From assembly GCA_029238255.1 (NCBI GenBank), contig JAQWGK010000037.1:1-38621 (forward strand): DNA of 38,621 nt, written 5' to 3'. The notes beneath the pieces are model-generated. The model did not search any database. It was given only the letters and a program-made list of their open reading frames with translations, and had not been told where the DNA came from. This document shows positions 1 through 38,621 of the stretch, in pieces. Numbering within the stretch: the first letter of the stretch is position 1; each line of letters begins with the position of its first letter. A program made the translations under genes and the position numbers. This DNA comes from Porticoccaceae bacterium. GTDB taxonomy: Bacteria > Pseudomonadota > Gammaproteobacteria > Pseudomonadales > Porticoccaceae.

Positions 1-231
1 ACTCAGGAAGAAGAGTTTAGCCTCGAGTTACGCACCCGCGATCGCGAGCGCAAGCTGATCAAGAAGATTGATAAAACACTTGTCCGTGTTGAAGAAGACG
101 ATTACGGATTCTGTGACCAGTGCGGTGTAGATATCGGCATCCGCAGACTTGAAGCTCGCCCTACTGCTGATCTGTGCGTCGACTGTAAAACCCTCGACGA
201 AATCAAAGAAAAACAGATTACTGGCGGCTAA
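1..231 (+). CDS. dksA: RNA polymerase-binding transcription factor DksA, C-terminal part (5' end outside window)
   Basis: The window opens in frame inside this gene; the last 76 codons and the TAA stop are present. DksA binds the secondary channel of RNA polymerase and, with ppGpp, retunes transcription of stable RNA and amino-acid genes. The visible part holds the end of the coiled-coil region (Glu/Arg/Lys-rich, ending near RVEEDDYG) and the zinc finger C-x2-C ... C-x2-C, seen as FCDQCG and LCVDCK, followed by the short C-terminal helix DEIKEKQI. All four cysteines are kept, so this is the classical zinc-binding form, not the Cys-poor paralogue (DksA2). A strong terminator follows at once. 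The neighbour gluQ is the usual partner in gammaproteobacteria. Confidence 0.95.
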
Positions 232-232
232 C

Positions 233-268
233 AAAATAGCCTCGCTAATAGCGAGGCTATTTTATTTT
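233..268 (+). terminator. Rho-independent terminator of dksA
   Basis: A perfect 13-bp stem (233-245 pairing with 251-263) with a 5-base loop TAATA begins two bases after the dksA stop. The core GCCTCGC/GCGAGGC is GC-rich, and the flanks are an A-run on the 5' side and a T-rich run (TATTTTATTTT) on the 3' side. The A-run could also make it work on the minus strand. It separates dksA from gluQ. Confidence 0.92.
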
Positions 269-296
269 GGGCAGCAAACATCTGGTAAAAACAGCC

Positions 297-1223
297 ATGA
301 CAAACGCAAAGTATATTGGACGGTTTGCCCCTTCGCCGACTGGAACACTACACTTTGGCTCGTTGGTCTGCGCGCTCGCCAGCTTTCTCGATGCCCGCCA
401 TCAGTCTGGTCGCTGGCTGCTTAGAATCGAAGATATTGACCCCCCTCGTGAAATCGCTGGTTCAACCACAACCATCCTGCGTCAGCTTTCTGACCACGGC
501 CTGAGCTGGGATGGAGAAATTCTCTATCAAAGCACCCGCACTGAAGCCTACAGAGAGGCCATAGCCGCACTGCAAAGCGCCGATATAGCCTACAACTGCG
601 ACTGCCCCCGCCAGCGATTAACGGCACTGGGCGGTATCTATGACGGTCACTGTCGACAGCGCAAAGTGATTGAAAAACCGGCAATTCGCCTGCAGGTTCC
701 TACTGAATCAGGAGCTAGGGAATCAGAAGCCACCATCAGATTTGATGATCTGATTATGGGGCATTACATCCAAAACCTCTGCTCCGAAATCGGCGACTTT
801 ATTATCCAGCGCCGCGATCTCCTTTTTTCCTATCAGCTCGCGGTAGCGGTGGATGACCAGTTTCAAAATATTAGCCATATTATTCGTGGCGTGGATTTAA
901 TTTATTCCACACCGCGACAGATCTATCTGCAAAAATGCCTGACATCTCTGTCCGGAGATAAACCTCCAACACTCACTTATGGTCACCTACCCATGGCGAT
1001 CAATGCAGAGGGTCAAAAGCTCAGCAAACAAAACCATGCCGCTGCGCTGGAAGTGGGAAAAGAATCGCAAAATCTATGGCTAGCGCTGCAGTGGCTTGGA
1101 CAGCAGCCGCCAGATCAATTAAAAAATGAACCTATAAATCGAATACTCGATTGGGCAATAGACAACTGGTCAATCAGCCGTATTTCAAAACAGCTATCTA
1201 TCCCTGCGCCAGACCAATACTAA
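297..1223 (+). CDS. gluQ: Glutamyl-Q tRNA(Asp) synthetase
   Basis: GluQ-RS activates glutamate and transfers it onto queuosine at the wobble base of tRNA-Asp. It is a truncated GluRS catalytic domain without the anticodon-binding domain, and the 308-residue length fits that. Seen: the class I signature region GRFAPSPTGTLHFGSL (residues 8-23), a zinc site with Cys101, Cys103, Tyr115 and Cys119, and a KLSKQ version of the KMSKS loop (Lys241-Lys244). I start at the ATG at 297; an in-frame TTG at 267 lies in the T-run of the dksA terminator and is unlikely. No strong Shine-Dalgarno is visible. The dksA-gluQ order is typical of gammaproteobacteria. Confidence 0.93.
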   Translation: MTNAKYIGRFAPSPTGTLHFGSLVCALASFLDARHQSGRWLLRIEDIDPPREIAGSTTTILRQLSDHGLSWDGEILYQSTRTEAYREAIAALQSADIAYNCDCPRQRLTALGGIYDGHCRQRKVIEKPAIRLQVPTESGARESEATIRFDDLIMGHYIQNLCSEIGDFIIQRRDLLFSYQLAVAVDDQFQNISHIIRGVDLIYSTPRQIYLQKCLTSLSGDKPPTLTYGHLPMAINAEGQKLSKQNHAAALEVGKESQNLWLALQWLGQQPPDQLKNEPINRILDWAIDNWSISRISKQLSIPAPDQY

Positions 1224-1321
1224 CAACTCCGCTGTGCTGTAGATCAGGTTTGCTTTGCCGCTTCAGCTTGAATACCATCAATAGCTTGAACAGCCATAAC
1301 TATTAACCGACGAGCTTGCAG

Positions 1322-1498
1322 ATGCTTAACTACCGACTGGTTGCAGTTCTAATTTTTCTTAGCAGTGTCGTCATACCTCTGGCTTCCAAATGGGCTATTG
1401 AGCCCCAAGGCAATTGGTTTAGACCCTTTGTTGTCTGGGCGATAGTGGTGTTCGCCGCATATATCTTGCAGCGCCACAGGAACACCAATGAGTCTTGA
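1322..1498 (+). CDS. Short membrane protein overlapping the sensor-kinase start
   Basis: A 58-residue frame from the ATG at 1322 to TGA at 1498. It has two hydrophobic stretches (about residues 5-21 and 35-50) and a polar C-terminus, so it is probably a small inner-membrane protein with two helices. Its last 11 bases overlap the ATG of the kinase gene in another frame, a layout suggesting translational coupling. In Pseudomonas a short ORF called cbrX (from memory) sits in the same place before cbrA; I cannot show homology by sequence. An in-frame TTG at 1316 is an alternative start. A purine-rich stretch GACGAG lies about 8-13 bases upstream. Function unknown. Confidence 0.62.
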   Translation: MLNYRLVAVLIFLSSVVIPLASKWAIEPQGNWFRPFVVWAIVVFAAYILQRHRNTNES

Positions 1499-4343
1499 TA
1501 TAGCCACCGCTGCGGCCGGTTTTATTTTCCTCGGGATACTCTGCGCCTACCTGCTAGCAAAATATGGGGGCAGAGCCAGTCACAGTCTAATTTTGGTACT
1601 GGCACTCTTTGCCGGCAGTGGCTCACTGCTGGCCACCGGCACCATTGAGATGGCCGGGCGCTATGGTTACAGCACCCTGCTGGCACTCTTTGCCTTTACC
1701 ATGGTGTTTATTTTTTCGCCGCTAATTTTCTATCCGATCCGCAGGCTCAGTGCGATTATTCGCTTTGCCTCTCTGGTGGATTTTTTAACATTCAGGTTCA
1801 GGGGAAAGACTGTTGCCACCGTTGCCTGCAGTGGCCTGATAATCGCCACCCTGCCACTATTTCTGGCTCAGCTACTGGCTCTTGAATCAGTCCATAACTT
1901 TCTTTTTGATAGCAACAAAATACTATTTTGGCTGTTTTTGGTGGTGGTCATCATCACTATTAACTGGCGCACTATTGAACTTAGCCCGGTGCAAAATCTG
2001 CGCTGGATGATGGCTGCTGCTGGACTTCTGCTGCTGCCTGCTCTGGGACTGGCCGCACTGGTTTCGGTGCAGTCAATCTTTGGCAGTATCGGAGAGATGA
2101 ACAGCTGGGTCGTGGATAGTGGGCAACGGTTTATCGTTCAGCGTATGGATTCATCCTACAGCCTGTTTATTATTTTCCTCGCCGCGAGTTTTGCCCTGCC
2201 GGTTAATTTCACCATTGTGATCTCCGAGCATATTTCCAACCGTCAGGCCGGCATTACCGTTTGGGCATACCCCTTACTTATGCTGCTCGCGAGCATCCCT
2301 GTATTTCCCCTGTTGTGGTCTGGTATCGCGGTGCAATCCGCATCGCCACTGCAGGACTACCTATTTGCTCTTCCTGCACTTACGGAACATCCAATCATTG
2401 CCGGACTGGGTGCGGCGAGTATTATTCTCATCGCCATTGCCCTGCTCTGTAGCATGTCGACCATGCTGGCAAAAATGGTTCTCAATAGTTTTGTTCTACC
2501 CGACAAGCTTTTCCAGAATCAGCCGCGACTGACCCGCTGGATAAACCTTCGCCTGCTATTGGCTTCATCGGCAATACTACTGAGCGCAGTTATGCTCAGT
2601 CAGGTAGTTAAAGAGAACAGTATTACCGATTTATATCTGGTGGGCTTTGCCGGACTGGCGCAGCTTACCCCGGGAATGTTGGCTTCTATTTATCTGCCCA
2701 AAGCCAATCGTCGGGGATTTATTATCGGTCTGATCGGCGGGCTATCAGTATGGTTGGTCGGACTGGCGATACCCCTTTTTAGCGGTGACTGGCAATGGCA
2801 GGTGCCGAGCACGGCGATTACTTTAACCTTTGGTATGGAGAGTTGGGATACCTGGGCCTTCGAAGCACTGATGGTCAATATCGCTCTGTTCACACTTTTT
2901 TCAGCGTTTTCGAAAATGGATGCCGAAGAGAAATTATTTGCCAAACTATGCATGGTCGACAATATCTATATCCCCGCGCGGGTCCAACTCAGTCACGGTT
3001 CTGTCGAAGAGATGACCCAAAGCCTGCGCAACTCTCTCGGCGATGAAGCTGATCGAGAGATCGAGCGCGCGCTGAGCGCACTTGAAATGGATAACAGTGA
3101 AACCAGACCTGCAGCCTTAAGAAAAATTCGCGACTCTCTCAACTCTTCCCTGACTCTGCGTTTTGGCGTACTCGCCGCCTATCGGATTATGGAAGAGTCG
3201 ATTCCGCTAGCCCCTAAGGCAGCGCAAGAGTCCGATGATATTGACCTTATCGAATCGGTTTTAGCGATCCACAGCGACCGCCTGACCGGTATTGCCAGTG
3301 AGCTCAATAAACTGCGTATTCACCATCGCGAGATTATCGACAATCTGCCTACGGGTCTGGTCGCTCTGGGTCAGGACGGAGAGATCCTTAAATGGAACAG
3401 CAGTATGGAGACATACACAGGGCTTTCTGAATCCGATGCCAGAGGTGCACAGATCAGTGATCTGCCCGACCCATGGCAGTCGGTTATCAGTGAGTTTCTC
3501 GATAGCAACCAGAGCAGCAGTGAAAATATGCGCGTCGAAACGGAGGGCAATGCACGCTGGTTTAGCCTGCAGAAGTCGGCGGATCAAAGTACTGACAACG
3601 ATTCGATTCTGCTGATCGAAGAGAGCACAAATTCAGTGCTGCTAACCCAGAACTATATCAATAATGAACGCCTTGCTTCAGTGGGTCGTCTCGCCGCTGG
3701 TGTGGCTCATGAGATAGGTAATCCAGTCACCGGTATCGCCTGTATTGCGCAGAATCTGCAACATGAAACTGAAGCGGGTGAAATTCAGAAATCTGCTGAT
3801 CAAATCCTCTCGCAAACCAATCGCATCAATCTAATTGTTCAATCGCTGATTAATTTTTCTCGCGGTGAACGAAGCCTGCAAAATAACTCCCAGCCGGTCA
3901 ATGTGCGCGAGGCAGCAGACGAGGCGATCCAACTGCTGAGTCTCAGCAACCAACAGGTTAAACAACAATTTATCTGCACCCTCAGTGCCGACCTGCATAT
4001 TCTCGGGGACCACCATCAACTGGTGCAGGTGCTGCTCAATCTATTGAGCAATGCCCGTGATGCCTCCAACGAGGGAAGCCCGGTTACTGTCAGCGGTGAA
4101 CTTCAGGATCAAAAGCTGAGCATAATGGTTAGTGATAGCGGCAGTGGTATTGACGATGATATTCAAGACCGGCTGTTTGAGCCCTTTGTCACTTCAAAGC
4201 AGCCGGGAGAGGGAACCGGTCTCGGTCTGTGGATTGTCTTTAGTCTGGTTAAAAATCTCGGCGGTGAGATCAATCTGATCAGTCCTGCGATTAACAGTGA
4301 TCGCGGTACCACTGCACAGTTGCACTTTACTCTTTACAAGTAG
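1488..4343 (+). CDS. cbrA: CbrA-type sensor histidine kinase with sodium/solute symporter N-terminal domain
   Basis: A 951-residue hybrid. Residues 1 to about 480 are a multi-pass membrane domain of the sodium:solute symporter (SLC5) type. A soluble helical linker follows (about 490-600, STAC-like), then a PAS domain (about 620-715, starting near EIIDNLPTGLVAL). The kinase core has the H-box AAGVAHEIGNP with phospho-acceptor His741, an N-box around Asn855 (NLLSNARDAS), G1 DSGSGID with Asp883, and the F/G2 run FVTSKQPGEGTGLGLWI. In Pseudomonas CbrA controls carbon/nitrogen balance and use of amino acids such as histidine; the neighbours gluQ upstream and pcnB-folK-panB downstream match that locus. 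The start is the ATG inside the preceding short ORF. A 103-base gap separates it from the regulator. Whether the symporter part transports anything cannot be judged here. Confidence 0.88.
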   Translation: MSLDIATAAAGFIFLGILCAYLLAKYGGRASHSLILVLALFAGSGSLLATGTIEMAGRYGYSTLLALFAFTMVFIFSPLIFYPIRRLSAIIRFASLVDFLTFRFRGKTVATVACSGLIIATLPLFLAQLLALESVHNFLFDSNKILFWLFLVVVIITINWRTIELSPVQNLRWMMAAAGLLLLPALGLAALVSVQSIFGSIGEMNSWVVDSGQRFIVQRMDSSYSLFIIFLAASFALPVNFTIVISEHISNRQAGITVWAYPLLMLLASIPVFPLLWSGIAVQSASPLQDYLFALPALTEHPIIAGLGAASIILIAIALLCSMSTMLAKMVLNSFVLPDKLFQNQPRLTRWINLRLLLASSAILLSAVMLSQVVKENSITDLYLVGFAGLAQLTPGMLASIYLPKANRRGFIIGLIGGLSVWLVGLAIPLFSGDWQWQVPSTAITLTFGMESWDTWAFEALMVNIALFTLFSAFSKMDAEEKLFAKLCMVDNIYIPARVQLSHGSVEEMTQSLRNSLGDEADREIERALSALEMDNSETRPAALRKIRDSLNSSLTLRFGVLAAYRIMEESIPLAPKAAQESDDIDLIESVLAIHSDRLTGIASELNKLRIHHREIIDNLPTGLVALGQDGEILKWNSSMETYTGLSESDARGAQISDLPDPWQSVISEFLDSNQSSSENMRVETEGNARWFSLQKSADQSTDNDSILLIEESTNSVLLTQNYINNERLASVGRLAAGVAHEIGNPVTGIACIAQNLQHETEAGEIQKSADQILSQTNRINLIVQSLINFSRGERSLQNNSQPVNVREAADEAIQLLSLSNQQVKQQFICTLSADLHILGDHHQLVQVLLNLLSNARDASNEGSPVTVSGELQDQKLSIMVSDSGSGIDDDIQDRLFEPFVTSKQPGEGTGLGLWIVFSLVKNLGGEINLISPAINSDRGTTAQLHFTLYK

Positions 4344-4446
4344 CCATGCCATTCACAATTACCCATACTACCCAGTATGCAGCGCTTGTTTCCAAACCGC
4401 TTCAGAGTAACAATAGTATTTACCAACCCTCTGTTACAGACCCGTT

Positions 4447-5004
4447 ATGACTAAAACCAGTATCAAACACCATATTCTGATTGTTGAAGATGAAGAGATA
4501 ATTCGCAGCTCGCTGCGCAAATTACTCGAGCGACATGATTATCTGGTTAGCGATGCGGTGAGTATCAAGTCAGCCCGCGAGCTATTTGATTTTTCCGACT
4601 TCTCTCTGATTATCAGCGACCTGCGATTACCGGGACAGTCCGGCACCGATCTTATTGAACTGGCCAAGCCGGTACCGGTATTAATTATGACCAGCTATGC
4701 GAGCCTTCGGTCTGCGGTTGAAACCATGCGTCAGGGAGCGGTGGATTATATTTCCAAACCTTTTGACCACGATGAAATAATGGTCTCGGTAAAACGTATT
4801 ATCGATGCCCCTAAAAAGGTCATTGAAGTTTCTGCCGGTCTCTCTCTGGAAGACTATTTCACCAGATTTGTGCTCGAAAATCAGGAGCATATGAACGAGA
4901 CGGATCTGGCTAAAAAGCTAGGTATTAGCCGTAAAAGTCTATGGCAACGGCGCAATAAATTGGGCATCAATCGCAAGAAGGCCAGCGAAGATTCAACAGA
5001 TTAA
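4447..5004 (+). CDS. Response regulator, receiver plus Fis-type HTH, lacking AAA+ domain (CbrB position)
   Basis: A 185-residue regulator, presumed partner of the kinase just upstream. The receiver domain (about 8-120) has acidic residues Glu14-Asp15, phospho-acceptor Asp58 (LIISDLRLPG), Thr82 (IMTSY) and Lys104 (ISKPFD). A Fis-like DNA-binding helix-turn-helix follows almost directly (about 130-178), with recognition helix ISRKSLWQRRNKLGI, the type found at the C-terminus of NtrC-family activators. In Pseudomonas the gene here is cbrB, a full NtrC-family protein of roughly 480 residues with a central AAA+ sigma-54-activating domain. That domain, including any GAFTGA motif, is missing. The architecture resembles ActR/PrrA/RegA regulators, so it could be one of those or a CbrB that lost its middle. 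No clear ribosome binding site is visible. Confidence 0.87.
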   Translation: MTKTSIKHHILIVEDEEIIRSSLRKLLERHDYLVSDAVSIKSARELFDFSDFSLIISDLRLPGQSGTDLIELAKPVPVLIMTSYASLRSAVETMRQGAVDYISKPFDHDEIMVSVKRIIDAPKKVIEVSAGLSLEDYFTRFVLENQEHMNETDLAKKLGISRKSLWQRRNKLGINRKKASEDSTD

Positions 5005-5058
5005 TCTCTATACTGACGTCCATAATCTAACGCGACAGTTCTCAAATAAATCTAAAGC

Positions 5059-5074
5059 TGCCATATTTATTGCA
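5059..5074 (+). promoter_or_regulatory. Near-match to a sigma-54 promoter (possibly decayed)
   Basis: TGCCATA, four bases, then TTGCA: spacing and the -12 element fit the sigma-54 consensus (TGGCACG-N4-TTGCA), but the key -24 GG is GC here. A start would fall near 5085. It lies where a sigma-54 promoter drives crcZ in Pseudomonas. The match may be chance or a relic; see findings. Confidence 0.22.
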
Positions 5075-5103
5075 ATAAACCTGAAATAAGTGAATATTTC
5101 CCC

Positions 5104-5131
5104 TTGTATGCTGGTGTTATTTGGATACAAT
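5104..5131 (+). promoter_or_regulatory. Candidate sigma-70 promoter for the intergenic small RNA
   Basis: The -10 box TACAAT (5126-5131) matches five of six consensus bases; a weak -35 TTGTAT (5104-5109) lies 16 bases upstream. A transcript would begin near 5138, immediately before the first hairpin of the candidate RNA. Confidence 0.4.
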
Positions 5132-5159
5132 CAGGGAATCAGAACCAGCGGGTTCTGGT

Positions 5160-5191
5160 TATAATAATAATAAAAAATAATAATAATAAAA
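5160..5191 (+). repeat. AAT trinucleotide tract in two blocks
   Basis: Two blocks of AAT/ATA repeats (about 5160-5173 and 5178-5189) separated by an A-run. AATAATAA occurs in overlapping copies at 5163, 5166, 5179 and 5182. As a simple repeat it could change length by slippage, altering the number of motifs. Confidence 0.9.
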
Positions 5192-5264
5192 TCCGGATGG
5201 ATACGAAAGGAGCTTTCTACGGCCTTTAGCTTTAGGTTAATTACAGCCGCAGAAACACTTAGGG

Positions 5265-5291
5265 GGGGCTGTCTTAGGACACCCCTTATTT
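5265..5291 (+). terminator. Terminator-like hairpin ending the candidate small RNA
   Basis: GGGG-(bulged C)-TGTC, loop TTAG, GACA-CCCC, then TTATTT. Extra Gs on the 5' side can pair G-U with the first Ts. The downstream run is broken by an A, so termination may be partial and pcnB could be reached by read-through. Confidence 0.55.
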
Positions 5292-5481
5292 ACTTGCAGT
5301 CTTGATCAGGTTGCCCGCAAGTATTATTCGCTGAGACTATTTCCCTGTTGTACGCTTTCATACTAGCTAATTCCTTACTGTCTATTTCATTGCATCAATT
5401 TCTTTATCGGCAAAGACTCCCGCAGATAGATTTCCTCTGTTAAACTCTCGCACTTAATCATTAACAAATCGGCAGCACTTA

Positions 5482-6834
5482 ATGCTGGAACGCATAAGTA
5501 AGTTCTTCAAAAAAGATAAAAATTCAGATTTTTCTGGCGGCTATGTCTTCGGCCCCAGCGAACACTCCCTGTCGCCTGAAATGATCAATCGCGATGCGCG
5601 CAAAATAGTCGATGTACTGCAAAAAGCTGGCCATGAAGCCTATGTGGTCGGCGGCTGTGTTCGCGATCTACTGCTTGGACTAAAACCTAAAGATTTCGAT
5701 GTGGCCACTAGCGCCAAGCCCTGGGAAGTAAAGGCGCTGTTTCGCCGCTCGCGCATTATCGGCCGCCGCTTTCAAATTGTGCACGTGCAGTTCAGCCGTG
5801 AAATTATTGAAGTCACGACCTTTCGCTCTAACGAAAATCAGAGTAATAGCAAAAATCGTCGTCAGCAGACCGACAGCGGAATGCTTACCAGAGACAATGT
5901 TTTTGGCAGCATTGAGGAAGATGCATCGCGTCGCGATCTAACGGTTAATGCACTCTATTACGATCCCAGTGATAACAGCATTCACGATTTCACTCGAGGT
6001 CTCGATGATGTGGATGACCGCATTATTCGAATTATCGGCGATCCTTCAACACGCTTTCGCGAAGATCCAGTGCGCCTGCTTAGAGTCGCCCGCTTCGCAG
6101 CCAAGCTCGACTTCGAAATTGAGCCCAACACAGCCAAACCCATGAGGCATCGAGCTGGTGATCTGCAACAGGTTTCACCGCCACGGCTATTTGATGAAAC
6201 CCTAAAGTTATTTATGAGCGGCAATGGACTGATTACATTTAAGCTGCTGCTCAAATATAAACTCTTCGAGTATATAGTTCCGCAGCTGAACCCTATGCTC
6301 AATGATCAGCAGGGCCAGCCGCTTAAGCTTGTGGGTCAGGCTTTAATCAATACTGATAAGCGCATCCGCAACTCACAGCGCGTGACTCCGGCATTTATTT
6401 ACGCCGCACTGCTCTGGCCTGTGGTTCAGCGACTGGCGAGCAACTATGAAAAGAACGGTAACTCGCCACCCTACGCACTGAGCAAAGCCGCTGGCGATAT
6501 TATTGCCGCTCAGGTTCCGGTTACCGCAATTCCAAAACGTTTTACCATTCCCATGCGCGAGATATGGGATCTGCAGTTGCACCTTAAGCGCCGCGGTGGA
6601 AATCGAGCCAAACGTCTGGCCGAACACCCACGCTTTAGAGCTGCCTATGATTTTATTTTGCTCCGCGAGCAAGCGGGAGAAGATTTAGACGGCCTCGGAG
6701 ACTGGTGGACTCAGTATCAGGATGTTGATGAAGATCAGCGCCAATCTATGGCTGAGGATGTGTTGAATAAGGACAAGAAGCCCAAGCGACGTCGCCGCCG
6801 ACGCAACCAAAGCCCAAAGCCTGACAATGGCTAA
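5482..6834 (+). CDS. pcnB: Poly(A) polymerase I
   Basis: PcnB adds 3' poly(A) tails to RNA and so promotes decay by the degradosome and exonucleases. It is 450 residues, close to the family's usual 450-470. Seen: the nucleotidyltransferase motif GGCVRDLLLG (57-66) with the metal-binding carboxylates DFD (71-73), the RRFQIVHV stretch, and the head-domain motif SRRDLTVNALYY. The C-terminus is strongly basic (KKPKRRRRRR), as usual for RNA binding in PcnB and unlike CCA-adding enzymes. The long gap upstream suggests its own promoter, although I could not pick one. The stop overlaps the folK start by 8 bases, so the two are co-translated. Confidence 0.95.
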   Translation: MLERISKFFKKDKNSDFSGGYVFGPSEHSLSPEMINRDARKIVDVLQKAGHEAYVVGGCVRDLLLGLKPKDFDVATSAKPWEVKALFRRSRIIGRRFQIVHVQFSREIIEVTTFRSNENQSNSKNRRQQTDSGMLTRDNVFGSIEEDASRRDLTVNALYYDPSDNSIHDFTRGLDDVDDRIIRIIGDPSTRFREDPVRLLRVARFAAKLDFEIEPNTAKPMRHRAGDLQQVSPPRLFDETLKLFMSGNGLITFKLLLKYKLFEYIVPQLNPMLNDQQGQPLKLVGQALINTDKRIRNSQRVTPAFIYAALLWPVVQRLASNYEKNGNSPPYALSKAAGDIIAAQVPVTAIPKRFTIPMREIWDLQLHLKRRGGNRAKRLAEHPRFRAAYDFILLREQAGEDLDGLGDWWTQYQDVDEDQRQSMAEDVLNKDKKPKRRRRRRNQSPKPDNG

Positions 6835-7318
6835 GAAAGTGGCTGAGGTCTATATTGGATTGGGCAGCAATATGGATGACCCCCGGGACCAACTCCATCG
6901 CGCTCTGGAAAGCCTTGCCGCAGAACCTTGTATCGATTTAGTCACAGTCTCGGATTTCTATCAAACACCGCCCATTGGTCCCAGTCAGCCCGACTACACC
7001 AATGCCGCGGCGCAGTTGCAGACCAGCCTCTCTCCCGAATCCCTGCTCGACAGACTTCAATTTATAGAGCAGCAGCAGGATAGAGTGCGGACACTGCGCT
7101 GGGGACCGAGAACTCTGGATCTGGATATCCTTCTGTTTGACGATATTATTCAGGATACAGAGCGTCTAACTATCCCCCATCCGCGTATGGCCGAGCGCGC
7201 TTTTGTACTGCTGCCGCTGGCAGGTATTAATCCGAATCTATCCTTGCCTGATGGAAAAACTGTCAGCCAACTATTGGCAAATTGCTCTGTGCAGGGTATT
7301 GTCAAACTGTCCGCATAA
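6827..7318 (+). CDS. folK: 2-amino-4-hydroxy-6-hydroxymethyldihydropteridine pyrophosphokinase
   Basis: HPPK transfers pyrophosphate from ATP to 6-hydroxymethyl-7,8-dihydropterin in folate synthesis. It is 163 residues, the normal length. Seen: the N-terminal YIGLGSNMDDPRDQL, the signature RWGPRTLDLDILLFD with the magnesium-binding DLD pair, and IPHPRMAERAFVLLPL. Its ATG lies inside the end of pcnB (8-base overlap), the same pcnB-folK order as in E. coli and Pseudomonas. Confidence 0.96.
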   Translation: MAKKVAEVYIGLGSNMDDPRDQLHRALESLAAEPCIDLVTVSDFYQTPPIGPSQPDYTNAAAQLQTSLSPESLLDRLQFIEQQQDRVRTLRWGPRTLDLDILLFDDIIQDTERLTIPHPRMAERAFVLLPLAGINPNLSLPDGKTVSQLLANCSVQGIVKLSA

Positions 7319-7377
7319 AAAGTTAAACGGCGGCTTAAAACAGAACTGATTTGTAACCGCTGATTTGGGAGATCAAT

Positions 7378-8064
7378 GTGGAACAAAGTATTCTTAGCGA
7401 ATTTGACCTCGACCTGTCTACTGTTTCCATTCCTAAATATATTGCTATTGAAGGCCCAATCGGCATTGGCAAAACCACATTAGCCAAACGCCTGGCCAGT
7501 TCATTTAACTATGAAACCATGCTTGAAGACGCTGAAGAGAATCCATTTCTCGAGCGCTTTTATCAGGATCGGCGTGGCAATGCTCTGCCAACCCAACTGT
7601 TTTTCCTGTTTCAACGGATTCGTAAACTGGAAGCCCTGCGACAGGGTGATATTTTTCAGGAAGTGCGCATCTCGGATTTTCTGATCGAAAAAGATCCGCT
7701 CTTTGCACGAATTACACTGGACGATGACGAGTTTCGACTCTACCAAAACGTCTATGAAAATATTATCACTGACCTGCCAAAGCCGGATCTGGTTATCTAC
7801 CTGCAGGCGCCGACAGAAACCCTCTATGACCGGGTTCAACTGCGTGGACTGCCCAGTGAAAAAGCGATAGAGCACAGCTACCTGCAGCAGCTAAATGATG
7901 CCTATACTCAATTTTTCTACTATTACGACGACACGCCATTGCTGATTGTAAATACGGCGGCGATCAATCTGGCTGAAGGCAGCCACGATTACAATAATCT
8001 GGTTCAGTATATGTTGCAGATTAACTCTGGCCGCCACTATTACAATCCTCACCCCCTGCAATAA
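7378..8064 (+). CDS. Deoxynucleoside kinase family protein
   Basis: A 228-residue kinase of the dNK/thymidine-kinase-2-like family, which phosphorylates deoxynucleosides in salvage. Seen: the P-loop GPIGIGKTT (26-34), a conserved Glu-rich stretch after it (EENPFLERFYQD), an ISDF segment where the family has the DRS-like motif, and an arginine-containing lid (DRVQLRGLPSEKAIE). Which deoxynucleoside it uses cannot be read from the sequence. The start is GTG at 7378, supported by GGGAG six bases upstream. An ATG two bases earlier is in the wrong frame. It sits between folK and panB in a cofactor cluster, probably one transcript with 59-base gaps either side. The link to folate/thymidylate supply is an inference. 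Confidence 0.85.
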   Translation: MEQSILSEFDLDLSTVSIPKYIAIEGPIGIGKTTLAKRLASSFNYETMLEDAEENPFLERFYQDRRGNALPTQLFFLFQRIRKLEALRQGDIFQEVRISDFLIEKDPLFARITLDDDEFRLYQNVYENIITDLPKPDLVIYLQAPTETLYDRVQLRGLPSEKAIEHSYLQQLNDAYTQFFYYYDDTPLLIVNTAAINLAEGSHDYNNLVQYMLQINSGRHYYNPHPLQ

Positions 8065-8123
8065 AACAGCTATACTCACTCAACTGTTTACCATTCAAAC
8101 CCGTCTGAGGGCAGATCAATACA

Positions 8124-8915
8124 ATGAAGACTACAACTGCTAGCAGCCTGTCGGCAATGAAAGCCAACGGCGAAAAATTTGCCGTTATTACCGCCTACGA
8201 CTTTACCTTTTCAAAGCTAATTGAAAATGCCGCGATTGAAGTGGTGCTAGTCGGCGATTCTCTGGGTAATGTTATTCAGGGCCGCGACAGTACCATCCCA
8301 GTGACAGTGGATGAGATGGCCTACCACACTGAAGCGGTTAAGCGCGGCAATGAACGCGCGCTGCTAATTACCGATATGCCCTTTATGTCCTATGCCACTG
8401 AAGCTCAGGCACTGGAAAATGCTGCAGTACTAATGCAGGCCGGCGCACAGATGGTTAAATTGGAGGGCGGCGAATGGCTGGCCGATACAGTTCACCTGCT
8501 GACCGAGCGCGGCATTCCCGTCTGTGGTCATGTGGGTCTGACACCCCAGTCGGTGCATAAACTGGGGGGCTATAAGATTCAGGGCAAAGAACAGCAGGCT
8601 GCCGCGCAGATGATTGCCGATGCCAAAGCTCTTGAGAGTGCTGGCGCAGAATTAATTGTTGTTGAATGTGTACCCTCATCACTGGGTCGTGAACTATCAG
8701 AGGCTGTGGATATTCCGGTAATCGGAATTGGTGCCGGCCCGGATACCGATGCCCAGGTTTTGGTCTTGCAGGATATGCTCGGAATTTCTCAGCGCTTGCC
8801 GAGCTTTTCAAAGAATTTTCTCGACGAAAGCTCTGGCATTGAAGAGGCTATTACTGCCTATGGCAATGCAGTCCGCTCTGGCAGTTTCCCGGGGCCAGAA
8901 CACTGTTTTAAATAA
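8124..8915 (+). CDS. panB: 3-methyl-2-oxobutanoate hydroxymethyltransferase
   Basis: PanB makes ketopantoate from alpha-ketoisovalerate and 5,10-methylenetetrahydrofolate, the first committed step to pantothenate and CoA. It has 263 residues, the usual size. Seen: the TIM-barrel metal and substrate residues in VLVGDSLGNV (Asp45, Ser46), ITDMPF (Asp84), MVKLEGG (Lys112, Glu114), the CGHVGLTPQ loop, and the catalytic Glu181 in VVECVP. In Pseudomonas and E. coli panC usually follows. Here a glutathione peroxidase follows instead and no panC lies in the window. The methylene-folate substrate ties it loosely to folK upstream. Confidence 0.96.
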   Translation: MKTTTASSLSAMKANGEKFAVITAYDFTFSKLIENAAIEVVLVGDSLGNVIQGRDSTIPVTVDEMAYHTEAVKRGNERALLITDMPFMSYATEAQALENAAVLMQAGAQMVKLEGGEWLADTVHLLTERGIPVCGHVGLTPQSVHKLGGYKIQGKEQQAAAQMIADAKALESAGAELIVVECVPSSLGRELSEAVDIPVIGIGAGPDTDAQVLVLQDMLGISQRLPSFSKNFLDESSGIEEAITAYGNAVRSGSFPGPEHCFK

Positions 8916-8950
8916 GAGCTTTAAATAAAAGCTTTAAAAAAGAGATAAAC

Positions 8951-9430
8951 ATGACTAATTCCATCTACGATTTCAGCGTGCCAAACAGTGCTGGCGAAGA
9001 GATTTCTCTGCAGGACTATCAGGGAAAAGTAATACTGATCGTCAATACCGCCAGTAAATGTGGCTTTACCTCCCAGTACAGCGGCCTGCAGGAACTCTAT
9101 GATCAATTTAAAGATCAGGGGTTAGTGGTTATCGCCCTGCCCTGCAATCAGTTTGGAGGTCAGGAGCCCGGATCTAACGCTGAAGTTCAGGAGTTCTGCC
9201 AACTTAATTATGGTCTGAGCTTTCCGGTGATGGGCAAAATTGAGGTCAATGGCAATGACCAGCACCCCCTCTACAGTTTCCTGAAAAGTCAGGCTGGCGG
9301 CCTGCTCAACGACAATATCAAATGGAACTTCACCAAGTTTTTAGTCGATCGTGAAGGCAATGTCGTCAAGCGTTATGGCTCAGTCCGCAAACCTGCTGTG
9401 ATTGCGGCGGATATTCAAAAGCTTTTGTAA
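8951..9430 (+). CDS. Glutathione peroxidase family thiol peroxidase
   Basis: A 159-residue cysteine-type peroxidase of the GPX/BtuE family, reducing hydrogen peroxide and lipid hydroperoxides with thioredoxin or glutathione. Seen: the peroxidatic Cys37 in NTASKCGFT, Gln71 in NQFGGQEPG, Trp125-Asn126 in KWNFTKF, and a second Cys83 (EFCQLNYG) where thioredoxin-dependent members keep the resolving cysteine. Thioredoxin is therefore the likelier reductant (inference). No signal peptide, so cytoplasmic. It lies 35 bases behind panB and may be carried on the same transcript. It ends 18 bases before the convergent DUF2235 gene. Confidence 0.93.
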   Translation: MTNSIYDFSVPNSAGEEISLQDYQGKVILIVNTASKCGFTSQYSGLQELYDQFKDQGLVVIALPCNQFGGQEPGSNAEVQEFCQLNYGLSFPVMGKIEVNGNDQHPLYSFLKSQAGGLLNDNIKWNFTKFLVDREGNVVKRYGSVRKPAVIAADIQKLL

Positions 9431-9448
9431 ACCGAGGGCTTTTGTAAA

Positions 9449-10480
9449 TCAATCCACCAGCTGGGGCCAACCCTGAGCCTGAACAAAGTCCTTTAAGTTC
9501 TTCGGTCGGTATTTATCATCCGCCTGCCAGCGCTGTTTTACCGAGCGGTGAATTAAAACCTCGCCACTACCATGATCTATAGGACGGTGAAACGGCCGCT
9601 TGGAACGATAGATATGCTTTCTCGACTGATGCAGTTTGGCGGTAGCACTGGGCTTTAAGCTGTTAGCCAGATGCTGTTCAATTTGTAGCCCCTCAGCTCT
9701 AGCCTGTTTGGCCATCCACTGCATAGGAATATCTGACAGCAACCCACCATCGGCATCCGCCGGATAACTGCCCCCGACATTACTGTGCACACCACAAAAC
9801 CATACCTGCTTTAGGCTCATGCCCTGCCGCGGTTGCCAGATGGTTGGCTCAAAGTCCGAGCGCAACTCATCAATCGCCAGCGCATGGCGGGCCACCTTAA
9901 TATTGGCCCCCATTTTAGTATCGTGAAATTCGTCCTCACGGTCCATCAGGCCGAGAAAGGAAAAAGGCACCCCCAGCGCACCGACCGTATCCCAGACCCC
10001 GACAAAAGTGATATTGCGATTGGCATGGGAGTGCTGGCTGCGAAATTTAACCGAAGCTTCACCGCCAGGGCGAAAGGCTTTTCCGGGCTTTTTATAATGG
10101 GCAAAGGCACTTTCGATCAATCGGGCATCGGCGCGTTTGAGAATGCCGCAGTTATTAATTAGCCCACATAGACTCCGCACTGTATAGGCGCCACGGCTAA
10201 ATCCAAACAGATAGATCTCATCTCCGGGCGAGTAGTTCTGAACAATGTAGCGGTAGTCATCCATAATATTTTTATTGATGCCTTTACCGGTTACACCACC
10301 GCCTACTGAGGAGTAGTAAGAACCCACACCCCAGTCGTAAAAAACCTGTTGGGGTGTTCCATCCGTGGCTGTGGGTTTAATGCTTCTGGCGAGTTTTAAA
10401 ACATTGGTGGGTTGATCTTTTTCGAGGTCTTTTTCTGGACGGTTCCATGTGCCATCGGCACAGATAACTATGCGCTTCAT
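9449..10480 (-). CDS. DUF2235 alpha/beta-hydrolase (Tle1-like phospholipase fold)
   Basis: A 343-residue DUF2235 protein. Seen: the opening IVICADGTWN, the nucleophile elbow GFSRG with Ser95, Asp164 in VGVWDTVGALG and His232 in CGVHSNVGG, all characteristic of the family and forming the likely Ser-Asp-His triad. Type VI secretion Tle1 effectors are phospholipases of this family, but many chromosomal members have no known role. There is no signal peptide, and no vgrG, PAAR or immunity gene is nearby, so an effector role is unsupported. A good ribosome site (AGGAG, six bases before the ATG) is present. A hairpin separates it from the small membrane gene upstream on the same strand. Confidence 0.85.
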   Translation of the reverse strand: MKRIVICADGTWNRPEKDLEKDQPTNVLKLARSIKPTATDGTPQQVFYDWGVGSYYSSVGGGVTGKGINKNIMDDYRYIVQNYSPGDEIYLFGFSRGAYTVRSLCGLINNCGILKRADARLIESAFAHYKKPGKAFRPGGEASVKFRSQHSHANRNITFVGVWDTVGALGVPFSFLGLMDREDEFHDTKMGANIKVARHALAIDELRSDFEPTIWQPRQGMSLKQVWFCGVHSNVGGSYPADADGGLLSDIPMQWMAKQARAEGLQIEQHLANSLKPSATAKLHQSRKHIYRSKRPFHRPIDHGSGEVLIHRSVKQRWQADDKYRPKNLKDFVQAQGWPQLVD

Positions 10481-10512
10481 ATCAATCTCCTACTTCCCTG
10501 TAGTTTTACAGT

Positions 10513-10547
10513 AATAAAATCCATCCCGATTAAAGCAATCGGGATGG
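10513..10547 (-). terminator. Hairpin terminator between the small membrane gene and the DUF2235 gene
   Basis: A perfect 11-bp stem (10521-10531 with 10537-10547, loop of five) followed on the minus strand by ATTTTATTA. It lies after the stop of the 111-residue gene and before the DUF2235 start. It may end the first transcript or lower read-through into the second gene. On the plus strand a T7 run begins nine bases past the stem, too far for a classic terminator. Confidence 0.7.
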
Positions 10548-10561
10548 GGACTCCAATTTTT

Positions 10562-10897
10562 TTAACAGGCGGCTAAACGCACCAGCCATGGCCAGGAGGC
10601 CTTGAGCGCGGCATAGGTGGGGAAGCCATAGGTGGCAGCGGCACCGGCTGCATTGGCCGCGTAGTGAGCCTTGATAGCACAGGTAAATGCGTGAAAGGCC
10701 GCGGCTCCAATCAGCGCCAACAATGCGGCAGCACCGAGAACAATCAGTGCGGCAATCAGCGGCGGCAGGGGTGCAAATAAAATCACGGCAGCAATTACTA
10801 CCAGTCCAATAGCGACCTGATAAACAACTTGAAATAACGCGGGGATTTTTTTCGAGATAACGAATTGAGGGTCTGTTTTTGGGGTTTCGTTTGGCAT
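10562..10897 (-). CDS. Small two-helix membrane protein of unknown function
   Basis: A 111-residue frame with a strong Shine-Dalgarno (AAGGAG, seven bases before the ATG). A charged N-terminus is followed by a long hydrophobic, Ala/Leu/Ile-rich region (about 28-72) that can form two transmembrane helices, and then an Ala-rich tail with His, Cys and aromatic residues. I do not recognise the family. It lies directly upstream of the DUF2235 gene on the same strand, with a hairpin between. A functional pairing such as enzyme and membrane partner is possible but not shown. Confidence 0.65.
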   Translation of the reverse strand: MPNETPKTDPQFVISKKIPALFQVVYQVAIGLVVIAAVILFAPLPPLIAALIVLGAAALLALIGAAAFHAFTCAIKAHYAANAAGAAATYGFPTYAALKASWPWLVRLAAC

Positions 10898-11132
10898 ATT
10901 ACTTCTCCTTATAAAATAAAGTTGAGTCGAATTGACCTAATTTATTTTGCTCTTACCACTAATTCCTATAACGCCCATATCTCTTCCAAATCCCAAAATT
11001 GATAATTAGGGCAAATTAAAGGGGAAAATAAGAGAATTATTTCAGTGGTGATTCCTTGAACACTTCAAACGAGTCTAGTCGAGTAATTTGGAGATTGCCA
11101 AATCACCCGACGAACGGTAGCCGAGCCGCTGA

Positions 11133-11540
11133 TCAGGTCAGCGGTTTTACATACAGAACCAGATTGTGGCCGACCAGCTGATAGCCATTTTTAGCGGCTA
11201 TGCGCTCTTGCAGCTTTTCAATCTCCGCATCGTGAAACTCAATAACTTTGCCAGATTCGGTACAGACCATATGGTCGTGATGTTCACCGCGGTCAATCTC
11301 ATAGACCGCAGGCCCATTGTCAAAGTTGTGTCTTTCAATAAGACCCGCCGCTTCGAATTGGGTGAGCACTCGGTAGACCGTGGCAATACCCACATCTTCA
11401 CCGGCATCACGCAATGCCTGATAGATATCTTCGGCTGTCATATGACGATTGAGGCAGTTTTCGAGAATCTGTAAAATTTTAATTCTCGGTACGGTGACCT
11501 TTAGACCGACTTTTTTTAATTCTTGATCTTCTAGAGTCAT
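11133..11540 (-). CDS. fur: Ferric uptake regulator
   Basis: Fur is the iron-sensing repressor of iron-uptake genes. The 135-residue protein has the winged-helix DNA-binding domain (GLKVTVPRIKIL, then GIATVYRVLTQFEAAG) and the metal-binding dimerisation domain with HHDH (87-90) and Glu101. The second Cys of the enterobacterial CxxC zinc site is missing (CTESG here). Pseudomonas Fur likewise has a single Cys, so this is a lineage trait, not damage. It is divergent from bamE across 70 bases, the same pairing as in Pseudomonas (fur-omlA). The stop codon lies in the loop of a 7-bp hairpin (11126-11144). Confidence 0.96.
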   Translation of the reverse strand: MTLEDQELKKVGLKVTVPRIKILQILENCLNRHMTAEDIYQALRDAGEDVGIATVYRVLTQFEAAGLIERHNFDNGPAVYEIDRGEHHDHMVCTESGKVIEFHDAEIEKLQERIAAKNGYQLVGHNLVLYVKPLT

Positions 11541-11610
11541 GATTAGCTCTTCTCTATGTTAGTCGCATTGGGTATTATCCCCATTCGCGCAACTAACTGG
11601 AACCCCACAG
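11541..11610. promoter_or_regulatory. Divergent fur/bamE promoter region
   Basis: This 70-base gap must hold both promoters. On the minus strand a GATAAT -10 box stands 17 bases after a weak TTCCAG; on the plus strand a TATTAT box overlaps it. No full 19-base Fur box is visible, so autoregulation is not supported by sequence. Confidence 0.35.
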
Positions 11611-11964
11611 ATGCGAATAGTTCTACTTTGTTTGATTAGTTTATCTCTTCTTGCCACCGGCTGTAGCTGGGTGAAGTTTCCCGGCGTACACAAAGTTGAT
11701 GTACAGCAGGGTAATATCGTCGATCAGGAGATGATTGATAAACTGCGTCCGGGCATGACCAAATCTCAGGTACGCTTTGTGTTGGGCACACCACTGGTAG
11801 TTGATACCTTTAACCAGTCGCGCTGGGATTATTATTACAATCGAGTGACCTCTGCAGGCAAAGAGACTCAGGAACAGGTCACGATCTTTTTCAATGCTGA
11901 AGAGCAGCTTGAACGCATGACTGGCGACTACCTGCCAACCACGGCAATCCCCGAAGCCAAATAG
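11611..11964 (+). CDS. bamE: Outer membrane protein assembly factor BamE (SmpA/OmlA) lipoprotein
   Basis: BamE is a small lipoprotein of the BAM complex that inserts beta-barrel proteins into the outer membrane. Of 117 residues, 1-17 are a lipoprotein signal ending in the lipobox LATGC with Cys18 as lipid anchor. The mature part carries the SmpA/OmlA signature LRPGMTKSQVRFVLGTP and a WDYYY stretch. The sequence context (fur divergent, rnfH-ratA convergent, then smpB) is the conserved gammaproteobacterial neighbourhood. A probable terminator follows within the rnfH end. Confidence 0.95.
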   Translation: MRIVLLCLISLSLLATGCSWVKFPGVHKVDVQQGNIVDQEMIDKLRPGMTKSQVRFVLGTPLVVDTFNQSRWDYYYNRVTSAGKETQEQVTIFFNAEEQLERMTGDYLPTTAIPEAK

Positions 11965-11975
11965 ATTCCAGAATT

Positions 11976-12004
11976 AGAGCAGATTAGCCTTCCTGCTCTT
12001 TTTT
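11976..12004 (+). terminator. Probable bamE terminator inside the 3' end of rnfH
   Basis: AGAGCAG (11976-11982) pairs with CTGCTCT (11993-11999) around a 10-base loop, followed by TTTTTC. It starts 11 bases after the bamE stop and most of it lies in the last codons of the convergent rnfH. Confidence 0.55.
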
Positions 12005-12331
12005 CAGCTTGGCCTCTTCGGCGCGACGACGGCGCACTTCTTTCGGGTCAGCGATTAGAGGTCGGTAGATTTCAACCCGATCTCTCTCTTGCAGCTGGTA
12101 AGCATCCGGCTCCGGCAAACCCTTGGCGCCAAGCACCTGAGCAAAGATACCCATCTTGCTATTGGGCAGGTCAATTTCAGGAAAACTCTGCAAAATACCG
12201 GATTGTTCAACCGCTTGATAAGCGGTGGTACCGACCGCCACTTCGAGTTGTATCAGCTTCTGTTTTTCAGGCAATCCGTAAACCACCTCTACAGCGATAT
12301 TTCCTTGAGTGTTTTTTTCATTATTAGTCAT
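11984..12331 (-). CDS. rnfH: RnfH family ubiquitin-like protein
   Basis: A small RnfH (RatB) protein with a beta-grasp, ubiquitin-like fold and unknown biochemical role. It is 115 residues from the ATG at 12331. Seen: the family opening IAVEVVYGLPEKQKLIQLEV, the core KMGIFAQVLG, and DRVEIYRPLIADPKEVRRRRAEEAKLK near the end (read as two parts). An in-frame ATG at 12343 would add four residues. I prefer 12331 because GGAA lies just upstream and the overlap with ratA is then a compact 8 bases. It is translationally coupled to ratA, as in E. coli (ratAB). Confidence 0.9.
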   Translation of the reverse strand: MTNNEKNTQGNIAVEVVYGLPEKQKLIQLEVAVGTTAYQAVEQSGILQSFPEIDLPNSKMGIFAQVLGAKGLPEPDAYQLQERDRVEIYRPLIADPKEVRRRRAEEAKLKKEQEG

Positions 12332-12767
12332 TTTTGTTTCCATAAATCTGGTCGGCTCGACGACAGAGTGAGTCTACAAGCTCGTTGGCCATACTAGAGA
12401 ATAGTTTCGATGCAGCCAAGCCCACCGCCGTGCTGTTAAATTCAAATTCCAAATCCAGACTTACCTTGCAAGCCTGAGGGGTCAGCGCTTTAAATGTCCA
12501 CACCCCTTTCAAACTTTTAAACGGCCCGTCCTCAAGATTCATTTCAATAACCGAGGGAGCCTGCAATTTGTTTCTGGTCATAAAGCTGGTCTTCACACCG
12601 CCCTTTTTTAAGTCCAACCGCGCAACCATTTGCTGCTCAGTATGCTCAAACACCTCAGCGGTCTGGCAACCCTCCATAAACTGCGGATAGCTTGCCACAT
12701 CATTGACCAGATCATACATGGATTGGTCTGAGTGCATCACCAGAGCGGAGCGCTGAACAGTATTCAC
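12324..12767 (-). CDS. ratA: RatA-type START-domain protein
   Basis: A 147-residue SRPBCC/START (Coq10-like) protein. In E. coli RatA is reported to block 70S formation by binding the 50S subunit; relatives bind ubiquinone-like lipids (Coq10), so either role is possible. Seen: YDLVNDVASYPQFMEGC, the family hallmark, and DGPFKSLKGVWTFKAL; the C-terminus has the amphipathic FSSMANELVDSLCRRA helix. It overlaps rnfH downstream and starts only seven bases after the transporter gene, so all three minus-strand genes probably share a transcript. Confidence 0.9.
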   Translation of the reverse strand: MNTVQRSALVMHSDQSMYDLVNDVASYPQFMEGCQTAEVFEHTEQQMVARLDLKKGGVKTSFMTRNKLQAPSVIEMNLEDGPFKSLKGVWTFKALTPQACKVSLDLEFEFNSTAVGLAASKLFSSMANELVDSLCRRADQIYGNKND

Positions 12768-12774
12768 AGCGACC

Positions 12775-14148
12775 TCAAGAGAAGAACTTGTCGTAGATGC
12801 CCATCACAAACACAGCGGCGATGGCCACCGGTGCTATATAACGAAGAGTGAAACGCCACAGCTTCATCACCACTGGCGGCGTACCCTGCATTTCATCATC
12901 GACAAACTGTTCTTTCATCACATAGCCAACAAACAGTGCAATCAGCAGCCCGGATAGAGGCAGCATCACATTGGAGGTCAAAAAGTCGAGGAAATCGAAG
13001 AAGGTAAAGCCGGCAACTTTCGCCTCTGACCAGATATTAAATGAGAATACGCTACCTAATCCGAGCACCCAGATTCCACCGGCGATTAACAGGTTAGCCT
13101 GAACGCGAGTCATATTTTTCGCTTCGATCAACCAGGCAACTGCGGGTTCCAACAGAGAGATTGCCGAACTCCATGCAGCAATAGTCACCAGCACAAAGAA
13201 TGCCGAACCAATCAGCAAACCGCCGGGCATACTGCCAAAGGCTACCGGCAGACTAATAAACATCAATCCGGGACCAGCACCGGGCTCAAGACCCGGAGTG
13301 GCAAAAACAATCGGGAAGATTACCAACCCGGAAATAATCGCCACCATGCTGTCGAAAAAAGCCACGGTTAAAATGGTTTTACCTATATTGGCGTTCTGAG
13401 GCATATAGGCGCCGTAGGCCATAATCGCGCCCATACCAATACTGAGGGTGAAAAATGCCTGCCCCATCGCCTCGAGCAAACCCCGCCCGGTGAGCGCATC
13501 GAGATTAAAGCTAAACAGAAAATCCCAACCGGCCTGAAAATTACCGCGGAAAATACTGAAACCCAACAGTACAAACAACATCACAAATAGCAGCGGCATC
13601 AATATTTCAACAGCGATGCCGAGACCTTTTTTAACACCACCGACCACCACACCAACACAGAGCAGCAGGAAGAATGTCTGCCAGCCTATCAGTCGAACCG
13701 GATCAGCCAAGAGATTGCTAAACACCGCAGAGGCGGCATCACCACTGGCTCCACGCAATTCTCCGGAAGCCATGGCAAAAATATAATCCAGTGCCCAACC
13801 GGCAATCACTGCGTAGAAAGAGATAATTAACATGCCGGCAATAACCCCCAGCCAGCCGAGATTGCGCCAGGCAGAATGGGAGCCGCTTTCAGCAACCAGT
13901 TCACGCACCGAGTTAATTGGGCTCTGTCGTCCGCGACGACCCACAGCCACCTCGGCCATCATCACTGGCACGCCGATTAGTAAGATACAGGCTAGATAAG
14001 CGAGAACAAATGCACCACCACCATTGTTGCCGGCCACATAGGGAAACTTCCACATATTGCCAAGCCCAACTGCCGAGCCAGTAGCCGCCATAATAAATGT
14101 CCAGCGACTAGCCCAGGTTCCGTGCATCCCTTTTTGTTGCAAGCCCAT
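12775..14148 (-). CDS. Neurotransmitter:sodium symporter family transporter
   Basis: A 457-residue NSS/SNF-family (LeuT-fold) sodium-coupled transporter, probably for an amino acid or similar amine. Seen: the signature first helix SRWTFIMAATGSAVGLGNMW followed by KFPYVAGNNGGGAF, which forms the unwound sodium and substrate site; about 11-12 hydrophobic segments; and a short polar C-terminus. The substrate cannot be read from sequence. A strong ribosome site (GGAGAGG) stands before the ATG at 14148; Met8 is a weaker alternative. It is the first gene of the minus-strand group leading into ratA-rnfH, an unusual partner for those genes, and is divergent from smpB. Confidence 0.92.
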   Translation of the reverse strand: MGLQQKGMHGTWASRWTFIMAATGSAVGLGNMWKFPYVAGNNGGGAFVLAYLACILLIGVPVMMAEVAVGRRGRQSPINSVRELVAESGSHSAWRNLGWLGVIAGMLIISFYAVIAGWALDYIFAMASGELRGASGDAASAVFSNLLADPVRLIGWQTFFLLLCVGVVVGGVKKGLGIAVEILMPLLFVMLFVLLGFSIFRGNFQAGWDFLFSFNLDALTGRGLLEAMGQAFFTLSIGMGAIMAYGAYMPQNANIGKTILTVAFFDSMVAIISGLVIFPIVFATPGLEPGAGPGLMFISLPVAFGSMPGGLLIGSAFFVLVTIAAWSSAISLLEPAVAWLIEAKNMTRVQANLLIAGGIWVLGLGSVFSFNIWSEAKVAGFTFFDFLDFLTSNVMLPLSGLLIALFVGYVMKEQFVDDEMQGTPPVVMKLWRFTLRYIAPVAIAAVFVMGIYDKFFS

Positions 14149-14270
14149 AAAACCTCTCCAATTTTTATCCCGAATTGTAACGCTATCCCCAGAGCGATCC
14201 TAATAAAAAACGTTCTGCGCCGATGCATTTGTTTATGATAAATAGACTAGCCGACGTATAATTACCCGCT

Positions 14271-14744
14271 ATGACGAAAAAGAAACCTAAAGTCCCATCA
14301 AATACTATCGCTCTCAACAAGAAGGCGAAGCACAACTATTTCCTTGAACAAAAGTTTGAGGCGGGAATTGCTTTGATGGGCTGGGAAGTGAAAAGCCTGC
14401 GCGATGGAAAGGTCAATTTAACCGACACCTATGTTTTGATACAGAATGGTGAGGCCTATTTAATAGGTACTAATATCACTCCTCTGAAGACCGCTTCAAC
14501 CCACTATGTGACCGAACCGATCCGCTCGCGCAAACTCTTGCTCAACCGCCGCGAACTGGACAAGCTTGAAGCGGGGGTCAATCAGAAAGGTCATACCTGT
14601 GTCTGCACCGCGCTGTACTGGAAAAATCATCTGGTTAAGTGTGAGATCGCCCTTGCCAAAGGCAAGGCCGATTTCGATAAACGTCAGGATGAAAAAGAGC
14701 GCGACTGGGACCGTCAAAAGCAGCGGATTATGCGCCACTCCTAA
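14271..14744 (+). CDS. smpB: SsrA-binding protein SmpB
   Basis: SmpB partners tmRNA in trans-translation, freeing ribosomes stalled on mRNA without a stop codon. It is 157 residues, the usual size. Seen: [20 protein letters not shown], the central [19 protein letters not shown], and the basic C-terminal tail ([16 protein letters not shown], split from DKRQDE) that enters the decoding centre. The ssrA gene is often close by, but I see no tmRNA in this window. It is convergent with the AsmA-like gene 10 bases on. Confidence 0.97.
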
Positions 14745-14754
14745 CGGATGATGT

Positions 14755-15492
14755 TTACTTCTTGCGATCAAATAGCCCTTTCAGTGCGCCAGCTTTTTCT
14801 TTGACCTGATCTTCTAGCGACCGGCCTAAATCTCGAACCGCACCAGACTGACTAACCGCCTTGCCCGCTGCACCGACAATAGCGCTAATAATTTCTCCCG
14901 CGGCTTCGGCTCCGGAAACGCCCTTATTACCTTCAGCAGACTGACCTATATCGGTAAGCTGCAAATCCGGCAGCGCCAGATCAATGCCCTTGCCCCCCAA
15001 AATAGCGTAGTGAACCTTGCCATCTGTAATTCTCAGATCGCGGATAATAAATTTTTTGCCGCTCTCGCCAGTACTACTCTGCTCAGAACCTGTACCCAGA
15101 TACGCGGCAATATTGGACTGAATCTGATCGAGATTACTGCGTCCATCGGCTCGCTCCATAGTAATTTCTGGCGCTACAATCCGCAGGGACTCAATAATAA
15201 TAGTGTCGGTGGCCAGTGAATCAGCATTCATGGCAAAGCTAATCTCTCCCAGCGTAAAGGCATTGGCCGCAGCGAAACCCTCCGGGTTGCCAACTCGCAA
15301 TCCGCTAAAACGTCCCTTTGCAGTGGTCAGGGACAGATCTACCGAACTCAGGGTAACCTGAGACTGAGTCATCTCCGGACCAATGGTTTCAACAGCGGTC
15401 TTGATACCGCGATCGAGATTGATAATCACAAACACCAGCAGTGCCACCGCCAATAAAATAATTGCCGAGACTATTTTTGTTACCTTCCTCAT
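14755..15492 (-). CDS. AsmA-like membrane-anchored periplasmic protein
   Basis: A 245-residue protein with one N-terminal membrane helix (about 6-26) and a periplasmic domain that resembles part of the AsmA/DUF748 family: repeated short beta-strand blocks of the type VTLSSVDLSLTTAKGRFSGL, LRVGNPEGF, IIIESLRIVAPEIT and FIIRDLRITDGKVHY. Large AsmA-like proteins take part in lipid transport between membranes; this one is short and may only share the repeat. The C-terminal part (about 190-245) is Ala/Gly-rich and helical with a basic end. A good ribosome site (GAGGAAG) precedes the ATG. Function not assignable beyond envelope location. Confidence 0.75.
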   Translation of the reverse strand: MRKVTKIVSAIILLAVALLVFVIINLDRGIKTAVETIGPEMTQSQVTLSSVDLSLTTAKGRFSGLRVGNPEGFAAANAFTLGEISFAMNADSLATDTIIIESLRIVAPEITMERADGRSNLDQIQSNIAAYLGTGSEQSSTGESGKKFIIRDLRITDGKVHYAILGGKGIDLALPDLQLTDIGQSAEGNKGVSGAEAAGEIISAIVGAAGKAVSQSGAVRDLGRSLEDQVKEKAGALKGLFDRKK

Positions 15493-15606
15493 AAGCTTCC
15501 TCTGGAAAATTTAATCATGATTAGAAAATTGCAGTTAGATAAAGCATAGATGCTATTCTGTAATCTGTAAAAATAGCTGCGGCTCTAGCCGAGGATTCAT
15601 TTAAAT

Positions 15607-16377
15607 ATGCTATCAACAAAGCCATCAACCCTGTCTCCGCTCGCGACCCCCTCGGTTGTTATCGAAGGGCTAAAGCTGCTCTGGCATCGACGTATTCGCT
15701 GGCTGGTGATTATCCCGGTGGTTATCAATATTGTTATGTTCTCAGCGGCCACCTGGTTTGCGGCACTCTGGGTCAGCGATTGGCTCAATTGGCTGATTGC
15801 CTCAGTACCCCAATGGTTGGAATGGCTGGTATGGGTAATCTGGCTGCTATTTGCCCTGTTGGCACTGGTTATCTATGCCTTTACCTTTACCCTGTTTGCC
15901 CATCTGATTGGCTCGCCATTTTATGGAATTATTGCGGAGCGGGTGATTGCCATGGAGCGCGGTGTCAGCGACCGAGCGCCTGAAACTTTAACCGCAATGC
16001 TTAATACAGCCCGCGATAGCTTTCTTCGAGAACTGCAGATACTGGCCTATATGCTGCCCCGCACTATCGGCGTCTTATTGGTTACGTTGATCGTCAGCTT
16101 TATACCGCTGATCAATATTTTTGCGCCGCTGATTGCCGGCAGCTGGGCGGCCTGGTCTCTGGCGATACAGTATTTTGATTATCCCGGGGACAGTGATCAG
16201 GTGGGATTTAGGGAGGTTCGTCAGATAGCCGCGAAGCAGCGCTGGCTTTCACTGGGCTTTGGATTATCTGCTCTTGGAGCTGCGGCGGTTCCAGTGCTTA
16301 ATCTGGTTCTACTGCCGGCGACGGTAGTCGGCGGCACCCTGTTATGGTGCCGCGAGTACAGTGATCAGAGTCATTAG
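15607..16377 (+). CDS. cysZ: CysZ/EI24-family membrane protein (sulfate permease CysZ-like)
   Basis: A 256-residue integral membrane protein of the CysZ (EI24) family. Seen: an N-terminal amphipathic stretch GLKLLWHRRIRWLVIIPVV, a pair of long hydrophobic helices, the family core AHLIGSPFYGIIAERV, then LPRTIGVLLVTL and the conserved YFDYPGD motif, with a final pair of helices. CysZ imports sulfate for cysteine synthesis in E. coli. No cys genes lie close, so the substrate is inferred from the family alone. No clear ribosome site; the first ATG gives the family's usual length. Confidence 0.85.
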   Translation: MLSTKPSTLSPLATPSVVIEGLKLLWHRRIRWLVIIPVVINIVMFSAATWFAALWVSDWLNWLIASVPQWLEWLVWVIWLLFALLALVIYAFTFTLFAHLIGSPFYGIIAERVIAMERGVSDRAPETLTAMLNTARDSFLRELQILAYMLPRTIGVLLVTLIVSFIPLINIFAPLIAGSWAAWSLAIQYFDYPGDSDQVGFREVRQIAAKQRWLSLGFGLSALGAAAVPVLNLVLLPATVVGGTLLWCREYSDQSH

Positions 16378-16403
16378 GGGCTTTTTGCGAGAAGCAAAAG
16401 GGA

Positions 16404-18092
16404 TTACTCAGCCGCTTTTTCCTGCTCTGCTTTTGAAGGCTCTTCATTAGGGACTTCATTAGGGGCTTCTTCTGAAGAGGCTTCTTTTACAGGCTCTTCT
16501 TTTACAGGCTCTTCTTTTACAGGAGCATCTTCTTTAGAGACTTCTTCGGTAGGAGTCTGTTCTTTTACAGGCTCTTCCACAACGGTCTCTTCCATAACGG
16601 GCTCTGCTGCAACCGGCTCTTCTACAGGTGCTTTCGCCTCCGGCTTTTCCGCTACTGGCTTTTCTTCAACTGCATCAGCAGCCTCCGGCTTGGGAGCCTT
16701 TGCCGCTGCCGCTTCTTTGGGCGCATCTTTCTTAGGCGCATCTTTTTTAGCTGCAGGACGCTTGCGAGTGGGCGCTGGAACATCGACTAACAGAGCCTCA
16801 TCCGGCATGGTGCAAGGAAGCTTCATATCCAATAGCTTTTCAATTGGCTCTAGCAAAAACGCATCATCTTCACAGGCAAAGCTAACTGAAATACCGGTTT
16901 GTCCGGCACGACCAGTGCGGCCAATACGGTGAACATAGTCTTCCGGCTCTTCGGGCAGCGTGAAGTTAATAACATGACTAACACCGTTAACATGAATACC
17001 ACGGCCGGCAACATCGGTGGCGACCATCACTTTCAGGCTGCCATTTTTAAAGGATTCAAGGGTTTTCATACGGCGATTCTGTGGCACATCACCGGCGATC
17101 AGACCCACTTTAAAGCCCTGCTTTTTAAGACGCTCATAAAGAGTTCGACAGATATCCCGGCGATTGGCAAACACCATCACGCTCTCCACTGCATCATCTT
17201 TAAGAATATTCTGCAGCAGATTAAATTTCTCATTGGCAGTGGTAATAAATATCTTCTGCTCAACAGTATCGGTGGCTACACGCTCCGGCTCCATCTCGAG
17301 CATTACCGGCTTATCGGTCCACTGTTCAGAGAGGCGCAGTACTTCAGGAGTGAACGTCGCAGAGAATAAAAGAGTCTGGCGATCTTCGCGAGGTGGTGTC
17401 AGTCGCACCAGTCGGCGCACCTGAGGGATAAAGCCCATATCGAGCATACGGTCGGCTTCATCGATAATTAGCACCTCGACCTGATCGAGGTGAATATCTT
17501 TATTGTTGGCGAAATCGAGCAGACGACCCGGTGTTCCCACCAAAATATCGCAGTGGTTCTTCTGAACTTTCTGCAGCTGTTTGGCGTAATCCATACCGCC
17601 AACCAGCGTATGTACTTTAAGGTCTGTATGCTTGACTAACTGCTCTGCATCTTCACCAATCTGAATTGCCAGCTCTCGGGTGGGAGCCAAAATAAGCGCC
17701 CGCGCTTCACCCATATAGCGCTCATCTTCGATCGGGTGTCTTAATAAATCGCTGATAGTACTGACCAAAAATGCCGCTGTCTTGCCGGTACCGGTCTGCG
17801 CTTTGCCGACCATATCGTGGCTGCGCAATGTGTGGGGCAGCGAAGCACCCTGAATCGGTGTGCAATAGGAGAATCCGGCACTGTGAATACCACGCATTAG
17901 AGGCAGTGGTAAATCAAGGTCGTGAAAGCGAACCTTGCCCTCTTGAGGCTCAACAACGAATTGGTCAATAGACCATTTCTTATTGCCACCACGACCGCGG
18001 CCACGACGTCTTCCGCCTCGTGATGATGAGTTTGATGGTTTGCTGTTTGAGCTTTGGTCGGGTTTAGCCGACGTATCAGTAGTGTCAGTCAA
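16404..18092 (-). CDS. rhlB: DEAD-box RNA helicase, RhlB type, with long acidic tail
   Basis: An ATP-dependent RNA helicase of 562 residues. The basic N-terminus (about 22-40, Arg/Gly-rich) precedes the core: Q-motif YCTPIQ (about 76-81), motif I AQTGTGKT (98-105), PTRELA, TPGRL, DEAD, SAT, and motif [12 protein letters not shown]. The opening [20 protein letters not shown] and the [14 protein letters not shown] stretch resemble Pseudomonas RhlB, a degradosome partner of RNase E. The core ends near residue 435. About 125 residues of low-complexity Pro/Glu/Ala/Lys sequence follow, including KEEPV repeats, longer than in E. coli RhlB (about 420 in all). The tail may be a disordered interaction region. 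RhlE or another DEAD-box helicase is a less likely reading. The 176 bases upstream contain several hairpins. Confidence 0.88.
16482..16574 (-). repeat. 15-base tandem repeats in the helicase tail
   Basis: TTCTTTTACAGGCTC (plus strand) occurs at 16482-16496 and 16497-16511, with a variant at 16512-16526 and a detached copy at 16560-16574. They code for the five-residue unit KEEPV on the minus strand and keep the frame whatever the copy number. Confidence 0.85.
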
Positions 18093-18202
18093 GGTTAGGC
18101 ACGCAGTGTTGGACAGTGGGGTTGAACCCGATTAAATGCGCAATAAATCCCCTAAAAGGGGCTAACAGCGCTCATATTTGCGCGCGAAGTGTAGCAGAAT
18201 TG

Positions 18203-18254
18203 TCGACTGCCCGTTTAGTTTAATAAACGGGCCTTGCAGGGGCCCTGCTGTCGA
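18203..18254. other. Possible three-way RNA junction between doxX and rhlB
   Basis: An outer 5-bp stem (TCGAC 18203-18207 with GTCGA 18250-18254) encloses a 9-bp hairpin (18209-18217 with 18224-18232) and a 5-bp GC hairpin (18236-18240 with 18244-18248). No T-run follows on either strand, so it does not look like a simple terminator. A smaller hairpin (CCCCT-AAA-AGGGG) lies nearer the helicase start. On the minus strand all of this would be the 3' end of doxX or the 5' leader of rhlB. Confidence 0.45.
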
Positions 18255-18268
18255 TCGCCCGGCTGGCT

Positions 18269-18907
18269 CTATTTAAAACGCTTCGAGAGCCAGTAATCAA
18301 CGCTTACCCAGCGCCCAGCACCGCTAAATAAAAGCATTAGCAACATAGCAAAATAGGTCGCCGCAAATTCAATGCCGTTGTTCAAAACCACAAAGCTGCC
18401 CTTTTCCGTCAACCAACCGTAGTTGCCATGTCGGCGCAAAATAGATTTTGCAGCCGCAACTCGCTCACCCACTTCAACACTGTTTTCAAGACTTCTCTGA
18501 GCTGCGGGAATACCAACGGTGGCCAGTACTTTTGCCGTACTGGTATCCGGGTCACCCGGAGCGATGGCAAACCAGCCATTATCCCAGTGGGCGGTTCCGG
18601 CAGCGACGATCATGGTCATCATCAGTGGAATAACAACCAGTCTGGTTGCCGCGCCAACTAACAGCGCCAAACCACCAAACAGCTCTGCACTGGCGGCCAG
18701 AAAAACCATCACTGCGGGCATTGGCAGACCCAGCCCCCAATCGGAATTGCCAAACCAGGCGACCATATCATCCCAGTTGGCAAACTTATGGGCTCCGACA
18801 CCAATAAAAATTGGTGCCAGATAAAGGCGCAGTGCCAACGGGCCAAGCCAGTCGATGCATTTTAGTTTTTCGATAAATAAACTGTATAGCGAGGTTAATT
18901 TTTGCAT
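18269..18907 (-). CDS. DoxX family membrane protein
   Basis: A DoxX-type four-helix membrane protein of 212 residues. Seen: LGPLALRLYLAPIFIGVGAHKF in two parts, then a helix pair (VMVFLAASAELFGGLALLVG and TRLVVIPLMMTMIVAAGTAH), and a last helix FAATYFAMLLMLLFSGAGRW. Between the third and last helices there is an unusually long polar insert (about 118-175), about 55 residues that many DoxX proteins lack. Members act in respiratory or redox complexes, but the role here is unknown. I start at the ATG at 18907 because GGAG lies eight bases upstream; the GTG at 18916 lies within that ribosome site. Confidence 0.83.
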   Translation of the reverse strand: MQKLTSLYSLFIEKLKCIDWLGPLALRLYLAPIFIGVGAHKFANWDDMVAWFGNSDWGLGLPMPAVMVFLAASAELFGGLALLVGAATRLVVIPLMMTMIVAAGTAHWDNGWFAIAPGDPDTSTAKVLATVGIPAAQRSLENSVEVGERVAAAKSILRRHGNYGWLTEKGSFVVLNNGIEFAATYFAMLLMLLFSGAGRWVSVDYWLSKRFK

Positions 18908-19117
18908 TTCAGTCACTCCATTGAATCTTTGTGTTTGTTATCTGGTGGGTTATCTGATGAATAAGCTGCCGGATTAGATTGCATTAGGGTAAATAAATTC
19001 CGGACATCTAACAACTAACGAAAAACTCAGTATATATTCCGCGAATAGTTTGTCTTTTTACTCGCATTGCGCAGTGGTTTAAACGAAGATAAGCCTTAAC
19101 CAAAAATTGTGCTGACA

Positions 19118-20527
19118 ATGCTTTTCAAAAACACCAATAACTCTACGTTTATAAATAATGTGACGGCGCTCTGGCGCCTTGCCGGACCACTTATACTCGG
19201 CCAAATCGCAGTGGTCGGCATGAACGTAACAGATATTTACGTGGCCGGCCAAGTCAGCGCTGACACACTGGCGGCCGTGCAACTGGGCGGCAGTATGTGG
19301 GCGATGATCAATCTGGTGGTGATTGGCATTATGATTGGTAACAGCCCAATTATTGGCAACTACTGGGGGGCCGGACAGACCCATTTGGTGCGCTTCCAAT
19401 TTCAGCAGGCACTGTGGCTTGCGGTCCCTATGGGCATACTGGTCAACTGCGCGATTCTGTGTGGAATTTTTATTCTCGGCAAGTTGGATATATCCGCTAA
19501 TGTCTATGATATTGGCCGCAGCTATCTGATGCCGTTCCTGATCACCGGTTTAATGTTTCCAGCTTTCTTTGCCTTTCGCAGCACCTTTGAAGGAATAGGC
19601 GACACACGCCCGGTAATGGTATTTAACGCCGCCGCATTTTTACTCAATATAGTGTTGGACTACGCACTGGTCTTTGGTCACTTTGGCTTACCGGCCATGG
19701 GCGGCGAAGGTGCCGCCTGGGCAACCGTTATCGTGATGACATTTTTACTGATCTGCATGGCCGTCTATGGTCAGCGCTCGCGAACCATGCGCGGGCTTAA
19801 ACTCTATCATCAGTTTGCGCGGGCGAAAATTTCGGCGATTGCCAATATCCTCAGACTCGGGGTTCCCATTGCTCTGAATATTTCTGCGGAGATGTCGTTC
19901 TTTGCGATTATTCCTCTGTTGGTTGCCCACTTGGGTTCCGGCGTACTCGGCGCTCATGCTATCGCCATCAATATTGATTCTCTGGCCTTTATGGTGCCAC
20001 TGGGAGTGGCTCAGGCTCTGACCATTATGGTTGCCCATGCCGAGGGTTCTAAAAACCCCAAGTTTGCCAGACAGATCTGTCTGGTTGGCTACAAGCTGGT
20101 ATTTTTGCTGGCGCTGGTGATGGCGGCAATCAAGATTATTTTCCGCAGCGATTTTGCCAGCGCATTTAGTGCTGACCCCAATGTGCAGGCAATCGCCATA
20201 AACCTGTTCTTTTTTGCCGCCTTGCTGGGCTGTATTGACTGCCTGCAGATGTGTGCGAGTGGCGCACTGCGTGGCTATAAGGATGTGCGCCTGCCGCTGT
20301 TAATTCAGGTGACGGCATTCTGGGGCATCGCTTTCCCAATCGCCTACTCACTGGCACTAACGGATTTTTGGGGAGAGCCTCTGGGGATTTACGGGTTCTG
20401 GGCCGGTATGGTTATTGGCGCACTGTGCGCGGGAATTGGCTTGCTGACCCGATGGAATATTGTATCCCGCAGCAAAATTCACGCCGCCGCTAATGAGCAG
20501 GAGGCAGCGAGTATCGGCCAAGGGTAA
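19118..20527 (+). CDS. MATE family multidrug/sodium antiporter
   Basis: About 469 residues with twelve predicted helices in two related halves, typical of MATE (NorM-like) exporters that expel organic cations and drugs using sodium or proton gradients. Seen: LWRLAGPLILGQIAVVGMNV with TDIYVAGQ, the family opening, then FAFRSTFEGIGDTRPVM in the first half, and LGVPIALNISAEMSFFAI and CASGALRGYKDVRLPL in the second. The ATG at 19118 is chosen over an in-frame GTG at 19109; neither has a clear ribosome site. Its last 38 bases overlap the convergent prmC gene. The substrate cannot be told. Confidence 0.92.
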   Translation: MLFKNTNNSTFINNVTALWRLAGPLILGQIAVVGMNVTDIYVAGQVSADTLAAVQLGGSMWAMINLVVIGIMIGNSPIIGNYWGAGQTHLVRFQFQQALWLAVPMGILVNCAILCGIFILGKLDISANVYDIGRSYLMPFLITGLMFPAFFAFRSTFEGIGDTRPVMVFNAAAFLLNIVLDYALVFGHFGLPAMGGEGAAWATVIVMTFLLICMAVYGQRSRTMRGLKLYHQFARAKISAIANILRLGVPIALNISAEMSFFAIIPLLVAHLGSGVLGAHAIAINIDSLAFMVPLGVAQALTIMVAHAEGSKNPKFARQICLVGYKLVFLLALVMAAIKIIFRSDFASAFSADPNVQAIAINLFFFAALLGCIDCLQMCASGALRGYKDVRLPLLIQVTAFWGIAFPIAYSLALTDFWGEPLGIYGFWAGMVIGALCAGIGLLTRWNIVSRSKIHAAANEQEAASIGQG

Positions 20528-21335
20528 TTCGCTCTAGGCTATTTAGATCGAGGCGAGTTTCCACCAGGCCAAAGCCTGCTTGCTCAAACAGTTCTCTAAC
20601 CGCAGCGCCCTGCTGATATCCGTGCTCAACCATTAACCAACCACCATCAGCTAGATAATCGACACTCTGAGCAATCAGCAGGCGCAGATCGTCCAGACCC
20701 TGAGGCCCAGAGACCAACGCCGAGGCGGGCTCAAAACGCACATCACCCTGAGTAAGGTGAGCATCGTCGGTCTCAATATAAGGTGGGTTACTGACAATTA
20801 GATCGAACTGCTGTAGGGCAATTTCTGCAAACCAGTGGCTCTGAAATATTTCAACATTCTCCAACTGACAATGCTGACAGTTAACTTTGGCAAGTTCCAC
20901 CGCACCGGGCATTAGTTCTACCGCGCTAACCCGCCAGCGACTCTGCTCGGTGGCCAACGCCAGTGCAATAGCACCGGTGCCGGTACCCAGATCTAGCACC
21001 TTGGACTGCTCGGGCAGTTCCAATTCAAGGGCTGTTTCTACCAATAATTCTGTTTCCGGGCGCGGTATCAATGTGTCCGGCGAGACTTTTAGGTCTAGGG
21101 TCCAAAAACCCTGAGTTCCAATTAAATAGGCTACCGGTTCACCGGCAATACGCCGCTCTAAGAGCTGTTGAAACTGTTCTTGAACAGCTTCAGTCAGTTC
21201 CCGATCAGGCCGGGTTTTTAGATAGGTACGGTCGACATTGAGCAGATAACAGAGCAAGAGCTCGCAATCCAATCTCGCTGTGTCGCTGAGATGGTTGAGC
21301 TGCACAGCGGATTGGAGTAGCTGGGAAATGATCAT
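20490..21335 (-). CDS. prmC: Release factor glutamine methyltransferase
   Basis: PrmC methylates the Gln of the GGQ motif in RF1 and RF2, raising termination efficiency. It has 281 residues. Seen: an N-terminal helical substrate domain, the family stretch GFWTLDLKVSPDTLIPRPETE, split around residues 77-96, the SAM-binding VLDLGTGTGAIALALA, and the catalytic NPPY at 183-186. Its ATG shares one base with the prfA stop (TAATG), so it is coupled to its own substrate gene. The C-terminal 38 bases overlap the 3' end of the MATE gene on the other strand. Confidence 0.95.
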   Translation of the reverse strand: MIISQLLQSAVQLNHLSDTARLDCELLLCYLLNVDRTYLKTRPDRELTEAVQEQFQQLLERRIAGEPVAYLIGTQGFWTLDLKVSPDTLIPRPETELLVETALELELPEQSKVLDLGTGTGAIALALATEQSRWRVSAVELMPGAVELAKVNCQHCQLENVEIFQSHWFAEIALQQFDLIVSNPPYIETDDAHLTQGDVRFEPASALVSGPQGLDDLRLLIAQSVDYLADGGWLMVEHGYQQGAAVRELFEQAGFGLVETRLDLNSLERITLGRYSLPPAH

Positions 21336-22417
21336 TAGTCGGCAAGGCTGGCCAGCTGCTCCGCCTGAAATTCACTGACCAATGGCTGAACAATTTCATT
21401 GAGAGAGCCTTCCATCACTTCGCTTAACTTGTAGAGGGTAAGGTTGATGCGATGGTCGGTAACGCGCCCCTGAGGGAAGTTGTAGGTGCGAATTCGCTCT
21501 GAACGATCGCCGCTGCCAACCAGACTTTTACGCTGATCAGACTGCTCTTTGGCAACCGCTTCGTCCTGCGCCGCAGTCAAACGAGCCTGTAGAACCGACA
21601 TCGCCTTGGCGCGGTTTTTATGCTGTGAACGCTCGTCCTGACACTCCACTACCAGCCCGGTGGGCAGGTGGGTAATACGAATCGCCGAGTCAGTTTTGTT
21701 CACGTGCTGACCACCAGAACCCGAGGCGCGGAAGGTATCTACCCGCAGATCGCCCTTATTAATTTCAATCGCATCCTTCTCATCCGCTTCAGCCATAATC
21801 GCCACGGTGCAGGCTGAGGTGTGAATACGGCCCTGAGATTCGGTATCTGGCACTCGCTGAACACGGTGGGCGCCAGACTCAAACTTAAGCTTGGAAAATA
21901 CCCCCTGCCCGACAATTCGCGCGATAATTTCTTTATAGCCACCGTGATCACCCTGACTCTCGCTGATCACCTCAACTTTCCAGCGCTGGTTTTCCGCAAA
22001 CCGGCTGTACATGCGGAATAGATCGCCGGAGAAAATCGCCGCTTCGTCGCCGCCAGTTCCGGCGCGAATTTCAAGGAAGACATTTTTCGAATCATTGGGA
22101 TCTTTGGGTAGTAAAAGCTTTTGTAGATCTAGCTCCAACTCTTCACGCTGGGCTTCGCCGCTGCGCAGTTCTTCCTGACCCATCTCGCGCATATCCGCAT
22201 CGGAGTCTTTGAGCAGCAGCTTGGCTTCATCAATATTTTCTAGCACTGATAGATAGGCCTGATAGCTTTTTACTACCGGCTCGAGCTCAGCATACTCTTT
22301 GGATAGGCTACGAAAGCGATTCTGATCGCTGATAATATCGCCATCACTCAGCAGTGCGCCAACTTCTTCGTAGCGTTCAGAGAGGTGATCCAGTTTGGAT
22401 AGAATTGATGCTTTCAT
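21335..22417 (-). CDS. prfA: Peptide chain release factor 1
   Basis: RF1 reads UAA and UAG and triggers peptide release. It is 360 residues, as in E. coli. Seen: the catalytic GGQ at 235-237 in [16 protein letters not shown], and the codon-recognition PxT tripeptide as Pro190-Asp-Thr192 before [14 protein letters not shown]. The middle gene of a hemA-prfA-prmC operon, 89 bases after hemA and overlapping prmC by one base. Confidence 0.97.
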
Positions 22418-22506
22418 GGGTTTTCCATATCTCGTTTGTTGGCCAGATTACAGCGCTAAAAATTTTTAAAATGTGGGAGTTGCGGGGTATCTCAGCTTAA
22501 ACCTAG

Positions 22507-23763
22507 CTAACGCTTTTTATCTAAACCAAACAGTTCATGGGTGGCGTGAATGGTTTCATCGCTGCCCTCTTCGCCGGCCTGCTTGAGGCGGGTGGTGGGT
22601 TTGTGCATAAGCTTATTGGTCAGGTTGCGTGCCAACGTGGCGATAACTGACGGCGAGTCCTGACCTCTCTCAAGTGCTGCCAGCGCCTTATCAACTTCTT
22701 CATCACGAATTTTTTCAACGCTATCTCGAAACGCACGAATGGTATCCACCACGGCCAGTGAGCGCTGTTGACGAGACCAGTCCTCAGCTTCCTGATCGAT
22801 AATTTCCTGAGCCACATCGGCGGCAGTCTGGCGGGCGCGAAGATTGTCCTGAATCACTTCCTGCAAATCATCCACGGTATAGAGATAGACATCAGCCAAC
22901 TCCTCAACCTCGGGCTCAATATCTCGCGGCACCGCAATATCGACCATAAAGATCGGCCTGTGCTTACGCTTTTTAAGCGCTGACTCGACGGCACCCTTTC
23001 CCAGAATAGGTAGCTGGCTGGCGGTGGAGGAAATAACTATATCGGCCTTGGGCAGATAGTCGGGAATATCCGACAACAGTATCGCCTCGGCGGAAAAGTC
23101 TGCGGCCAATTCCTGCGCCCGGTTAAGGGTGCGATTGGCCACGGTAATACCGCCAATTTTTTTCTCGCGCAGATGCCGCGCCACTAGCTCAATGGTTTCA
23201 CCGGCGCCAATTAACAGGGCGTGAGCATCTTTTAGGTCGGCAAAGATCTGCTCGGCCAGACTCACTGAGGCATAGGCGACGGAAACCGGATTTTGGCCTA
23301 TAGCTGTCTGCGAGCGCACGCGCTTGGCGGCGGCAAAAGCATATTGGAAAGCCTGATTTAAAAAGGTTGAAACAGTACCGGCTTCACGACCGACGGCATA
23401 GGCAGATTTAATCTGACCAAAGATTTGCGGCTCACCTAAAACCAGAGAGTCGAGACCACTGGCAACCCGCATAATATGACGCACCGCCTGTTGATCGCGG
23501 TGGCAGTAGTAGCAGGACTGCAACTGTTCGAGCTCTATAGACTTATGCTCTGCCAACCAGCCCAACAGCTGTTCATCACTGACATCACCAGACAGATATA
23601 TCTCGGTGCGATTGCAGGTCGAGAGCAGCGCCATCTCATCACCATCCAGATGGCTGAGAGCCTGCTGCAGTGATTCGATCACTATTTCCGGGGCAAAGGC
23701 AACCCGCCCGCGGAGATCCACGGAGGCGGTTGTATGATTGATGCCAAATGCCAGAATGCTCAT
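22507..23763 (-). CDS. hemA: Glutamyl-tRNA reductase
   Basis: HemA reduces Glu-tRNA(Glu) to glutamate-1-semialdehyde, the first and regulated step of tetrapyrrole synthesis in the C5 pathway. It has 418 residues. Seen: the N-terminal LAFGINHTTASVDLRGRVAF, the catalytic Cys50 in LLSTCNRTEIY, the GLDSLVLGEPQIFGQIK stretch, an NADPH-binding ALLIGAGETIELVARHL, and the C-terminal dimerisation helix. No strong Shine-Dalgarno stands before its ATG. Instead a short upstream frame ends on the start codon (TGA overlapping ATG), and 13-base repeats lie 39-77 bases upstream, suggesting coupled translation. First gene of hemA-prfA-prmC. Confidence 0.97.
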   Translation of the reverse strand: MSILAFGINHTTASVDLRGRVAFAPEIVIESLQQALSHLDGDEMALLSTCNRTEIYLSGDVSDEQLLGWLAEHKSIELEQLQSCYYCHRDQQAVRHIMRVASGLDSLVLGEPQIFGQIKSAYAVGREAGTVSTFLNQAFQYAFAAAKRVRSQTAIGQNPVSVAYASVSLAEQIFADLKDAHALLIGAGETIELVARHLREKKIGGITVANRTLNRAQELAADFSAEAILLSDIPDYLPKADIVISSTASQLPILGKGAVESALKKRKHRPIFMVDIAVPRDIEPEVEELADVYLYTVDDLQEVIQDNLRARQTAADVAQEIIDQEAEDWSRQQRSLAVVDTIRAFRDSVEKIRDEEVDKALAALERGQDSPSVIATLARNLTNKLMHKPTTRLKQAGEEGSDETIHATHELFGLDKKR

Positions 23764-23825
23764 AGCTTGTCTAAAATGCTTCTCTTGTGTGTCTGTTTCG
23801 CGTGCCTTTCATACGTGCCTTTCAT
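23760..23825 (-). CDS. Possible 21-residue leader peptide coupled to hemA
   Basis: On the minus strand an ATG in the middle repeat copy opens a 21-codon frame whose TGA stop overlaps the hemA ATG (ATGA). The preceding repeat supplies AAAGG five to six bases before this ATG as a ribosome site. The peptide is basic (several Lys, Arg and His) and not recognisable. The frames from the outer two copies stop earlier (9 and 13 codons). Its role would be regulatory coupling; it may equally be chance, given its size. Confidence 0.35.
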   Translation of the reverse strand: MKGTYERHAKQTHKRSILDKL

Positions 23826-23840
23826 AGGTGCCTTTCATAT
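23802..23840 (-). repeat. Three tandem 13-base repeats in the hemA leader
   Basis: GTGCCTTTCATA plus one variable base, three times without a gap (23802-23814, 23815-23827, 23828-23840). On the minus strand each unit gives ATGAAAGGCAC, that is an ATG followed by an AAAGG that can act as ribosome site for the ATG of the next unit. Confidence 0.93.
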
Positions 23841-23862
23841 AAGCTACTCCAACTATTACTTA

Positions 23863-23890
23863 TTTATAGAGCAGTCTATACTCAGAACAA
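23863..23890 (-). promoter_or_regulatory. Candidate hemA promoter
   Basis: On the minus strand: TTGTTC (23885-23890), 16 bases, TATAAA (23863-23868). The transcript would start near 23856 and carry all three repeats in its leader. The rest of the 351-base hemA/TPR gap is AT-rich and shows nothing else I can name. Confidence 0.35.
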
Positions 23891-24114
23891 GCGGCCATTA
23901 AATAAGCACATTATTTGTTCTGATTTCATTGGTCGACGATTTTACACGAGTTTTGCCTGAGTCAGGTCGGCATAATCAGAAATACTATAAAAAAACACAA
24001 TTGCTGGATTTGCGGCTAACCTTTTTTAACCACTACTGTCTTAGCCCTAACAGTAACCATCTTAAAAAAACACGCTGAAATTTTTACCTATAAAGGCACC
24101 AAACTATTAAAGCA

Positions 24115-26010
24115 ATGAATCTCGCCCATCTGGCAACCCTTAAGCTCGCTATTGCAATACTGCTATCGGCCTGTGCAGCTATTCCCGAGATCCAGCCACA
24201 GCCACCGGGTTCAGCGACTGAAATGATTGCCGACAGCGACCCTAAGGGAGACCCGGAAGATAATTCCGAAGAGACGGCGCCAGAAAGCCCCCAGTCAGCC
24301 GAACAAGCTACCAAGGCATTTCCCGAAGAGACACTCTATCAATTGCTTGTGGCCGATATTTCGCTGATCCGCGGCCAGTTTGAACCTGCCCTGGAAAAGT
24401 ATCTGCAACAGGCTCGAGAAACCCGCGATATGGCAGTCATTACGATGGCCAATCGTGTAGCCCTGCACCAGAGAGATACTGATGCGCTTCTGGAAACCGC
24501 TCTGTTATGGGTTGAGCAAATGCCTGATCAGGCAGAAGCCCATCAGGCTGCCCTGCAGGCCTATGCGCTTCAGGGCAAGCCTCTTAAAGCACTGTCACAC
24601 GCCCACTGGCTGTATGTTTATGAAGATGATATCGAAGCTTTTCTGGCTGTCACTGCTATTGACGAAGGCTCCAAGCAGGCACTGATACCCTCACTTATTG
24701 AAGCCTATCAAAACCTCTCGCTGGATAAAGACAAACAGCCAATGGTGAAATTGGCTCAGGCGATCTTATTTCTTGAGAGCGGTCAGGCTGCGACTGCCAT
24801 TGAAACTGCCGAACAGTTTTTAGAATCGGCACCGGGCAATCAGCGCGGTTTGTTATTTTTAGCGCAGACCCTGCAGCAACAAAATAGAATGCCAGAGGCT
24901 CTCAACTTACTGGAAGCCGCTCTGCTAGAAACTCCGCAGAACAGAACTCTGCGCCTGCAATACGCCCGCCTTTTAACCCTAACTGATCGCGCTCAGGCAA
25001 TTGTCCAGTTTGAAATGCTTCGTCAAAAGGATGCGGATAATCAGCAGGTCAACTATCTACTGGCTCTGCTGTATTTAAATCAGGGAACAGTGGATCCGGC
25101 TGTAGAGCTGTTTGTTGAGGCCTCCAGCGATCCCTCTATTTATGCCGATGCCCATTATCATCTCGGCAGTATTGCCGAACGCAAAGGCTTTAATAGCAGT
25201 GCTCTGCAACATTATCAGCAGGTTCGAAGCGGGCGCAATTATCTGGCCGCCGCATCGCGCAGTGCTCTACTTCTGACTCAACAACAGGGTATTAGTAGCG
25301 CTCGCAGCTACCTGCAAAATCTACGGACTGAACAGCCCAGCCAGTCCCCTGCACTTTTTCAAATGGAGTCGAACCTTCTCATCAGCACTGACCGGACAGA
25401 TCAGGCATTTAATATTCTCACCCATGGTCTGCAGGAACATCCTGACAACCCACAGCTGCTCTATGCACGCTCCATGGTTTCTGAAATGCAAAATAATTAC
25501 CAACTTGTCGAGCGTGATCTTCGCGCCATATTGGCTCAGGATCCCGACAATTCAGCCGCCTTAAATGCTCTGGGTTACACCATGGTTTTGCACACCGATC
25601 GACTAGAGGAAGCGCACAGATTAATTAAGCGCGCCTACCTACTTAATCCCGGCGAACCCGCTATTCTGGATAGTATGGGATGGGTACTATTTGTTCTCGG
25701 CCATCCCCGGCAGGCACTGCCCTACCTTGAGAAAGCAATGGGGATTATGGAAGATCCGGAAATAGCCGCCCATCTAGGTGAGGTGCTGTGGGTTCTCGGC
25801 GATCGGCAGGCGGCGATGGAAACCTGGAATCGTGGGCTTGAACAGGCGCCGGACGATAAAAATATTAATGAGGCAATAAAACGTCTTGCGGGGCCTTTGA
25901 TAACAGACCCAATGAAAGACTCGATAAAAGACCCGATGAAAAGCATAGACACCGAGGCTTTTGGTATAGAATCTACGCCAACTCCTATTGATAAGCCCAG
26001 TGCCGAGTAA
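24115..26010 (+). CDS. TPR-repeat outer-membrane lipoprotein
   Basis: A 631-residue protein. A lipoprotein signal (1-19) ends in LLSAC with Cys20 as the lipid anchor. Ala21 follows, so there is no Asp retention signal and export to the outer membrane is likely. A disordered Pro/Glu/Asp-rich linker (about 25-70) leads into many tetratricopeptide repeats over about 75-590 (clear units such as ALNALGYTMVLHTDRLEEA and PAILDSMGWVLFVLGHPRQA). The C-terminus has a small DPMK repeat. Pseudomonas has an equivalent TPR gene (PA4667 from memory) at the same place between hemA and lolB. Its last base is the first of lolB (TAATG), so the two lipoproteins are coupled. Exact role unknown, probably a scaffold in envelope assembly. 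Confidence 0.9.
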   Translation: MNLAHLATLKLAIAILLSACAAIPEIQPQPPGSATEMIADSDPKGDPEDNSEETAPESPQSAEQATKAFPEETLYQLLVADISLIRGQFEPALEKYLQQARETRDMAVITMANRVALHQRDTDALLETALLWVEQMPDQAEAHQAALQAYALQGKPLKALSHAHWLYVYEDDIEAFLAVTAIDEGSKQALIPSLIEAYQNLSLDKDKQPMVKLAQAILFLESGQAATAIETAEQFLESAPGNQRGLLFLAQTLQQQNRMPEALNLLEAALLETPQNRTLRLQYARLLTLTDRAQAIVQFEMLRQKDADNQQVNYLLALLYLNQGTVDPAVELFVEASSDPSIYADAHYHLGSIAERKGFNSSALQHYQQVRSGRNYLAAASRSALLLTQQQGISSARSYLQNLRTEQPSQSPALFQMESNLLISTDRTDQAFNILTHGLQEHPDNPQLLYARSMVSEMQNNYQLVERDLRAILAQDPDNSAALNALGYTMVLHTDRLEEAHRLIKRAYLLNPGEPAILDSMGWVLFVLGHPRQALPYLEKAMGIMEDPEIAAHLGEVLWVLGDRQAAMETWNRGLEQAPDDKNINEAIKRLAGPLITDPMKDSIKDPMKSIDTEAFGIESTPTPIDKPSAE

Positions 26011-26627
26011 TGCCCGTGATCCGTGTTAGCCTTCTTATACTAATTATTTCTCTCGCTGCCTGTAGCACACAGCCGCCAATGACACCTCTCTCGAGCAGCT
26101 GGCAACAGCACCAACAGCGCATTGCCAAACTTGAAGATTGGAAGCTCGCCGGCAAACTTGGCTTTCGCACTCCCGAGGAAGGCGGCAGTGCTTCGGTTAA
26201 CTGGACGCAGAAAGATAGTCGATATCAACTATCCCTATCCGGCGCTTTCGGCATCGGCGGGGCAAAAATTATTGGCGACAATAAAACCGCTGAGATGCTC
26301 TATGGCGAGACTATTTATCGCCACAGTCCTCAACAACTGGCAATGCAACTGACCGGGCTACCTCTGCCGGTAGATGCTTTAAGCTGGTGGGCACGGGGCC
26401 TGCCCTCACCGACTCAGTCTGCAGTAACCAATTTGGCCACTGGTGCCGATGGGCTCGCCAGTGGATTTGAGCAGGCGGGCTGGCAACTCTTATTTAGCCG
26501 TTATCGAGAGACCGGCGGAGAGATACTGCCGGGAAAAATAACCGGCACTTATAATCTCGCCAGTGAAGATAGGAGCTATTCATTTAAACTGGTAATATCG
26601 AGTTGGAAATACCACAAAGAAGAATAG
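26010..26627 (+). CDS. lolB: Outer-membrane lipoprotein receptor LolB
   Basis: LolB accepts lipoproteins from periplasmic LolA and inserts them in the outer membrane. It has 205 residues with a signal ending in SLAAC (lipid Cys18). The mature part shows the family stretch WKLAGKLGFRTPEEGGSASV, then NWTQKDSRYQLSLSGAFGIG and LPVDALSWWARGLP. Its ATG overlaps the stop of the TPR lipoprotein gene; ispE follows after seven bases. The lolB-ispE-prs order is conserved in gammaproteobacteria. Confidence 0.95.
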   Translation: MPVIRVSLLILIISLAACSTQPPMTPLSSSWQQHQQRIAKLEDWKLAGKLGFRTPEEGGSASVNWTQKDSRYQLSLSGAFGIGGAKIIGDNKTAEMLYGETIYRHSPQQLAMQLTGLPLPVDALSWWARGLPSPTQSAVTNLATGADGLASGFEQAGWQLLFSRYRETGGEILPGKITGTYNLASEDRSYSFKLVISSWKYHKEE

Positions 26628-26634
26628 TTTGACC

Positions 26635-27504
26635 ATGTTTTCATCAATCACCCTGCCGGCACCGCCGAAATTAAACCTGTTTTTACATATAACAGGGCGG
26701 CGTGATGATGGTTACCATAATCTGCAAACCCTCTTTCAACTGCTCGACGGCGGTGACAATCTCACTTTTACCCCTACCGAAAATAGCCAAATCAGCTTAT
26801 CGCCGCAGATCGAAGGTGTTGCCGAGAGCGACAATTTAATTGTTCGCGCCGCGCTAATTCTTCAGCAATACAGCAACGGCTCTCAGGGCTGCAAGATCCA
26901 TCTCGACAAGCAATTACCCATGGGCGCTGGGCTCGGCGGGGGCAGCAGCAATGCAGCAACCACGCTGCTGGCCTTAAATAAACTCTGGGGCTGCGATTTA
27001 CCGATAAAAAAACTCGCCGAATTAGGCGCGCAACTGGGCGCAGATGTGCCGGTTTTTGTCGAGGGTTATAGCGCCTTTGCCGAGGGAATTGGCGAACAAT
27101 TAACCCCTGTGGAGATTCCCGAATGCTGGTATTTGATCGTTACTCCCGACTGTAATGTGTCGACAGCGAAAATATTTTCAAATCCTCAATTGACAAGGAA
27201 CTCCGCACCGATCAAAATACGCGCCCTCTCGGAGGAGCAGTACAGGAATGACTGCCAGACTATTGTCGAAAAGTTACATCCACAGGTTAAAGAAGTTGTG
27301 GACTGGCTAGAGACATTTAGTAAGCCTCTGATGACAGGAACTGGGGCTAGTGTGTTTTGTCGCTGGGCTACTGAAGCTCAGGCCAAAGAAGTTTTATCTA
27401 GGGTTCCGCAGCACTGGAATGGGTTTGTCGCAAAGGGTGTCAATCACTCTCTAGTGCATCAGAAGTTGAAAGAGTTTTTTATTGGGGCGTCGCCAAGTGG
27501 TTAA
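26635..27504 (+). CDS. ispE: 4-diphosphocytidyl-2-C-methyl-D-erythritol kinase
   Basis: IspE phosphorylates CDP-ME in the MEP isoprenoid pathway. It is a GHMP kinase of 289 residues from the ATG at 26635; a TTG at 26629 in frame would add two. Seen: LPAPPKLNLFLHITGRRDDG with the catalytic Lys, DGYHNLQTLFQLLD, the ATP loop LPMGAGLGGGSSNAA, and the C-terminal MTGTGASVF. The last six codons and the TAA lie within the tRNA-Gln gene (overlap 27483-27504), so the tail GASPSG is read from tRNA sequence. The usual protein ends near here, so the frame is not broken, but RNase P cleavage at the tRNA 5' end would remove the stop codon from its mRNA. Confidence 0.95.
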   Translation: MFSSITLPAPPKLNLFLHITGRRDDGYHNLQTLFQLLDGGDNLTFTPTENSQISLSPQIEGVAESDNLIVRAALILQQYSNGSQGCKIHLDKQLPMGAGLGGGSSNAATTLLALNKLWGCDLPIKKLAELGAQLGADVPVFVEGYSAFAEGIGEQLTPVEIPECWYLIVTPDCNVSTAKIFSNPQLTRNSAPIKIRALSEEQYRNDCQTIVEKLHPQVKEVVDWLETFSKPLMTGTGASVFCRWATEAQAKEVLSRVPQHWNGFVAKGVNHSLVHQKLKEFFIGASPSG

Positions 27505-27557
27505 GGCACCGGGTTTTGATCCCGGCATCGGAGGTTCGAATCCTCCCGCCCCAGCCA
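27483..27557 (+). tRNA. tRNA-Gln (anticodon TTG)
   Basis: A 75-base tRNA with encoded CCA. Acceptor TGGGGCG pairs with CGCCCCA, the D-arm is GCCAAGTGGTTAAGGC, the anticodon arm is CCGGG-TTTTGAT-CCCGG with anticodon TTG, and the T-arm carries GGTTCGAATCC. Its first 22 bases also code for the end of ispE. I see no convincing promoter of its own, so it is probably cut from the lolB-ispE transcript. A tRNA-Gln at this place before prs is also found in Pseudomonas. Confidence 0.97.
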
Positions 27558-27589
27558 ATTACTAAAACTATGAAACTAGGAATCCTCTC

Positions 27590-28531
27590 GTGGCTAGATT
27601 AATGGTCTTCTCTGGAAACGCAAATCCAGAACTGACAAATCAAATCGCTCGACAGTTGGGTGTTGCACCTGGCAAAGCAACCGTTGATATCTTCTCAGAC
27701 GGCGAAATAAATATTGAAATCCACGAGAACGTTCGCGGAAACGATGTATTTGTTGTGCAACCAACCTGTGCGCCTACCAACCGCAATCTCATGGAATTAG
27801 TTCTGATGATCGACGCACTGCGTCGCGCATCAGCCGCACGTATCACTGCAGTTGTACCCTACTTTGGTTACGCTCGACAGGATCGCCGAGTGCGCTCGGT
27901 ACGTGTACCTATCAGTGCTAAAGTAGTGGCTGATATGCTCTCCAATGCTGGCGTTGACCGTGTACTTACTGTCGACCTCCACGCAGAACAGATTCAAGGC
28001 TTTTTCAACTGCACGGTTGATAATGTCTATGGCGCACCCGTATTGCTCAGCGATATTGAGCGTCAAAATCATAAGAATTTACAGGTTGTCTCTCCAGATA
28101 TCGGCGGTGTTGTTCGCGCCAGAGCGGTTGCTAAGCATCTGGGTTGCGATCTGGCAATTATCGACAAGCGTCGTCCCTCAGCTAATCAGACTGAAGTGAT
28201 GAACCTGATCGGTGAGGTTACTGACCGCACCTGTGTTCTGGTCGATGATATCGTCGATACAGCTGGCACCCTGTGCAAGGCTGCTGAAGCACTGAAGAAA
28301 AACGGTGCTAAGAAAGTTGTCGCCTACGCCACGCACGCAGTTCTGTCTGGCAGCGCAATTGATAATATTAAAAACTCTCAGTTGGACGAGTTGGTGGTTA
28401 CCAACAGCATCCCACTGAGTGATGAAGCTAAAAAATGCGGCAAGATCCGTACTCTGCAGCTGGGTAAGTTACTCGGTGAGTCGGTTCGTCGTATTAGCAA
28501 TGAAGAATCTATCAGTGCCATGTTTGACTAG
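27590..28531 (+). CDS. prs: Ribose-phosphate pyrophosphokinase
   Basis: Prs makes PRPP from ribose 5-phosphate and ATP, feeding nucleotide, histidine and NAD synthesis. It has 313 residues. Seen: [11 protein letters not shown], the [16 protein letters not shown] stretch, the PRPP-synthetase signature [12 protein letters not shown], and the phosphoribosyl-binding [13 protein letters not shown]. It starts at GTG 27590 with AGGAA seven bases before; an ATG at 27602 gives a version four residues shorter. It lies 32 bases after tRNA-Gln, at the conserved ispE-tRNA-prs position. Confidence 0.97.
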
Positions 28532-28651
28532 AACGTTTGACTAAATCTTCGGATTAGCCAACAAACACTGTTACAACCGCCTCAACCCGAGGCATTAAAA
28601 CTCCATTACAGGTCTGGTCGCGGTCTGTTTTGGCATAACTTGGAGACTATT

Positions 28652-29314
28652 ATGTCTACTGATTTAACGTTACAAGCGAAAGGTCGCGAAGATACAGGGA
28701 AAGGTGCGAGCCGCCGCCTGCGTCGTCTGGCCGGAGAAATCCCAGCCATCATTTACGGTGGTGGAAAGAAAAAACCAGCTCAGATTAGCCTGGTTCACAA
28801 AGATGTGATGAAGTCACTCGAGAACGAAGCATTCTATTCACAGATTCTTACTCTCGATGTCGACGGCAAATCTGAAGAAGTGATTCTTAAAGATGTACAG
28901 CGTCACCCGGCAAAGCCGATTGTTTTGCATATGGACTTCCTGCGCATCAGCAAGAACACTCAGCTGACGACTAAAGTGTCTATCCACTTTATCAATGAAG
29001 ATACCTGTGTAGGCGTTAAAATTGGCGGCGGTATTATTGCTCACAGCATGACCGAGCTGGATATCCAGTGTCTGCCAAAAGATCTGCCTGAATTCGTAGA
29101 AATTGATCTGGCTGAAGTTGAACTGGGTCAGACTCTGCACATCTCGGACATCACTCTGCCTAAGGGCGTTGAGAGCGTTGCCCTGAGCCACGGTGCTGAT
29201 CACGATCTACCGGTTGTCTCTGTCAACAAGCCTAAGGCTGCTCCTATCGAAGATGATGAAGTAGCACCTGAAGCTGGTGAAGAAGGCGATACTGAAGAGG
29301 CAAGCGAAGAGTAA
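28652..29314 (+). CDS. rplY: 50S ribosomal protein L25, TL5/CTC form
   Basis: L25 binds 5S rRNA. This is the long two-domain (CTC/general-stress) form of 220 residues, not the 94-residue E. coli form. The 5S-binding domain (1-90) shows GKGASRRLRRLAGEIPAIIYG and VQRHPAKPIVLHMDFLRI. The beta-rich C-terminal domain follows, ending in an acidic tail (EDDEVAPEAGEEGDTEEASEE in short blocks). The ATG at 28652 has GGAG six bases upstream; the TTG at 28640 is part of that site. Coupled closely to pth. Confidence 0.95.
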   Translation: MSTDLTLQAKGREDTGKGASRRLRRLAGEIPAIIYGGGKKKPAQISLVHKDVMKSLENEAFYSQILTLDVDGKSEEVILKDVQRHPAKPIVLHMDFLRISKNTQLTTKVSIHFINEDTCVGVKIGGGIIAHSMTELDIQCLPKDLPEFVEIDLAEVELGQTLHISDITLPKGVESVALSHGADHDLPVVSVNKPKAAPIEDDEVAPEAGEEGDTEEASEE

Positions 29315-29323
29315 TCTTCTGAC

Positions 29324-29929
29324 TTGCCCATCAAGCAGGCCCTGACATTGGACACGCCCGTTGAGTTAATCGTAGGGCTGGGAAATCCCGGCTCTAAATA
29401 CGATCGGACGCGTCATAATGCCGGGGCCGACTTGGTTCTGGAATTAGCAAAATCTCACCATGTCGAACTCAAGCAAGAGAGCAAGTTCTTTGGTGATACC
29501 GCTAAAGTCAGCATAGATGACAGAGATGTCCGACTGCTGATCCCGAGTACCTTTATGAACCGCAGCGGGCAGTCAATTGCCGCCCTGGCCGGTTTTTTCC
29601 AGATACCGCCAGCCGCTATTCTAATTGTTCACGATGAACTGGATTTGTCCCCGGGTACTGCGCGCTTTAAAAAAGGTGGCGGTCACGGCGGTCATAACGG
29701 TTTGCGGGATACCATACAGAGACTCGGCAACAGCAAAGAGTTCGCACGATTGAGAATTGGTATCGGCCATCCCGGCAATGCCAAACAGGTTGCCGACTAT
29801 GTGCTTAAAAAGCCATCACCGAGCGACCAACAACTTATCACCAACAGCATTGATGATGCCCTACGCGCCCTACCCCTAGCCATTAGTGGCCAGTGGGAAA
29901 AAGCCATGCACGAGCTTCACACTGCTTAA
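29324..29929 (+). CDS. pth: Peptidyl-tRNA hydrolase
   Basis: Pth frees tRNA from peptidyl-tRNA dropped by ribosomes. It is 201 residues as given. Seen: LIVGLGNPGSKYDRTRHNAG with the catalytic His, the FMNRSGQS loop, IVHDELDLSPG with the catalytic Asp, and KGGGHGGHNGLRD. No ATG precedes the conserved core. The start must be TTG at 29324 (9 bases after rplY) or TTG at 29348, which would give the more usual length of 193. Neither has a good ribosome site, so coupling to rplY is likely. Confidence 0.95.
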   Translation: MPIKQALTLDTPVELIVGLGNPGSKYDRTRHNAGADLVLELAKSHHVELKQESKFFGDTAKVSIDDRDVRLLIPSTFMNRSGQSIAALAGFFQIPPAAILIVHDELDLSPGTARFKKGGGHGGHNGLRDTIQRLGNSKEFARLRIGIGHPGNAKQVADYVLKKPSPSDQQLITNSIDDALRALPLAISGQWEKAMHELHTA

Positions 29930-29965
29930 ATACAAAGCCATATAACTTGGCGCAAGGAATTTATT

Positions 29966-31057
29966 ATGGGTTTTAACTGCGGAATTGTGGGTCTTCCCAA
30001 TGTCGGCAAATCAACGCTGTTTAATGCATTGACCAAAGCTGGCATCAGTGCCGAGAACTTCCCGTTCTGCACCATTGAACCCAACACCGGCATTGTGCCG
30101 ATTCCCGATCCTCGTCAGGACAAAATCGCCGCGATTATCAAACCCGAGCGTCTGATTCCCACCAGTATGGAATTTGTTGATATCGCCGGACTGGTAGCCG
30201 GCGCCTCCAAAGGCGAAGGTCTGGGTAATCAGTTTCTCGCCAATATCCGTGAGACCGATGCTATCGCCCACGTAGTGCGCTGTTTTGACGATGAAAATGT
30301 TATCCACGTAGAGGGTAATATCAGCCCCCCTGATGATATCGACGTTATCAACACCGAACTGGCACTGGCCGATCTGGAGAGCGCTGAAAAAGCCCTGCTG
30401 AGACTCTCAAAGGCCGCCAAGGGTAAAGATGCGGACGCTATCGCACTCAAGCAGGTGGTTGAGAAGATTCTCCCCCACCTTAACGAAGCCAAGCCGCTGC
30501 GAGCGCTGGAGCTCAGCGATGATGAATTACAGCTGTTAAAGCCGCTGAGTATGCTCACGTTGAAACCGACGATGTATATTGCCAATGTCGATGAAGAGGG
30601 TTTTGAAAACAATCCCTATCTGGATGCGGTAAAAGCCATTGCCGAACAAGATGGTTCCATCGTTGTACCTATCTGTAATAAACTCGAAGCGGAAATTGCC
30701 GAACTCGAAGACGATGAGAGAGATGAGTTTCTTGAAGAGCTGGGCATGGAAGAACCGGGTCTCAACCGTGTAATTCGCGCAGGCTACGGACTACTCGGGC
30801 TGCAGACCTACTTTACCGCTGGCCCCAAAGAGGTTCGCGCCTGGACTATTCCGGTTGGTGCAACAGCACCGCAGAGTGCCGGCAAGATCCACACAGATTT
30901 CGAAAAGGGCTTTATCCGCGCCGAAATTATTGGCTACGATGACTATATTGACGGAAATGGTGAGCAGGGGGCAAAAGATGCCGGTAAATGGCGCCTTGAA
31001 GGCAAAGACTACATTGTTAAAGACGGTGACGTTATCCACTTCCGCTTTAATGTCTAA
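29966..31057 (+). CDS. ychF: Ribosome-binding ATPase YchF
   Basis: A 363-residue OBG-family P-loop NTPase that hydrolyses ATP rather than GTP and binds ribosomes; linked to oxidative-stress control in E. coli. Seen: the P-loop [14 protein letters not shown], the G2 region [10 protein letters not shown], switch [16 protein letters not shown], and NVDE where GTPases carry NKxD. A coiled-coil insert and a C-terminal TGS domain follow ([31 protein letters not shown]). AAGGA seven bases before the ATG. pth-ychF is a conserved pair. A strong terminator lies 38 bases after the stop. Confidence 0.96.
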
Positions 31058-31090
31058 CCACAGATGTAGTGTTTATAGCTGTAATATTCG

Positions 31091-32014
31091 ATGAGCCGAG
31101 TTTCCGGACGCTGGAAACTCGGGTTTTTACTGGCTCTAACTACCGCTATTCTCTGGGGCGTTCTGCCCATCGCACTCAAAGCGGTGATGGAAACTCTGGA
31201 CCCGATCACCGCAACATTTTTTCGCTTCGCTATCGCGGCAGCATTACTAACCCCCTATATCCTCTCCCGCACAAGGGGAACTTCCGCGCTTAATCCGCGA
31301 CGCTTCCGATCGACAACACTTTTACTGCAACTATTATTAGCCGGTTTACTGCTGTGTGGAAATTACGGCCTGTATATTCTCGGCCTGGATAGAACCACCG
31401 CCGAAGCCACTCAATTAATGATTCAACTAGCGCCCATGATGCTGCTGGTCAGTGGACTCTGGGTGTTTGGCGAACGCTTTTCTCGAGGTCAATGGATTGG
31501 TTTCGCGACTTTTTTCAGCGGCCTGTTGATGTTTTTCTCACCGCGCTTTCACGATGTATTTGTTGCCATGAATGCCTATGGTGTAGGTATGCTCATGGTA
31601 TTTTTGGCGGCTATACTATGGACCGGTTACGCGATCCTGCAGAAATTTCTGCTGCGAGAATTTAGCTCTCAGGAAACCATGCTGGTTTTTTACTGGATAG
31701 GCGCGCTGTCATTTCTGCCCTTTACCGATTTCAGCAGCCTGCCACAGCTTTCAAATCTGCAGTGGGGACTGTTAATTTTCTGCGGGCTCAACACCCTTAT
31801 TGCCTACGGAAGTTTTGCCGAAGCCATGGTTCATATCGAAGCCTCAAAAGTCAGCACCATTTTGGCCCTGACACCGTTGATCACCTTTGTCTTGGTACAT
31901 ACAATTCCCGATACCGGATTGGTGGTAGAACCTTTGAGCCTGATTTCAATTAGCGGCGCAATTTTGGTGGTGATTGGCTCGATGGTCACAGCACTGAATA
32001 AAACTCATTCTTAA
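31091..32014 (+). CDS. EamA/DMT superfamily transporter
   Basis: A 307-residue membrane protein with ten predicted helices in two EamA halves. The first opens LGFLLALTTAILWGVLPIAL, and the second YGVGMLMVFLAAILWTGYAI; TFFRFAIAAALL and EASKVSTILALTPLI are typical of the family. Substrates of DMT exporters include amino acids and metabolites; none can be named here. The ATG at 31091 has no ribosome site and is followed at once by a terminator hairpin encoding residues 2-11. There is no later ATG before the first helix, so the hairpin is inside the gene unless a non-ATG start is used. Confidence 0.88.
   Translation: MSRVSGRWKLGFLLALTTAILWGVLPIALKAVMETLDPITATFFRFAIAAALLTPYILSRTRGTSALNPRRFRSTTLLLQLLLAGLLLCGNYGLYILGLDRTTAEATQLMIQLAPMMLLVSGLWVFGERFSRGQWIGFATFFSGLLMFFSPRFHDVFVAMNAYGVGMLMVFLAAILWTGYAILQKFLLREFSSQETMLVFYWIGALSFLPFTDFSSLPQLSNLQWGLLIFCGLNTLIAYGSFAEAMVHIEASKVSTILALTPLITFVLVHTIPDTGLVVEPLSLISISGAILVVIGSMVTALNKTHS
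31096..31128 (+). terminator. Rho-independent terminator on the first codons of the EamA gene
   Basis: A perfect 10-bp stem (31096-31105 with 31113-31122), a 7-base loop and then GTTTTT. It is the natural terminator for ychF, but it covers codons 2-11 of the next gene. Confidence 0.85.
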
Positions 32015-32044
32015 ACCACTAACCCACACTCAGGGGCGTTTACA

Positions 32045-33250
32045 GTGATTAAAAAGTTAGCACTTACTCTTATTGCAACACTGGCCATATTGATAGGTAT
32101 TATTGCTATTAAAAGCCCCGGTGGACTGAGCGGCTTCTGGGTCATACTCAGCGCTGTGACCGGGCTTAATGCCACCGAGCCACCAGTTGAAATCTCAGAC
32201 TCGACCTTCCAGCTAGCACCGGGATTCTCGATTAATCTCTACGCTGAAAATATTCAGTCGCCGCGCTTTATGGTAGTAACGGAAGCCGGAGATATTATTC
32301 TCAGCTCCACCAGTGATGGCTCAATTAAGCTGTTACAGGATGTCGATGGGAATGGCAGCGCTGATATTATCACCCCCCTTATCACTGAACTCAGTGCACC
32401 TCAGGGGCTAGCTTTTGACGGCCAATGGCTCTACTTCAGCGAACGTGACAGTGTCAGCAAGGTGCGCTTTGATCATCAGAACCGAGCTCTGATTGGCGAG
32501 CCAGAGTTGGTTGTCGATAATCTGCCCTACGGCCACCCTTACCAAACCCACAATACCAAGACCATTGGCATCTCAGCGGATAGAAAGCTCTATATTACGG
32601 TCGGCTCACCCTGCAATGTCTGTGAACCGGAAGATCCACGCTACTCAGCGATTCTGCGCTCTGAGTTGGATGGCACTGGTATGGAAATATACGCCACTGG
32701 GCTGCGCAACAGTATTGGCTTTGACTGGGCACCCTGGTCTGGCGAGCTATTTGCCACAGTCAATGCCCGCGATCTACTCGGCGATAATTTTCCACCCGAT
32801 GAGCTCAACGCCATTGTTCCCGGAGGCTTTTACGGCTGGCCCTACTTCAATGGAGACAATATCCCCGATCCGGATTACGGAGATAAAAGACCCGACCTTC
32901 TGAGTAGCGCAATCCCACCGACCTTTAAGTTTAGAGCTCACAATGCACCCCTTGGTATTCACTTTCTAAACAGCAATGCCACAAGGCCAGACAGCTATAA
33001 CAGAACCGCACTGGTTGCCCTGCACGGCTCGTGGAACCGCTCTGAGTTGGATGGCTACAAGGTAGTAGCACTGCACTGGGATAAGGATGGCAATATCAGC
33101 AGCAGTGACTTTGTCAGCGGCTTTCTAAGCGAAAAGGGAGTCTCGGGGCGGCCTGTTGATATAACCGAAGATCAGCAGGGCAATCTGTATATCAGCGATG
33201 ATTTGGCCGGCAGGATTTATCGGGTGGTGTTTAACTTGGGCGAAGAGTAA
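32045..33250 (+). CDS. PQQ-dependent sugar dehydrogenase-like (sorbosone dehydrogenase family) beta-propeller protein
   Basis: A 401-residue protein with an N-terminal membrane helix (about 4-24), either a signal anchor or an uncleaved signal, and a six-bladed propeller domain of the soluble glucose/sorbosone dehydrogenase family. Seen: the blade motif LSAPQGLAFDGQWLYFSE, an HNTKTIGISADRKLYITVGS stretch with the family's conserved His, TGLRNSIGFDWAP, NAIVPGGFYGWPYF and LVALHGSWNRSE. These are the expected PQQ and calcium regions, so oxidation of an aldose or similar sugar in the periplasm is likely; substrate unknown. A CNVCEPED motif (two Cys) may form a disulphide. The start is GTG with AGGGG upstream. 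Transcribed after the EamA gene, possibly with it. Confidence 0.85.
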   Translation: MIKKLALTLIATLAILIGIIAIKSPGGLSGFWVILSAVTGLNATEPPVEISDSTFQLAPGFSINLYAENIQSPRFMVVTEAGDIILSSTSDGSIKLLQDVDGNGSADIITPLITELSAPQGLAFDGQWLYFSERDSVSKVRFDHQNRALIGEPELVVDNLPYGHPYQTHNTKTIGISADRKLYITVGSPCNVCEPEDPRYSAILRSELDGTGMEIYATGLRNSIGFDWAPWSGELFATVNARDLLGDNFPPDELNAIVPGGFYGWPYFNGDNIPDPDYGDKRPDLLSSAIPPTFKFRAHNAPLGIHFLNSNATRPDSYNRTALVALHGSWNRSELDGYKVVALHWDKDGNISSSDFVSGFLSEKGVSGRPVDITEDQQGNLYISDDLAGRIYRVVFNLGEE

Positions 33251-33590
33251 TCATTAGGGGGGGAAAAGACAGATATAAAGAGCCGCGAAAATAAAAGCGC
33301 CTCCGACCGAAACTACCGCCACCGTCGCCTGTTACAAGGCCAACAAGTATGTTGAAACACAGAGACTTCTGGACATCCTGGTTTAACGTAAAACCATAAA
33401 TGCTGGCCCCACAGCTTTGGCAACCCCGGTCAGAGGCTGGGGCTATTATGCAAATCTAGGGTGTAAAATTAATGACCTGGATATCAGTACAGAATATGGT
33501 GCTGAGGATTTGATTGAAGTGTGACGCAGTTCATTTTTAAATGGTAACTCACACAGTCCCAAGTTTGTCCCCAAACCTGCCCTCAGGCTA
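33251..33590. other. Intergenic stretch without a recognisable gene
   Basis: Between the sugar dehydrogenase and the tRNA promoter I see no convincing gene. One stop-free frame (33387-33524, 45 codons, plus strand) reads protein-like near its end (LGCKINDLDISTEYGAEDL) but has no ATG and matches nothing I know; it may be a gene remnant. A weak GCCCCA/TGGGGC pairing spans about 33405-33451. Confidence 0.4.
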
Positions 33591-33619
33591 TTGACAAATC
33601 TCGCATCTGTGGCCAAAAT
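33591..33619 (+). promoter_or_regulatory. Promoter of tRNA-Met
   Basis: A perfect -35 TTGACA (33591-33596), a 17-base spacer and -10 CAAAAT (33614-33619), followed by a GC-rich stretch GCGCGCCCC. Such a GC discriminator is typical of stable-RNA promoters under stringent (ppGpp/DksA) control. Confidence 0.7.
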
Positions 33620-33653
33620 GCGCGCCCCTACATCAGGGACTGCTTCAAATTGT

Positions 33654-33730
33654 GGCTACGTAGCTCAGCTGGTTAGAGCACAGCATTCATAATGCTGGGG
33701 TCGGTGGTTCAAGTCCACCCGTAGCTACCA
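33654..33730 (+). tRNA. tRNA-Met, elongator (anticodon CAT)
   Basis: 77 bases with encoded CCA. Acceptor GGCTACG pairs with CGTAGCT (one G-U at the end), the D-arm is GCTCAGCTGGTTAGAGC, the anticodon arm is CAGCA-TTCATAA-TGCTG, and the T-arm holds GGTTCAAGTCC. The 5' half closely resembles E. coli elongator tRNA-Met. The paired first base rules out the initiator. A CAT-anticodon tRNA-Ile (lysidine) is less likely. No integrase or attachment repeat was seen beside it. Confidence 0.95.
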
Positions 33731-33875
33731 TACAAATCAATATCTTACCCCATCACTACCTTTTTACTTCCGCTCCCTTGCGAGAGCTTTTCGGGAAAGT
33801 CTAAAACATTGGCTCCAGATATAGGCTCAGACAAGCCCTTGGCAGCCCGGTAAAGCTAAACCAGCCAAAGATTAT

Positions 33876-35069
33876 TTAAAGATAACGCATCCAAGCCTGC
33901 CCACTTCGTTTTTTATAGGCGGCAAAAGTTTTGGTCGGAAAATACAGTGCCACAGCAATAACAGCAGACATCACCCAAACCCAGTAGAATTGATTCACAC
34001 CGTAAAGATCACCCTGATTGGCCCCAAAGATGGCGATTAATACCCAGTAGGCTAGCAACAGTGCATATAGATGTACCACATAGAAGAACATGGGCGCAGC
34101 ACCAAAGGTTTTCAGTACCTGCAACGCCTTGTTTTCATTGCCCACTCGCTCAAACCAGGACAACAGCAAAAAGGCGACACCAAGATTCATCAATAAAAAA
34201 TCCAGTGATGGTGGGTATTTGGTGAAGTTAAAGAACGACATAACAGCCTGAACCGCATTTTCGCCATACTCCCAAGGCAGGGTTTCACCATATATATTGA
34301 AGCCTCGCAGCACCAACAATAAAGCTAGGCAACCCAGTCCCAACCTGAGTAAAAATCCGGTACGATAATCTGACTCAACCGATTTACCGTAGAGTTGACC
34401 GGCAAAATAACCCAGCGCAATAACACCAATCCAGGGTAATACTGGATAGCTGATTTTTACTTTCACAACGCCCTCTGCAATCAGATAACCGCGATCGTGA
34501 AGTATGGTCCACAAAGCGTAACCTGTTTCTCCAGGCACAAAACTAATTGGCGTTAACAGGTTATGACCAAACACAATCACTAAACCAGTTGTAGCAATCA
34601 TCCACATGGGTAATTTCACCATCACTGACAGCGCGATCATGCTGAGACCAATAGCCCACATCACCTGCAACCAAAGGGTATGGTATTCACCCATCCAGGA
34701 GAAGTTAATTAATGTCATCTCCATCACTATGATGAACAGACCACGCTTGAACAGAAAACTACTGGGAGATCGCACGTCACCAGACGCAGGGTGAGAGTAA
34801 AGCCAGGCAGACAGCCCGGTTAAAAATATGAATACTGGCGCGCATAAATGCGCCGACAGTCGAGTAAAAAATAAATCCACCGAAGTGCTCTCAACAACCA
34901 TCGGATCAGAAACCTGCATATGGAGGTAAATTCTCTCACGCACATGATCAACCAGCATAATCAGCATCACCAGCCCTCGCAGGACATCTATAGAGCTAAT
35001 ACGAGATTTAACCGTTGGTGCTAATTGACCCACAGAGCTATCTGACGAGCCGGTCGCGAAAGTATTCAT
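33876..35069 (-). CDS. DUF1624/HGSNAT-like multi-pass membrane protein
   Basis: A 397-residue protein with about ten membrane helices. It opens with the family signature ISSIDVLRGLVMLIMLVDHV, in which Asp, Arg and His are conserved, as in heparan-alpha-glucosaminide N-acetyltransferase-like (DUF1624, acyltransferase-3-like) proteins that carry acyl groups across the membrane. Further blocks: APVFIFLTGLSAWLY, LFKRGLFIIVMEMTLINFSW, GETGYALWTILHDRG and YPVLPWIGVIALGYFAG. It is a close paralogue of the gene beginning at 37906. It lies downstream of the TonB receptor on the same strand, past a terminator. Substrate unknown. The ATG at 35069 has AGGAATAGG before it. Confidence 0.87.
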   Translation of the reverse strand: MNTFATGSSDSSVGQLAPTVKSRISSIDVLRGLVMLIMLVDHVRERIYLHMQVSDPMVVESTSVDLFFTRLSAHLCAPVFIFLTGLSAWLYSHPASGDVRSPSSFLFKRGLFIIVMEMTLINFSWMGEYHTLWLQVMWAIGLSMIALSVMVKLPMWMIATTGLVIVFGHNLLTPISFVPGETGYALWTILHDRGYLIAEGVVKVKISYPVLPWIGVIALGYFAGQLYGKSVESDYRTGFLLRLGLGCLALLLVLRGFNIYGETLPWEYGENAVQAVMSFFNFTKYPPSLDFLLMNLGVAFLLLSWFERVGNENKALQVLKTFGAAPMFFYVVHLYALLLAYWVLIAIFGANQGDLYGVNQFYWVWVMSAVIAVALYFPTKTFAAYKKRSGQAWMRYL

Positions 35070-35128
35070 AGCCTATTCCTTTAAAATCTTACTGGTTTTG
35101 AATTCAGAATTTCAGCCCATGCCAGGCT

Positions 35129-35157
35129 AAAAGAAAAAGGAGAGGCAAGCCCCTCCT
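35129..35157 (-). terminator. Terminator after the TonB-dependent receptor gene
   Basis: On the minus strand AGGAGGGGC pairs with GCCTCTCCT (nine positions with one G-U; the innermost pair probably opens to a tetraloop), followed by TTTTTCTTTT. It lies 22 bases after the receptor's stop and separates it from the DUF1624 gene. Confidence 0.8.
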
Positions 35158-35179
35158 CAATCACACAGAGTACTTCAAC

Positions 35180-37348
35180 TTAAAAATTGTAGGTAACACC
35201 CAGAGTATAAGATGTCGGTAAGCCGGGAGTAGTCCACCATTTATGATAAGAACTGACATAGTGTTTTTCGTCAGTGATGTTATCTATATTCATCGTGAGC
35301 CTGGCTTGATTATTAAGCTGATAAGAGCCAAATACATTCAACAGTGTGTACTTCGGCAATCTGTATGTCGGGTCGATGGTTTCACCCAAACGATCGTCGA
35401 CATAATTCAGGGTAAATCCGAGCACAGCCTCAGCGCCATCCAGATTGAAACGCTTATTTAACATAAGGTTTGCACTGTTTTCCGGCACATTAATCAACTC
35501 ACTGCCTGCAGGAAGATTAACGCCCCAATCAAAATTATAGAGATCAGTGGTAGTACCTGCATTAACATAGGCATAAGAGAACATGAGATCGACAGAATCA
35601 GACAGCTCAGCTGTAATATCAATTTCCAAGCCCTCACTTTCCGCCTCACCCAACGCAGCAGTTTCACCGGCATTAACCGGATCTGCCGTCAAGATATTGG
35701 ATTTCTCCATCTTAAATAATGCAACGGTAGTGTTTAGACGACCTTCCATAGAAGATATTTTCATACCTACTTCATAGGACTGACTCTCTTCAGGATCAAA
35801 CGTATTACCACTGGCGTCTGCACCGCTGTTAGGGCGAAAACCCTCAGCATAGCTAGCATAAACAGATACATTATCCGAGGCTTCATAGGTCACACCAAAC
35901 CGTGGACTCAACGCAGTTTCCTCAGACATACTTACCGTGGCAGGATCGTTTTTACGATTAGTGACTTCTTGATTAAAGTCATCGTAGCGTAAGCCCAGCA
36001 GGACTTTCCATTGGTCAGATACATCTATCTGGTCTTGCATATATAAACCAAAGGCTTCTTGGGTCTCCAGTCGGTCGGTATTAGGCCCTAGAACCTGATC
36101 CTGAGCTTGGCCATAAACCGGATTATTCAGGTCTACAAAATATGTCGAGGTAGGCCAATCATCCCGCCAGCGCAACTGCACAACATCAAGCTCATAATCG
36201 TAAGCATCCATACCTGCAAGGAAGTGGTGTTTCGTTGATCCTGTGTCAAAAGTACCAGTTAATTCAATGCGTCCAGATAAATCTGTTGCATCATAATCAC
36301 GCCCACGACGCTGCCGATTCACATATTCATTGGGGCCAACGTCATTGGTCTCCTGAATTGATTCTCGAGTCAGAATCTGACGGCTGCCGGATAGCTCAGT
36401 TTCACTAGATAAACCCTCAAATGAAGATTTGCGATAACCTAACCCTCCAAGCACAGACCAACCACTATCTAAATCATGCTGTAACAAAAATTGATGCCCA
36501 GTGGCTTTAATCTTTATAGGACCATCTTGAGGTTCACCGTAGAATGTCTCCACATCGACCACTTTCGGATCCAGATCGATAGCAACAATACCGCGATCAA
36601 ATGGCGTCTCTTGATCCAAGATCTCTAACTCATAATTTAATGATGTTTTATCGGAAAGCACAAACAGCAGAGACGGCGTTAAGTCTAGCTTTTTAGTTTC
36701 AATGGTATCCCGGAAACTGCCTGCATCTTTGTAGGCACCATTAATCCGAAAGGCGACAGAGTCACTTAACTTATTAGTGTAGTCAGCCTCAACACGACGC
36801 GTACTGTAGTTGCCAATGCTGACATTGATGGAACCTTCTTTTTCAAACTGTGGCTTTTTGGTCACCACATTAATAGTGCCACCGGGCTCACCGCGGCCAT
36901 AGAGTGCAGAACCGGGTCCTTTCAAGACCTCAATGGTTTCGATATTAGACGCATCTCTGTTACCACTGTAACCACGACCACCACTAAAACCGTTGATTAG
37001 GTAACCTGATGGTAGATTTTCATCTCCGGCAAAACCGCGGATAGCAAAGCTATCCCACAGGCCACCAAAGCTATTTTGTCTTGCCAAGCCGCCGGCCATG
37101 TCCAGCGCACCTTGAAAACTTACCTCACCGAGTTGATCTAGCATATCACCGGAGATTACCTGCACCTGCTGTGGCAGTGACTCCAGCGGCACATCTCCTC
37201 GATAGGGCTGCTTTTGACTAAAAACTACAACTTCTTCAACAGACAATCCTTGTTCTTCGGAAATTGACTGTGCATAAAGCGCAGGTGCCGCAAGCAAACA
37301 TATTGTGGCGGGTAAAAATGATTTGATAAAGTGAGTAGAATTTTTCAC
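35180..37348 (-). CDS. TonB-dependent siderophore-type outer membrane receptor
   Basis: A 722-residue receptor. Signal peptide 1-26 (cleavage after LYA, before Gln27), a TonB-box-like VEEVVVFSQ near 37, then a plug domain: LPQQVQVISGDMLDQLG, AIRGFAGDENLPSGYLINGF, IETIEVLKGPGSALYGRGEP and GGTINVVTKKP, all typical of siderophore receptors of the FhuA/FhuE type. The barrel follows, with family blocks LSPRFGVTYEASDNVSVYASY and YAEGFRPN, and ends in a terminal Phe (GVTYNF), the BAM recognition residue. The GTG start at 37348 has GGGAG six bases upstream. No convincing Fur box lies upstream, which is odd for an iron receptor, so the substrate may not be ferric. It is flanked by two paralogous DUF1624 genes. 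Confidence 0.92.
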   Translation of the reverse strand: MKNSTHFIKSFLPATICLLAAPALYAQSISEEQGLSVEEVVVFSQKQPYRGDVPLESLPQQVQVISGDMLDQLGEVSFQGALDMAGGLARQNSFGGLWDSFAIRGFAGDENLPSGYLINGFSGGRGYSGNRDASNIETIEVLKGPGSALYGRGEPGGTINVVTKKPQFEKEGSINVSIGNYSTRRVEADYTNKLSDSVAFRINGAYKDAGSFRDTIETKKLDLTPSLLFVLSDKTSLNYELEILDQETPFDRGIVAIDLDPKVVDVETFYGEPQDGPIKIKATGHQFLLQHDLDSGWSVLGGLGYRKSSFEGLSSETELSGSRQILTRESIQETNDVGPNEYVNRQRRGRDYDATDLSGRIELTGTFDTGSTKHHFLAGMDAYDYELDVVQLRWRDDWPTSTYFVDLNNPVYGQAQDQVLGPNTDRLETQEAFGLYMQDQIDVSDQWKVLLGLRYDDFNQEVTNRKNDPATVSMSEETALSPRFGVTYEASDNVSVYASYAEGFRPNSGADASGNTFDPEESQSYEVGMKISSMEGRLNTTVALFKMEKSNILTADPVNAGETAALGEAESEGLEIDITAELSDSVDLMFSYAYVNAGTTTDLYNFDWGVNLPAGSELINVPENSANLMLNKRFNLDGAEAVLGFTLNYVDDRLGETIDPTYRLPKYTLLNVFGSYQLNNQARLTMNIDNITDEKHYVSSYHKWWTTPGLPTSYTLGVTYNF

Positions 37349-37905
37349 TTTGACTCCCTTCTTTGATGATTAAGTTATTTATGGGTGTTATTGGCGGCTC
37401 TTGCGAAAAAAAACGCTAGACATTTAAAACACTTAGTAGATTATGCAGGCCCCTGTAACAGGGTATCTTGTTCTTTACAGCAGACATTAAATTAGCGATG
37501 TAACAGTATTTTTCGAATGCCCTAGTGATGCCATTATTAAATATCCCTGCAATCACCTGGTTCTAAAAAAACGTTACAACTCACGATGATACAGTGTATC
37601 ATTTATGACGGCAACAGCTTTACTCGGCGCAGAAACAATATATTTTTTCCATGCCCTGATTCTTTAAGTTATCTGGGATTTGCAAGAAAATGTGTCAGAC
37701 CATAAGCTAGCAACCCAACTAGTCGAACTAGATGTAAAATAAAGGGTAATCCATGTTGGATAGCAAGCTCGACAGGATTGAATAATCTCGAGCGCTTGTC
37801 CAGTAGAGCACAAAATTCTGCGCTATCTATTGCAAACGGCATATTTTTTGACCGATAGCCAGTTATGGGCTTTCCAAAATTTTAATTTAAAAGGGAATTA
37901 TTTCG
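37349..37905. promoter_or_regulatory. Divergent control region between TonB receptor and DUF1624 gene
   Basis: This 557-base AT-rich gap separates two divergent genes and has no gene I can support. It holds two short inverted repeats: CCCTGT-A-ACAGGG (37451-37463) and ATGATAC-AGT-GTATCAT (37586-37602). TGTAACAG recurs at 37454 and 37499, and its reverse core GTTACA at about 37573. These look like operator sites. I could not choose promoters with confidence. A search by eye for GATAATGATAATCATTATC found no good match. Confidence 0.45.
37586..37602. promoter_or_regulatory. 17-base palindrome, candidate operator
   Basis: ATGATAC-AGT-GTATCAT is a perfect 7-bp inverted repeat around three bases. 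Length and symmetry fit a dimeric helix-turn-helix repressor such as a TetR or GntR member. No such regulator gene is in view, although the region continues past the window. Confidence 0.42.
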
Positions 37906-38621
37906 ATGAGTCTTTCAAACGCTGCGTCAGGCACTTCTGATATAGCTCTAACACAATCCGATGGAGTAACCAAAAAACGTATAGTATCCATAGACGTAAT
38001 GCGCGGCCTCGTAATACTTTTAATGGCCGTTGACCACGTCAGGGAGCGCTTTTTCTACCATCTCAATGTGTCCGATCCGATGAATTTAGAAATGACTTCA
38101 CCGGCTCTTTTCTTTACTCGCATGACCGCTCATCTCTGTGCACCGACATTTGTATTCCTCACCGGTATGGCTGCATGGTTATATGCGAACCCGGTAAATA
38201 ATGCACCACGCTCAGCTAGTAGCTTCCTTTTAAAGCGCGGCCTTTTCCTAGTACTTATCGAGGTTACGCTGGTCAACTTCTCTTGGTTTGGAAATGTTGA
38301 CACCATTTATCTACAGGTGATCTGGGCTATTGGGCTCAGTATGATCGCTTTATCATTGATGGTTAGGCTGCCCTTCACCATCATTGGCCTAGCCGGTATT
38401 GCTATAGTCGCCGGTCACAACCTGTTATCCCCCATTTCCTTTAATTCTGGCGAGACGGGCTATACACTCTGGGCCATACTCCACGACCGCGGCATCATTT
38501 ATGACGGCGCCATTCGCATCAAGGCAAGTTACCCCATACTGCCTTGGATCGGCGTAATTTTACTTGGATACTTTGCCGGCCCTCTTTACTCGCGCACCAT
38601 GGACATGCTTGCACGGCGTAA
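37906..38621 (+). CDS. DUF1624/HGSNAT-like membrane protein, 5' part (cut by window end)
   Basis: An open frame from the ATG at 37906 runs off the window after 238 codons. My translation aligns without gaps to the gene at 33876-35069 over the whole visible part, roughly 60% identical by eye: IVSIDVMRGLVILLMAVDHV, APTFVFLTGMAAWLY, LLKRGLFLVLIEVTLVNFSW, GETGYTLWAILHDRG and YPILPWIGVILLGYFAG. It is therefore a paralogue, placed on the other side of the TonB receptor and in the opposite orientation. By analogy about 160 residues are missing. AGGGA stands about ten bases before the ATG. Function is probably acyl transfer across the inner membrane; substrate unknown. Confidence 0.87.
   Translation, partial: MSLSNAASGTSDIALTQSDGVTKKRIVSIDVMRGLVILLMAVDHVRERFFYHLNVSDPMNLEMTSPALFFTRMTAHLCAPTFVFLTGMAAWLYANPVNNAPRSASSFLLKRGLFLVLIEVTLVNFSWFGNVDTIYLQVIWAIGLSMIALSLMVRLPFTIIGLAGIAIVAGHNLLSPISFNSGETGYTLWAILHDRGIIYDGAIRIKASYPILPWIGVILLGYFAGPLYSRTMDMLARR

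What the first reader, a model, noticed from the sequence alone, without database searches (positions are those of the whole stretch)
5138..5291. Candidate CrcZ-like RNA at the crcZ position, with dense AATAATAA motifs
Seen: a promoter-like sequence, a 5' hairpin, two clusters of overlapping AATAATAA and a terminator-like hairpin in the gap between a CbrA/regulator pair and pcnB. Known: in Pseudomonas the Hfq/Crc-sequestering RNA CrcZ lies between cbrB and pcnB and works through A-rich motifs of the AAYAAYAA kind. Inferred: a shorter RNA doing the same job, with motifs packed in one tract instead of spread out. If true, this extends CrcZ-type carbon control beyond Pseudomonas with a different RNA design.
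Basis: partly seen in the sequence, partly recalled or inferred. Interest (0 to 1): 0.75.

Follow-up and report, generated by a model that had tools for sequence, protein, structure and literature searches.

The report
Stripped-down CrcZ-like RNA in SAR92
Ocean bacteria of the SAR92 clade appear to keep a short relative of a known carbon-control RNA, built to soak up the RNA-binding protein Hfq, although they seem to have lost the partner protein and the activator machinery that this RNA works with in Pseudomonas.

Summary
The feature is real and more than chance. Between a cbrB-like gene and pcnB lies a probable ~150-nt RNA gene (about 5137-5291): 5' hairpin, unpaired (AAN)n tract, conserved GGATGGAT element, variable stem, terminator-like hairpin. 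A covariance model built from such copies matches 37 of 50 SAR92-genus genomes. In 36 aligned copies the tract varies almost only at every third base, as expected for Hfq's distal face.

Sister genera of the same family carry intermediates: a short RNA with the same element, a sigma-54-type promoter and Crc. So this is most likely a CrcZ-type RNA by descent. In SAR92, however, no Crc was found (0 of 50 genomes), CbrB lacks the sigma-54-contacting GAFTGA loop (0 of 33 named loci), and the promoter is sigma-70-like (35 of 35 readable). The window's CbrB has no AAA+ domain. Some relatives have the RNA but no CbrB beside it.

Best reading: a sigma-70-driven, Crc-less Hfq decoy. Transcription, Hfq binding and targets are inferred. 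New variant of a known kind.

The parts
1488..4343 (+). CbrA-like sensor kinase (hydrophobic N-terminal half by eye; PAS, HisKA, HATPase)
   Evidence: ORF; Pfam PAS, HisKA, HATPase_c; NCBIfam gives only kinase models far below their cut-offs, so the name rests on position and its CbrB-like neighbour
4447..5004 (+). CbrB-like response regulator, 185 aa: receiver + C-terminal CbrB-type HTH region, AAA+ domain absent
   Evidence: Pfam Response_reg only; HTH region 94.7% identical in G018, 83.3% in G017, and aligned to CbrB of other families
5104..5131 (+). sigma-70-like promoter TTGTAT-16-TACAAT
   Evidence: TTG at 16-18 nt from a -10-like hexamer in 35 of 36 copies, the 36th cut by its contig
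5137..5291 (+). proposed small RNA (transcript ends inferred)
   Evidence: alignment of 36 copies; model R1 matches 37 of 50 genus genomes
5137..5160 (+). 5' hairpin, 10 bp
   Evidence: at least 6 bp in 25 of 36 copies against 21% of shuffles, mean -6.25 against -1.67 kcal/mol
5163..5191 (+). (AAN)n tract: ARN runs of 5 (5163-5177) and 4 (5179-5190), candidate Hfq distal-face sites
5195..5210 (+). conserved element GGATGGATACGAAAGG (mostly TTGGATGGATTGCGAAAG in relatives)
   Evidence: alignment columns 66-68 (G A T) identical in 36 of 36; shared with sister genera
5207..5260 (+). variable middle stem
5263..5287 (+). terminator-like hairpin followed by TATTT
   Evidence: compensatory changes at 6 of 10 pairs
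5436..5446 (+). TCTGTTAAACT, -10-like element of a probable separate pcnB promoter
   Evidence: TCTGNTARRCT 28-43 nt before the ATG in 34 of 34 SAR92 gaps, also where the RNA is missing
5482..6834 (+). pcnB, poly(A) polymerase
   Evidence: TIGR01942, 525 bits

Best explanation
A gene for a ~150-nt, sigma-70-transcribed Hfq decoy RNA, descended from the CrcZ-type RNA found at the same place in other Pseudomonadales. Proposed working: the 5' hairpin and terminator protect the ends; the unpaired tract offers two out-of-phase blocks of (ARN)n that occupy the distal face of one or two Hfq hexamers, freeing mRNAs whose start regions carry similar A-rich motifs. Unlike CrcZ it would work with Hfq alone, because no Crc was found, and its level would be set by a sigma-70 promoter rather than by CbrB acting on sigma-54 RNA polymerase. 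Shown by sequence: architecture, conservation, AAN periodicity, promoter type, no detectable Crc, loss of GAFTGA or of AAA+, intermediate forms. Inferred: transcription, Hfq binding, decoy function, targets, inducing signal.
For: Alignment columns 35-36, 38-39, 42, 45-46, 48-49 and 51-52 are A in 36 of 36 copies (column 41 in 34) while every third column, and the slip column 44, varies. All 36 copies have one (13) or two (23) ARN runs of at least four; permuted sequences average 0.11. (ARN)n, n>=4, is the unit counted for CrcZ in PMC4063720 (passages). Hfq in 34 of 35 genus genomes. Sister genera G288, G127, G229 carry a short RNA with the same GGATGGATTGC element, a TGGCAC..TGC site, a GAFTGA CbrB and Crc. 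The RNA is kept where no CbrB stands beside it (L173, L175, L177, L179, L264), so it seems selected apart from CbrB.
Against: No expression or binding data. Copies were picked with a motif that asks for AAN repeats, which favours the tract. The genome-wide scan for AAYAAYAAYAAY gave 24 matches against 25 for the reversed pattern, so no excess of target-like sites. The GGATGGAT element is conserved better than a pure decoy needs. Two ARN blocks are few against six in CrcZ, so decoying needs high expression. 13 of 50 genus genomes have no match, seven of them among the 30 best assemblies, including single-contig G023; in HTCC2207 the gap is 89 nt, so the RNA is dispensable.
Confidence: 0.66

Rival explanations
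1. A base-pairing Hfq-dependent sRNA: the AAN tract is only its Hfq distal-face handle, and the GGAUGGAUUGCGAAAG element is the seed that pairs with target mRNAs.
For: Columns 66-68 of the element are identical in 36 of 36 copies and the element is shared with sister genera; terminator plus A-rich handle is the plan of distal-face-binding sRNAs (recalled).
Against: Position and intermediates tie it to CrcZ-type RNAs; the flanks of the invariant GAT vary between sub-clades, and in the window part of it can pair (5191-5202). No target search with this seed was made.
Confidence: 0.2
2. A double sponge: AAN tract for Hfq and the GGATGGA element for CsrA/RsmA.
For: GGA motifs in the element; RsmA and RsmN are reported to bind CrcZ (passage in PMC8871633).
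Against: Only one or two GGA in the element, and some copies (GTTTGATT) have none there; csrA was not searched for in these genomes.
Confidence: 0.06
3. A regulatory leader or attenuator of pcnB rather than a separate RNA.
For: Directly upstream of pcnB on the same strand in the gaps read.
Against: Own terminator-like hairpin, and a conserved promoter-like element between it and pcnB in 34 of 34 gaps, kept where the RNA is missing.
Confidence: 0.04
4. A decaying relic of crcZ without function.
For: No Crc, CbrB activation of sigma-54 lost; RNA missing in the HTCC2207/MOLA455 group.
Against: Invariant AAN positions, compensatory terminator changes, a conserved promoter of a new type.
Confidence: 0.04

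Closest known systems
CrcZ (Rfam RF01675) with CrcY/CrcX of Pseudomonas and Azotobacter
   Same: Place between cbrB and pcnB, (ARN)n tracts, terminator, Hfq in the genome, linked through sister genera with intermediate RNAs.
   Different: About 150 against 407 nt (length from PMC4063720); two adjacent ARN blocks against six; sigma-70-like instead of sigma-54 promoter; no Crc found; no match to the Rfam model; CbrB without the loop or domain needed to act on sigma-54.
Short CrcZ-type RNAs of Porticoccaceae sister genera (G288, G127, G229) found here
   Same: A-rich tract followed by GGATGGATTGC and a terminator-like hairpin, same gene order.
   Different: They keep a sigma-54-type promoter, TGTTAC/GTAACA sites, GAFTGA CbrB and Crc; motifs more spread.
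Distal-face-binding Hfq sRNAs of enterobacteria (recalled, e.g. ChiX)
   Same: AAN motifs plus terminator.
   Different: Those act by seed pairing; no seed target is known here.
RsmY/RsmZ and CsrB protein-sequestering RNAs
   Same: Decoy logic, a parallel drawn for CrcZ in PMC4063720 (passage).
   Different: Other protein and motif.

Membership tests
CrcZ-type RNA | Lies between cbrB and pcnB | tested here: met
CrcZ-type RNA | Several (ARN)n, n>=4, runs | tested here: met
   Two in the window; two in 23 and one in 13 of 36 copies
CrcZ-type RNA | Matches Rfam RF01675 | tested here: not met
   0 of 35 genus genomes (strict filters, 20 candidates scored per genome); no CrcZ hit in the gap up to E = 10
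CrcZ-type RNA | Sigma-54 promoter | tested here: not met
   TGGCA-N7-GC pattern in 33 of 33 other gaps but 1 of 33 SAR92 gaps (L164); none seen in the window gap
CrcZ-type RNA | CbrB as activator, with GAFTGA and TGTTAC/GTAACA sites | tested here: not met
   Window CbrB lacks AAA+; window has no TGTTWC-N3..7-GTAAYA site, 11 of 35 SAR92 gaps have one
CrcZ-type RNA | Crc as partner of Hfq | tested here: not met
   G000's gene is ExoIII-type; Crc query: 0 of 50 SAR92 genomes better than 2.4e-16, against E below 1e-50 in 17 of 21 other families, the query's own genome included
CrcZ-type RNA | Binds Hfq distal face and titrates it | not testable with these tools
   hfq present; binding inferred from AAN periodicity
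CrcZ-type RNA | Common descent | tested here: inconclusive
   Synteny and intermediates argue for it; sequence too short and A-rich for proof
Base-pairing sRNA | Seed complementary to conserved target sites | not tested
   no target search with the element was made

The most novel reading that the evidence does not exclude
The RNA is an Hfq decoy that has outlived its regulatory circuit: Crc gone, CbrB deprived of sigma-54 action or lost, and a new sigma-70 promoter, so that Hfq availability in SAR92 follows growth or housekeeping transcription. One gene under this Hfq control would be proteorhodopsin, whose leaders carry (ARN)4 or longer in 19 of 29 genomes, linking light-energy capture to Hfq. 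(Odds lowered from 0.15 on recount: the motif is no rarer where the RNA is missing.)
Probability: 0.12. Interest if true: 0.82.

Novelty: new variant of a known kind. Interest (0 to 1): 0.62.

Why it matters
The CbrAB system with crcZ is described as unique to Pseudomonadaceae (PMC8871633, section read). Here its gene order with CrcZ-type gaps appears in several other families of Pseudomonadales, and SAR92 offers a natural experiment in which the protein partner, the activator function and the promoter class were lost or exchanged while the Hfq-binding part of the RNA stayed. It makes testable whether Hfq sequestration alone is the conserved core of the system, and how a marine clade uses Hfq without Crc.

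Tried and rejected
Rfam in the gap: only chance hits. A sigma-54 site in the window gap: none seen. Loss of RpoN as the reason: rejected, rpoN is present in 33 of 35 genus genomes. RNA moved elsewhere in genomes whose gap lacks it: model R1 finds none (strict filters). A second copy like CrcY: none found; G009's second hit is a contig-end piece. Hfq residue 25 is F instead of Y in the 10 SAR92 proteins read, but also in the 2 of other families that my pattern could read (10 more were not read): not special. Genome-wide target motif: no excess. RNAalifold on alignment A1 recovered only the terminator, because 5' hairpins differ in register; single folds and shuffles were used instead. In one search the own-versus-swapped arm figure (99% against 57%) is biased, since arms came from each sequence's own fold; I do not rest on it. 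One search's first regex missed many CbrB proteins; one search replaced it and still left many other-family proteins unread. The last column (SAR92rna) is a loose regex and was not used. Rows dropped before the alignment: duplicates of the same genome, and L078, a non-SAR92 regex hit. No structure prediction or fold search was run.

Full report
WHAT IS THERE. The gap between a 185-aa CbrB-like gene (4447-5004) and pcnB (5482-6834) holds, on the + strand, TTGTAT-16-TACAAT (5104-5131), a 10-bp hairpin (5137-5160), an A-rich tract (5163-5191), GGATGGATACGAAAGG (5195-5210), a middle stem (5207-5260) and a terminator-like hairpin (5263-5287). All three AAYAAYAAYAA matches of the 38.6-kb window lie here, against 0.12 expected. 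The strand folds better than shuffles, z = -3.09. The simple promoter/terminator scan misses both ends, so the case rests on comparison.

CONSERVATION. The genus was identified through pcnB in named genomes as the SAR92 clade (HTCC2207, Porticoccaceae). Of 30 genus gaps read, 27 have a dense tract; the other three are 89 nt long. I aligned 36 copies: 35 non-duplicate rows from a motif search, plus L044 by hand. That search asked for at least two AANAANAA before a GAT..CA-type core, which favours the tract; the 30 gaps show no RNA without it. Columns 35-36, 38-39, 42, 45-46, 48-49 and 51-52 are A in 36 of 36 and column 41 in 34; columns 37, 40, 43, 44, 47, 50 and 53 vary. The phase slips by one base at column 44, giving two blocks. 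This is the pattern expected from selection for A-A-N triplets on the Hfq distal face. All 36 have one or two ARN runs of at least four (13 and 23); permutation gives 0.11 on average. The 5' segment folds at -6.25 kcal/mol on average against -1.67 when shuffled, and 25 of 36 against 21% have at least 6 pairs, although the hairpin sequences differ. Six of ten terminator pairs show compensatory changes. A covariance model matches 37 of 50 genus genomes (23 of 30 good ones). By my tally at least 32 of these 37 supplied rows to the model, so this is a census, not an independent test. Independent of it are 4 further genomes among 244 drawn from the order, at E 3.5e-6 to 5.7e-5, all four in other genera of the same family.

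THE PROMOTER AND CbrB. TTG lies 16, 17 or 18 nt before a -10-like hexamer in 35 of 36 copies; the other is cut by its contig. The -10 boxes were placed by eye in some rows and four to six are poor (GAGAAT, TATATG). Of 80 named loci, 66 have a readable cbrB-pcnB gap: 33 SAR92 and 33 others. Others: the sigma-54 pattern TGGCA-N7-GC in 33 of 33, and GAFTGA/GSFTGA in CbrB of 31, plus L209, whose frame is broken by N stretches; L193 is cut by its contig end. SAR92: GAFTGA in 0 of 33 and the sigma-54 pattern in 1 of 33 (L164). In the unnamed set GAFTGA is missing from 28 of 28 SAR92 CbrB read and present in 7 of 7 from other families read; two SAR92 and many others were not read. The SAR92 CbrB of normal length that I looked at keep a shortened AAA+ region with the loop deleted; in the window group, in L165/L170 and in L174 the AAA+ region is gone. 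On the PcnB tree SAR92 is one clade (100/100) and these fall in three places, so at least three losses on that tree. RpoN is still there (33 of 35). A compact palindrome TGTTWC-N5-GTAAYA, like the CbrB subsites TGTTAC and GTAACA of PMC6296734 (passages), stands upstream in 11 of 35 SAR92 gaps, in none of the 6 AAA+-less ones including the window, and in none of the 5 loci without CbrB, apart from one loose match far upstream in L175. So CbrB may still act on some relatives' promoters, but there is no sign of it here.

CRC. The exonuclease III family model finds, as a rule, one gene in SAR92 (G017 has it in pieces, G025 and G031 only weak hits) and two or more in 14 of 21 other families. The second type is Crc: the G054 protein matches the solved Crc 4jg3 at 531 bits, while the G000 gene matches E. 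coli exonuclease III 1ako at 269 bits, with no Crc entry among its 50 matches (that query lacked about the first 49 residues). With Crc as query, no SAR92 genome of 50 scores better than 2.4e-16, at the ExoIII-type genes where I compared places, against E below 1e-50 in 17 of 21 other families, the query's own genome included; of the other four, G050 and G051 give 6.9e-36 and 5.5e-28, G036 and G052 nothing. Several SAR92 genomes are incomplete, but 0 of 50 is not explained by that. Hfq is present in 34 of 35.

INTERMEDIATES. Four genomes of two sister genera have the RNA with the same GGATGGATTGC element, a TGGCAC..TGC promoter and Crc (E 3.1e-62 to 3.8e-68); CbrB has GAFTGA in three (G288, G127, G229), while in G156 it is AAA+-less although the sigma-54-type site remains. 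Two further family members (G090, G184) have neither Crc nor a model match. The likely order is: compact RNA first, then, on or near the SAR92 stem, loss of Crc, of the GAFTGA loop and of the sigma-54 promoter.

DECOUPLING. In L173, L175, L177 and L179 no CbrB-type HTH is found beside pcnB, and the RNA with its sigma-70-like promoter stands there; by eye, L173 and L179 show the end of a gluQRS frame next to it. For two of these genomes (G014, G008) a whole-genome search with the window's CbrB found only distant response regulators, best 2.5e-13 and 2.2e-15. L264 has the same RNA and no such HTH in its 3.0-kb stretch. HTCC2207, MOLA455 and three relatives (89-nt gap) and L149 (166 nt) keep CbrB but not the RNA. 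The RNA and CbrB are thus no longer a unit.

MECHANISM. From PMC4063720 (passages): Hfq represses A-rich leaders through its distal face, and CrcZ, with six (ARN)n of n at least 4, titrates it. From PMC8266614 (passages): Crc did not significantly raise Hfq's affinity for an amiE RNA, and repression of reporters fell by about half without Crc. A Crc-less decoy is therefore feasible. I put 0.66 on an Hfq decoy and 0.20 on a seed-pairing sRNA that uses the conserved GGATGGATTGC.

TARGETS. AAYAAYAAYAAY occurs 24 times in the genome against 25 for the reversed pattern: no excess. Five sites lie just before starts of plausible genes and one in the first codons of another; one of the five is proteorhodopsin (Pfam Bac_rhodopsin). 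Proteorhodopsin was found in 42 of 50 genus genomes; 30 loci were fetched and 29 had a readable leader. Of these 19 hold (ARN) of at least 4 within 45 nt of the ATG, 0.97 expected by permutation, against 0 of 34 for pcnB leaders and 4 of 10 for hfq leaders. Against a link with this RNA: the motif is in 9 of 9 genomes without the RNA and in 10 of 20 with it. The rows are related and the gene was picked because G000 had the motif, so this is a lead about Hfq, hardly about the RNA.

PRINT. PMC8871633 states that cbrA-cbrB-crcZ has been described only in Pseudomonas and Azotobacter (section 7 read). Searches for SAR92 + CbrB and for CrcZ + Cellvibrionales gave no paper; CrcZ + cbrB + pcnB gave three, all on Pseudomonas by title. 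Wider searches showed nothing on this RNA in the titles and abstract openings listed: 30 of 178, 20 of 2,090, 10 of 5,354, 9 of 9, 8 of 239, 3 of 3. The library is open-access only.

Noticed in passing
G000 C33:27120-27131 (L278, L314) and relatives: Proteorhodopsin leaders carry (ARN) of 4 or more within 45 nt of the ATG in 19 of 29 genomes, 0.97 expected by permutation; 9 of 9 without the RNA and 10 of 20 with it.
   Followed up: partly
L258 (G156): A sister-genus genome has an AAA+-less CbrB (234-aa open frame) but keeps a TGGCACAGAACCTGC sigma-54-like site: another activator, or a promoter about to die.
   Followed up: no
L133, L134 (G010, G005): CbrB receiver domain has ITEQLFN / ISEQLFN in place of VEDEEI, so the acidic pocket looks lost, yet a perfect TGTTAC-N5-GTAACA stands upstream of the RNA (same genomes as L176, L178).
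   Followed up: no
gaps of G037, G046, G044, G042: Other families of the order have short CrcZ-type candidates behind sigma-54-like sites (G042 without AAYAAYAA); G037 and G046 have TGGATGG just before the terminator hairpin.
   Followed up: no
L182-L219: Cellvibrio, Microbulbifer, Gilvimarinus and others have CbrB-pcnB gaps of 633-1319 nt with a sigma-54 site and 1 to 21 AAYAAYAA motifs: CrcZ-type RNAs that the review knows only from Pseudomonas and Azotobacter.
   Followed up: partly
window 5436-5446: TCTGTTAAACT 35 nt before the pcnB ATG, conserved in 34 of 34 SAR92 gaps: probable pcnB promoter.
   Followed up: partly
hfq leaders, L132, L097-L099, L296-L301: 4 of 10 SAR92 hfq leaders carry (ARN) of 4 or more near the start (0.4 expected): possible self-repression by Hfq.
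   Followed up: no
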